From NCBI GenBank assembly GCA_963921825.1, contig OY997596.1, positions 6,701,001 through 6,765,000 of the forward strand: a DNA stretch of 64,000 bases, given 5' to 3'. Under the pieces are notes generated by a model, which searched no databases, was not told the DNA's origin, and saw only the letters and a program-made list of their open reading frames with translations. The stretch comes from Erodium maritimum (lineage: Eukaryota; Streptophyta; Magnoliopsida; Geraniales; Geraniaceae). Shown piece by piece: positions 1 to 64,000 of the stretch. Within the stretch, counting starts at the first letter, position 1, and every line of letters begins with the position of its first letter. Both the position numbers and the translations under genes were made by a program.

Positions 1-689
1 AGTTCTTTTCGGATCTCAACGGATCATCTGGTCCACACAGCTCAACGACTTCTCTCCCAATAGCGTCCTGGTACTTCATGTTCGTCTTGTAATTCCTGTG
101 AACTAAATCGGACGAATTGACCATCCAAGCGCAAAGACGAAATGACCATCCATCCAATCCCGGTTCTAATCTCTATTCTTCTCTAGTTTTGTTGCAAAAA
201 TAGGATTTTTGGATTGTTTAAGTAGGATTTGGAATCCATGACCTTATATTTGAATCCTTGGTCATAGGTATTGTGTAAATGATGAGTTCCTTTAGTTTAA
301 TGCATGAATTGATGGTTAATTTGATGTTGGTGATATTTATGGCATGATTTGGGGTTTTTGAGTTTAATTAGCATCCATTTGCTTGCATGGGTATTAATCT
401 ATATTTAAGCTGTTTGATGTTCAAGCATGATTTTCTTACTTTGTACATGTTCGAATTGTCAGGATTTTAAACACGATTTCACTTGCTAGTTATTTAATCT
501 CTTGGGTGTATATCAAGTTCTAGGTTAGAGATGGTAAAAATACAAACTTTAGCCATTTAGTGAACTTATCTAGGACGTCCTACATTCACATGTCTTGATT
601 TCTTACTAACAGAAATATGTTAGGATGTGTTGTGTGCGCTATGTAGATTGGTGTTTGGAGCGATCCATGATTCGATCTAGTGTAAGACG

Positions 690-1130
690 AGATTCACTTG
701 TATAGAATTTACTTACGCTTGTGTAATACAAGAATATCGTGATTCGATGTTCTATGTAGTTCGCCATAATTATCGGTGACCATATTATCAATGGCATTCA
801 AGAGTTCGAATGATTGAACTAGGCGTAGCTAAGTAGACTGGTTGAGTGTTTTAGAGTTTACTTACGCTTGTGTATTAACATAGTTTCGTGATTAGTTACT
901 CTATGTAGTTCTACTTGATTGCCGAAAACATCTTGATTGATGGTGTTTGGTTTTCAAGAAGTGAACTAGGCATATCTAAGTAGATTCGTCCATGATTTAG
1001 AGTCTTCCTTATTCTTTTATATGACCAGAGTTTCGTGATTTGTTGCTCTATTTAGTTCTCCTTGATGATCGATGCATTCGGTCGTTAAGTTGATTGAACT
1101 AGACATAGTTAAGTATATTCGCCGAGTAGT
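690..1130. repeat. Diverged tandem repeat, about 150-bp unit, three copies
   Basis: Each copy carries the same order of short blocks: TTAGAGTTTACTTACGCTTG or a variant, TTTCGTGATT, CTCTATGTAGTTC, then GAACTAGGC.TAGCTAAGTAG. The copies start near 690, 850 and 1000 and differ by many substitutions and small indels. No coding capacity is seen. It may be part of an older transposon that I do not recognise. Confidence 0.5.
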
Positions 1131-1744
1131 GTGATTATCTCTACTTGTGGTATTTAGTAGCGAGAATGACATGCATTCGTTGTTGTCATTTCTTGTTCGA
1201 GAATTGATCGATCTTGGCTCAAGCTCATAGAACTACACCTTAATTTTTATTGCTTTTTTCGATGATTGGTCGTTCACATATTGGTCTGGGCAATGGTCTT
1301 TTGCCCTCTCCCCGTGACTAGTATGTGGTTGATTTCATGATACCACATACATAGGAATTTAATTGTTCTAAGACCATAAGAAAAACATTATTTTGATTTC
1401 ACCATAGTTAACCATAACATGCGTTAATTAGAATTCGTGTTTACTTGTACTCGTGACCAACTCTTTGTGTGAACCAATAGCTATGTGTTTTAAGCGGTAG
1501 CGTATACATATTTTCCTTTTTGTTTCAAACTCAAACAAATTTTTACATCTCTACCCTTATTTTCTTTTTAGGGATGTGGAAGTGACAGTCCACGTCCTCT
1601 GATTTTAGCGAAATAGTAATGACACCTCTACTCCCCGTGGTTCGACTAGTATGAGACTCATGGAGCTCGATATGAGGTCTTAAATTTGTGCTCGGACAAG
1701 AAAAAAAGGAGCTTGAGCTCCGCTGTGACGGTCGAGTCGCCACA

Positions 1745-1745
<1 letters not shown>

Positions 1746-1775
<30 letters not shown>

Positions 1776-1797
1776 CTTCTTCTTCTTCTTCTTCTTT
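1746..1797. repeat. (CTT)n microsatellite
   Basis: This is an uninterrupted run of about seventeen CTT triplets. It creates spurious Ser-rich (+) and Glu-rich (-) reading frames across 1543-1905 that should not be taken as genes. Confidence 0.95.
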
Positions 1798-2206
1798 CGT
1801 ACCAACTTCTCCTCCTCTTCTCAAACCAATCCTGATTGGTTGCCTTTCCCTATCAATTTCTACCATTTTGAAAACGCTATCAGCATGATGACAACACAAC
1901 ATCATACATATTAGTCTTTCATTGTTGTGTCATGCGCCTATGATGTAATAAATTTGATGGCCCCAAAAAAGCAATTATCACGAGGGACTTATTATCAGAT
2001 AGTTTGAAGCAATTTTGAATGGAGATTGACAATATTTTTATATGATTCAGGTTAACTAGGTTTCAGAAAGGGCGTCTATGTTACAATAGTTTCCGAAAAT
2101 TATTGCTTCATGTCCAGATTTATGGGGCTTGGGTTCCGCAGATATATAAGGTTTGGATTCAACATATCGGTAAGATGCAAAATTTATCTTTCGTTTACCT
2201 TCTTCT

Positions 2207-2215
2207 TTTCTAATA
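2207..2215. repeat. 9-bp target-site duplication (left) of the MULE
   Basis: TTTCTAATA immediately precedes the left TIR and is repeated exactly at 9229-9237 after the right TIR. Confidence 0.9.
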
Positions 2216-3051
2216 GGGGAAACGCCGCATCCGAACTATGTTTGACCTTTGTTTCCATCATCCAAACTGCGACTTACCTTTCATCCCAACTCCACACTGC
2301 GAACTATTCGCGATTCCTATAAACTATCAGATTCCGTCTATTTTGACAGCACCGTCCGTTTTTACGCACATGACCGTCATGTGCGTGTCAAATATTTCAT
2401 AAATGGCAAGACTGCCCTCATGTCTCTTGTATAAACGATGAAAGAGCTGGTCCAAATTTGAGGGTTCTTCGCTAGTCGCGTTTACAGATAAGGAGAAAGA
2501 GAAAGAAGGTGAAGGAGAGAGAAGCAGGTGTTGGGTCGAAGAGTTTGAGAAGAGGCGGAGGTGAAGGATGTCTGGTACAGAGAAGAAGGTAAGAACTGAA
2601 TTTTGTAGAAGCAAAAACTAGGGTTAATTGATTATTGAAACCTTCTAATGCTTGTTTCAATTTTTTGAATACTGAAACTTTGTTTGGTTGTCTGTAGCAT
2701 GTTTGTAATTAAGAAATTCTGAAAATAGGGTTAGTTCATGTTCAAAAATCAAATTCGAATTTTTATTTAGGGTTAGTTCATGTTTGTATTTAAGAAATTC
2801 TGAAAATAGGGTTAGTTCATGTTCAAAAATCAAGAAATTCGAAATTCTGAAAATGTATTCAAACCTGAAAAATGAATTTGGGGATGTTGATGATGTGTAC
2901 AGATTGTCCTGAATGTTAGGTTTTAGTTGAAAACACAAATGTTGATGATGTCTATTGGTAAAGCAACAGTGTCAAGTTTTTATGTCAAAATAAACCATCA
3001 CAATACCTTATGTAGTTAGTGTATGCATTTTGTTTGTATAAGGGTGATAGG

Positions 3052-3444
3052 ATGGGGAAGACAAGAGTTGTTAATTGTTATTGTGGTGTCAGAGCTCTGG
3101 TGCGTACGTCGTTCTCAAAAGAAAATACAGGTAGAAGGTTTATGGGATGTGGAAAATTCAGTATAAGTATTTGATATTTGAGTTGAAAAGTTCAGTTAAT
3201 ATGAATTTTTACGTAATTAATTTGTAAGTTTTGATAGGCATGCCACAAGTGCAAATTTTTTGAGTGGGTGGATGATGATGTATGTCCTCGTGGGAGAGAA
3301 TTGGTTCCTGAACTGGTTCACAAGATAAGAACATTGGAACAGAAGAACATGGAGCTAGAGAAGAACACTACAATGTGTGTTAGTTGGAAAAGTGTGTGCT
3401 TCATAATTTGTGGTTATGTGATAATGTATAAGATGTTTATGTAA
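3052..3444 (+). pseudogene. GRF-type zinc-finger protein inside the MULE
   Basis: Exon-like block 1 starts at the ATG at 3052 and encodes MGKTRVVNCYCGVRALVRTS, continuing through GRRFMGCGKF. Block 2, from about 3238, encodes CHKCKFFEWVDDDVCPRG and then a leucine-rich helical stretch. It ends at the TAA at 3442. The spaced C..C...GRRF..C....C..CxFFEWVDD pattern is the GRF zinc finger, a small nucleic-acid-binding module often found in plant transposon ORFs. A donor is present after 3160 and an acceptor before 3238. The phases do not join cleanly: block 1 ends one base into a codon and block 2 starts at a codon boundary. The gene is therefore either decayed or spliced differently. Being carried between MULE TIRs, it is likely element-encoded or captured. 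The domain is fairly sure, intactness is not. Confidence 0.6.
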
Positions 3445-3751
3445 TCTTGAATTATGAGTTAAACTATGAGTTGGTTATGTAATCTTGAATTATGAAGTAT
3501 GATGTATGATTAGTTGCAATGTGTGAACTATGTAATGTGTGAAATACATTGTTCAGATGCGGGTACAGAAATGAAAATGCATTAATACTTGATAAGGAAA
3601 GCTTAGGTTACAGAAATAAAAATGCATTACAACATGATAAGGATGGCTTAAGTTACTGAATTGAAAATGCAATAAGAAGATAGATGATGGAGAAGTGGAA
3701 ATTACTGCTCGACTTTTAGCATGGTTAAACGTCGAGAATTAGGGTTTCTTT

Positions 3752-4450
3752 CCATCGTCCTCATCATCCTCTTTTGGCTTCTCGTCATCTGAAAATTCCC
3801 TAGCTGGTGAAGGTCATGGGCACTCGGTTTCGGGGTCAAAAGGAGGAGGGTCGGGTATAGTTGGGTGCTCATACTTGTACCAAGTATCGCTACCCCTGAC
3901 GAAGAGTAGCTAGGAATGGGATGAAGATATGATAAACATTGGTCAAATATTTATAGAACAGGACATGCATATAAAATTATTGCTAAGAAAAAAAATTGCC
4001 ATGTGTAATCAACCTCATAGTGCAGTAAATTGATGTGTTCCCAATGTCACAAGCATACACAAAAGGCAACACCTTTGTCCTAAATCTGTCATAGGAGAGG
4101 TGGAGGGAATATGATTCCCTTTGAAGTTCACAAAAGGTGAGATGGGGACTATGTTTGCCAATCACATGTTACCCTAGACAAAAAAGGTGAGGTAGTCCAT
4201 GCTTTAATACCACAATAATGGACTCCACCCACCACTACAACCTATACCTACTTACACACATCACACCAATTAGACCTAGGGCTGTGATGAGGAACTGATT
4301 TCCTTGTTGCTTTTTCCCCTTCTTGGAACCAGGAGGTTGAGTAGAGGCTTGGTGGTGTTCCTTTGATGCTTGAATATCTTTCTTCAACTGCTGAAGCAAA
4401 AGATAGATGTTTGGGGTCACCTGTAAATTCAGCAATATTCAATCAGAACA
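3752..4450 (-). pseudogene. Decayed minus-strand gene of the MULE, 3' part, family unknown
   Basis: Read on the minus strand, the stretch ending at 3752 encodes an acidic, lysine-rich tail (PAREFSDDEKPKEDDEDDGKKP and stop) preceded by RGSDTWYKYEHPTIPDPPPF, with one in-frame stop. Upstream pieces at 3983-4165 (HSPHLTFCELQRESYSLHLS) and 4235-4442 are open but broken by stops and intron-like gaps. The solo LTR at 4591-7249 then interrupts the same gene. The remaining 5' portion is at 7691-8121. I do not recognise the family. It could be a captured host gene fragment or an accessory MULE gene. Confidence 0.4.
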
Positions 4451-4590
4451 AGGTAAAATATCAAACCAAAGCTAAGCATTTCAGTTCATGCATAATATGG
4501 GTTTCACAAGGAGTAAGCCCTAATCATCGTCTTCATTTATTTCCTCTATATATATACTTCTTCCATATTGAAGCACATTTTAAGAACAAC

Positions 4591-7249
4591 TGTAAGACCC
4601 GCTTCCGGTCGCACCGGTGACTCCGGAGGTCACTCGGGACTTTTCCGGAAACCAAACGAAGTAGCCATTATCACGGTTGGCTTCAGGGGAGAAAACCCTT
4701 TCGTTTGAGTATAATATTGGATAAAGTCATTTTTGGTCAAAACGAGACTTTATATCGACTAAAGCTTCTTTTTTAAAAGTGTTGGAAATTATGTTGGAAA
4801 TTTAAATGACCTAGGTGGACACATGTCTATTTGTGGTTGAAGGAGAGAAAAAGGATAGTCATTGTCCCTTTTACCCTCCCAAAAGCTTCTACATGGGTTT
4901 CTAGCTCAAGGGCTTTTAGGTCATTGCTACATCTAGGTATTATATGTGATTGGAGAAGCAAAATCAATTCCTATTTGCATTGGTGTAGCCGAAATTTGGA
5001 GAGGAAGAAAGGGAGAAGAGCTCCCATGGAAGCTTGAAGGAAAATCAAAGAAGAAGGAGCCTTTTGGAGTCTTCATCTAGCCTTCCACCCTCAAAAACAC
5101 TAGCATCCTCTTCATCTTCACATTCTAGAGGTAACGGAACTCTCTACTCATCTTTTCTCTTCATCTATTTCCTTGGGTTTTGGGTGAGAAATGGCTAGAT
5201 GATGTTGGGTTGAGTGGAAATGATGGGAGATGGTGTTGATGAAGAGCTTGGTGAAGTTTTTGTGGAGAAAACAATGGTGGTTGGAGATTTTGAAGTGGGT
5301 TTGATTTGTTGAATCATTGGAAAACTTGTTTGTGTATTGATTCCTACCATGGTAGAGGAGTATTGATGGATTTGGACTGTTTTGGGGGTTGGATTGGGGA
5401 AATTTCTGGGTTTGAAGGTGGATTTTCGGAGTTTTGGAGCTGGAGGTTGAAGAAGGGCGAATATGTCCTGGTGCGTCACGGATCCGTGACGGATCCCGTG
5501 ACGGGCGACGTCACGGCTCCGTGAGGGAGACCGTGACGGCACTCGTCATGGCTCCGTGACGGTGACCGTGAGGGTTGCCATCACGGATCCGTGACCAGGT
5601 CCGTGACCCACCAGAGTGAGGGTTTCTTGGGGTTTTTTCGAAGTGTTTACACCTTGGTTCTGAGCTGAACTTTGGAAGGGTTTTGGGGGTCTTTCTTGCT
5701 GTTTAAGTGGAGCCTAATTAGTGTTTCTTTGTGTCCAAGACCTTGAGGATCGAGCTAGAGGAGCAAGGATCACACCGAGGCCCGAGGGAAGAGCGAGGTG
5801 GTGATCACCAGACGTCACCAAAGCGTTGAAGAGGAGGACCTTGAGGTAGGGAAAGCCCTAACCTCTCGTTTATGATGCCTAGTATGCATGCTAAGTTAAT
5901 AAAATTGGAAAAGGTCCTAGACATGCATATAGGATGCGAATAACTAGCTTAATCGTCTTTCAATTGCTAATAACCGGAGACTCTAGTGGTGACCGATTAG
6001 GATGCCAATCACTAGTGTAATTCGCTTTCAATACTTGGGATATGATTGTCTGGTAGAGGAGCCTTGGCAAAGCCCTCGGATTAGTTGCGTGATAGGATCA
6101 CATGCTTGGTTGTTGATTGCTTAGTGGATAGGCTAAAGAGTCTAATGAAACTAGCGAAATTGCATGCTTGAATGCTCTTTGAAGGCTTTACGATTTAGTT
6201 GATCATACTTGTACTTGCTCGGTGATTGTATTCGATTGATTACTTGATTTACTTGATTGGTTGTTGGGGGTATCGAGTATGACTGGTTGTACCGAGCGGT
6301 GCAATCAGGTGATCGATGCTCCGGTGGTTCGAAACTGGTAAGTGAACGGTAAGTTGGGATTGTGTGTTTGGTGTGCTATGGTTGCGTGTTTCATGTACTA
6401 TGTGTTGTGGTGAATTGGTGATGATTGAGCCGTGTGTGGATTTGGATTGGTAATGGTTGAGCCGTGTGTGGACTTGGATTGGTGGTTGTTGAGCTTGTAT
6501 TACTTCATACTTCTGTTGAGTGTGTTATTCAATTATTAATTGTCTATCATTAAATTGCCCACGTGTGCGCTCCCTATTGGAGTATGGCCCTGGGTTCCCG
6601 ATGATCTAAAATCCCTTGGTGACGTTTCTGAGACTTCCGACGATATGTGCCCTGAAGGGTGTTTCCGATAGTCTCAATGATATGCGTCTCCTCTGGATTG
6701 GAGGGAAAATCCGAGAGGACACGTAAGACGTGGATCGGAGGGTGGTGACCTCATGTACCACGGCATTGTTTGGTTTATCTATTGTCTCCAATTATTAAGA
6801 ACTTGTTGTTAACTTTATTAATGAATTTATTTGTGATGTTATGGACTACCTTGTGGAATGTTCTGTGAATTGTGGATCTTGTGGGCATTACCGTTGCTTC
6901 TTTGGAGTTTAAGGTTCACTATGTTATGTGTTTTCCCTACTGAACGTGAGCTCACCCCTATGTTTCACTGTTGTGTCTACAGGCTTGATTGAGGAGTAGA
7001 AGCTTGGGCGCTTCTCGGCGGGGTACTTGCTAGAGGCTTCGGACTTTAATTTTTATGTTTTGAACCAAACTGGGGAGATTATTATTATTACACCCCTTGA
7101 GGGTTATTTCATGTTTTGAACTACGTTCTGATGGATTCGAGTTATAGCAATGGAGTTTTATGGATTTTGATTTAATTGTTTTTCTCCTTTACTCTTATTT
7201 TACTAGTCATGCCTCGAGTCCGGGCAAGAACCGGATTTGGGGCGTGACA
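4591..7249 (+). mobile_element. Solo LTR, 2659 bp, nested in the MULE (family copy 1)
   Basis: It starts TGTAAGACCCG, ends GGGGCGTGACA, and is flanked by the 5-bp duplication ACAAC (4586-4590 and 7250-7254). These are the signs of an LTR-retrotransposon LTR left after recombination. No internal domain is attached. The same family recurs at 55381-58027 and, inverted, from 58532. The interior holds a cluster of GTCACGG/CCGTGAC palindromic repeats (5473-5610) and a short tandem repeat around TTGAGCCGTGTGTGGA (6425-6490). The length over 2.6 kb suggests a large-LTR group, probably Gypsy-type, but no pol sequence is here to prove it. Confidence 0.85.
5473..5610. repeat. Palindromic GTCACGG/CCGTGAC repeat cluster in the solo LTR
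   Basis: About a dozen GTCACGG or CCGTGAC heptamers occur within 140 bp, many arranged as GTCACGGnTCCGTGAC, a near-perfect hairpin. The equivalent position in the second LTR copy (56262-56440) carries the same motif in different number and order. TGACG cores, the type bound by TGA bZIP factors, are embedded in it. Confidence 0.85.
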
Positions 7250-7690
7250 ACAACAATTTTCTTTTCTAGCAAACAGTTTTGCTAAATCGACTTCGTATGG
7301 CGAAAATGTATGAAAATGCTCAGTTAAACACTCAGGTACATTTCTCTTTTCCATACGTATGAAAATGCTCAGTTAAACACAAAGCTAAACATTTCTCAGT
7401 TAAATACGCAATGTTGCTGGTCGGTGCTCAAACTTAAGGTAGTTTTTTGCAACACTTGACATAAATAAATAAATGGCCTTTGATTTCTCTGTGTATCAGA
7501 TTCTTGGTGACATAAGAAGCTACTTTCATCTATATCTATATCTTTTATTTTTTTTAGTAGTAAAGTAAGCATTAAATATTTGATCCATAATTTCAAATCA
7601 TATGCTACTGATAGGGGCATTAAAGTTTACATTTCAAATCATAATTTCAGCCATCCAAGTATACATAATATGCCATATTGAAATTAAGTT

Positions 7691-8121
7691 TCATAATGGA
7701 TGTACCTTAGCCTTTTTAGGTGCATTCTGAGAATCGATAATCTGACTTTCTTGTTGACTCTGTCTTTTGGATATTTTCTGTTGTTCTGCAGGCGTGCCAA
7801 CACTTTGGGAAGGGTTTAATCTCCAAAATTCATCATTGAGAACATCCTCTATCGTCATTTCAGTGGGAACTTGTTCTCCAACAACTGGCTGAGCATCCTC
7901 TGTTCTTTCACCTACAGGTAAAACAAGCAATTAAGTAGCAAATCAAATGATGACGCATTACTTCTATTGTCGTCATTAAGTTCATCATCATGATCTTGTT
8001 GAATAAGATCATTATCAATTACTTACTCCCTAAACATCTCAGCCTCCAACGTGTTTTCATCATCCGAAGGTTCATCAACCAACCTTCTCGTTACTGTATG
8101 TTTGTTACCCTTCTTCCCCAT
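7691..8121 (-). pseudogene. Decayed minus-strand gene of the MULE, 5' part
   Basis: A start codon at 8121 opens MGKKGNKHTVTRRLVDEPSD, a basic-then-acidic N-terminus that runs into GTAAGT, a consensus donor, at about 8026. A second block at 7710-7930 encodes GERTEDAQPVVGEQVPTEMT followed by a Gln/Lys-rich stretch. Joining these two by the visible splice sites gives a stop, so either an exon is missing or the gene is broken. It lies just inside the right TIR, the usual place for the start of a MULE gene. No known domain is recognised. Confidence 0.4.
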
Positions 8122-8259
8122 CTACAATTTTGTTTCATACAAATGCAACACCTCATATTGTATACATTAAGTAAAATATACTACACATGCAACTACCATT
8201 ACATGCTACAAATGCATCTAATATGACACTTAAAGCATAGTTTGATAATCTGAAAAGAT

Positions 8260-9015
8260 CACATTTTCATATTAGCTACATAAATTAGGACATTTTCAGA
8301 TTAGCTACATAAATCACTTCTTCCCTATTTTCATATTAGCTACATAAATTTGGACATTTTTCAGATTACCTACATCAATTAGGACATTTTCAGATTACCT
8401 ACATAAATCACTTCTTCCCCATTTCAGCTTGTCAACTAAGGACCCAGATTAACATTTCAACTACTGAAAACTAATCTATACAAAGTCTGTTAATTTCAAA
8501 CATTCACATTTTCGGGCTATTCATTTCAAATCATTTCACAAAATGATTTTACCATTTTCATACAAGTAAAGACCATTACTGTTGACTACTAAATGAAACC
8601 TTAGACCACAAATCCCAAGCCGAACCTCATAGAACTCAATCCAAACCATATATCAATCTAATCTAAACCCTAACCTCACTAAATCAGAAACCCTAGACCA
8701 CAAATCACAAGTCAAACTTCATAGAACTCAACCCAAACCCTAACCTTTGAATATATCAATCTAATCTAAACCCTAATCTCACTAAATCAGAAACCCTAAC
8801 CTCACTAAATCAGAAATTAGTTGTAGAGTACGTACCTTAAGCTCGAGGAGCTTTTCCTTGCTCGTGGGTTTGTCGAAATCAGCCTTCTTCTTCTTCGTCT
8901 TCGCTGGCGTCTCTTCGGTTCGTCTTCTTCAGAGAGTTAGAGAGAAAAGTGAGTGAGTTAGAGAGTTAGAGAGAAAAGTGAGTGAGTTAGAGAGTTAGAG
9001 AGAAAATTGAGTGAG
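8260..9015. repeat. Subterminal tandem repeats of the MULE
   Basis: Three arrays are stacked here. One has units around CAGATTACCTACATAAAT (8260-8420). One has a unit of about 95 bp around TCATAGAACTCAAYCCAAAC and CTAAATCAGAAACCCTA (8590-8820). One has a unit of about 36 bp around GAGTGAGTTAGAGAGTTAGA (8935-9015). Confidence 0.7.
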
Positions 9016-9237
9016 TGAGAGTCGTTTGATACGTCTGAGTGTTTAACTCAAATTTGAGGGCAATTAAGTCTTTTCCCAAGCAAAAGTAACGGTGCTGTCA
9101 AAATAGACAGAATCTGATAGTTTATAGGAATCGCGAATAGTTCGCAGTGTGGAGTTGGGATGAAAGGTAAGTTGTAGTTTGGATGATGGAAACAAAGGTC
9201 AAACATAGTTCGGATGCGGCGTTTCCCATTTCTAATA

Positions 9238-10090
9238 TAAATATCGTAGAGAAACACACTTATATTTATTTCAACCCCTTGCTTCTCAATCTTCTAGCAA
9301 AAGGATTGTTGAGGTTTGTAGCAAGAGATCTTCCTTAAATACTTCAATTCTCATAAGTAAAAAAAAAATAGTTATTTTTCACTTCTGAATCAACAATCAT
9401 GGATCTAGCAACATGAGTTGATACATTTCAAATAACATCGTGATAACATAATAAACAAGTGTAATTCTAGACCGTGCATTGAATTTTCCCTTGTCATAAA
9501 TAGGTATGATAGTGGGGCGGGTTCAAAGCGCGTCTCGTCCATGCCTCGCTCGCTCCTCCGCCTTGTGAGAAACAAGAATTCCCCGCCTTGTTCTTGTCCT
9601 GCAATGGACATTGATTCCCTTCCTTGAAAAAAATAGAAATTCTTGAAATCACACAATTCTCAATCCATAATTTTAAACATGCATACAAAAAAAAAAACAT
9701 CACATGACATATGTGTCTCATAAAATTCAACAAACAATAGAAAATGTCTTAACGAATTTTCTCATCACATAAAACTAAATGTTCCCAACTAGACTTCACC
9801 ATGATATAACATGGAATTATCATCTTGAACTTGAAGCAATAAACAAACGAGAGAATCGTAAGACGAGTCAGGGTTTGACAACTTTGATCAAATTATCCGT
9901 AAGTAATATGTTTTAAAAACTAATGCTAATTATTAATAGCGTGGCACGGGGCGGGAATCTCTTGCCCCACCTGTCCGAATCAAAATCTCCGTTGACCGCC
10001 CTGCAACCCGCTCCACCTAAAAAATCCCCGCCCGAACTAATTTGACTTGTTTCTAATTTCGGCCAATATGAAGAAGCCCACTACTACAGT
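9238..10090. other. Intergenic region upstream of carB
   Basis: No gene is recognised. Two GC-rich islands in AT-rich DNA, around 9510-9600 and 9940-10040, carry GGGGCGGG-type motifs. These resemble the interiors of decayed plant hAT-like elements, but no TIR or TSD pair was found. Open frames on the minus strand here look incidental. Confidence 0.5.
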
Positions 10091-10151
10091 AAATGGGCCA
10101 AGCCCATCAGTTTAGAGTGGTCAATTCAAATTCCAAAACCGAAAAACCCTA
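10091..10151 (+). promoter_or_regulatory. carB promoter: site II and telo-box motifs
   Basis: TGGGCC at 10094-10099 followed by AGCCCAT at 10101-10107 is a paired site II arrangement. AAACCCTAAA, a telo-box, lies near 10144-10153. Together these motifs are typical of plant housekeeping promoters bound by TCP and telo-box factors. The start codon is about 180 bp downstream. Confidence 0.6.
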
Positions 10152-10333
10152 AAGGCCAAGCCACCTTTGCATCTTTCTGACGTCGGAGCACTGTTCTATT
10201 CTCATTTCTCAGTTCTCACTCTCCAATCACTACTACATTGCAGTGGCACTTTCAGAGACAATACATACACGAGGCACAATCTCCTCCTTCCAATCTTCCG
10301 AGCTTCGTCTTCATTGCAAGAAACTGAACAGAA

Positions 10334-13300
10334 ATGGTGTTTTGCATCAATCATCACCCTTCCTCCTCCATTGTCAAGGCACCCAATTTCTCCAAACCCA
10401 GAACCTCCCGATTCTTCTTCACCTCCAAAAGCATCAAGCTCCATCCATGGACGCAGCAGCTGAAGCTCCGCCGCAACGGCAATCTGAAATCCCGGCTCAA
10501 CTCCGTCCGCTGCGAGCGAGGCCTCGCTCCCGCCGCCGAAGGGAGCAATGGGTCTTCAACCAAATCTCCGAAATCGGGGAAGAGAACCGACATCAAGAAG
10601 ATCCTCATACTCGGCGCCGGACCCATCGTCATCGGCCAAGCCTGCGAGTTCGATTACTCAGGTACCCAAGCCGTGAAGGCCCTCAAGGAAGAAGGGTACG
10701 AGGTAATCCTGATAAATTCGAACCCGGCGACGATCATGACGGACCCGGACATGGCCGACAGGACTTACATTACTCCGATGACGCCGGAATTGGTGGAGCA
10801 AGTGCTGGAGAAGGAGCGGCCGGACGCGATTCTCCCCACCATGGGCGGCCAAACAGCCCTCAACCTCGCGGTGGCGCTGGCAGAGAGCGGCCCGCTTGAC
10901 AGGTACGACGTGGAGCTGATTGGGGCCAAGCTAGACGCCATTAAAAAAGCTGAGGATAGAGAATTGTTCAAGGAAGCTATGAAGAACATTGGGCTCAAAA
11001 CCCCACCATCAGGGATTGGTAACACTCTAGATGAATGTATTGAAATAGCTAACCAAATCGGAGAGTTCCCTCTCATCATCAGGCCTGCATTTACCCTGGG
11101 AGGCTCAGGAGGCGGAATTGCTTACAACAAAGAAGAATTCGAGGCGATCTGCAAATCCGGGCTCGCTGCAAGTGTGACCACTCAGGTCCTGGTGGAAAAA
11201 TCCTTGTTGGGTTGGAAAGAGTACGAGCTCGAGGTCATGAGGGACTTGGCTGACAATGTGGTGATCATATGCTCGATCGAAAACATCGATCCAATGGGAG
11301 TGCACACAGGTGATTCCATCACTGTGGCGCCCGCCCAGACCTTGACTGATAAAGAGTACCAGAGGCTGAGAGATTACTCCATTGCCATTATTAGAGAAAT
11401 TGGTGTTGAATGTGGTGGTTCCAATGTTCAGTTTGCTGTTAATCCTGTTGATGGTGAAGTGATGATCATTGAGATGAATCCAAGGGTGTCAAGGTCCTCT
11501 GCCTTGGCATCTAAAGCCACTGGCTTTCCTATAGCGAAAATGGCTGCTAAGTTATCGGTTGGTTATTCGTTGGATCAAATTCCTAATGACATCACGAAGA
11601 AGACACCTGCTAGTTTCGAACCTTCCATTGATTATGTGGTGACTAAGGTAATTTACTCATCCAATATTTGTTTACTTTTGGCATCTTTCTAGTTCAAATT
11701 AATAACTATTGCACTTGGCTAGTAAACTAATACTCATCAAGAACAAGATAAGATCATATATATAGTTAATTAACTATTGGGATGACATAAATGACATGCC
11801 AAATTTGCAGAAGACTTGATTCAATAATGCGGGTAGTGCAACTTGTGTAATGCACAGACTATTATTCCACAGGGGAAATTACAGTGCACAACGGTCATAA
11901 ATACATAATTAGCACTTGCACATTTTGAAATTTTGGACAGAAAAGATGGAATATTCAGTTTTTCTTTTAGTTTTTTTTTTAAGTTAACAACGGATATTCT
12001 ATCTTTTTGGTCCAAAATTTCGAACGGTGCAACAGACCTTTGTTCAACATTCTGAATCGTAGCAAACGAATTCCCACTGTTGTGAAGCGAAAAAAAGTGA
12101 TTTTTTTACCGATGTGAACTGTAATTATTAAACCCATGGCTTTCTTTTCATTTATATCCCCTTTGTTTCTAAGAAAATAGGAGCTAGGCATTTTCAAAAA
12201 GGTAACTTATTAATAATATCACTTATTGCCTGATCACCCTCTTAATGGTTGCTACATCATTATCTGCATTCGAATATTTATTTTTGTATATATCAATGAT
12301 GCAGATACCCCGGTTCGCATTCGAAAAATTCCCCGGTTCTCAGCCAATACTGACTACCCAGATGAAGTCTGTTGGTGAATCCATGGCCTTAGGCCGTACA
12401 TTTCAAGAATCCTTTCAGAAAGCTCTTCGATCTCTGGAATGTGGCTACTCAGGATGGGGTTGTGCACAAGTTAAGGAACTCGAGTGGGATTGGGATCGAT
12501 TGAAGTACAGCCTCCGAGTTCCAAGCCCAGATCGCATCCATGCTGTGTATGCTGCAATGAAGAAGGGCATGAAGGTGGATGAGATTCATGAGCTGAGTTA
12601 CATAGACAAATGGTTCCTTACTCAGCTTAAAGAGCTGGTAGACGTGGAACAGTTTCTCATGGCTCAGGACTTGTCTCATCTGACAAAGGAAAACTTGTAT
12701 GAAGTGAAGAGAAGAGGATTCAGTGACAAGCAGATTGCATTTGCTACCAAGTCTTCAGAGAAAGAGGTCAGATTCAAGAGGCTGTCTCTTGGTGTTACCC
12801 CGGCATTTAAAAGGGTAGATACATGCGCTGCAGAGTTTGAGGCCGATACTCCTTACATGTATTCTTCTTATGATTTTGAGTGTGAATCAGCTCCTACCCA
12901 AAGCAAAAAGGTCTTGATTCTTGGTGGAGGGCCGAATCGGATTGGTCAGGGAATCGAGTTTGACTATTGCTGTTGTCATACATCATTTGCTCTTCAGGTT
13001 TGTGTTTCTTTATCAGTGTGAAGTTTACTTTCTCCGATATTCCCATACTTTGATCTGCTGATTGGCTCCCCCGTATACTACTCCAAAGTGCAACCTTTTT
13101 ATATTCGGAATAATGTCACCATAAGTGAGTGTTTGAAGGTAGTTTGATAATATGGATAGCTGACTTGTCACCTTTCAAACATTACTACACTGCCTTTCAA
13201 ATTCTCGCCCAATTACTGAACTTACAAAAATTGTCACTTTGCTCTATTTTAGTAATATATGACAAAAATACCCCAACAACAATTTTTAAAACTACTGTAG

Positions 13301-15238
13301 CAGCAGTATACTTTCGAAAATTTATGAAGGGTATTTTGTCCTTTTTTTGTATTATTGTGATGTTATCCCTATTTTTTAACCCAAAACTGGCCAATATCTG
13401 ATACCTCTGTTTAGTCTTATACATCTGTCTTGACCGGATTGAATCAAACCCTGTTCTACCTTGTTGCATTTCAAACTTTAATCAGTGTACATGAGGAGCA
13501 GAATTGGTAAGAGATAGAACCAACTTGGTTTCTATATATGTATCGATCTTTTAACCCTTTCTTCATTTCCATTGTATTCCTCTGCAGAAAGCAGGATATG
13601 AGACAATAATGATGAACTCAAATCCGGAGACTGTATCCACAGACTATGATACAAGTGACCGTCTATACTTTGAACCCCTAACAGTTGAAGATGTCTTGAA
13701 CGTTATTGATTTGGAACGACCAGATGGGATCATAGTGCAGTTTGGAGGCCAAACACCCTTGAAACTAGCTCTTCCGATCGAGCAGTACTTAGACGAGCAG
13801 AACCTTGTAAGTTCCAGTGGAGATGGAAAGGTACGGATTTGGGGCACATCACCAGACTCCATAGATGCAGCTGAAGATAGAGAGAGATTCAACGCGATAC
13901 TCGGTGAATTGAAGATTGAACAACCGAAAGGAGGTATTGCCAAGAGTGCGGCCGATGCTCTTGCAATCGCTACAAACATAGGATACCCTGTTGTTGTTCG
14001 GCCTTCCTATGTGTTGGGTGGTCGTGCGATGGAGATTGTGTATAACGATGAGAAGCTCGTCACTTCTCTTGAAAATGCTGTAGAAGTTGACCCAGAACGT
14101 CCTGTTCTGATCGACAGCTACTTATCTGATGCCACTGAGATCGATGTCGATGCACTCGCTGACTCACAAGGCAATGTGGTGATCGGTGGAATCATGGAAC
14201 ACATTGAGCAAGCCGGTGTGCATTCAGGTGACTCTGCTTGTTCTCTTCCCACGAAAACGATTCCATCTTCGTGCTTGGATACAATTCGGTCATGGACCAC
14301 ACATTGAGCAAGCCGGTGTGCATTCAGGTGACTCTGCTTGTTCTCTTCCCACGAAAATGATTCCATCTTCGTGCTTGGATACAATTCGGTCATGGACCAC
14401 CAAATTGGCAAAGAGGCTGAAAGTGATCGGGCTAATGAACTGTCAGTATGCAATCACAGCTTCTGGTGATGTGTTCTTGCTCGAGGCTAACCCTCGCGCT
14501 TCCCGTACAGTCCCGTTCGTTTCAAAGGCAATCGGGCACCCATTGGCTAAGTACGCTTGCCTTGTCATGTCCGGGAAGTCTCTACATGACATAGGTTTCA
14601 CAAAAGAGATCGTTCCTAAACATGTATCAGTCAAAGAAGCTGTTCTTCCATTTGAGAAGTTCCAAGGCTGTGACGTGCTGCTCGGGCCAGAGATGCGCAG
14701 CACCGGGGAGGTAATGGGTATTGATTTTGAGTTCCCCGTTGCTTTCGCCAAGGCTCAGATTGCAGCTGGGCAGAAGCTACCACTCTCTGGAACGGTGTTC
14801 CTCAGTTTGAATGACTTGACAAAGGCCCATCTTGAGAAGATAGCGAGATCCTTCTTGGAGCTTGGGTTTAGCATTGTTTCAACTTCTGGGACTGCTCGGG
14901 TTCTTGAGCTGAGTAAAGTTCCGGTGGAGCGAGTTTTGAAGATGCATGAAGGGAGGCCACATGCCGGTGATATGGTTGCTAATGGGCAGATCCAGTTGAT
15001 GGTGATAACGAGCTCTGGTGACTCGGTCGACCAGGTTGATGGCCGGGAGCTTAGGAGGATGGCTCTTGCTTACAAAGTTCCTATAATAACTACGGTTGCT
15101 GGAGCTTTGGCGAGTGTGGATGCTATACGGAGCTTGAAGTCCTGTAGTGTTAAGATGATTGCTCTTCAGGATTTCTTTGATGATGAGCTTACTGCTGAAG
15201 CTGGTAAAAATCTCCAATCTGTCTCTTCTTCTCTATGA
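10334..15238 (+). CDS. carB: Carbamoyl-phosphate synthase large subunit, chloroplastic
   Basis: It makes carbamoyl phosphate from bicarbonate, ammonia supplied by the small subunit, and two ATP, for arginine and pyrimidine synthesis in the plastid. Modelled exons are 10334-11647, 12305-12997, 13588-14227 and 14328-15238, all with GT-AG introns, giving 1185 aa, the usual plant length. Residues 1 to about 75 are a Ser/Arg-rich transit peptide. Two homologous ATP-grasp halves follow, opening with [20 protein letters not shown] and [20 protein letters not shown]. The C-terminal 150 residues are an MGS-like regulatory domain. The last exon contains a 100-bp exact tandem duplication (14201-14400). 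The third intron in this model, 14228-14327, is exactly that duplicated length. Without that splice, translation stops at 14305-14307 after about 908 residues, losing the end of the second ATP-grasp half and the MGS domain. AATAAA overlaps the stop region. Confidence 0.93.
14201..14400 (+). repeat. 100-bp tandem duplication inside the carB last exon
   Basis: 14201-14300 and 14301-14400 are identical except at 14258 (C) versus 14358 (T). The period is exactly 100 bp, which is not a multiple of three, so it shifts the frame. Flanking ACCAC/AC microhomology marks the join. Each copy contains CATTCAGGTGACT. Confidence 0.97.
14228..14327 (+). other. Predicted newborn intron in carB (100 bp)
   Basis: The donor context is CAG|GTGACT at 14228 and the acceptor context GTGTGCATTCAG|G at 14327. 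Both come from the same exonic AGGT present in each duplicate. Removal restores codon 883 (Gly, split after its first base) and the downstream frame. The interior is close to 50 percent GC with little polypyrimidine tract, so splicing efficiency is uncertain. It is inferred from frame restoration only. Confidence 0.6.
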
Positions 15239-15818
15239 ATAAACTTTACTGATATTCTATTGTTCCATTTTTGCTCATTGTTCTCTGATTAAGTAGTTAT
15301 TGGCTTATTGCAATGTGGATTATATGATGGCATGATCTGAGGCCTATGATTTAGAATTTTGTCTGAAAATGTGCTGTTGGTTAGACTATTCACCAGCTAA
15401 TTTACGATAATTCTGGTGAAAGCATGTACATTATGTCTTGGTGTTAGTTTAGTTATAGCATCAAGCACTAAACACCGATCTCTAGCACCTAGCATCTACA
15501 ATGGTTAAACCGAGCACTTGATTCAAGATGGGTCCACTACATCTCTTAACCAATCACATTCTTGTTTTTTTTTTTCTCCTCTCAAATGATCCCACTTGTT
15601 GATGTGTGAAGTGCTTGGTACAGCAGCTTAACGATACAGACTCAATCAAATTGATGCACAAGTGCAAGAAACGATTGTACATTCTCAATTTGGATCCACA
15701 AAATGCTTTAGCAAGTGTTATATCGATACATTGTATTTTTTTTCTTTAAAATGAGTAACTGGGGAAATGCATTACTATAAAATATAAACTATATGTTTAT
15801 CCAAAAAATATATATATA
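15239..15818. other. carB 3' flank, no gene seen
   Basis: AATAAA next to the stop codon (about 15237) and TTCTATTGTT/TTTTTGCTC stretches suggest the polyadenylation zone. The rest is AT-rich DNA ending in a short TA run at 15808-15820, into which the next element inserted. Confidence 0.6.
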
Positions 15819-15835
15819 TATAAACCATACAAGAT

Positions 15836-17120
15836 TTTTTTTTTTTTGATCAGCAAAGACATATATTAAAACCTGCTCTACGAAGAGTAGAACAGGGGTG
15901 GAATACAATGAAGAGCGTTCCATTGATCGGAAAATCATGAACATCCTCCACAAACTGAGGGAACACCAGCACACCAAGACCCACATAGGGGCACAAATGC
16001 AATGAAATGAAGTAAGAACAACAATGAAAGGTTCTAAAAACCAGAAAAAGATACCAGTAAGCCCAGAGAAAGTAGCAGCACCTATAGACCGAAGCCCTCA
16101 ACCCTAATCGAAAATGGAATTACAACTACTCCCATCTCAACAAATCCATCGATCTCAAAAAGGAAAGGAGGAATTGTCATAGCCGGTGGCCAACACCACA
16201 GACGTCAGAGACAACTCTGGAAGAAACTCCAGAGCCCAAAGGACCTATCTACTGATCGAAAGGAATCCTAGGGCAAAGCCCCATGCCCTTGCCGGCAGCC
16301 AACACCATACCGGCGAGTCCGAGACACAGAGTGGTCGGAGGCACAAGATTACCAAACGAACAGAGAACGGAGCAGGAGGGAGTAGAAGACCAAAAACGAG
16401 AAGGGAGAGGAAAGAGCAAAAAAACCTCAGAAGCTAGAGACGCGGGCCGAAGTCCGAATCTTCAGGCTAAGCCCAGAGGGAGAGAGACCGCCTCACCAGC
16501 GACCACCACGCTCCAGATCACGTCGATCCAAACAGGAAGCGAGTCCCACACCGAAGCCAGAGCCAGAAGCCGGGATCTGAAGAGCCAACCCCATCCTTCA
16601 AGCCTCTGAAGGCGCCACCACCGAAGCGTCAAGACAGGTCAGATCCGAGAGAAACCAGATCTGGCCCGTAGCAACGCCAGGACTAGAGATCTCGAGACGA
16701 AAAGCGAGAACCCTAGCCGGAGAGCCAGGCGCCCAAACAAGTGGATCTGACCACCTCTGAAGGTCAGATCTACAAAAAAGCCCCAATCGCCACAAGCCGA
16801 CAGCCACCACAACGCTCACTGGCCTCGAACTGCAAAGATCCCAACCAAGGAGGAAGGGAAGGAAGCCCCACTACCAGCAAGAGAGTCGCAACGAAGAGGA
16901 GGAAGGCCGGCGAGCCTCGCCACAATAGAAGAGAGAGAGGAGCTGGAAGGGTTTAGAAAAGGAGGTAAAGGGGGAGGATCCACCGGTGGTTGTCAAGGCC
17001 GAAGCCGAGACGACCACCGGTGGTTACAGATCGGAGAAGAAAGGGGCTGAAGTTAGGGTTTGAGAAACTATTCTAGAGAGAGGCGAGAACTTCTCTCTCT
17101 ATAATGCGTTATTAGGAAAC
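15836..17120 (-). mobile_element. LINE-derived non-autonomous retroelement, 1285 bp
   Basis: A 17-bp perfect target duplication TATAAACCATACAAGAT flanks it (15819-15835 and 17121-17137). Its minus-strand 3' end is a poly-A (poly-T at 15836-15848) next to the typical plant L1 end, which reads as TTTGCTGATCA on the minus strand. The 5' end near 17120 is a CT-rich leader with AAACCCTAA. The interior is GC-rich and shows no RT domain, so it is a deletion derivative mobilised in trans. Open frames inside are not convincing genes. Confidence 0.85.
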
Positions 17121-17137
17121 TATAAACCATACAAGAT

Positions 17138-18500
17138 AGGATGTACAAGCCTTGGGTTTCAGATATATGTCCGGGCCGACTGTAGTAATCGCAGCGCTCA
17201 TGGACCTGTAGAAATAGCCTACTTTTGATCGTAAACACTAACTCAAGACATGCCCTTACCAGCATTTCAAAAAAACAAGACATAAAATAAAATATCTAGC
17301 AACCGAAACGACATAAACTTCCCAAACTAAAAACATAAAAATCATAACGTAGACAGGAATAAAGTGCTCTGATTGCGGCTTTCCCAAGACCTCCCAGCAC
17401 CGGCAGTCCCGGGTCTGTGGGTATAGGCTCTGATCGGACCATCCCACCCCCATCGGATCTTCTCATTCCTCGAAGGAGGTTGTGACGTCTCCACCTGTAA
17501 ATCCTAAACCTCCTCATCATCCCTTAACTTATGGGCCTGCGGGATCAGAGTTGTAAGCTACAACGTCTTCGTGATGACAGTAGGCTTAGAATACTGCTTC
17601 CCACATCTACCATACATTGTATCTTAAAGCATGGTCAATAATATTAGTCTAGACTGAGCTAATAGAAAATCACAACTTATGTTTCACGAGATAAACGGAA
17701 AAGGTTAGGTTATTAGAAACTAAACCGCGATAAGAATAGCTCATATTGGGCTAACAGGATGGGCAAATAGTGATTTTATTATGAATTTTATAAACTCGAT
17801 TTTACATAAATTTAATTACGTACATGAAATTACAGCTAATTTGTAATAAATTAAAAGCTTATCGAAATTACAATAAATTAAAAATGGAATGATATGCTTT
17901 TTATAAATGGCATGAGGGGTAATTATGTTGAAAATGAAGGAAAAAATTCATAAATCTTTACATAAATATGATATGATTTTATAGATGGTGTGGTGTGGGC
18001 TTAACGGGATTTGCTGAATGAAAGTAACCGTTGGGCAGACTTCTATCGTCGTCCCATTTACCCACCGTTTCGTCCAAACGATCAGCCAACAATCATATTT
18101 GCTCATTCCTTTTCAACCCCGATAAGAATGTTCTTACAAAAATTCAGCTGTATTTTTCCAAGTGTGATGACCTATATGATATGTGTTGGCCAAATGATTA
18201 GGGTTATAAACTTGGATCGTTTCGATTAAAATAGAAGGTTCGATTGAAAACGAATCTCCTAATTGCAAGTGTCTACAAAAATCCAATTGACGTGAAATCG
18301 TGATAAAATCGTCTATACTCCGTGTAGTTATGTCATGCTCAAGACATTGCCTTCGTGTTCTGTTAGCATTTAGGCACACAATATTAGTGCATTTTGTTTT
18401 TTGGTAGGTTGACACAATATGTCTATAAGGTCTATATATATCTAAGTCAAAGAGAGATGCCTTCTACCACTGGCAATAAGATTTTAAATTTCCCAAAACT
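17138..18500. other. Intergenic region, unrecognised
   Basis: 17290-17600 is GC-richer and could be an old retroelement fragment on the minus strand, but no domain is readable. 17640-18000 is AT-rich. No gene is supported. Confidence 0.5.
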
Positions 18501-18509
18501 TGATTCTAT

Positions 18510-18819
18510 GTTTTAAAATGAAGTGTAATGTATTGGAGGAAACAAAGAGCATGTGCAGCCAAAGCCCAAAATAGGGTGTTGCAGCCGCAGCCTACGCCGA
18601 CGTCCAGGCTTTGGTCCACTACAGTGTGGGGAGCCTGGGCTTCGGAAGCCCAGACTTCTCCACGCTTTAAAATCAAGTGTAATGTATTGGAGGAAACTAA
18701 GAGCATGTGCAACCAAAGCCCAAAATAGGGTGCTGCAGCCGCAGCCTACGCCGACGCCCAGGCTTCGGCCCACTACAGTGTGGGGAGCCTGGGTTTCCGA
18801 AGCCCAGACTTCTCCACGC
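18510..18819. repeat. 154-bp tandem duplication spanning the Harbinger left end
   Basis: Two copies with period 154 bp (for example TATTGGAGGA at 18531 and 18685) each include flanking DNA plus the element terminus GAGCATGTGCA and its first hundred or so bases. The copies differ at several sites. Each copy contains self-complementary GGCTTCGGAAGCC-type stretches. The outer copy has AAA where the inner has the TAA target site. Confidence 0.85.
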
Positions 18820-19182
18820 GCGAAGCTGCTGCACGACGCGCGTCCTTCCTTTTGGCTTCGGCTCCTCAACGCAAATCATCTCCCATTCTGACATCTGTCT
18901 TATATTAAAAAAGAAAATTACTGGACCACACAAAACCTGTCCCTTATTTATAAATAAAAAAAAGTTGTTGTCTTTAACGATTATATTACCGTTGCTTTTT
19001 TTTTTCAAATTTCAGAAAATAAATACAATATAATGTAGTAAGTGAAAAGAATTGCCACCTGTTCTATATTAAAAAAAAGATGCAGTGGGCTTCAAACGGT
19101 AATATTACCGTTGTCTTTTTTTTAATTACAAAAAATAAATAAAATAATATATAACAAGTGATAAAAATATTTTTTTTGCACC

Positions 19183-19190
19183 TATAAATA
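19183..19190 (+). promoter_or_regulatory. TATA box upstream of the Harbinger-derived ORF
   Basis: CTATAAATAG lies about 30 bp before the ORF's first methionine at 19211 and about 85 bp before the likelier start at 19274. Confidence 0.5.
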
Positions 19191-19210
19191 GATGATCATA
19201 CCCTTCTCAT

Positions 19211-19744
19211 TTGTGCACCAAAACTCAAATAGTTTCATCTCGATTTCTCTCAAAATTCGATATTAGGAATTCGATGGTGGGTGAAGATATATTAGCGCTT
19301 GCGGACGCAGAATTGGTAACGATCGAGAAAGAGATTACACGTACAACCGACGAGTTCATTGCAGAAGTTGAGGCCAATTTAGACGAAATAATTGAGAAAC
19401 CCGTTCAAGGACCCCGAAAGAAAAGGGTGTTTTTTCGAAATCGTACAGATGGGAACGAGCGTTTGATGCGCGACTACATAATGCATACTTGCATTATTTT
19501 GCATAATATGATTGTGGAGGAAGAACGTGACTCGTATGAAGGAGGTGCGAAATTTTTTGTTGATGAGTCGGATGATGATATTCCACAGTATGTCGAGGCT
19601 GTAGAGTTGGTCCATGGACCACTTCCTCAATACACGGAGTGGCTGCACAGACCTAGTGACCTGTACGATGCACAACTTCATAGGAAGCTGATGGGCGATC
19701 TTGTTGAGCACATTTGGGATCGATTTTTAGATGTTATCGAGTAG
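19211..19744 (+). CDS. Harbinger transposase-derived ORF with catalytic core deleted
   Basis: The reading frame is unbroken, 177 aa from the first Met. The more natural start is probably the internal Met at 19274 (MVGEDILALADAELV). The N-terminal half, with EFIAEVEANLDEIIEKPV and DGNERLMRDY, matches the N-terminal region of plant Harbinger transposases. It then runs directly into MHTCIILHNMIVEEERD and HRPSDLYDAQLHRKLMGDLV, which belong to the extreme C-terminus. The roughly 200-residue DDE nuclease domain between NERLMRDY and MHTCIILHNM is missing, yet the frame is kept. It cannot be a working transposase. It could be a leftover or a small DNA-binding/regulatory protein. The family is confident, function unknown. 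Confidence 0.65.
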   Translation: MCTKTQIVSSRFLSKFDIRNSMVGEDILALADAELVTIEKEITRTTDEFIAEVEANLDEIIEKPVQGPRKKRVFFRNRTDGNERLMRDYIMHTCIILHNMIVEEERDSYEGGAKFFVDESDDDIPQYVEAVELVHGPLPQYTEWLHRPSDLYDAQLHRKLMGDLVEHIWDRFLDVIE

Positions 19745-20056
19745 ATGTTTTTTTAATATATTGTAGTAATTTAAAATAAATCTCATGTAATGGATATCCG
19801 TGTTGCATTTCAGATAATATATTATCTTTGTGTTATATTAATTGTTTAATAAAATTTACTCTTCGCTTTAAATACAAGTCAGTTTAATAATATTTAATTT
19901 TGGGCATTTCTGCAGACATCCCTGTAGGCTTCTCAACACTGCAGAATTACTTTCAGCTTCGAAGCCTCCAGCTTCGAAACCTCTAAAACACAATATTTTA
20001 TTAGAGGCTTCGGTTTTGGCACCTCAACAGACACCCCATGACTGCACATGCTCTAA

Positions 20057-20340
20057 TGCGTTCGGAGGAAACTAAACCCTTTTGGAGGAAACCGGTGATA
20101 ATAGTATGGTTGCAGAAATCCTGTTTAAGCGTCCATCAGTCACCGCCTAGTTTAAAAAACCAACTGAGTATGGTCAGGTCTTTAGTTGGAATCTGTAGTT
20201 TGGAATCTTGTTTCCATTCAATGAATGATCTTGTTATTTTTAAAATGTGAGATTTAAATTTGGAAAACACTAGCATGATACTTCTTAGCAGCAAAGATGT
20301 GATCGTGCACAGAATTTAGAAGGCATTCTTAGTTAAGAGA
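20057..20340. other. Spacer between Harbinger and LINE
   Basis: The first 60 bases repeat CGGAGGAAACTAAAC/GGAGGAAACC-like pieces that resemble the flank of the Harbinger left end. Otherwise nothing is recognised. Confidence 0.4.
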
Positions 20341-20794
20341 TAGTAGTTATAACAAGAGTTATTGTTCTTTTTTTATCAGCGGAAAAAAAATACATTAATT
20401 ATAAAGGAGGATGAGTCTCAGAATGGGAACCACAACTACTAAACCTCAACAAAAATCCAACAAAAAAGAACAAAACAATCACAACCAGAATAAAAAGAAA
20501 CCACCATGATCCTAAGACCCATCAGACAAGGGAACAGTACCTCAAGGAACCACCGTAGGTATTTTAGGTCGGACTAGTGAACAATACAACAGGGAACCAC
20601 ACGGATGAATCCTCTGGCCTCAGTAAGGCTAAGTAAATTATGTTACGGGTCGTACGGACCGGTACAAGGTGGGATAAGCCCACCACCACACTTGGTCGGC
20701 TAGGGTTTTTAGGTGTTAGGTTGTTTCCTTTTAATTAATGTCTTAGTTTACAAGTTGTATTAGGATTTGGAAAGTTGAGATTTAGGTAACCTAG

Positions 20795-23367
20795 TTTTTT
20801 TTTTGTTGAGAAGAACATATAGATTATCATTAAAATATAAAGTAGGACGATGAGCACATAACTGTGCTCATCTTACAAAGCATAAACCAACTAGTGAACA
20901 TAAAGCAAAAACAGGAAAATAAACTTTGCTCTTGACATAGGGGCGGTTGAAGGGGATATCTGCGGTAGCATCCTGAGAAACCGATACAACATACTTCAAC
21001 CAAAAGGCACTGGGCGAGCCAACCAAGTGAAAGGGGAATAATGGTGGACTGGCATCTCCCCCGGTAAGTCAGCGTGCGTCGTCCTCTCTTGAGTGATAAT
21101 TGTAGGGCTCTTGAATGCGGGATTGCTGACTCCGAACTGGTAGGGGAGATAAGTGTCGGCTGGAGATGGAACCATCGTCATCCATCAGCCAGGAAGGGGC
21201 CACACCCGACCCACCCCTCCCTAGGCCTCCACGGACTGATTACTGGAGGCGGGGGTGCTTGTGGCCCCCCGCCGCCGCTACATGTGACCCTCCATCCGAC
21301 GCCGTCGAGCCCTCTGACTCTTCCGGCTCCTCCTCTCTTTCCAGTCTTTTCTTCCCAAACAGAGTCGGACCAACCTCCTTAGCCAGCCACTCCGAGGGAA
21401 TGTCCTCAGTCCCCGTCTCATAGGACATCTCTCTCCCACGGTCTGTCACCTTTCGGGGGAATGGCGTGCTTGGGTCCCATTTACCCCCCTTGCTCCCCCC
21501 TCCCAGATAGCTCCAATTCGTCTCCGGCGCCGCCTTCCCATGTTTCTCTTTCTCAAGGGCGGACCTCGGGTCTCCTGGGGCACATAGGGAATGGCCCATA
21601 ATTCCTCTAGCCACAGGGCATGACGGAAACAACTGTCCCGCACAACTACAACCAAAGTAGTGATCTGGAAAATGTTCATACGAGACCTGGAGGAGAGTTC
21701 GTACCTGCGATTCCGACAGCCGGAACCATATCTGTAGGGGGACGTGTATATCAGCTCGGATCCGGATCTTCATAAAGCCTCCCCAGCAGCACCCCGAGCT
21801 ATCCACATCAACCGTCTGGCATACCCCTAGGGCATTTCCCACTCGAAAACCCACCTCCTTGTTCCAAGCACCCACCGGAAGGTTAGAATCCATATCCCAC
21901 ACCGAGAAATGGTGAAAGTTGAGGCCACCCACCTGCATGTGGGCCCTAAGATCCGTGAACAGCACTAGAGATTCCCAAAACGCCCACGGTTCTCCAGCCA
22001 AAACTCTCGCCCTTTCCCGAACTGACCTAAAAAAGAACGCCACCAGCCCCCCTTCTAATGGCTTTGCTTCCACTTTCATCCCCCACAAGTCCTTCATTCT
22101 GGCCACCAATGACTTCCAGAAGAATCGCTTAGAAGTCAGCACCTTTGCAGCCATCGCAAACTGAAACTGTCCTCCAGCTTTGGCAATATCCCCTGTGGGA
22201 ACAACCACTTCCTTAATATAGAGCGACGAGAGTCTGGACCCGAGATTCCCCAGTCCGACCTCCACGCCCCGAAAACCCTCCAGAACCGGGTCCACAGGAT
22301 TGTCCGACCCGATCTGACCGTCCGGCCCCCAACCCGGCTCCACAAGGTCAGCCCGCGGATACGACCCGGCCAACCCGCCCAGACCCCCGAACCATCAAAC
22401 CCGACCCGGGTCTGCGGGCCCACCCGAGACCTGCCTCCACCCGCACCATATCGGGCCGCCCATTCTACGACATCACCCGGCCCATCCCTTGACCCGCGAT
22501 CCATCCGGCCCCGTCCGGCACGAGGGGCCCAGTCACCATGGCCCACATCGCCACGGCCCGCCCTACGAGCGTCCAGTAACAGCCCAGTATCCCGACCCGG
22601 TCCATCAGATTGCCGGCCCAGGCCCAGCTCAGGATCCCTAGGGTTCTCGTGCGCCAAACCCTTCCCCTTGCTTCTCCTCCACGCCAGCGTCGCCGGCGAC
22701 TCAACCGGCGTCCCGTCCGTATCCGAAGACACAATCACCGGCTCCGATCCCGTCGCCCCCACCCCAAGATTCTCCGTCTCCTCCTGCACGCGCACCATCG
22801 AGGGACCCGCCCTTTCCAGCGGCGTCCCCGACTCCCGTGCCACCCGCGGCCTCGGACCCCTCGCCGGCGTCCTCCAAAGCCTGTTCGCCGCCGTGTGGTG
22901 CCACCCCCCACCTACTAGGGGCTCCTCGCTGCCCCTCTGGGCCGAGAATCTCATCGGAGACAGGGTCTCCCCCCCCCCCCCCCTCGGCGTCAGGGACGCC
23001 GGGTCCGTGAGGGATTCCCCCTCTCCCGCCGCCCCTTCCACGTCTCCGCCAACCCCTCCTCCTCCGATACCTTCCCCTGCTCGAGCACCGCTCCACCATC
23101 CACGCACATGTCTTCCTCCACCACGTCGATCACTCCGTTACCACCCCCTACGCCCTCCTCCTCCGGCTCCACGAGCCGCACTGATGGGTCGCCGGAGATA
23201 CTGGACAATCTAGCCGCCGAATATGCCATGGTTTACCCAAGAGAACACTAAACCCTAACCCTAGCAAAGAGAGAGAGTTGTGTATAAATTCATATTTTGA
23301 TTCCTGATATTCTTATTATGTATCTATGCATGAAATATCGATCATATTTCTCCCAATGAGATGATTT
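20795..23367 (-). mobile_element. LINE lacking ORF2, inserted in the 5' LTR
   Basis: ACCTAG at 20789-20794 and 23368-23373 flank it, and the LTR sequence resumes exactly where it broke off. The minus-strand 3' end is the poly-T at 20795-20804. The body encodes an ORF1-like protein on the minus strand (21240-23229) but then runs straight into the 3' tail. The reverse-transcriptase ORF has been deleted. Confidence 0.8.
21240..23229 (-). pseudogene. LINE ORF1-like protein (DUF4283 plus zinc knuckle), frameshifted
   Basis: The minus-strand start at 23229 (MAYSAARLSSISGDPSVRLV) runs about 80 codons. It loses frame near the C14 homopolymer at 22970-22983 and continues in other frames to 22136. A long frame at 21240-22373 carries the recognisable part: FFWKSLVARMKDLWGMKVEA, then LAGEPWAFWESLVLF and NKEVGFRVGNALGVCQTVDV, the DUF4283 domain of plant retroelement ORF1/gag proteins. 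YEHFPDHYFGCSCAGQLFPS follows, a zinc knuckle with its Cys/His spacing spoiled. This protein would coat LINE RNA. At least two frameshifts make it non-functional as read, though the homopolymer break could be a sequencing error. Confidence 0.7.
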
Positions 23368-23588
23368 ACCTAGTTTATTAATTAAAGTTATATTAGGACT
23401 TGGGCTCCAAGTAATCTCATTGGCTATATATACCAAGAGAGAATAATGAAATAAACAGACTTGAGAATTAAAATAAATACTTTGGTCTCTACGAGGTCTT
23501 CGAGTTCTCTCTATGACAAGCTTGTATCTACGAGGTCTTCGGGTTCCCTTCTAACGAGCCCGTATTCGGTCCTATAACGCGATCCAGA

Positions 23589-24059
23589 ATGCAGAACCAT
23601 AACATATTGGTACCAGAGCCGAGAGTTATGGAAGCACCGAAGTCATTGGAGAAATTATTCGATGAATTGTTTCGAACATATGCTGCTGCCCACACTGAAA
23701 CGGAAGCCCTACTTCGTGCCTTGGCTGTCCGGATAGATTCCTTGTCCGGTAAGCCTCCAGCGCCCAATCAGGAGGACAATTCTACAGGTGACTTGGCTGT
23801 CCAGATCGATTCCCTGTTTGGTACGCCTTCCAACACGCCTCTGACGCCCTGTCACGAGGACAGTTCTGCAGCTGATCATATATCAACTAACCCAATTGAT
23901 ATTCCTTATGATTCTGTAGTGGAACATAATGGTATATTCATGGACATGAGCTCCTTTCAAATTGGCCCCCAGAAGCATGTTTTTGGAAATTTATCTGTTG
24001 TTGAAATTGAGAATCTAACTCTTAACGCTAAGGAAACTGTTGGACAGGCCAAGACTTAG
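23589..24059 (+). other. Short ORF inside the non-autonomous LTR element
   Basis: The ORF begins just at the LTR/PBS boundary. The plausible start is 23631 (MEAPKSLEKLFDELFRTYAA). It has an imperfect internal repeat (LAVRIDSLSGKP / LAVQIDSLFGTP) and ends in an acidic, helix-poor region. There is no zinc knuckle or protease motif. It occupies the gag position but I cannot assign it. It may be non-coding packaging sequence. Confidence 0.35.
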
Positions 24060-24328
24060 ACTACAACAAAAATCAATGTTGACGAATCCCGTAGTGCTGA
24101 TGAAGCATACGATCCGGGCCACAAGTGTATAAAAAATTTATGGTTGGAATTGATCGAGGATGGAGTTGCCTGCAAGTACATGGATCCACCTTATGCGCTT
24201 GAGGACAAGCGCCATGTGCAGGGGGAATGATGTTACGGGCCGTATAGACCGGTACAAGGTGGGATAACCCAACCACTACACTTGGCCGACTAGGGTTTTT
24301 AGGCGTTAGGTTGTTTCCTTTTAATTAA

Positions 24329-24637
24329 GGGTAAACTACAAATACCTACCCCGAACTTGTAGCGTTTAACTGATACATACCCTAAAGTTTTTTTTAACTG
24401 ATACATACTCAGATGTTTAGTTTTTTTAACATATAGCCCAAACAGACAGGTAAAATGACGAAAATGCCCTGAAGTGATTTTACATGTCTGTTTCAGGGCA
24501 TTTTCGTCATTTTACCTTTCTGCTTGGGCTATCTGTTAAAAAACTAAACATCTGAGTATGTATCAGTTAAAAAAAAAACTTTAGGGTATGTATCAGTTAA
24601 ACGCTACAAGTTTCGGGTAGGTATTTGTAGTTTACCC
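24329..24637. mobile_element. Fold-back MITE, 309 bp, in the 3' LTR
   Basis: It begins GGGTAAACTACAAATACC and ends with the complement, and the arms pair over nearly the whole element. The 9-bp duplication TTTAATTAA (24320-24328 and 24638-24646) matches the uninterrupted sequence in the 5' LTR. A 9-bp TSD suggests a Mutator-type MITE. Confidence 0.88.
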
Positions 24638-25379
24638 TTTAATTAATGTCTTAGTTTACAAATTGTATTAGGATTTGGAAAGTTGAGATTTAAGTATCCA
24701 GTTTATTAATTAAAGTTGTATTAGGACTTGGGCTCCAAGTAATCTCTTGGGCTATTTATACGAAGAGAGAGTAATGAAATAAACAGACTTGAGAATTAAA
24801 ATAAATACTTTGGTCTCTACGAGGTCTTCGAGTTCTCTCTATAATGAGCTCGTATCTACGAGGTCTTCGGGTTCCCTTCTAACGAGCCCTTATTCGGTCC
24901 TATAACGCGATCCAGAATGCAAGATCATAACAAATTCGCGCGCCTCTACCCTATAAAGGATAGATCAGCCTCAATCGCGACCCCTGAACAAGTACTCACC
25001 GGATCCAACCTTGATAAAAGCCCCAAGATGACCCCCTGAACAAGCACTCACCAGACTTAACGGGAAGACAACATGCACCAAAAAGGGATAGGGGGACAGG
25101 ATGTTGAACTCCACAAACATAGCACAACACCTCAAAAGCTCCTAGTCAGCGCAGTAGTTGGAGACTCGATCACTCGAAGATACTAAACTTTTGACCAGCC
25201 ACCTTAAGACTGGAAAAAGACTCATGTTGAACCATAGCAAGAAGGATGCTCGGGTCGATACCAGTCCACTCCGACCTTAACCTCATATGCCCCACCAAAG
25301 ATGTCCAAGACTCAAGAAAAAGAGTAAACGACATCAATAAAGTACTCACAACGCCTCAAGACCATGTACCAGACCCTCT

Positions 25380-25560
25380 AGGTTCGCGAGCAGTAAACAA
25401 ACATATGCCCGATATCTTCACCGCCTGACCTACATAACACGCACCTCCATCGGGCTAGCGGAAACGACACACCCCTATCCACCAAAAAGCAAATAGTGGG
25501 AACCCTATCATGAGCAAATAACCAAGCAAACGTCTAGATCTTGGGTAGAACTAGGGCAGA
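25380..25560 (-). pseudogene. LINE ORF2 zf-RVT domain remnant
   Basis: The minus-strand reading gives FAWLFAHDRVPTICFLVDRG, then a Cys-containing RWRCVLCRSGGEDIGHMFVYC-type block split by stops. This is the zinc-binding reverse-transcriptase-associated domain of L1-type LINEs, decayed. Confidence 0.7.
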
Positions 25561-26290
25561 TCAAATCATAAATGACCAACGCGCGACGCCGAAATCCACC
25601 CAACCAAGTAAAACCTTGAAAGCTCTAGTTATAGAGAACCATATTGGATCCCAATAACATGCCAAAGAATTTGGGCGATCACTCATCAAACGAATCCCAA
25701 CCAGGCAGACCTTAATCACCTCTAACGCCACCTCATCCCGAACCGCAACAAACAAAACAAAAACATTATATTTGAAGTCAATGTAACTCTCTATTGCTTG
25801 TTCAGCAACAACTACTAACCCGAATTCAATGAAACCAAAACAACACCCTTTTCGATTTGGCCGTGTGATGACAGAGGCGGAGTTGATCTCCCCTAACGGG
25901 TTCCGTACCTTCTCTACTATCGTACCGTATGACAGGTTATAGAAGAACACTTTTGTTACCTTTTACAAGCTCAATATTAGCCTGAGTTTGGGTTGAAACT
26001 GCTTCATTGCCTCTCACCATTGCAATAAGCAACTATCCACAATCATCCAACTCACTTGTGCACACGAATTTCTTCCCTGATCCCGTATTAACAGATCGTA
26101 TAACAATGGCATTAGGGCCTTGGTTCCCTTTGGTTGGGCTCTACTGCTCACGCCGTCTTCGCTTCTATCGAAGCAGAGAACCTTCACCAGACTTGGACGT
26201 TTTACCAACCGGACATTCTAAACCAGCGGCACCAAACTAACCCAACTACACCAATAAAACACACCCTTTCAGCTTAAAACATTGCAAGCT

Positions 26291-27422
26291 TTGGATAGCT
26301 TCGTATTAGCATTAATATTTTAATGAATACCCGAACTGAATTGATAAAATACCCTCAGATCACCATAATTAAGAGGTTATGTCAACTTTGTTGAACAGAT
26401 TTCCGGGTCGAATCAATACATAATTTAAACTGAATCAAATTTTAGTTAGTCTTAGTTTTACAAGATTTTCAGTCGAGCATGGTGTAAAATGTAATTATTA
26501 TTAGACCTTCATCAATAAGCTAGAACTTTAGTTGAGTTGGAAATTTGCCTATAATAGGCCACCTCTTACCTCTTTTTTCATTGAGCTCATCTCCTCTTCT
26601 GTATAATCCACATCCAAACTCGTAAAACAAGGTTGTCTATAAAGTCATGTGTTAGAGTTTAATTATAGTTAGACTTTCAACTATCAACTTGACCTTTTAG
26701 TTGAGTTGGTCCTCTAATACACAAAATGTGAGAAAATAAGAATGACTCATTCTAATCGTTGAGGTGTATGTTGATGATCTCATCACAAGTTAGGAGCTCT
26801 TATTTTAAGGTGAAGTAGAGAACTAATTTGACATAACCTACGATAAGGGTGGGTAGGGTCCGGTGTCGAAGGGCCTACGATAGGGGTGGGGGGATCGTCG
26901 TTAACAGTTATTCCCTAATAAGTCCCCGAGGCTCATTTCCATTACCGTTTTGTTGGCGATCCATTGGATGATAGGGTCCTCATCCTACTCTGTGTCGATC
27001 TGCCGCATTGTGGTTGGACTTGGGGATCTGGTCAGATTGGCGGTCTCTAGGGTGAAGGAACGATATTTCATGTGGTAGGCGTCGGCTATCACCAACGAGG
27101 GGAACAGATTTTTCCCGTGGGTGATCGACGGGCCCCATAGGATTGGTCGGACCATGGACGAGCGACGGACCAACAGGCGAGATACAGTGACAGGTGTCGA
27201 CGAACGTGGTGAGCGGGCATCCATGGAGAACGGCGGAGGGAAGGACGGTTGTGGCGACAAGAGAGGGGGGGAAGATTTTGAGGTGAAGAGAGAAACTCTA
27301 GATTCCGAAAATAAAATTAGTTGATCTTTAGATAATATTATTTGATGTACAGCTAATTTGTTTAATACTGAATCCAATATCATTATTTGATCGTTACATA
27401 ATTTTTTTGGATAACGAATCCT
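26291..27422. other. Intergenic region, partly GC-rich, unrecognised
   Basis: 26300-26850 is AT-rich with a repeated AGTTGAGTTGG motif. 26870-27330 is GC-rich and open on both strands, but no domain is readable and no splice structure fits. It may be a degraded retroelement 5' region. Confidence 0.4.
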
Positions 27423-27676
27423 AGTTGTCTCAGAAAGGTCATTCACAGGTACTAACTACGCTCCACCTTTTGTCACGAATCCTAACTGAAAGGTGGTACA
27501 CGTTTACAAAAAACAACAACCACGTGTAAAATAATTATGAAAAAAGTGGTGTTCTTTGTAACAAAATACCACCTTTATATTTATTTTTTTGTAACAAAAT
27601 ACCACTTTTGTGTTAGGATTTGTGACGAAAGATAGAGCGTAATAAGAACCTGGTTATGATCTTTCTGAGATGATTA
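27423..27676. mobile_element. MITE with about 70-bp TIRs, downstream of EXO5
   Basis: The left arm (TCTCAGAAAGGTCAT ... TACGCTC ... GTCACGAATCCTAAC) is matched in inverse by the right arm ending at 27676, with roughly 80 percent identity. There is no coding capacity. The TSD is not clear. Confidence 0.7.
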
Positions 27677-27875
27677 TGCTTTGGTGTTTTCTCTAATTTT
27701 ATTGATGCAATATCATCCAAATTTAATAGCCCATTCAATTCCCATATAATTTGTTAAACGTATTTTATGCACATGGACATGCTACACACTAGAGGTTTGA
27801 TCCAATGAAGCCAGTAAAAGAAAACAAATGTGTCCTCTAAGTAAAGAAGCTAATCCATCTTGAAAGCCACCATTG

Positions 27876-30383
27876 TTACCCTCCACTTCCGGCGGGTGTT
27901 GTATCTCCGGGACAGGAAGAAGCAAATTCACAGTACCTACATTTCCACGGTTCTACAGCATAATTGGCTTCTCTCTCTCCATTCCAGAACTCGAGAGAAC
28001 TCTGAATTTGAATCTTGACCCAGTCCGGCTCGTATGTGAACTGATCTTCCCCAATCACCGAGTTATCCCTCTGAAACTCATATCTGCACAAACAGATAAA
28101 ATATCCTCTGCTCAAATACAATGCTCTTTTTTAACCAGCAAGAAAGCGGAACAATCCTACTCTAGCATGGGTCTAATTCCTAACCTAACGCTTACCCACA
28201 CCTGCTCTCAAGCAGATGTACCCATCGCTGGGGTTCTAACCTCTGACCTCATGGAAGTGAGAGAACTCTTTGACCACCAGGCCAACCCAAGTGGGTGCAA
28301 AAATACAATGCTAAAGAGTGTTCAAGGTTTTGTTACATACAGATAATAATCACATTATATGTAATGCCCTCACCTCAACAAAAGCTGATTGTGAGCACGA
28401 GGGAGGATGCTAAATGTATTTCTGTAGTATCTCACAACATCATCAAGAGTCTGCGCATCACGAGAAGATGGAATCAGAGGATCAAACCTCGCTGAAATCA
28501 TTCATAATTCAAAAACATGCAACGAACTACTATTCAATATTTAGTTGCCCTTGGCAATTGCAATTAGACAAGTATGACTCGTGAAATTGGCTAGTAGGTG
28601 GCATTAGGCTGAATTGCTGCTGATCACAAGCAAAAGAATAAAAAGAGGCTTTCTTTGCTTAAATATAGTAATGAGGTAATCATTACATTATAGGTTTGTC
28701 CATATCAAATATTAGCAAAGAATATAAGGAAAGAAAAGGCTTAACCTTCGCTGGGAAACCCGAATTAGCAGTACTCCCTCTGATCTCTTCAGATAAGATA
28801 TGATCAGGGTTCAAGCAGAAGAAGTCAAAGAACTCGTTAACGGGAAATTTATCAGCAACTAAATTGTCCCATAAATACTTGTAGCACATTAATTGAAGCC
28901 TGCATGGGAATAAAACGTAGTCCTACTTAACTTGGTCTGAACCATGAAGAGAGAAAAGCAATTAGAATAACCATACCTTCCATTCCTCTGTTGCGGTACA
29001 CCTGGAAGTGAATCTCGAACTCGAGTTTTTGTGTCCACTAATATTGGATTTCTATATGTTCCTGTGGTCGGCATTCTGATCTCATCAATTATTCCAACCA
29101 TCCATACACCTTCGACAAAGCCTATTCTGATTATTGAAGCACAGGTAGGTAAGAATTTGGACATATTGATGCAAGGAGAAGCCAAAGATGAAATTTGGAC
29201 AAAACCAACAAGAATCAAACTCACAGCTGCAGTTCACGAGTCAAGCCATCAAACAACAACTGATTTGCTCCGGTAATGAAGTTAATGAACTTCAGAGCCC
29301 ATGCATCTTCATATGATTCAACCTCGACTCTTACTTTTTCAATAACCTGCGCAGAAATATGATGAGTTCCAAGTCCCAAATGCTCATTCGGGCACAATCG
29401 TTAGGTCAAAGAAGGAACCTTCAAGGCACCAATATAAAATTGCTAACTCAAACCACAAACATGCTCTCTTTAGCTGTTCTTCAAAGAGATTTCTTTCTAT
29501 TTCAACTTGAAATCTTTGAATTCGACATGAAACCACTTATAAGAAAAATGAGAGCTCATCCAATATGTACACTAATTTAACAAAACAGGCTAATCCATAG
29601 ATATTAGTAATTTTGTAACAATGTGAGCAATAAAAGCTTACCTCTTCTTCAAGTTTTGTATGGCGGGCACTACCCTTTTGCATAGCTTCAGTGGGTTTTC
29701 GCTTGCCAAAGAAGAGCACATACTCCATTTGTTTTTCACACCATTCCTACAGTGAAGACACAAATATAGACCAATTTGTTCTCATTCCCATAATTTGATA
29801 TGTTCAAATTCAATCTCTTGCGCACAACAAGAACATCAAATCAGACGCACAAACAAAACCCAAAATCCATAAATTTTATACAGCAAGGATTCCAATTTAA
29901 GACAACATATTCAAATTCATAAGAAGATGCTTCACAATTCCAGAGGAAGAAACCCTAAATAAATCGTACCGTGGCCGTTATATCTGTGACAGACAATCCC
30001 CTTCTATTCCGGAATCGACGAAACAACGAGCTCTCCAATCTGTTCCTCTTCTGGGTCAAACTACCCAAATCTTCGATATCGGATTGGGCGGAACCCGAAC
30101 TCGACACCCTCTTCTTCGACAGACCAGTAATGGACTCAATCGACCTGACGTCTCTCTGAATCTGATCAGAACAACAAGGCGAAGAAATGGAATGGGTAGC
30201 GGAGGAGGAAGACGACGGAGAAGGCACTGACTGGAGCGAGGAACGAGCAGCTGTAAAGGCAGCTTCGATCAGAGCCATCTCTTCTTCGCTCACGATCTCG
30301 ATTGGGATCTCCGGCGCGAAACTAACCGTTTTGCCCTGGTTACGGTCATGATCTGTGCCGCTGTCAAGGAGTGACTCGAACAT
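27876..30383 (-). CDS. EXO5: Exonuclease V homologue (EXO5/DEM1 family)
   Basis: This is a single-strand DNA exonuclease with an iron-sulfur cluster, expected to act in organelle or nuclear genome maintenance. Exons on the minus strand are 29970-30383, 29642-29746, 29225-29346, 28977-29126, 28746-28899, 28374-28450 and 27876-28083, all GT-AG with matching phases, giving 409 aa. The four cluster cysteines are C141 (in EWCEKQMEY) and C389, C392, C398 ([13 protein letters not shown]). The PD-(D/E)XK nuclease core is complete: D228 (GIIDEIRMP), D245 and K247 (ILVDTKTR), then the QhxxY motif Q266-Y270 (QLMCY). The N-terminal 130 residues are Ser-rich and low in conservation, possibly with targeting information. 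The sixth intron holds a SINE. All key residues are present, so it looks functional. Confidence 0.95.
28126..28300 (-). mobile_element. tRNA-derived SINE in EXO5 intron 6
   Basis: AAATACAATGCT flanks it at 28114-28125 and 28301-28312. On the minus strand the head reads GGGTTGGCCTGGTGGTCAAA (box A-like), then GGTTAGAACCCC (box B-like, 28230-28241), then a body ending in a T/A-rich tail. The layout resembles the Au-type plant SINE. It lies in the same direction as the gene, between exons 6 and 7. Confidence 0.75.
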
Positions 30384-30590
30384 TGCCGGTCAGCAATCGG
30401 AATATGAGAAAAGCTACGGAGAGAAATTACCGTTGAGGTTTGAGACCGCCGAGTCTAATAGCGGGTATTTATTTTGTTCAAAATTCAAAATTATATATAT
30501 GGTGTAGGAAATGGATAATTATAAAAGAAAAAATGTCTTAAGAGGGTTTTTTTTGTAACATGTGAATGTGATTAGCTTTTGAGAAATTAT
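30384..30590 (-). promoter_or_regulatory. EXO5 upstream region
   Basis: This is the 5' flank of EXO5. An AATAAATACCCGC-type AT-rich stretch at 30460-30475 could serve as a TATA-like element. No site II pair is seen. Confidence 0.35.
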
Positions 30591-31890
30591 TTTTCCCCAA
30601 AGTCAATATCGGCCTATAGGGCTTGCCATTTCTCTTTCTTCCCTTTCATTTCCGAGAGTCTGGTTGCATGCATCACCATGACAACGCCATCACTTCTCTT
30701 ATTGACCCAATTTCTTACCCGATGCAACCTTGATTTGCCCGGACCAGGTGTAATGGGGATCGTGGGTTCGCCAATCGGACTCCGGTCTCCTCCCACGATG
30801 AGTCAACCGTCACCTTCACACCTACGGACCTATCACGGCAGCATGAGATCTCCTACCCCCCACTCCGATGATCACCGCCCATGCACTGAGTATGTGTGTC
30901 GATATTGCCACCAGGAAGGAGCATGGTCAGTCCTCCAGTGGCTACCCACTGATACCCCATGCAGGACGCTCATCACAACTGTGCTCACAAACATCGTCCC
31001 CATCACCCTCGTTTGGGTGACCTGTTCTCACACCGACTCCGGGGATCAAATCCAATAGGCCTTCTCCCGTCCCACTCCCTAAGAGCTGTGTCTGAACTCT
31101 TGTCTCGCCCTTGGGGATCCGTCCCTACTGCATCCCTCGTGTACGCACGATAGATCCTCCCACCAGGATCACACCAGTGGCGTCCGATCCATACCCAAGA
31201 ACTAGTGGTGAAAGAGGAGGTTGACCCGGGACGGGTAGTAGAGGTTCGAGGAGAGCCCCTTGCTATACGCCCAAGACTACGATCCGCACTCGGGACCCGA
31301 AAGACCGTCAAGGACGATCAACACCGGTACTTGGTTAAGGCGGGACGTCATGGCTATGAGGGACACAATCTGAACCTGGTATCAACATGCGGGCCCCTTC
31401 TTTTGCTCGAACAGGGTAATGATCACCACATGCAATGGGGAGAAGGAGACTAGAACGCGCCCCTTCGGAAAGAGGGTGGCCCTAATGGGGTAGAAGTAAG
31501 GCATGCAAAGCAGCCTCGCTGGTCGCAATGAAGATATTAGGGTATCACGGGGTGTCCTAGAGGAGCCACACCCCGGTCTCTAGGTATCGGACACTATCTG
31601 ATCTCAGCCTCCTCCTTTCACCGGATAACTTTTCGACAACATATCAAGGCACAACAACTCTACCAGAGTCGAGACGGGGAAAGTCATCTAGACCTCTCGC
31701 ACCAACCACTGAAAGAATAAGGAACCACCCCTCCCTGTCACTTGGAATAGCCGGGTTTTTGTTATAGAATCAGCATTTTGTATGTCACACGAAATCACGT
31801 CTTGTCTTTTTCATTTATTTCCACTTATTGTATGCTCACTCTTGATTTCTCAAAAGTACAATAATAAAGTCTTACAATTTTGCTCAAAAA
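30590..31890 (+). mobile_element. Unclassified GC-rich insertion ending in a poly-A-like tail
   Basis: A GC-rich block of about 1.15 kb sits abruptly in AT-rich DNA. It ends with a T-rich tail, an AATAAA at 31861-31868 and CTCAAAAAAATA at 31883-31894, as a retroposed or LINE-like sequence on the + strand would. The plus frame 30579-31058 and minus frame 31003-31311 are open, but no domain is recognised. No TSD was found. The 5' limit is a guess from composition. Confidence 0.35.
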
Positions 31891-31894
31891 AATA

Positions 31895-32255
31895 TTAGCT
31901 TTCGGGATATCTATAGATATGTACGTTAAATTATACATGTTTTTACAATATAATGTTAATGTTTAAAAATATCATATACGTACACTAACTTTGATATTTA
32001 GTAACGATGTTCATTTTCACATCAACTAAAGTCAGGTTTTACAAAAAAAATAATAAATATACCTTCAATTATTATTCAAATTTACACCCTTCTACTCTTC
32101 TCCACCTTCATTTCAAATTTTAACTTCATTCACAAATAAATTAGTAAACGATTAAAAATTATAAAAGTTCGTTTAAAAAAAAATTTATAAAAGTTCGTAA
32201 AAATCACTTTTTTACGTAATATTTGAATTTTAAAAATTAAATTATTTTTTAAAAT
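31895..32255. other. AT-rich spacer, no feature
   Basis: Strongly AT-rich with short runs of A and T. No gene or repeat structure is recognised. Confidence 0.6.
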
Positions 32256-32262
32256 GAAAACT

Positions 32263-32960
32263 TTATTCATTTTTTATCAGAGAGAAGGGACTTCATTAAA
32301 AAAAGGTGTGGATCCTAGAATGGGAGCCACAAACCACCAAACCAAAATCCAACAAGAATACGAACAAAAAAATGAAAATAGCAACAAAAAAAACTTAAAG
32401 AACGCCCCGGTCCACCTCACTGACCATCAACCACTAGTCTAGCAAGCAAAAGCCAAACAAGAGAGGCAGACACCGAAGAGTTCAGGGGACAAAGTGATGA
32501 GCTCTTCGAACATGGCACGACAATCCTTAGGTGCTTCTAGTCAGCGCAGCAGCCGGAGACTCCATCCACTCGGGGATATTAAACTGTCGATCGGCTGCTC
32601 TTAGGCTAAAAAAGGATTCATGCTAAACCCTAGCTAGAAGGATGTTCGGTTCAATGACAACGAACCTTGAGAAGACACGGCGATTGCGTTCTAGCCATAT
32701 ATACCAGAGACATGGAAACCCGATACCAGTCTACTCAGACTTTAGCCTTCTTAGCCCCCACTAGAGAGGTCCAAGACTCAAGAAAAAGAGCTGACAACAG
32801 CGATATAACACCCACGACATCCCACCATCACGGGACCAGAGACCAGACCCTCCAAGTCCACGAGCAAGCGACAAACAGATGCCCGGATTCCTCACCGCCT
32901 ACACCACACAACACACATCTCTACCGGGCTAAGAAAACCGGCACACCTCCATCCACTAAA
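32263..32960 (-). mobile_element. LINE 3' fragment (L1-type), same family as 20366-26290
   Basis: It starts with TTTTTTATCAG, the minus-strand tail. It then aligns with the other LINE through GAATGGGAGCCACAA, AGTCAGCGCAGCAGCCGGAGA and GTCCAAGACTCAAGAAAAAGAG. It is truncated before the zf-RVT domain, where sequence in the opposite orientation begins. Confidence 0.7.
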
Positions 32961-33415
32961 TTCTGGTACCACGATTCGTTTCTGGGAGGACCCGTGGATC
33001 ATTGATATAGCACTTACGACTCATTTTCCTCGACTCTACAAGTTGGGGGAAGGCCATCATGGGTTGTTAGAGTTTTTTGTTGATGGGGAATGTGTTTTTC
33101 TGTTCGGTAGGGATCTTTAGGTTCGAGATGACAATGCGTTGGATGAGATCAGGGTCCGTCTACTTGGGATTTTTCTGGTGCGCGAGCACCGGGATTCGTT
33201 GGCCTGATCTTGGGATCCAAGAGGGTTCTCTTCACTTAGAGTTTTTCAAGTTGTCGTTGGTTGAGAGGATTACGGGGTCACGTTTTGGGCTTCTATGATC
33301 TGGTCTTCCCTAATTCCTTCCAAGGTTCATATGTTTGCCTAGTTGTTTGCTTCTAATGGAGTTCTCACTGTTTTGTTTTTGGTGGATAGAGGCATCCAAG
33401 AGGACCGAGAGAAAT
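32961..33415 (+). pseudogene. LINE ORF2 C-terminal fragment, opposite orientation
   Basis: Plus-strand readings in two frames give DIALTTHFPRLYKLGEGHHG, VREHRDSLAW and KVHMFA.LFASNGVLT. These are the reverse-transcriptase tail and the start of the zf-RVT domain of an L1-type LINE, with stops. Lying back-to-back with the minus-strand fragment at 32263-32960, it indicates an inversion, as in twin-primed LINE insertion, or a separate insertion. Confidence 0.6.
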
Positions 33416-34269
33416 CAAATAAAAATCAAAATTTCTTTTTATCTTTTTTGTTATGAATATTTGATTGGATGACCACATGGAATATTCTAGATAGGAGTTA
33501 CAAGACTTTTGAGGGAGTTAGAAGACTTTTGTATTTTGAATTCCATTATTTAAGTAATTCATTAAGGTTATGTCTATTCGATTCTCTACTCTCTCCATAT
33601 TCTCTTGTTCTCTCTAGTTTTTATTCTTACATTCACAAGTATCGTTCTTACTTTTATAACACGTTATCAGCACGAATTGCTCTACTATCCAGGTATCAAA
33701 GTTTTGTATTATCGTGAATTTATTTTAATTCGATTCATGTTTATTTATACAAGTTCATTTATGTTTTTCGATAAGTATGCTCTGTGATTGCCAATATACA
33801 TTGGATCTTTCACATTAGAAACTTGATGTTTATTATATACTTGTGTTTTGTTTTTATTTGATACTCAAATATGAGATTTGTTGAAATCGAATCATTTGCA
33901 CCTGAAGTTCCAAGATACGAACTGTTTTTCTTATAACATGTAACTTGGCTTAAAAGCATGAAGCTTGAAAAAAAATTCACGATACGGTTACATGGGTAGT
34001 TTAGCTACTCCATCTGTTCTCTCGTCGCATGGTCATCTTGTGAGTAAATTTAAGAGGTTGTATATTTGTAGCCTGAAGTTTACAAATATGATGATATGTT
34101 GGATCAGAATTTTCAAATACATAATACTATTGATTTGATGTATGTTGGACCAGAAGTTCCAAATACATGGTACAACAAATGATTGTGTATTCTCTCCCAT
34201 ATATGAATAAGAGTATTACAATTGATGGTTCATGTTTTAATTTAAGACCATGGGTCTTATAACTTAATG

Positions 34270-34503
34270 AAATTAGTGTGACCCGAAGTTCACATCTACC
34301 TAATGATGACAAAACCCGAAGTTTTGGTTCAAAGTATAAACTTGAAGAAATTAGAATGACCCGAAGTTCACATCTACCTAATGATGACAAAACCCGAAGT
34401 TTTGGTTCAAAGTATAAACTTGAAGAAATTAGAGTGACCCAAAGTCTACATATACCTAATGATGACAAAACCTGAAGTTTTGGTTCAACGTATAAACTTG
34501 AAA
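34270..34503. repeat. 78-bp tandem repeat, three copies, in the Copia leader
   Basis: Copies begin AAATTAG at 34270, 34348 and 34426. Each contains GACCCGAAGTTCACATCTAC and AAACCCGAAGTTTTGGTTCA or close variants. The wider leader (33890-34880) is peppered with singles of the same CCYGAAGTT motif. Confidence 0.9.
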
Positions 34504-36059
34504 CTTAAGCCCGAAGCTTGTAACTTGTGTCCATGGCTTGAAGCCTAAAATTTTATATATAGTTATTTTTATTTATTACGAATACCCCACGAGCTTTCTC
34601 GGTGTGTGGTTTTATACATATCTAATTTCTATATTTATACACCCCACGAGTTCGTTCATTGTGTAAATCATAATATATACTTATTCATATTTGTGTGAAC
34701 ATTATACAAATTCGATGTGTAACCTGAAGTTTACAGAAGTCATGATATTGTGAACATGAAGTTCTATAATTGTCAAGAAAAAAAATTATTGGACCCATCA
34801 TCCAAGTAAACAAGATACATGCAATTACTGGAAAAAAAAATGTGACATGAAGCTTACATAAAGACTTGAAGTTCTAAGTTGGTTTCCTTGCAGGATAAAT
34901 CAAAGAAACTATTTCCACACATCATCATATTATTTATAATCGATAAAAACTATTTTTCTCTACATTACTTCCATCTAGTATGCTCTTGAAGTAGCATTAC
35001 CGAGAACGAAAAGAATCAGACTTAATATATTTATAAGTAATGAATTATTGTTGAAAACAATCAAGCTCGCCCTGTTGGCATCACTCCATTCCTTGAAGTG
35101 AATGTGATAGGATATGGGTAGATCCATACCCAAGCAAGACCAATGCCCCAGACGTGGTCGCGGTCGTAGTTATAGTTATGAGCCAAATAATTTTCAATTC
35201 CATGAAAAATAATGTGTACCACCAGAAGTGGAATGAGTATGAAAGGCGCAAGAAAGAATATAGCCCATCAAATGAAAACTCATGAACGTGATGGAAGTTA
35301 TTTCGTAAAATGTAGTTGATTGCGTACCTGAAGTATGATCAAAGGTTTGATTGAAGGAAAATAATAAAATGGTAGAGACAAACCTTATTGATAACCTAGA
35401 TCCTGAAGATCTAATCGAATGTCTTTAACTCATTTGTAATTGATGACGAGAAAACAAGTATCATGCATATGAGCCAATCTTTGGATGATTTGTATTAATA
35501 TTTATGTTATATCCTTTTGTAGTATGTAAACCGATACATTAATTTTCTCATATTAAAGGATATGGATCCCATAAGTGATTTATCTAATTACAGAAATGAT
35601 AAAGATATGACCATGGTCGAGGCAAACGTGAACACCATTATGGGTGCTGCAAATATAATAGAGGGCTCCAGAAGAGCTACTTTGTCATTGCAAAATAAAA
35701 TATTTGGAGTGTCTTGTTTCTAATTTTATTTATTTGTCTTATGAAGAACTATGGACAAAAGTCTATCTAATTATGTTAAAAGCAACGAGAAATATCTGGT
35801 GCATCGGATCTTATTGAAGGCTCCGGAAGAGCCAATGTAAAGTTACTAAATGCTAAACAATTTATTATCAATGATGCAATGTTCTTAACCAGATTAGATA
35901 TTCGCCGAAATGGTCATCACATTGAGACAACAAATGAAAATGACGTTGAATGTTTATACATCACGTCCATGGTCTCGGGGAGAAAATAAATTGTGGAAAA
36001 ACCTCATTTATATAGTTTTGGATTATATTATACTTTCATTATTCCAATTAAATCCAATA

Positions 36060-36780
36060 TGGTGATTAACCAAAACCTTATGGACCCATGAAAGTTTATG
36101 ATATGACATGATCGTTTAGGCATATGGGTTTCATAATGATACAAAGAATTATAGAAAATTCACATGGACATACCCTGAAGAATAAAAATGTTTTTTTTTT
36201 GTCAAAAGATTACCCATGTGTTGCTTGTTTTCAAGGAAAACTTATTACAAGATCATCTCCAATGAAAGTTGAGACTGAATGTCCAACATATTTATAAAGA
36301 ATTCACATAGATATATTGGAATTCATGACATGTGATATGTTTACGACACGATTTGCCGATTGTAAATTTGATGAGACAATTTCCCTGCATTAGGGGGAGA
36401 TAAAGAAACGTCTGAAAAAGAAAGATGAGAAATTTCATGGAATGCATTGACATTGTCTCATTTTGATCCTCGTACGAATCAATATGAACTAGAAGTTCAG
36501 AAAATCATCCACTTACAAAAGGTTGAAAATACATTGCCTGATGCATTTACAGGTGTTAAGACTGTGATAAAATCACCGATACTAGTTGCTAATGTTCCTT
36601 GTAGAATTAATCTTCCTGATGAAGAAATGGGAAATATGCTAGCGCTAGCAAATGAGTCTAAAGCACGCAAGAAGCGTGGCAGACCTATTGGATCCAATTA
36701 TAAAACCCAAGAAAAGGAAAGGAACAAGTTCGACAAGTTGGTACATCAAATTATATTACAATTCCCGAAGAAATAAATGT
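36060..36780 (+). pseudogene. Copia GAG-pre-integrase and integrase remnants
   Basis: Readings across frames give DYPCVACFQGKLITRSSPMK (the GAG-pre-integrase end), then RIHIDI (the start of the integrase core). The open piece 36447-36776 then encodes PRTNQYELEVQKIIHLQKV and a proline-free basic tail KARKKRGRPIGSN, typical of the linker between integrase and reverse transcriptase. Stops and shifts throughout. Confidence 0.7.
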
Positions 36781-37074
36781 GATAAAAATGAAGAGACGTC
36801 TTCAAAAGATAATGAAACACCTGAGAAAGATGACAATGAAGAGATCTCGTTTAACTTTCCAGGTGAAAGATGGAATAGAAAAGAAATTGTTGTGGATAAT
36901 ATATTTGCGCATGCAATTGCATTAGTTATTTCAAAAGAAAATGAGGATCATGAACCAAGATCGGTCAGTGAATATCGACGAAGAAATGATTGGCCAAAAT
37001 GGAAAAATGTCATTGAGACATAATTTAATTCACTCAACAAACGCCAAGTATTCGAACCTGTAGTCCAGACACCT

Positions 37075-38480
37075 GAAGATGTCAAACCCGTAGGATATAA
37101 ATGGGTATTTGTTCGCAAAAGAAATGATAAAAACGAGGTCGTAAGATACAAAGCTCGACTCGTTGCACAAGGATTTTCACAACGACCATGAACTGATTAT
37201 GAAGAGACATATTCACCGGTTATGGATGCAATCACACTCAGATTTTACTTCTTTTTATTTATTTAATTTATTTTACTTACTTAGTATGAGTCACTTGATA
37301 ATGACACTTACATAAAAGTCCTTGAAGGATTACAAATGTCTTATGCATGCATCTCAAAACCTCAAGAAATGTACTCAATAAAACTCCAAAGATCTTTGTA
37401 AGGGTTAAAACAATCTGGTCGAATGTGGTATAATCGTCTTAGTGAATACCTTTTGAAAGAAGGATACATCAACAATAAAATATGTCCATGTGTTTTTATT
37501 AAACGGATGAAAACCGGATTTTCCATCGTCGCGGTTTATGTTGATGATTTGACCATCATTGGAATACATGATAAACTTGTAGACATGGTGAAATACTTGA
37601 AAAGTGAGTTCGAAATGAAGACTTGGGAATTTTTTTTTTTTGTCTTGGTCTTCAAATTAAACATTTGTCGAAGGAGATTTTTGTTCACCAGTCATTATAT
37701 ATTGAGAAGATCATTAAACGATTCAACATGGATAATTCACATCATTTGAGTTTCCCCCGTGGTTGTTCGATAACTTGATGTGAAAAAGGATTCATTTCGC
37801 CCCCGAAAAGAAGAAGAACTCTTTGGTCCCGAAGTACCATATCTTGGTCCAGAAGTACCATATCTTAGTGACATTGAGGCGTTAATGTATCTTGCTAATT
37901 GCACCCGTCGTGATATTTCATTTTCTATTAATTTCCTAGCAAGATTTAGTTCTTCTCCGATTCGAAGACATTGAACTGGTGTTAAACAAATTTTAAGATA
38001 TCTTCGAGGAACATTATATATGGAGTTATTTTATTCAAAATACTCGAAGTCTGAATTGATTGGATATGGTTGAGGCCAGATATTTATTTGATCCCCACAA
38101 AGAGTGGTCACAAACTTGGCATGTATTTACATATGGTGACACCGCTATATCTTGACGCTCAACAAAACAGACCCTTACAACCACTTCTTCAAATCACGCT
38201 GAGTTGATAGCTCTTTATGAAGCAAGTAGTGAATGTATATGGCTAAGGTCTTTGATCCATCATATCCGAGAATCATACGGTCTTGCAATAAATAAAGGAA
38301 GTCCAATACAACTTTACTCAGATCAAAGGAGGCTACATCAAAGGAGATAGAACGAAATACATTTCTCCTAAGTTCTTCTTTACTCATGAACTTCATTAAA
38401 AGGGAGATATCGATGTTTATCAAATTCGTTCTTGTGACAATCTTGCATATTTGTTCACTAAAGCACTTCCTACAACTTGC
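37075..38480 (+). pseudogene. Copia reverse transcriptase and RNase H remnants
   Basis: The reverse transcriptase is visible as [49 protein letters not shown] and the catalytic block VAVYVDDLTIIG (37530-37570). RNase H follows at 38170-38330 (TTTSSNHAELIALYEASSEC). At least five stops or frameshifts separate the blocks. Confidence 0.85.
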
Positions 38481-38880
38481 TAAGATCAGAATGAGAAAAC
38501 TCCTTGATTTATGAGGAGATGTTGTAATCAGGGGGAGAAATACGTGTTACACTCTTTTTCCCTTGCTTTAGGTTTTATCCCAATGGGTTTTCCTAACAAG
38601 GTTTTTAATGAGGTAACTTATATACGTATTGTACAAATTATGTACTCTTTTTCCTTCTAGGGGTTTTCCCACTGGGTTTTTCCTAGAAAGGTTTTAACGA
38701 GGCATACTAATATTTGTACATGTCATCCAAAGGGGGAGTGTTATGAATATTTGATTGGATGACCACATGGAATATTCTAGATAGGAGTTACAAGACTTTT
38801 GAGAGAGTTAGAAGACTTTTGTATTTTGAATTCCATTATTTAAGTAATTCATTAAGGTTATGTCTCTATGATTATGAGCC

Positions 38881-38888
38881 TATAAATA
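38881..38888 (+). promoter_or_regulatory. TATA box of the Copia 3' LTR
   Basis: CCTATAAATAGA is the probable U3 promoter core. It lies inside the 56 bp (38866-38921) that the 5' LTR lacks. Confidence 0.6.
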
Positions 38889-39265
38889 GATGTCATTGTA
38901 AAGGATGAAGTGATGAATAATATTCGATTCTCTACTCTCTCCATATTCTCTTGTTCTCTCTAGTTTTTATTCTTACATTCACAAATATCGTTCTTACTTT
39001 TATAACATTTTTAATTTTCTTCCTTCCATATATTATAAAAACATAAATAATCGATATGATATGAAAATGTTGAGGGACTACTTCAACTTTCAAGAGCTCA
39101 CATTATCATTTTGCAATTTGTAGTAAGTCTTTCAAAATACAAAAGACAAAAATAATATTTTTAGTTCTCACGCGCAACAGTGTGAAGCACGTGCGAGATC
39201 CCCATTTATGATCTGAAGTCTAAAACAATTGCTTTGAGCTCACAGTCGGCACCTGAAAATCAACT

Positions 39266-40967
39266 ATGCGCAACCGAGCCTGCTCTCTTCTTCTCGCTCT
39301 TCTTCTCTTGATTTCTCTCGCTTACACTGAAGCCGATGTCGTAACCCTAACCGCCGATACTTTCTCCGACAAGGTAAAGTTTCCTCCGAAAACCCTAGGT
39401 GAAGTCTCCATAGGGTTTTGGGCCTTTTCTTACATATTTATTAAATTTTATTCCTTAACTCAGTATATTTGCTTGCATTGATCACTGATCAGTATGTGCT
39501 TCTTCATTTTTGATGAATTTCGGAATGACACTCATTTTTATACATTCTTTTGTATGATACTGATCAGTATTGGTCCTTTTGGTTGCCTAAACTTAATTGG
39601 TATTGTATTTCTGATTAGGAACTCATTTGTTGGATTATGAAGCAAAATGGGTTCTGTTCAAAATTATCTGTGCGACTGTGCATAGTATGATAATAAAATG
39701 GATCCCTTATGATGCAGTTCATGTTCCTTTAATCTAGATTTCTATTTGGTGTGTGTGTGTGTACCGTTGGTATGTACTCTATGTGCCCTCTTTTATGTAG
39801 AAGAGGCCGATGTGGGAAGAAAAATGATTGTCTTAGTTTTTTTTATCAGCTATGTGTGTATCAAGATTTGGGCTTCACTTGCTTATGTAGAAGCAAGAGA
39901 GCATCAAACTCCTGATTATTATTGAACATAAGATTGATGAATGACCCCATCTTAAGAGAGAGGAGAGACAGAGGCCCAACAGTTAGCATGAATTGATTCA
40001 GCGGTATTCTTTAAACTCCTATGGTACGGTTTATCCTTACGGATTTGAGTGTAAACTTACATTTTTAGGTGAAGGAAAAAGACACGGCCTGGTTTGTGAA
40101 GTTCTGTGTTCCTTGGTGCAAGCATTGGTAAACTACTCCGACCTTTTCCAAAACCTTTCGGTTTTGTTGAATTGATTGTGAAACTATATGTATTCGTTTG
40201 ATCTCCTTGCTGAAATTCTTGATAATGGGTTGTAGTAAGAACTTGGGGTCACTATGGGAAGAGTTGGGGAAGGCGATGGAAGGCGAAGATGAAATAGAGG
40301 TGGGAGAGGTTGATTGTGGTTTAAGTAAACCAGTATGTTCAAAAGTTGATATCAATTCATATCCTACCTTTAAGCTCTTTTATGAGGGAGAAGAAGTTGC
40401 CAAATATCAAGGTAGAGACAAGCAATTTCCTTTACTGTCTTTGTGCATCCGGGTTGAACTTTAGCTTGACTTCTACTGAGTTAACCCTTTTCCTTGAACA
40501 AGCATAAGGGTAGGGTGGACAACTTGACTGTGTTAATATTTCATACTGTCACTGTTAATCCCTGGTTCTAATTATGGTTGCTAAATTGCCAATTGTATTA
40601 TTTACTTTTGACGCATTTATCAATTAAGTGGTGTCTCCATAATTTCTTTTGAATTAACCCTTATGTGATGTGCCAAGAATATCACCCAGTTGAATATACT
40701 CCCTCCAGTCTAAGATGAGTGCCCCATTGACTTTCCACTACATGCCTGGATATCGCCATGATCTTCATGTGCTACCCCATTCAGTTTTTTTGCAAATAAG
40801 TGAAATCAAGGATGGTATTATGCAGAGATAGCTCTATTATGGAGTTTCTGCAAGTTTTAACCTTGTTTTCAGGACCAAGGGATATTGAATCACTTAAAAC
40901 ATTCGTCTTGGAAGAGGCAGAGAAGGCAGTGGAAAAGGCACAGGTCGATATTGACAAAGAACTATAA
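39266..40967 (+). CDS. PDIL5-1: Protein disulfide isomerase-like 5-1 (single thioredoxin domain)
   Basis: An ER-lumen thiol oxidoreductase helping disulfide formation in secretory proteins. Exons 39266-39373, 40069-40127, 40236-40411 and 40873-40967 join in phase to 145 aa, the usual size for this subfamily. Residues 1 to about 23 are a signal peptide (a Leu-rich core, LLLALLLLISLAY, then TEA). The active site is C53-K-H-C56 within WFVKFCVPWCKHCKNLG, with C56 encoded across the exon 2/3 border. The cis-proline block NSYPTFKLFYEGE is present. The C-terminus is a charged helix (EEAEKAVEKAQVDIDKEL). There is no clear KDEL signal. A fold-back MITE begins about 27 bp after the stop. The Copia element ends about 260 bp upstream of the ATG, so promoter space is short. 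Confidence 0.95.
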
Positions 40968-40993
40968 TGAGGTAGTTTTTTTTCTTAAACTAG

Positions 40994-41368
40994 GGATATG
41001 TATTCACTTTTTGCTACTTGTAGCCCTCTTCTTTGATAATTGCAAAAAAGTGCCATGGAGTTGCTTTTTGTTACATTTTGTGTAAATTTGTTTCAAAATG
41101 ATGGTTTTACCCTTTATATATAGTAAGTAAAAAATAGAAAATCCAGAATTTTTCTCTCCTTTAATTTTCTTCCTCTTTCTACGTCCAGAGAGCAAGAAAA
41201 TTATGGGGGTGAAAATTCTGGATTTTTGGTTTTTAACTCACTATTTTTTAATGGGTGAAACTGTCATTTAGAAACAAATTTACACAAAATACAGCAAAAG
41301 ACATGATGATGGCAGTTTTTTGCAAATATCAAAGACTAGGGCTACAACTGGCAAAAAGTGAATATCTC
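40994..41368. mobile_element. Fold-back MITE directly downstream of PDIL5-1
   Basis: Two arms of about 190 bp pair, starting GATATGTATTCACTTTTTGC and ending with its near complement GCAAAAAGTGAATATCTC. Shared landmarks include TTGTAGCCCT and TGTGTAAATTTGTTTC. The arms are about 85 percent alike by eye. The sequence CAAAGAACTATAATGAGGT before it resembles CAAGAAACTACTATGATGAGG after it, so a diverged duplication of the insertion site is possible. Confidence 0.75.
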
Positions 41369-42335
41369 AAGGTACCTTTTTGCAATTATCCCAAGAAACT
41401 ACTATGATGAGGTGGTCACTCTTGTGCAACAAATAGCTTGGAACTTTCTTAATAAAACCCTTGATGGGAATTGGATTCATTTGTTTTCGAGCATGAGGGA
41501 AAACAATCAGCAACCTTAAAATTTGTGTTTGTCCAGAAAGTAAAATACTTCCATTCTGCAGGTTCAAACCTTCCACATGCATACAGCAAGAAAATGGTGA
41601 AGGGCTTATCATTGCTTAGAGTGGAACATATATAATGGACAAACTAGATGATGCGCTATTTTTGCCTGTTGTGGAGGATACCAACATTGAAACAGATTTG
41701 ATTACTGATCATTTTAGGCAAGTTAAGGATAGTTACTGTTAGTTTGTGGGCCTTGAAACTTGGTGGCATCAAGTTCTGATGAGTACTGTATAGTGCACAG
41801 ATCTTATTCAAGACCATGGTTATTTTATCTGTTTTCAGAATGTGGTGTTAATGGCTTTGATACATGTCCAATTGTGGGATGAACTCATTTGTGTATAACT
41901 CAATTGGTAAAAGAATGGTCTGTGTTTGGGAGAGGTTATGGGTTTTATCGAAACTAATTCTAAATTGTGTTTTTGGCTATCAATTGCGGTTATTTTTTGT
42001 AATTTTTCCACACATTCTACGGGGTACCAAAGGGTCTTCATTTTTGGAGTAAAAATATGCTTATTTAGAATATGAGCTCCTGTGAAAAAATGAAGACAAA
42101 TAAATGTATAATTCTAACTTTTGTTTTTGGCTATCAGTTTAGTTTGAAAAGTAGTAAATAAATAAACAAACAAACATATTAAATTTTCTAGCCTCTTAAT
42201 TTTTATTTTAGTGATGAAACAATTTAGATTTTTCGTTCTGTATTTAAGTTGAAATATCATTTTGAAACAATTTTTTCCGAAGTGATACTATGAGTTCATT
42301 TCAAATATGAAGTTAAAAAAGTTCAATATACACGT
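41369..42335. other. Region between two DNA elements, no gene recognised
   Basis: AT-rich. 41370-42060 may include the distal 3' UTR of PDIL5-1 pushed downstream by the MITE. No domain-bearing frame. Confidence 0.5.
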
Positions 42336-42343
42336 TTTGGTAA

Positions 42344-43804
42344 GGGAAAATTGATAAAATATGCTTCAAAACATATCAAATTGGTTTAATATGCTCACAT
42401 ATTTTAAAATTGGATATATATGCCTTTTATAATTTGTAAGACAAAAATACCCCTATTAGAGTTTAAAGAGACTGTTTTTTATCTCATTACTTTTTTTTTG
42501 TCGGTTTATCCTTGTTCGTCATACACCCAAAGAACAAAACTCCCAACAGAAAGTAGGGTGGGAAGGGAAGGAGTCAGTTCTTGTAGAAATTAAAATACTC
42601 ATAAGAGAAAGTACCTCTTCCTCGTCTAGACTTTAGTAAAGAGATGGCAAAGAAGGAAGGTGTATCAATAGCAATCAAAGATCTATCATAGAACCTTGCC
42701 AAGTGAGCCTTTTAATACGAAATTGCCATTGTTCAGAAGCTCGGTTGTTTCAACGATCGAGCAGGTGGTGTTGGTCCCCAACACGTGATTCCGACTCGGT
42801 GAGGACTATGGTTCTGTCTCTGCGCAAAGTTAGTCTCGAGCCCATGCTTCTGATGGATGTCGTCAGAGTTTGTGAACCAAATCGAGAACCATAAGTGTTC
42901 TCTTCGACAACGTGGAACCCGCAAGTAAAGTTTTGGTATGTAGAGACCAATTGGTCGGAATCGTCTCGGACGGAAGAAACGAGCCTAACACCAAATGGTC
43001 CAAATCGTCTCCGATGCACATAGACGAGCCTGTAGAAAGTTCTGGGTTTCTGAAGATGCAAGTATTGAAAGAGGGAGGAGAGTATATAAAAACTTGCGAT
43101 TTCAAGAGGTGAGGTTATGAGACCGAAACTCCATCGCTACGTAATTGGGCTCTGGAGATTTTGTGGGTTGATTTGATAATTTGAGTTCACAATACTCTCC
43201 GAGAAAATGCATTATTTGATCCTCACTAGTCCACTTACCATGATTTTAATTTGCTTTAAAAGTATATATACATATTCACATCTTCCCAACTCCAATTCGT
43301 ATTTTTTCAGGAAAATCATATTCAACCAAAAGTGGATTTTTGATACCAAACATAGACCCATATGAAGGTACTACCATTTATAAAAAAACAAAACAACACG
43401 CCATGAAAAAACACAAGCATCACATACGTTGATATTCTAAGTGATGTTTGTAAATTATCAGTCGCCGGGACATTGGGGTCTTATTACTGTTCTGCATATG
43501 ATGAAAAATCAGTGTTTTGATTAGAGCAAGTGGTGGTCCTCATTAACAACAAAAAAGAATTTAACGATGGTGTAGTGGAGTTGATAAAGCAGATGGATGA
43601 AATAGTTTGGGAATTCCATAACAGAGAAACGTAAATGGACAAAGGAAGAAAAAAAAAAAGAGATACAAAAGAGGTTTATTTAACTTCTAATAGGGGTATT
43701 TTTGTCTTGAAAATTACAAAAAGCATATAAATCCAATTTTAAAGTATGTGAGCGTATTAAACCAATTTGATATATGTTTTGAAGCATATTTTTTCAATTT
43801 TCCC
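42344..43804. mobile_element. DNA transposon with long TIRs, non-autonomous, 1461 bp
   Basis: TIRs of about 110 bp start GGGAAAATTGA and share TATGCTTCAAAACATAT and ACAAAAATACCCCTATTAG in both arms. Flanks carry the 8-bp duplication TTTGGTAA (42336-42343 and 43805-43812). The interior has a GC-rich block (42700-43130) with no recognisable transposase. It is MULE- or hAT-like by TSD size. Confidence 0.82.
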
Positions 43805-43812
43805 TTTGGTAA

Positions 43813-44132
43813 TTATCCTACATATATATAGAATAATTTGTTGTTTTAAAGATAATAATAAAAACATTTTCTGCACATAATGAACAGATATTTCAAAATG
43901 ATAGGTATGCAGAAGGAAGTATAAAGCACAACTCGGCATAGATATTGAAAAGATGGATAATATGGATGTCCATAGGAAGACCTACAAACTCATATCAATG
44001 CTACGAACATAAAAACGAAAACAAAGCTTCCAAAACTGAAAGCTTAAACATAAGAGTCTCCAAAACTTGCCAGAACAATACAACACCAAAATAAAACTAA
44101 AACTGAGTTCAAACCATAAAAGCAATAGCTTC
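43813..44132. other. EF-1alpha 3' flank / 3' UTR
   Basis: The region immediately below the EF-1alpha stop on the minus strand. It includes the probable 3' UTR (T-rich when read in the gene direction). No other gene. Confidence 0.6.
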
Positions 44133-45564
44133 TCACTTCTTCTTAACTGCAGACTTGGTGACCTTGGCGCCTGTTGGGTCCTTCTTGTCCACGCTCTTGA
44201 TGACTCCAACAGCAACAGTCTGCCTCATGTCCCTCACAGCGAAACGTCCCAGAGGTGGGTACTCAGAGAAGGTCTCCACAACCATGGGCTTGGTCGGAAG
44301 CATCTTCACCATACCTGCATCACCGTTCTTCAAGAACTTGGGCTCCTTCTCAATCTCCTTACCGGATCGCCTGTCGATCTTGGTCACAAGCTCGGCAAAC
44401 TTGACAGCAATGTGGGAGGTGTGGCAATCGAGCACTGGGGCATACCCGTTACCGATCTGACCAGGGTGGTTCATGATGATGACCTGGGACACAAAGCTGG
44501 CAGCACCCTTGGCAGGGTCGTCCTTGGAGTTGGATGCAACATACCCACGCTTCAGATCCTTGACAGCAACATTCTTGACATTGAATCCAACGTTGTCACC
44601 AGGGAGAGCCTCTTGGAGGGCTTCGTGGTGCATCTCCACAGACTTGACCTCAGTTGTCAATCCAGATGGTCCAAAGGTGACAACCATACCGGGCTTGATG
44701 ACACCAGTCTCAACACGTCCGACCGGCACAGTTCCAATACCACCAATCTTGTAGACGTCCTGAAGTGGGAGCCTGAGTGGCTTGTCTGAGGGCCTCTTGG
44801 GCTCACTGATCTGGTCAAGAGCCTCAAGGAGAGTTGGTCCCTTGTACCAGTCAAGGTTGGTTGACCTCTCAATCATGTTGTCACCCTCGAAACCAGAGAT
44901 GGGGACGAAGGCAATTTTGTCAGGGTTGTATCCAACCTTCTTCAAGTATGAAGAGACCTCCTTCACGATTTCCTCGTACCTAGACTTTGAGTACTTGGGT
45001 GTGGTGGCATCCATCTGAAATATCATAAAACAGATAAATCGGTTGAATATCATCAACCAAGCAACCAAATTTCAATATGACTCTACAACAACAAAAGCTA
45101 ACCTTGTTACAGCAGCAAATCATCTGCTTGACACCAAGGGTGAAAGCAAGAAGAGCATGCTCACGGGTCTGGCCATCCTTGGAGATACCAGCCTCAAAAC
45201 CACCAGTGGTGGAGTCAATGATGAGGACAGCACAGTCAGCCTGTGAAGTTCCAGTGATCATGTTCTTAATGAAATCACGATGTCCAGGGGCATCAATGAC
45301 TGTGCAGTAGTACTTGGTGGTCTCAAACTTCCACAAGGCAATATCAATGGTAATACCACGTTCACGCTCAGCCTTGAGCTTGTCCAACACCCAGGCGTAC
45401 TTGAATGACCTCTTGTTCATCTCAGCTGCCTCCTTCTCAAACCTCTCGATCACACGCTTGTCAATACCACCAAGCTTGTAGATAAGGTGACCTGTGGTGG
45501 TCGACTTTCCAGAGTCGACATGACCAATGACAACAATACTGATATGAATCTTTTCTTTACCCAT
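44133..45564 (-). CDS. EF1A: Translation elongation factor 1-alpha
   Basis: A GTPase that delivers aminoacyl-tRNA to the ribosome A site in the cytosol. Two coding exons on the minus strand, 45103-45564 and 44133-45014, give 447 aa, the standard length. The G1 P-loop is GHVDSGKST (residues 14-22), G3 is DAPGH, and the NKMD G4 motif is split by the coding intron after K154, so exon 2 starts [15 protein letters not shown]. Domains II and III follow ([35 protein letters not shown]) and the basic tail SAVKKK. A leader intron (45573-46308) precedes the ATG, as in most plant EF-1alpha genes, where it boosts expression. No defect is visible. Large antisense ORFs over this gene are shadows. Confidence 0.98.
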
Positions 45565-45572
45565 GTTGAAAC

Positions 45573-46308
45573 CTGCATCAATAACAGACACATATTCAAG
45601 ATCAATGTGGATATGAAAGTATACTACAATAAATTCATTTCATATTATTTAATAACATCAAATTAGCCATAATCGCCATAAAATCCAACAAATAAGCACA
45701 CACATGAGCATATATCACTGTTGAAAATCAAATTATTAACCTTTTGAAAACATTAACTAGGTACAACTATGCATACCCAAGACTGTAATCAACAAATAAA
45801 TCACAAAGAGGGCTACTAAATGAGATCTACTTTCGTTTATAAGATTTCAGACAAAAAGTTTACTATAAGAAAATTCAACATGCTGGACATAAAAATATTT
45901 GTGAAACACAAGATTCAAAATATACAAAGCAAATCAAAAGAAACTTTACAGGCTTAATCAAGGCAAGTTTATCAAAGAAATAAATCATTAAATATTTTCT
46001 GAAAATCACGCATGAGAACATATCGAACAAACCATAAACATCTAAAAAACTATTCAACAACAAAACTAATCATGATTTAACAAAAACTTTCCAACATTAA
46101 CCAAAACCAACACATACGGCCTATTAATCAGTGTTCATCAACGTAAACAAACAGCTAAAAGCACAGAAATGATCGGAACATAATATTCAAAACAAAAAAA
46201 ACGATGAAATCAAAACACAAGTTTCGATCGGTGAACCAAACACAAACATCAGAAATTTCAAAGCGACAAGAATATGAAAAATGAGGGAGTAACAGATCAG
46301 ATCCGAAC
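45573..46308 (-). other. 5'-UTR intron of EF-1alpha, 736 bp
   Basis: The donor is CTTTCAG|GTTCGG at 46308 and the acceptor is GATGCAG|GTTTC at 45573, eight bases before the ATG. It is rich in A and T, as plant leader introns are. Confidence 0.8.
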
Positions 46309-46383
46309 CTGAAAGGAACTCTGTGGCGGCCTTCTAGTGAAGAAGAAGAGTTCTAGGAGGAGGGTTAGAATTAGCTTGCTCCG

Positions 46384-46600
46384 AGAATTTAAAGAGTGAA
46401 GTGAGCTGAGGCTGCTGCTAGGGTTTCTTTCCGAGCCGTTGGATTCTCGGACAATCTGACGGTCTTAATCTTGCACTTAAGTTGGACATGCGCTGGCATA
46501 TTCCATTTTTTATGAGCATACGAAATTACTGTTTCACCCTTGGTAAACCTTTTTATTTGGGCCCAATCGTGATGAGGATAACCCGGCCCAGCCCATTACA
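46384..46600 (-). promoter_or_regulatory. EF-1alpha core promoter: TATA-like, telo-box, site II
   Basis: On the minus strand a TTTAAA at 46388-46393 lies upstream of the leader exon. A telo-box (AAACCCTA, 46419-46426) lies just beyond, and GGCCCA/GCCCAT site II-type motifs at 46585-46596. This is the classical plant EF-1alpha promoter set. Confidence 0.7.
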
Positions 46601-46654
46601 ATCTGAACCAGAGACGATTTAGAAAAATAAATATAAATAAAATCAAGTCAAGTT

Positions 46655-47225
46655 TAGGGATGGCAACGGTATCTGGACCCGACGGGGACCCGATCTATCC
46701 AACCTGAAAAAATCAGGTCGGGCCAGATATTTTCACAAACAGACTGGGGACGGGTTAGGTACTCCCCGGCCCGGACCCGGCCCGATAGATTACTACATAA
46801 TAAAAAACAAAACCTCAACTTGGAAGTGATTAATTTTGGTTTGATGTTATTTGTTTTACTTGTCCGAGATGATGAGATTATTATAGTTTAACTAAAAGAC
46901 AATAATGTCATGAATTGTGATAAAACTAGTGATTATATTATGTTTGTGGTCGTGAATAATTATTGAATATATTATATGTTTCATATAAATATATGAAACT
47001 TTTACGCATCATATATACGTGATTTTTCAATATAAATTGAGTACAGAAAAAATATAATTCTTATACTAGACGGATAAGATAATATTTGATCCGATCGGAT
47101 CATAAGTGAGCCGGGTAACAAAAAGGCCACTATTGGATTTTAGGCGGGCTCGAGACGCACTTAAGAAAATCGGGCCGAGACTGGGTATCACAAAACCCGC
47201 CCAGACCCGACCCATTGCCATCTCA
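46655..47225. mobile_element. hAT-like element between EF-1alpha and PBG1
   Basis: It starts TAGGGATGGCAACGG and ends CATTGCCATCTCA, imperfect inverted termini of a very common plant hAT-type family. The subterminal zones are rich in GGGTCGGG/CCCGACCC-type motifs. No transposase is seen. An 8-bp TSD is not evident, so it is probably old. Confidence 0.65.
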
Positions 47226-47466
47226 GGTTTCTTGTGCAAAGGGGAAGAAAACTTAAGTACAAGCGAGGGAGAGATTGTGAAGTTCTCTGCTACTTCTCTT
47301 CCATAAACTCTCTGCAACTATCGATCGAATTGGATCTACAGAAAATCTCCATTGTAATTGATTCTTCCTCAAGTTACCATGTCGTGTTTTCATCGGGTTT
47401 TTGTTTATTTTTCAGCTGTAAATCGTTCACTGAAGCACCGTTTTTTTCTGTTCGTTGTTGCAGACG

Positions 47467-50050
47467 ATGGAATCGAACCAAGCCAATCACTACCCTGTCA
47501 TTTCCCAAGCGTCGTCTGAGAGAACTCTGTATGGGCGCAATTTGTTATGCCTTGTTGGTGTATATGTATTTGAGTGTATATCTAGGGTTTCAGGCTTCTT
47601 TTTGAGATTTTCATGGCTAGATCCTAATTCGATTAATGGGTTATTTTCTAGGTACCCTTACGTTACTGGAACATCTGTGGTAGCTATCAAATACAAAGAT
47701 GGAATTTTGATGGCCTCTGATATGGGAGGTCAGCTTCTGCTCAATTTGGTGTATTTTGAATCTTAGATTTATCAAATTGTTTTGTTTGATTTGTGCTATG
47801 ATTTTTGTTTTGTGGTTGGCTAGTATAGTTTGTTTGGTTGCTGAGAAAATAGGGGATGGGTGGGGGAAATATAACATTCATTCCTGTTGCTTTAATTTGT
47901 GTTATGTGGTATAGTATTGTTAGGCTTTACATTTGATTGTAGGTTAATCTAGATACTGTTATGCTGTTGCAATGATAAAAATTACGAGGTTTATAGTTGG
48001 GATGCAAATAGATAGTAGCTTTTTTTTTTGCTATTTAGGTAATGTAGATTATCTTCCTATTCAAATTACTTTGTATTGGGGATTAGTTGTGCATTTGTAA
48101 CATATAAAGCTCAAATTGCCATATAGTTTCATTTTTGTTGTCACCTGTATATAGAAGTTCTCTTACTAGTTTATCTTCTTCAAACCTGCTTGCTCCTCTT
48201 GCACTCTTGCGAGTTATTTTAATGCAAAGGTAATGTGCATATCATGTCAACTGTTATGGTATGGTTGACACATTCGCTTCAAGTCATAAAATTGGAATTT
48301 TTGGGGGATAGTTTAAATAAAAAGTTCGATGATCGGATTTCTTAAGTTTTCCCATAATTTTATATTGGTTGCTGAGTTTTCTATCAGTATCTGTGTCTTG
48401 AGAAAGATGGGATTCATGTACAGGTTCCTATGGATCTACCCTGCGGTACAAAAGTGTGGAGCGGATGAAGCCTATTGGAAAGCATTCTCTTCTCGGTGCA
48501 AGTGGAGAAATAAGTGATTTTCAAGAGATTTTACGTTATCTTGACGAGCTCATGTAAGCAATGGTTTTTATTCTGAAATGATTATGTCATGTAAGCATCA
48601 TTATGCTTTATGTGATAGGTGAAGCTTTTAAGCATAATAAATCTGAGTTATATGATCTTTACAGCTTGAATGACAACATGTGGGATGATGGAAACTCTTT
48701 GGGGCCTAAAGAGGTGCACAACTACCTGACCCGAGTCATGTATAATAGGCGTAACAAGTTTAATCCTCTATGGAATTCCCTTGTTCTTGGTGGAGTGAAA
48801 AATGGGCAGAAGTATCTTGGCACGGTAGGCTTCATTGGTTTTTCCTCTGACCCTTGTTAACAATCTAAATAAGGTACGCTACTGTGACTTAACGTGTAAT
48901 TATTGTGTTCGTCTAGGTCTCTATGATCGGTGTTAATTATGAGGACGATCATGTGGCAACTGGGTTCGGAAATCACCTTGCACGCCCTATTCTTCGTGAA
49001 GAGTGGCACGAGAATTTGAGTTTTGAAGAGGGTGTCAAGTTATTGGAGAAATGCATGCGTGTCCTCCTGTATCGCGATAGGTCTGCTGTCAACAAGCTTC
49101 AGGTATGTTCTTTCATTAGTTGGAGCTCTTAATGTTCATTTTGTCCTCAGCAGCATATATAGTATACGCAATAAAGTGTGGGTTGTGAAAGTGGTGTCCT
49201 TTTGTCCCTCCCTGTACTGTGGTTTCTGTTTGTAATTGTTGAGTGTTCATTATTTCTTCTGGAGTAAATTACTGCAATCTATGTTGACTTGTATAAACAC
49301 CATATGCCTACCTCAATAGTACAGTTCAAAATAATTTTGACAATGAGTATGGATATAGTAGTATGTTGCTTATGGTAATTTAAGACTTGATTTTAATTTT
49401 GTGAATCATATGATTGCTTCCTTTAGATGGTTCCTTATGAAATTATGTTTGTAGTAATTCTAATCATGAATACAGTTCCTTGAACAGAACCATTTAAAAA
49501 TGGTACTAGTGTTGGACTCTTATCAATGAACTAGTATACAAATTTGTAATTTTGCATGCTTGTAAGTGCCAACACTTGATTCTCAAAAACACACTGTATA
49601 GATGAGAGGTTCTCAGTAACACACCATCACCTTTTCTTTATTCATCAAAAACCCGCTGTAAAGATGGGTTTTTGATCAGGAACACGCTGAAAAGGTGACT
49701 GGTGTGTTCTTGATAGAACCATCACTTATCCAGTGTGAATCAGTAGGTTTTTGATGAATAACGAAAGGTGACTTTTGTACTGAGAACCCCTAAAACTCAA
49801 AGGTCATCGAGGGGGTGTAAATAATGTTTTCAATTTTCCCTGAGTACATTTTTATATTTCAATATGTTTTGCATGGTTTGATGCGAAATTTCCATTATGT
49901 CTTTGTCTAATATGTTTTGATAACTTGAAAATTCAGATTGCAAAAATCACGGAAGAAGGAACCACTGTTTCTCAGCCTTACTCGTTGAAGACCTTTTGGG
50001 GATTTGCTGCCTTTAACAATCCTACATTGGGGGCTGAAGGATCATGGTAG
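47467..50050 (+). CDS. PBG1: 20S proteasome subunit beta type-4 (beta-7)
   Basis: A structural, non-catalytic beta-ring subunit of the 26S proteasome. Exons 47467-47528, 47652-47728, 48424-48553, 48665-48824, 48917-49102 and 49937-50050 are GT-AG with matching phases, giving 242 aa. Diagnostic stretches are LYPYVTGTSVVAIKYKDGIL, IGKHSLLGASGEISDFQEIL, DDHVATGFGNHLARPILREE and the tail NNPTLGAEGSW. The catalytic N-terminal Thr of active beta subunits is not conserved here, as expected for beta-7. A possible 5'-UTR intron ends at TTGTTGCAG just before the ATG. Intron 5 holds a small MITE. The gene is divergent from EF-1alpha with about 1.1 kb between them. Confidence 0.96.
49607..49790. mobile_element. 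Small MITE in PBG1 intron 5
   Basis: The arms GGTTCTCAGTA...CACCTTT and ATTCATCAAAAACC recur inverted at the right end, with about 48-bp imperfect TIRs. Shorter inverted pieces (GATGGGTTTTTGATC) lie inside. No coding. Confidence 0.65.
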
Positions 50051-50440
50051 TAAAGGACATGTTATGTAGCTCTTGTAAGAGACTCCTTTCTCTGAACCAT
50101 TAGTATATTGGGCCAAAGAGGGGAATGAACCGGCCCTTCAAAGGAGTTTAGTTGAACATTTGATACATCTTTGTGTTTGTTTAAACCTCTGGCATGCTAT
50201 GTATGACTTGGATTTATATGACTATCGTTTGGATTGTTTAATTATCAACCTCATCTGGATTGTTTAATTATCAACTTCATCGTGTCATTTCAACTTGGCT
50301 CTTACCTATGTTTTGTTGCAATTTAACTCTGAAGTATGTCAATGGACCATTCGTTATTCATCCATCCTACTTCACAAATCGGTCTTGTGATATTCCTCGC
50401 TCAAATTATTCTTTTAGCATAAGCTTTTGCAACCCATGGC
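50051..50440. other. PBG1 3' UTR and flank
   Basis: T-rich sequence after the stop. Includes a short direct repeat, TGGATTGTTTAATTATCAAC (about 50231 and 50258). No gene. Confidence 0.55.
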
Positions 50441-51787
50441 TCGCGGACTTGAGATCAACATCAAAAATCTGCAAGATAATTGTAAGTTCTGCTTTCTCTC
50501 TCTACTCATCGGAAAACCTTAACCTTTCAACTCACCTCTTCTCTTTCATTTGTGGCGATCGGCGGCTACGAACGTCGTCGGTAGCCTTTTCCTATGTTTT
50601 CCTCTCTTTGAGTATGTGTAGCCCTTTTTCGATTCTACGTCTTGCTCCTCTTTGACTTCTAGCTTCCCCTAGATCGGTCGATGTCGTTCCTGTTGGTGGG
50701 CTTGTTCGTCTTGGTCCTCAACTCCAGTGCATACGTCCCCTTGTGGTGCTCACCAATCTCGTAGCTCAGGTCGTCGGGGCTGGCTTGTTCTTGCTTTCGT
50801 TGTCGGTGACGTTGTTTCCCCTCCTTCACCTTGGTGCTATGGATGTTAGACTAGTTATGTTTTGCGGGTCTTATTTGGACTCGGTTGAGGCTTGTCGATC
50901 GCGTGGTTGTTGATGTCGCTTACAAATCCGACATTTTTGGTTTTAGATCTGGTTTTCGGGCTATGTTCAGTGTGATCCTAGACCTAGTTTAGTTTCGAGG
51001 CGAGGTTTCTCTATTCGTTGCTCTTCTTTTTTTCTTGGTTCTTGTGGTGATTCTTCTTCTCCCCTAAGTCCTAATGTCTTTTGGTCTTTACCTATTCCCG
51101 CCCATTTTGTTGAGTGGGGCTCGTCGATTTGTTAACTGTTGGCCTTTGACGAGTCTGTTTTGACCTTTGTTTAAAGACTAAGGGGGTTCGAATTCTAGTG
51201 GTCAATGATTTTTGGTGGTGTTTTCGTCCATTGGACCTGTTTGCGCCATTTAACGGTGTTGGTCGTTGACGTGTTGGTGGCCTCCCGCCTCTCTGTTGCG
51301 AGGAGTTGGTTGCCCTGATAAGATGGGGTGTTCTCTGCAAGTTTTGGTAGGGTTTTGGGTTGTTCTGAGTGGAAGTCGGTTGTTGGTGTTGTGGTTGTTT
51401 TGTTGGGAGTTGTTGGTCGACTGAGGCTTTTTGGTTGGTACTTTATTTTTATTAGGGTTAAGACCTAGTTTTTTTGTTGGTTTGGTTTGTTCTTATTTTT
51501 TTGGGCTTTATGGTTGTGAAATTTGGGTAATGGACTTGTTTCTGTTTAATTGTTCGTTTCATGGTTGAAAATTTTTTAAAATAGGAGACTCATTGTTGGA
51601 TGACATTTTATAATTGTTTCGTGGTTGGAAAATCTTGGTATAAGACATGTTAAACCCATTGTTGGATGTCAATTATGTTCGATTGAACTTTTGGTGCATG
51701 TTGTATTTAAGGTGATCTCGTGTGAATCACCTTGACTTCTATTTCTACTCAAATCCTCCATAAAATCATTTGTTGGTCAAAAAAAGC
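50440..51787 (+). mobile_element. LINE-derived non-autonomous insertion
   Basis: The leader is CT-rich (TCTGCTTTCTCTCTCTAC) with GC-rich body pieces like those in the element at 15836-17120, and a TTGTTGGTCAAAAAAAG tail at 51772-51788 typical of plant L1 3' ends. No RT domain is readable. TSDs are not convincing. Likely a deletion derivative on the plus strand. Confidence 0.5.
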
Positions 51788-52180
51788 ATTTACAACCGGT
51801 AAGTTATATCGAGTCAATTAAATGGTACATTATATAAACTCTTTTGATTGCAAAAACCTTTCTATGTCTTTTTAAATTTGTAAGTGGAAAATTACACATA
51901 ACCTTGCAATCATCATAAGCTATGTTTACTCAATTAAACTATACATCAATAGAAAAATATATATAAAAAAAATTGATGCAAACTCCTTTCTACATCTTTT
52001 AGAAAAATGGAAAATTACAAATAATCCTATGCAACTATGCCCATTTTTTTTTCACATTACCTTATGTAACTAAAAAAAATGTATGTGGTACCTTAACTTG
52101 TTTTTTTTCCCTTCGCTTTGACGCCGTTATGTTTGACTTGAATTGAAAATTTTACCCCTCATTGAATTAATATCCAAACC
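51788..52180. other. AT-rich spacer, no gene
   Basis: Contains two similar blocks around ACTCTTTTGATTGCAAAAAC / AACTCCTTTCTACATC and AAATGGAAAATTACA, suggesting a small diverged duplication. Nothing coding. Confidence 0.4.
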
Positions 52181-52629
52181 TCTCTTGTTAGACTTCACAA
52201 CCATGTGTTGGTTTTACTTATGTGTCTGAACCATGAGAAAGACGAAGCGTATTGGTGGCACTAAGGGAAAGCTTGGCCATTTCACGAATAAGGAGGTAAT
52301 TAGCTTGAAAGTGGGACGTAGTAAGGTGAGTTAGGAGGATAAGTGTATGAGGTACAAAATTGAGTATAAGAGAGAGGTTTTAAAGGATTGGGAGGTAGAG
52401 TATTTCATGAATGAGGAGGTAATTTGTTTGAAGAGGTCTGGATATGATTTGAAGAATTGGTGTATAAATAATAGAAAGGTTGTGGAGATAGTTGAAATGA
52501 CTTTGAGTATCCTAAAATGAGAATATAGATGAGGAATCAGATGGGTTCGAAGAAGATGCAAGTGAGGATGGGAATAAAAATACAAGTGATGAAGAAATAC
52601 TCATGGTTGATGAAGAACCATATGTGGTT

Positions 52630-52826
52630 ACGCAGACCCTGAGTGAATGGGTACGTAGACCCAGAGTGAAAGGGTACGCAGACCCGGAGTGAAAGGGTAC
52701 GCAGAGCCGGAGTGAAAGGGTGCGCAGACCCGGAGTGAAAGGGTACGCAGACCCTGATGTGCAAGGGTACGCAGACCCTGAAGTGCAAGGATACTCAGAC
52801 CCGGAGGTGAAAGGGTACGCAGACCC
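52630..52826. repeat. 23-24-bp minisatellite, about 8.4 copies
   Basis: The unit is ACGCAGACCCGGAGTGAAAG plus GGT. The first five copies are 23 bp and the next three 24 bp, then a partial ACGCAGACCC. Variation is small (1-4 changes per copy). There are no spacers, so it is not CRISPR-like. Confidence 0.95.
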
Positions 52827-53629
52827 AAAAGAAAACTAACAAAAAAGACGGCTAAAAAAGGAGACTCACACCCGAATAAAGCCACCATGAAGCACTAAAA
52901 AAGGTCTAAAAACCCAGATAAGTCTACCATAAAGCACGAGAAAGCTAGTCGTCTTCCAAAGTAAACACCAAAGACCTAACCTGAACTAGAGGAGAAAAAT
53001 GTATCTCATCGGTATCCCAACTCACGAGTTAAAAGATACCGACACGCCGCCGACCAACATCGGAAACCGGTAGAGATAAATCAGTGTAAAAACACTGAAA
53101 CTCAATACCCAAAGAAAGAATGACAACTCGATTTCCCAGGCCTAAAGACCCAGTACAACCCGTCATAGGCCAACACCTAAAGAATGACGGGCCCCACAAA
53201 CAAGGCAGGGGAACAAAGGAAATCGGAAGCGCCTAAATCTAAGGCTGAGCAGAAATCCTACAAGCTACAGATAAGGCCAAAGGAGAGAGAAAACCATACC
53301 ATCCGCGACGATGAGTGATGAGGCCAGAAGCACAACGAATCCAAACTCGGAAACGCCTCTCACGATGAAACTGGACGAAGTCACCCGAAAGTCACCGCGA
53401 TCTGATCCGGAAGACAGCCAAGCAATTGAACTGAATAAGTCGCCGAAAGCAAGCAAAACTCCGATAGCCCAAGAACAGAGTTAACCGTCTTGTACCAAGA
53501 GCCGATCGACCAAATCCGCTACAATCTAGATCCGCAGAAATCTGCACGAGAAAACTGTCCCACGTCGGATCTAAAACAACAGGACCTTACCACCGAACTT
53601 GACCTGAGCTTCTAGCAGACCAAAAGCAG

Positions 53630-53770
53630 TCCAAGCCCAGACCCAGGCCCAAAACAGATCCAGACCCAGGCCCAAAACAGACCCATATCCAGGTCCATAC
53701 CCAGACCCAGATCCGAACCCGGACCCAAACCCAGACCCTGACCCGGACCCGCATCCGAACCCAGACCCAA
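53630..53770. repeat. Degenerate CCAGACC/CCGGACC repeat
   Basis: Short runs of CCCAGACCCAGGCCC, CCGAACCCGGACCC and the like repeat every 6-12 bases. Gives artificial Trp/Val/Gly-rich frames on the minus strand. Confidence 0.8.
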
Positions 53771-54935
53771 GCCCAGACCAGACCTACCCGACATGCAGAC
53801 CCGACCAACTCGACGCCGTCAGCCTCTTGACCAGCTGCCACACGAACGACAGGACGACGAGCTCCGGCAGTAACTCGAGCAGATCCCAAACAGTTGGAGC
53901 AGATCCCGAGCAGGTGGACCTCCCGTAGATCGGAAGAAGGACCACTTGAAGAAGTAGGTCGAGCCCAACCCACGAGATACCAACCCTGGCGAGATCCGGC
54001 GAACATCCAGTAGAGCCCGGAGACCGAACCCAACCCAGCGAGAACGCCGGCGACTTACCTACTGAACCCAGCGACCAGCAGAACCCGGAGAACGGAGCAA
54101 CACGACCCACGAGCAGAACAAGCCATCTTCAGATCTAGGATAGATGGCCGGAGGAGAAAGCATCTGAGCGGCAGCCCAACAGATCCGACCATCGAAAAGC
54201 CGTAGACGGTCGTCGGCGAAGCCTTCACCAAGCGGACATGGCAGCAGTAGAGGAGAGGGAGGACGAGGCTTAAAGAAACAAGGGAGGGTTGAAGGTTTGG
54301 ATTGATGGGAGAAGAGGACGAAAAGGTGAGAACCTCGCCGGCAACCGCCACAATCGAGGGGCCGTGGCCGTCACCGGCAAGGGACGAGAGAGGCGGTGGG
54401 CTTAGGGTTAGAGGAGGGAAGAAGAAGAGCGCACGGTTCCCAAGTCAAAGAAAAAACCTAATGACATCACCATATGTGGTTGATAAAGTAACAATTGTGA
54501 TTGCTAAAGAACCATATATGGTTGATGAAGAAGCTCATGTGGTAGATGAAAAACCAATTGTGGTTGATGAAGAATCAGATATTGTAGTTGATAAAGATTA
54601 GATGTGGATGAAGATGAAGTATTGAGGGAATGAAAAGAATCGAATGGTTGGGAAAGATGAAAGTGTAGAAGTAATTGAGTATCCTAAGCTGTGGAAAGGT
54701 ATTTTATCTAAGAGTAAAACTGAAAGGGATGATAAACCAGATGTCCATTTTGAAGAAGACATACTTTTTCCTTAGTTTGAAAAAGAAAGGGATGATGAAT
54801 ATCATGACAAAGTCGGATGAAGTGATGGTTGTAAGCAATAAAGTGCGGACCAAATACAAAAGAGAAATAAGGGGGAAGAAAATCTTGGAAATATCCAATA
54901 TTATGTCAAAAAATCTTGGAAAATCTTGATATCGA

Positions 54936-55375
54936 GACATGAAGCTTGTTGCAATTCTGCTACAATTCTCTATGTCTAAAGTATCCAACTATTGTTGTAG
55001 TTTTACTTCTAAGGCCTTTGTAGAAAACCCAATAGCGTTGTAGTGTGTCCAAGCCGCTAAGTCCACTTTTTAGGCCTTAGGTTGTTGCTCGTCACATGGT
55101 CGTACACCTCCATCAGCAAAAGCCTATCACTAATCAAGATCGAGCTTACCTCCTTCCTTACAGCCCTTTGATCCAACTGTTTCTTACCATTTTTCTTTGC
55201 CGAAATATATTGACCCTTGCACGATGAACTCGACAATGTCCTCTTTAACTCCACTGAGGCTTGCCCCTACTATAAAGAGACAATTTCACCAACTGGGGTA
55301 GTAGCCCCTCCAACCTTAATTAAGTCTCCTCAGATCAGATAAGTCGGACTCTCAAGGACTGTCACAAACCAGTGA
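54936..55375 (-). pseudogene. Unidentified minus-strand coding remnant
   Basis: The minus frame 55057-55254 reads GQYISAKKNGKKQLDQRAVR and LLLMEVYDHVTSNNLRPKKW, which looks like genuine protein sequence rather than chance. The frame is short and ends near AGCGGCTTGG. It may belong with the sequence resuming at 58033 after the LTR, probably part of a retroelement gag/ORF1-type gene. I cannot name the family. Confidence 0.35.
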
Positions 55376-56261
55376 CCCTGTGTAAGAACCGCCCCCGGTT
55401 GATCCGGGAAAATTTGGGGAAAATTGACTTTCCACCGGAAAAGTCAACCGATGACTCCGGGAGTCATTTGGGACCTTTCCGGGACCCAAAAAGCTTATTC
55501 TCCGTTACGGTTAGGTTAGTTGGGTCGTTTTCTTCCAAATGTGTAATTTTGAGAAAAAGTCAACTCGGGTCAAACTAGGTCTAATAAGAGGCTAAATCGC
55601 ACTAAATTAATTGTGCTGAGATATTTTGGGATAGAGGTGGACCCCATATGGACACATGTCCATGGTGGCTTGGGTGAGAAGAAATAGGGGAGAAAGGACC
55701 ATCTTAACCCTAAAAGTTTGGACATAAGGGGCAATTGAGCAAGAGGGCACTAAGGACATTTCAACCCTATGTTAAAGGCTACATGTGATAAACATTTCAG
55801 CCATATTATAGTGTTGGCCAAAATTTAGAGAGAAGAGAAAGAGATAGGAAGCCATTGAAGCTTGAAGAAGAAGAAAGGGAGAAAAGAGAGAGTTTTTGGG
55901 TCATTTTTTCACCAAAAGCTTGGATTCTTCTAGTTTCTTCATCCTCCCTTCATTCCCCAAGGTAATCCATCAATCTAAACTCGTTTTGAAGAAGATTTGG
56001 TTATGGGTTTGATAGAAAAAGGCTTGAACTAAGTTGGATTTTCCTTAGTTTTGAGTTTTGGTGTTTAGATGTTGATTTATGAAGAGGAAGTGGAGATTGA
56101 TGATAGAAATCACTTAGTTTTGTGTTGTTTTGATGAAACTCACTTGGGTGTTGAAGTATTGACGTTATGGGGCTGTTTTGGGGGGATAAAAATGGAGTTT
56201 TGAGGTGTTGTTTTCGTGGAGAAGAAGCTGGGGGAAGAAGAAGGACGGAACTGTCAGACCC

Positions 56262-56440
56262 GTCACGAATCCGTGACGGGTACCGTGACGGGTACCGTGA
56301 CGGAGTGCGTCACGGCTCCGTGACGGAGACCGTGACGGCACACATCATGGCTCCGTGACATCACCCGTGACGGTGAGCATCACAGTTCCGTGACTCGAAC
56401 CGTGACAGAGCCCGTCAAGGCTCCGTGACCCGAACCGTGA
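56262..56440. repeat. Palindromic GTCACGG/CCGTGAC repeat cluster in LTR copy 2
   Basis: Fifteen or so CCGTGAC, GTCACGG and near variants in 180 bp, including GTCACGGCTCCGTGACGG. Longer and differently arranged than in copy 1. Confidence 0.85.
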
Positions 56441-57169
56441 TGGATTAGATTTGGGCCTTTTGGGTCCATTTTGGTGGTTTTCGATTAATTAAGAAGATCA
56501 TCTATAACCGAGCCTAGTGGGGGTTAAGTTGGGGTTGTTTCTCTTTAAACCGGCCTTGAACGATTATTAATTCTAGTGCTAATTTGTGATCCTAGACGTT
56601 GTTCCCGAGCACGGCGGAGGAGGCTACTAGGCGACTCGCGTTGACTAAGCGTTTGGATAGCGATCGAGGTAGGGAAAGTAGCGAATATTGGTTTAATTGC
56701 GGAAAGTTACTAGTATGCATATAGGTTATGAATACGTGTTATAATTGTAGAATTGCATGTAGGATGTGAGGAACGAGTGAAATGAGGGATAGCTTGCGGG
56801 CCATGTCGTGCCCCTAGGTTTGGGAATTGTCGTGCTGTAGAATTGCATGTGGGCAATGTCGTGCCCTTAGGATTGCGTGTTGGTTGTGGTGCTATGATTG
56901 ATGACTTGTGATGCTTGATATGTGGCTTATCCATTGTTAGATTGAGGATCATGATATGGTATGCTCGGTATGATACGTGGGTATGTTATGCCAAGTATGA
57001 TATGTTTGGTATGACTCGAACTAATGCTTTGTGATATGATCGGGTGATTGATAGACCGATGTGATGTGTTTCGTTAAGATTGTTTGGTTTGGTATGTTGT
57101 TGGTTGAACTATGATATTGTGATATGTTGAGACTTTCGTGGGTGTGATCTGTGACGATTTACTCCGAGA

Positions 57170-57490
57170 CGAGGTATTCCGGTACGATGCCTACATCGAG
57201 GGGGTATTCCGGCGTAGGGTATCTAAGCCAAGGGTGATGTCCCACGTACGCGGTCCCCCGAGTCTAAGGGTTCTGGTGCGATACCTACATCGAGGGGGTA
57301 GTCCGGTGTAGGGTATCCAGGCCGAGGATGGTGTGATTCGTACCCCGATGTTGTGTGGTCCGGGAAGACATCTAGGCCGATGTTGTGTGGTCCGGTATGA
57401 TGTATTATGAGTTGTACCCCGATGTTGTGTGGTCCGGGAAGATATCTAGGCCGATGTTGTGTGGTCCGGTACGATATGGTTGAGCCGGGC
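57170..57490. repeat. Short tandem repeats in LTR copy 2
   Basis: CATCGAGGGGGTA.TCCGG occurs twice (57197, 57290), and CCGATGTTGTGTGGTCCGG occurs four times between 57340 and 57470, separated by AAGA.ATCTAGG. Confidence 0.75.
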
Positions 57491-58032
57491 TGTGGAAGCC
57501 GGCGACGTAGGGGACTGCTGTACGGGACTTTTGGTTGTTCTACTGTGTGTTGTTGCTTGATGATTGGTTATATGAGGTGATTAAGTGTGGTTATAGTCAT
57601 GTGAGTGTGGTTTGTGATTATGTGAATTCTGTGGATGTCGTTAGTTGTTGTGCCTTGCTAGTATGCCCTAATTGGACGGTTACTCGTGGTGGTGAGCGAT
57701 TAACTCATCACCTTAACTACTTTTTTCTACTGAGCGAAAGTTCACCCCTCTACTTTACTGTTCTACAGGTTTTGAGCGGGATTTGGTCTAGCAGGATTCT
57801 CGGAGCTTGGGAGCTAGCGAGAGTCTTAGTCTAGTATGGTCTAGAGACGTATTTTTCTATTGTTACTAAACATCTTTATGACTTGGTTTCCGAGCTGTTG
57901 ACTCGTATTGTCAGAATTGTTGGTTTAGATTATCTTTTTAGAGTTTATTTCTTTTAAATTTGTTTTTATCAGTATTATTCTTAGTTCACGTCTCGAGTCC
58001 GGTCAAAACCGGATTTGGGGCGTGACACCCTG

Positions 58033-58531
58033 GACTCCTCATACAAACCCTAAGTCCTCTCACTACTCACCCCCCAAATTGGATCCAAGTTCAACTGAAC
58101 TCGATGACCTCCTTGTATCCTCTCCCCCCCAAGACCTACTTGTAGACCCAAAAGTGGATACAAGAGACAAGTCTATAACTATTACAATAATTGGGAAAGA
58201 GTCATTTCCAACACCAATTGTCACATGTTTAACATTCGACACTTTTGGAGCCACCTTAACCATAAATGGTGCTTCAGTAAAAAAACAGAACAAGATGTCG
58301 AATGCACGAGAATTAGGGTTCCGTGACTCTCAGCAACTCTACCAGTGTTCTCCTCACTATAACAGTAGTTGGGAGCCCTTACACTTATACCACTTGAAGA
58401 CCCCTCATATCTTAAGCGATTCTTCATTCCTCATACCCATAACTAATCAATTAGACAACCAAACCCCACCATCATTTCCTTGAAAACCCGATCAACACAC
58501 GACACCACCACCAACCGATTCCCTGAGTATA
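58033..58531 (-). other. Host sequence between the two LTRs, possible retroelement gag remnant
   Basis: Continues the sequence broken by LTR copy 2 at CCCTG. On either strand frames of 70-150 codons are open, but the plus one starts within the LTR. The minus frame 58063-58293 (GNDSFPIIVIVIDLSLVSTF) is of unknown family. I do not call a gene here. Confidence 0.35.
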
Positions 58532-60224
58532 TGTCACGCCCCAAATCCGGTATTGACCAAATCCAAGACGTGACTTAGTGAAGTTAAATAAAAACAATCA
58601 TAGAAGGGATTTAAGTATGAAAATGGGAGAATAATATAAATCAACGAAGTTCAAATCTTGAGTACCAAGCTCAGTCAAGATAAAAAGAGAAACACAATAC
58701 GTCTCTAATAACAACAAGTAAACCCCGGGTATCCGCTAGCTCCCCAACTCTACGATGTCCTCTACTCCAAGTCAAAGCTAATACCTGTAGACAACACGGT
58801 AAGGGGGTGAGCTTGACGCTCAGTAGAGAAAACCGTAAAAACTTCCTCATTTCGGGTTTACCAGAAAGCCTTTCCACAATTTTAAAATACTTTAAAAGGT
58901 TTGATATAATGATGCGACAATTAAGCGAATTAAAAGTCAATAACCCCTTTTACTCGGACACTCCCAGTCCAACCATACCCACATTAATTCCACACTAACG
59001 ACTACACCAAGGTCACACCAAGGAACAACCAAAGCAAGATTACCTCAACCACAAATCCAACAGCACTCACAGGCACAATCACGCGCATTCACAATACAAA
59101 GAATTCTCACTCACACAACTCATAACCAATGCACGGTCTCGGGAGCAACTCGCTCGGCTCGGCGTAGCCGCACACAACTTTCCCCTAACACAAAGTTAGG
59201 AGGGGCGGTCGACCCCATCGCGGCGCACAGCGTTTTACCGAGTGCTAATCGGAAGGTAGGGAAACCACCTCTTCGCGGGACACATCGTTCTACCGACTCG
59301 CGGTCGGAAGGTAGGGAAACTACCTTTATCATGTAATCACAGTACACACAAGTCTCACACATTACCGGTTGCGCGTCGGAAGGTACGATACACCTGACGG
59401 AAGTACATCTCTCACACTTTACCGGCCGCGCAACGGAAAGTACAACACTCTCTCGGGCACAACTCAAACGGGCATCACCCAAACAATCACAAACACACTC
59501 ACAGTCAAAATCACGTTTCAACAACTTACACGGCCATCAGGCACTTACCATCACTTACCATAACCACTCTCAACGTGGTCACCCCACCGGCTTACCCGGT
59601 ATTCGTTCCCCAACATCCCCAAATCAACAGATCATATAAACAGGAGAAATCACTCAATAACAAAATGCATCATCAAGTTCAACTCTACTCGTTTTCATGT
59701 TCATTATTTATTAACTATTCAAGCATCACAGAGCATACAAGTAGATACATTCAGCAAACAATCATATGGGCGCGATATGGCCCGATTCTACCAGCACGAC
59801 AATTTCCCAAGACAGAATCGTAAATGTTCACAATTTATACGTCTACGCTAGTTATTCACATCCTACATGCATACTAGTTATTTAACCGGTTATTAGGTTT
59901 CCCTATATGCATTCTAGTACATCCGAAATAAAGCGGGTTTCGAGGTAATCCCTACCTCTAGAAGAACCAACAACTGCGTCTCCTAGCTGCTGACGTCATG
60001 GCCAACTCCGGTCTTCTTCGTTCTCGGGGTAAAGGCCTGGTTTTAACACAAAAGGGACGGTCATCAGTCCCGGTCCAGTCCGTAACGGTCCTCAATTTTA
60101 TTAAGTAAGTCCAGTAGTTTGTTTGTCCAAACGTCCTTTAAATTGTCCGAAAAGTCTTGGTATTTAACTGATTTTAAATCCAATAATTAAATAATTATTT
60201 AATTAATATTTTAATTAACTGGTC

Positions 60225-60490
60225 TGACCCGGATCCGACCCGAGTCCGAGATCCGGACCCGAATCCGACTTGGACCCGACCCGTCTAGGCTCAGACCCGG
60301 ACCTGACCCGAACCCGAACCCGACCAAGACCCGGACCCAACCCGAGTCCGGACCCGAACTCAGACCCGGTCTGGGCCCGAAGCCCAAACCAAGTCCAGCC
60401 CGAGGCCCGGACCAGAGCTGGAGCCCAAGTCCGGTTCTGGCCCAAGTCCGAGCCCGACCCTCGTTCCTGGCCCAAGCCTGGTCCGGAGCC
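60225..60490. repeat. Degenerate CCCGACC/CCGGACC repeat
   Basis: Repeats every 6-12 bases of GACCCGGAC, CCGAACCCGA, GAGTCCGGAC. Produces Gly/Arg/Pro-rich pseudo-frames on both strands. Confidence 0.8.
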
Positions 60491-60883
60491 CAAGTCCCGT
60501 CAGAGCTAGGGTTTGGGTCTCCGTCCGGCTTCACTCCAGCGACAGCGGCGGCAGGGCTCGAGATGGGTTTCGCCACGGCGGGGTGGCGTCAAGAAGCTCG
60601 TGACGTCGTGGGAATCTTGATGGCGTGAGTTCCAGAGCCCTCCGATCAGGACTGACGTCGTGGGAAGCTCGTCGGCGCCCAAATCTCATATATGAACTAT
60701 GAGAGCTCCAGCGAACTTCTCCACCTCAAATCTCGGCCAAAACGAACTCGCACCGCTCGATTCTCAGGCAGGGAGTGACGGGGAAGACGAACGAGCCAGG
60801 GAGAAGGGCTCACCGTCGAAGATTCCTCCTGTAACAGGCGCGGCGAAACTCAGGTTATGGCGGTGTGGTTTTCTTCGAAGGGG

Positions 60884-60985
60884 AAGAAGAAGAAGAAGAA
60901 GAAGAAGAAGAAGAAGAAGAAGAAGAAGAAGAAGAAGAAGAAGAAGAAGAAGAAGAAGAAGAAGAAGAAGAAGAAGAAGAAGAAG
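60884..60985. repeat. (GAA)n microsatellite
   Basis: About 34 uninterrupted GAA triplets (GAAGAAGAAGAA...). The Glu-, Arg- and Leu/Ser-rich frames over 60699-61388 derive from it. Confidence 0.95.
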
Positions 60986-61340
60986 GCGAAGTTTGTGGGT
61001 TTTCTGGGTTGCTGGTGAACCGAGGAGGTGAGGGACGGTGGGTTTGGTTGCCAGAAGAGGAAGAAGATGGAGGAGGACGGAGGTCGGTGGCGATGGTTCG
61101 CGAGAGAGAAGGTCGAGAGGTTGAAGACGACCTCGGGGTTCGTGCGGAAGAGTGAGGAGACGAGGCGTCGTCTCTAGGGTTTTGTTCGCGAGACTGGGCC
61201 AGTTTCGTGGGCCGCGCGCGCGAGAGTGACTGGGCCTGGTCTGGCTCGGCCCAAATTTGAGTCTGATCAGGCCCAAGCCTGATCCTTTCAATTTCCTTTT
61301 TTTTTTCTTTTGAACTCTTTTTTTTCTTTTTTTTTTGAAT

Positions 61341-61683
61341 TCGATCCCAACTCTCGACGTTCCAACAATATGACCTCTCGTCTAACATTCCTTCCCTGAA
61401 AATCTCCTCCTAGATCAACTCCACACAAATTTGTTACGCAAGACTCCCTACCATCCAGACTGACTCACTTCCTCCATACGATGAACACGCTCCAACACCA
61501 TAACCCCGTCCTCTACTTTAGGAGAAGGTTGTGCATCCCACTTCCTATTTAGGGTCTGACTAAGATTTAAAAAAAACAGTTGATTGTGCCACTCCTGACT
61601 CCTCTCCTACGCCTAAGCAATAAATAAAGTGTGACCTCCCAATTTCTAACCATTAAACATTGATACCAATCTGTTTAAATTGA
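61341..61683. other. Spacer before the MITE cluster
   Basis: C/T-rich sequence with no recognised gene. May be the continuation of the host retroelement remnant seen at 58033-58531. Confidence 0.35.
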
Positions 61684-62112
61684 TATATATATATATATAC
61701 AAACCACCCCTTATTGTGCAAACTACGAACTCACCAGGTGCTGACACGTGGGCGTGCGCGCTGCTGGTGCGCGCGCACAGTGCTGACACGTGGCGCGCAT
61801 AGTGTTAATAGTTTGGGCGCACAGTGCTAATAATTTGGCATTGTGCTAAACTATTAGCACTGTGCGTGCCAAACTATTAGCACCGTGCGCGCGTGTGGTC
61901 AACACGGTCACGCGCGCGGGCAGAGGCGCGCGCGAATCTGCCACGTGTCAGCATCGCTTGCGCGGGCAGAGGCGCGCGCGAATCTGCCACGTGTCAGCAT
62001 CGCGCGCGCTCTGCTGACGTCACTTTGACCGCATCCTGTGGTTTAGATTGGTTCGTAGTTTGCACAATAAGGAAGGTTTTTACTGGATAGCTACCATATA
62101 TATATATATATA
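61684..62112. mobile_element. MITE A in (TA)n, about 395 bp
   Basis: Bounded by TA runs (61684-61699 and 62096-62112). The left arm is ACAAACCACCCCTTATTGTG; the right arm is the complement ending TTTACTGGATAGCTACC. Shared arm core: TTATTGTGCAAACTACGAAC. The interior is a GCGC-rich, heavily palindromic region with GACACGTGG and CTAATAGTTTGG motifs. Confidence 0.8.
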
Positions 62113-62522
62113 GGGAGACAATCTCGTGCGAACCTCCCTTACGGTGCGAACCTGCGAACCTCAAATCTGGTTTGCGGAAATAGCGAACATGGTTTGCGGA
62201 AATAAGCATCCCAGTTTGCGGAAAAAAAAGTTTGAAAAAACAGCATTTTTATGTTGAGAAAATATATGGTTTGCGAAAATAGTGTATCTGGTTTGCGAAA
62301 ATAGCGAATATGGTTTGCGGAAATAAGCATCCCAGTTTGCGGAAAAGAAGTTTGAAAAAAAAAGCATTTTATCTTGAGAAAAATATGGTTTGCGAAAACA
62401 CCGCAAACCGAGAACACTATTTCCGCAAACCAGATACACTGCACAAGCAGGTTCGCACGTTCGCACTGTAAGCCATGGTTCGCACCTGATTGCACCCGTA
62501 TATATATATATATATATATATA
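62113..62522. mobile_element. MITE B in (TA)n, about 386 bp, different family
   Basis: Arms begin GGTGCGAACC-type sequence at both ends. The interior holds two copies of a block of about 115 bp (GGTTTGCGGAAATAAGCATC ... GTTTGAAAAAA) at about 62190-62270 and 62305-62395. Ends in (TA)12 at 62499-62522. Confidence 0.75.
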
Positions 62523-62767
62523 GGATAGCTATCAGGTGCAAACCTTATAATTTCGTCAGAACGTAGAACTTTCAATCTGGGCCCTTGGATCATAGAATTA
62601 AAGGCCCAGATTTAATGTATATCTTTTTAATTAATGCATATCTTGTAATTGATTTCGTAATCAATCACCCCCACCCCCCCTGAATTTCGGTGGCCATCCG
62701 ATTTGGGTAATCAATGGTCCAGATTGGTTCTACGTTCTGACCCGAAAATGGGTTTGTACTCGATAGC

Positions 62768-62770
<3 letters not shown>
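62523..62770. mobile_element. MITE C in (TA)n, about 248 bp, third family
   Basis: Left AGGATAGCTATCAGGTGCAA, right GGGTTTGTACTCGATAGCCC. Subterminal inverted pieces AGAACGTAGAAC and GGTTCTACGTTCTGA. Interior AT-rich with a CACCCCCACCCCCCC run. Confidence 0.75.

Positions 62771-62834
<64 letters not shown>
62771..62834. repeat. (TA)32 microsatellite
   Basis: The longest TA run in the window. It separates MITEs C and D. Confidence 0.95.
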
Positions 62835-62838
<4 letters not shown>

Positions 62839-63185
62839 TGGTATCAGGTACAAACCCCCCTTATTGTGCAAACTACGAACCCACGAGAGCCACAGGATCC
62901 CCCCAAAGTGATGTCAGCAGAGCGCACCAGATGCTGACACGTGGACAATAAATATATAAAACACCGCTCCTTATTGTGCAAACTACGAACTCACCAGGTG
63001 TTGACACGTGGCGCGCACAGTGCTGATAGTTTGCGCAGCACAGTGCTAATAGGCGCAAACTATTAGCACTGTGCTGCGCAAACTATCAGCACTGTGTGCG
63101 CCACGTGTCAGCTCCTGGTGAGTTCGTAGTTTGCACAATAAGGGTGGTTTTTACTGGATAGCTACCCTATATATATATATATATA
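62835..63185. mobile_element. MITE D in (TA)n, composite
   Basis: Left arm GTATCAGGTACAAACCCCCC, right arm TTTACTGGATAGCTACCC, both with TTATTGTGCAAACTACGAAC. A second copy of the left arm lies inside at 62967-62990, followed by a near-perfect palindrome centred near 63060 (TAGCACTGTGCTGCGCAAAC). It looks like one element with an inverted second one recombined into it. Confidence 0.75.
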
Positions 63186-63682
63186 GGGTATCTATCTAGT
63201 AAAAACCACCCTTACCGTGCAAACTACAAACCAATATAAGCCACAGGATGCAGCCAAGATGACATCATCAAAGCGCGCACGATGTTGACACGTGGCCACT
63301 TCGCGCGCGCCTCTGCCCGCACAGTAGCGCGTGTTGACCACGCGAGCAGCGCGGGTGCTGATAGTTTACATAGCACGGTGCTGATAGTTTAGTACAAATG
63401 TAAACTATCAGCACAATGCGTACTAAACTATCAGCACTGTGCTATGCAAACTATCAGTGTTGTGCGTGCGCGCACCAGCAGTGCGCGCGCCAACGTGTCA
63501 GCATCTGGTGAGTTCGTAGTTTGCGCAATAAGGTGCAGTGTTTTATATATTTAATTGCCCACGTGTCAGCATCTGGTGCGCTGTGTCGACATCAGTTTGG
63601 GGGGATCCTATGGCTTAGATTGATTCGTAGTTTGCACAATAAGGGGTGGTTTGTACTTGATACCACATATATATATATATAC
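63186..63682. mobile_element. MITE E in (TA)n, composite
   Basis: Left arm CTAGTAAAAACCACCCTTAC, right arm GGTGGTTTGTACTTGATACC. The interior palindrome near 63400 has TACAAATGTAAACTATCAGC. The block ATAAGGTGCAGTGTTTTATA at about 63525 is the inverse of a block in MITE D (62950-62975). Confidence 0.75.
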
Positions 63683-64000
63683 ACACATGGTAGTTATCCA
63701 GTACAAACGCCTCTTATTGTGCAAACTACGAACGCACGAGAGCCACAGGATGCGGTCAAAATGACGTTAGTAGAGCGCCCCAGATGCTGACACGTGGCCA
63801 CTTTGTGCGCGCCTCTGCCCGCACAGTAGCACGTGTTGACCACGCGAGCAGCGCAAGTGCTGATAGTTTAAATAGCACGGTGCTGATAGTTTAGTACAAA
63901 TGTAAACTATCAACACGGTGCTGATAGGTTAGTAAAAATGTAAACTATCGGCCCTTTTTGTTTAAAACTATCAACACAGTGCTATGTAAACTATCAGTAC
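63683..64000. mobile_element. MITE F, cut by the window end
   Basis: Left arm GGTAGTTATCCAGTACAAAC then TTATTGTGCAAACTACGAAC. The body matches MITE E (GACACGTGGCCACTT, GCGCGCCTCTGCCCGCACAG) closely. The right arm is outside the window. Confidence 0.75.

Follow-up and report, generated by a model that had tools for sequence, protein, structure and literature searches.

A 100-bp tandem duplication in the last exon of a plastid carB gene of Erodium maritimum: inactivated duplicate or intron at birth?

Does a tandem duplication in the last exon of a plastid carB gene disable the gene, or has it supplied the ends of an intron whose removal restores the protein? The gene lies in a 64,000-nucleotide stretch of the Erodium maritimum genome (C9:6701001-6765000), which we call the window and whose positions are used throughout. 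The assembly comprises 763 Mb in 40 contigs; of the 23 inspected, nine have the size of chromosomes (62.6-158.6 Mb) and the other 14 are shorter than 0.12 Mb. The carB gene encodes the large subunit of plastid carbamoyl-phosphate synthetase, At1g29900 in Arabidopsis (PMC4520006), and its product is an enzyme for arginine and pyrimidine. An earlier note on this DNA read the duplication as an intron at birth in an essential gene. Our analysis points instead to the loss of one redundant gene copy.

The carB gene on C9 and its duplication

The window contains a plastid carB gene of three exons on the plus strand (Table 1), with a match to E. coli 1bxr. Amino acid identity of exon 1 is 86% to the paralog on C4 and 88% to that on C3, and the last exon minus one copy of the duplication aligns without gaps to both. 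About 1185 aa are encoded, close to cyanobacterial CarB, as expected of plastid carB, from which the C9 gene differs in that its C-terminal exon is frameshifted. The two-synthetase architecture is full-length in the C3 (1182 aa) and C4 (1193 aa) genes, and in C9 only after one copy is removed. The donor of exon 1 is AAG/GTAATT in C9 (11645-11653; the slash marks the splice boundary), which has GT and is weakened at +5; the same intron has a GC donor, AAG/GCAAGT, in C3 and C4. It seems that a GC-AG intron switched to GT-AG along the C9 branch.

Positions 14199-14300 match positions 14299-14400 at an offset of 100, with one mismatch (C14258 versus T14358) across 102 aligned positions. The duplicated unit measures 100 bp; the remaining two matching bases represent microhomology at the junction. 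No comparable run of matches was found at offsets of 98, 99, 101 or 102 over 14151-14420, and Tandem Repeats Finder reported the identical array (14192-14400, period 100, score 397). A match of 101 out of 102 positions is plainly not due to chance. The earlier note had described the repeat both as exact and as carrying a single mismatch between the copies; the second description is the correct one.

Read unspliced through the duplication, the three-exon coding sequence is frameshifted and stops at codon 909, at the position the earlier note had given. Both copies contain AGGT, within CAG/GTGACT at 14225-14233 and again at 14325-14333, which brings a GT and an AG to the two ends of a 100-nt segment. 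Excision of this segment takes out exactly one copy and leaves C9 carB open for 1185 codons, as had been claimed.

Table 1. Features of the C9 carB gene, its duplication and the collinear regions, in window positions unless stated otherwise
Feature	Position	Strand	Description
carB exon 1	10334..11647	+	plastid transit region and N-terminal carbamoyl-phosphate synthetase half; ATG at 10334, open frame
carB exon 2	12305..12997	+	amino acid identity 90% (C4) and 93% (C3); boundaries conserved
carB last exon	13588..15238	+	C-terminal synthetase half and regulatory domain; split by the duplication
TCATGGAACAC	14192..14202	+	imperfect homology to the other duplication breakpoint; offset-98 match run
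Duplication copy 1	14199..14298	+	C at 14258, ancestral; codon ACG, Thr
Candidate 100-nt GT-AG intron	14228..14327	+	CAG/GTGACT ... GCATTCAG/GTG
Duplication copy 2	14299..14398	+	T at 14358, derived; codon ATG, Met893
2-bp junction microhomology	14299-14300 / 14399-14400	+	part of the offset-100 run
Premature TGA from the frameshift	14305..14307	+	codon 909 of the raw coding-sequence translation
TCATGGACCAC	14390..14400	+	10 of 11 bases identical to 14192-14202
C9-C3 collinear hits, C9 side	about -6.6 to -4.6 kb; carB; about 39-40.5 kb; 47-50 kb
C3 counterparts, listed in the same order	C3 12.335-12.334; 12.303-12.298; 12.266-12.265; 12.262-12.259 Mb

Before the duplication, TCATGGAACAC and TCATGGACCAC lay 98 bp apart and formed an imperfect homology, TCATGGA[A/C]CAC, shifted by 2 bp. 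Replication slippage on this homology was considered and rejected, as exact slippage predicts a 98-bp unit and the observed unit is 100 bp. The length of the unit and the 2-bp join are better matched by template switching, or by the repair of breaks close together, than by plain slippage. We therefore favor an origin by repair or template switching with 2-bp microhomology, although such an origin is not provable.

The copies are adjacent, head-to-tail and absent from the paralogs, with little microhomology at the junction, as is typical of short tandem duplications. They resemble the patch-repair duplications of rice, tandem insertions of about 100 bp with little microhomology (PMC7971508, citing Vaughn and Bennetzen 2014). 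According to that paper, the share of tandem duplications among insertion events in rice is initially about 70% and falls off only beyond about 125 bp, and they are attributed to patch repair. The C9 duplication differs from the rice cases in interrupting an exon of a duplicate gene under constraint, and in being known from one genome rather than from population data. Short tandem duplications with periods of 42-154 bp, counted at a period of at least 40 bp, fewer than four copies and at least 90% match, numbered six in 104 kb around the window (14199-14400 included), one in 90 kb on C3 and two in 90 kb on C4. Other young tandem duplications in the window are at 18512-18819 (154 bp x 2, 94%), 34261-34502 (78 bp x 3.1, 93%) and 61914-62003 (46 bp x 2, 100%).

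Splice signals and the geometry of the rescue

We compared the candidate intron with 21 introns of the same genome, themselves inferred from genomic sequence: six from the three carB genes, six from a proteasome beta-subunit gene present in two copies and nine from a gene for SecA on C8. The C3 copy of the proteasome gene has two more introns, which were excluded because one end was unlocated. The SecA introns were located by alignment of spliced peptides with Arthrospira SecA, which gave one best solution for each of nine exon pairs; they come from the better-conserved parts of the gene. A SecA-like gene is also present on an unplaced contig (C27:57497-59779), as a single uninterrupted frame of 857 aa that matches Arthrospira SecA at 57% over the first piece; the matches on C8 and C9 are exon-by-exon instead. 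This gene is possibly bacterial contamination or derived from an endophyte.

The donor of the candidate intron is a good one. Its predicted duplex with U1 (-8.1 kcal/mol) ties with the best among the 21 inferred introns, and pairing as stable is reached by two of 190 exonic GTs, CAG/GTGACT included. The length is ordinary as well, given that short introns elsewhere in the genome measure 83-138 nt. The remaining signals are poor by the standard of the inferred introns. The T content at positions -30 to -4 is 0.22; the 21 inferred introns have 0.33-0.70 there, and the stretches preceding 773 exonic AGs average 0.26. The G+C content is 0.49, against 0.48 in the flanking exon and 0.25-0.39 in the inferred introns. 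The yTnAy branch motif is absent from all 100 nt of the candidate, and is present between -12 and -70 in 20 of the 21 inferred introns.

Donor and acceptor scores were based on general plant base frequencies, and we gave more weight to the U1 energies and the in-genome introns. On these scores the donor reaches 2.7, compared to 4.6-7.6 for the six carB donors, and is equalled or exceeded by eight of 190 exonic GTs (itself included); the acceptor reaches -0.2, compared to 3.9-7.9 for the six carB acceptors, and falls within the top 20 of 256 exonic AGs. Enumeration of GT-AG pairs with donors at 14050-14399 and introns of at least 60 nt yielded 85 frame-rescuing pairs. By the same frequencies 14228-14327 scored best, and the alternative pairs were discarded, as none scored above it. 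The candidate intron appears to have a ready-made donor and a 3' half that is not ready-made.

How unusual is the geometry itself? AGGT is present in 44%, 51% and 52% of 100-bp mature coding segments of the C9, C3 and C4 genes, respectively, and CAGGT in 15-18% of such segments. Excision at the same point across two tandem copies always deletes exactly one of them, so that the duplication by itself accounts for both the 100-bp length and the recovery of the protein. The geometry is therefore not very surprising. About half of the 100-bp coding segments of carB would give an equally "perfect" rescue on paper, which is a useful caution.

Tandem duplication as a route to intron gain, invoked in the earlier note, is indeed a published model (the Rogers model; PMC4974935). 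That paper describes an intron gained by tandem duplication in a potato RdRp gene (PGSC0003DMG402000361), with 106 junction reads, and cites cases of intron gain in vertebrate ATP2A1 and in fission yeast. It also cites experimental proof, obtained with ATP2A2, that an all-exonic duplication can be spliced, which makes all-exonic splicing a real possibility for C9 carB. The potato gene and C9 carB are alike in that a recent direct tandem repeat supplies the GT and the AG from its copies and its removal restores the frame. However, the potato intron took over its branch site, its pyrimidine tract, its acceptor and its contrast in G+C from a genuine intron (PMC4974935), whereas in C9 carB all signals would be exonic, the donor alone is good, and the case is known here from genomic sequence. 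If spliced, C9 carB would offer a plant intron so young that it has yet to diverge from its source exon, derived entirely from coding sequence, and would show directly how strong a splice signal has to be at birth. If unspliced, it would illustrate clearly how a duplication within an exon can display textbook GT-AG geometry and merely inactivate a redundant gene.

Paralogs, constraint and age

The view of carB as an essential gene does not apply to this genome. Whole-genome DNA and protein searches located three carB loci, in the C9 window, at C3:12.30 Mb and at C4:65.18 Mb, which rules out a single-copy essential carB. The C3 and C4 genes are full length and lack the duplication, and serve as a within-genome outgroup. 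Among the seven tblastn matches obtained with the C-terminal exon, the C3 and C4 exons are free of stops, and the C9 exon appears as two overlapping pieces, one with two TGA codons. Several genes are collinear between C9 and C3, in inverted order (Table 1). Scattered C9-C3 hits off this line are repeat-like, and C4 shares less gene order. C9 and C3 look like retained duplicates from polyploidy or segmental duplication, for which redundancy is expected. With two intact, duplication-free paralogs in the genome, loss of the C9 copy should probably be tolerable. Among the neighbors of carB, the gene at 47.4-50.1 kb is one that we take to be PBG1, a proteasome beta subunit. The minus strand at 44983-45639 carries the beginning of a gene for a GTPase resembling elongation factor 1-alpha (Pfam GTP_EFTU), presumably EF1A from its N-terminal sequence.

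Synonymous divergence (Ks) and dN/dS, computed for C9 with one copy of the duplication omitted, are 0.62 and 0.057 between C9 and C3, 0.80 and 0.053 between C9 and C4, and 0.69 and 0.048 between C3 and C4. The low dN/dS indicates that C9 carB was strongly constrained for nearly the whole of its separate life and was functional until recently. Changes in the mature part were assigned to branches at sites where two of the three carB copies agree, giving synonymous and non-synonymous counts of 155 and 45 for C9, 117 and 30 for C3, and 174 and 41 for C4. These raw counts do not differ clearly between C9 and the other two, and so give no clear sign of relaxation across the C9 branch.

The duplication itself is young. 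One mismatch in 100 bp amounts to about 1.6% of the Ks between C9 and C3, 0.62 (95% Poisson interval 0.04-9%). No stop or frameshift beyond the duplication was found in the C9 coding sequence. As a dead copy should have gained only about 0.5 further nonsense mutations in the time since the duplication, the lack of additional stops is barely informative. A long-decayed pseudogene is ruled out by the paralog-like constraint together with the lack of a second stop or frameshift.

The one difference between the copies is a CpG-to-TpG transition that changes Thr to Met. Both paralogs have a Thr codon here, indicating that the C of copy 1 is ancestral and the T of copy 2 derived. Splicing out 14228-14327 would leave the codon of copy 2, and hence a protein with Met893. 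Among 80 prokaryote CarB loci, mostly cyanobacterial, retained out of 582 found, site 893 is Ser in 58, Thr in 19, Asn in two, Gly in one and Met in none; at the corresponding site in the N-terminal half, 78 have Thr and two have Ser. Site 893 is Thr in both E. coli CarB and human CPS1. The first mutation in a spliced and selected gene should tend to be intronic or silent, and Thr893Met therefore favors a gene no longer under selection. In a simple count built on one mutation, the likelihood ratio for "no longer selected" over "spliced and selected" is 3.5-13 (omega 0.2-0.05), and 1.6 at omega 0.5. The C/T difference could also be an allelic variant that predates the duplication.

Explanations for the C9 duplication

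We consider it probable that a young, repair-type 100-bp tandem duplication recently inactivated C9 carB, one of three redundant plastid carB genes. A break or template switch would have re-copied 100 bp within the last exon. Most C9 transcripts would retain both copies and encode a 908-residue product missing the last 278 native residues, and with them the regulatory domain and a conserved EANPR stretch that belongs to the second ATP-grasp unit. The C9 copy would then yield no working carbamoyl-phosphate synthetase, and carB function would be carried by C3 and C4. Weak splicing at CAG/GTGACT may happen, with a product that would carry Thr893Met. An intron at birth, in which the duplicated CAG/GTGACT gives both splice sites and removal of 14228-14327 gives the 1185-aa Thr893Met protein, seems unlikely to us. 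The exact geometry, the strong U1 pairing of the top-scoring frame-rescuing pair, the introns of 83-138 nt known in this genome and the published precedents for the route (PMC4974935, also citing ATP2A1/ATP2A2) are all consistent with it. These are set against low T, exon-like G+C and a missing yTnAy motif, donor and acceptor scores under those of all six carB donors and acceptors, the Met in the retained copy, and redundant paralogs that take away the need for rescue. The intron at birth is thus sound in its geometry and weakly supported as an interpretation, and a null allele, which the earlier note had listed as an alternative, fits better. It is accordingly improbable that C9 carries a near-zero-age, all-exonic spliceosomal intron, perhaps leaky, that has kept a third carB partly alive.

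Inactivation by a real duplication also has to be weighed against an error in the assembly, in which overlapping contig or haplotype ends were joined unmerged to produce a false 100-bp repeat. We regard this as quite unlikely, even though the unit is exactly 100 bp, false duplications are reported to be widespread in assemblies (PMC9516828), and the assembly has a gap of 200 N some 17 kb upstream of the duplication (window -3087 to -2888, about 3 kb before the window). The window contains zero N, the junction is gap-free with repair-like microhomology, and the single difference between the copies is a transition of a biologically typical kind. Moreover, the flanking and paralogous regions contain other short tandem duplications, with periods of 42-154 bp, and no extra carB match was reported on other contigs. 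A segregating null allele, with the duplication heterozygous or private to the sequenced plant and the other allele intact, is the population-level version of C9 inactivation. The youth of the duplication and the otherwise clean coding sequence would suit such an allele, but a second allele of the C9 locus was not found in the assembly, which says little either way; we judge this explanation very unlikely.

One further change in C9 carB lies upstream of the duplication. Tyr829Ser (about 14070) alters a residue that is Tyr in all 80 prokaryote CarB loci, which adds to the case for inactivation, but that is Phe at the equivalent position of human CPS1, which tells against it. The most conserved sites altered on the C3 (22 testable) and C4 (30 testable) branches are A858S (95% conserved) and L535M (92%).
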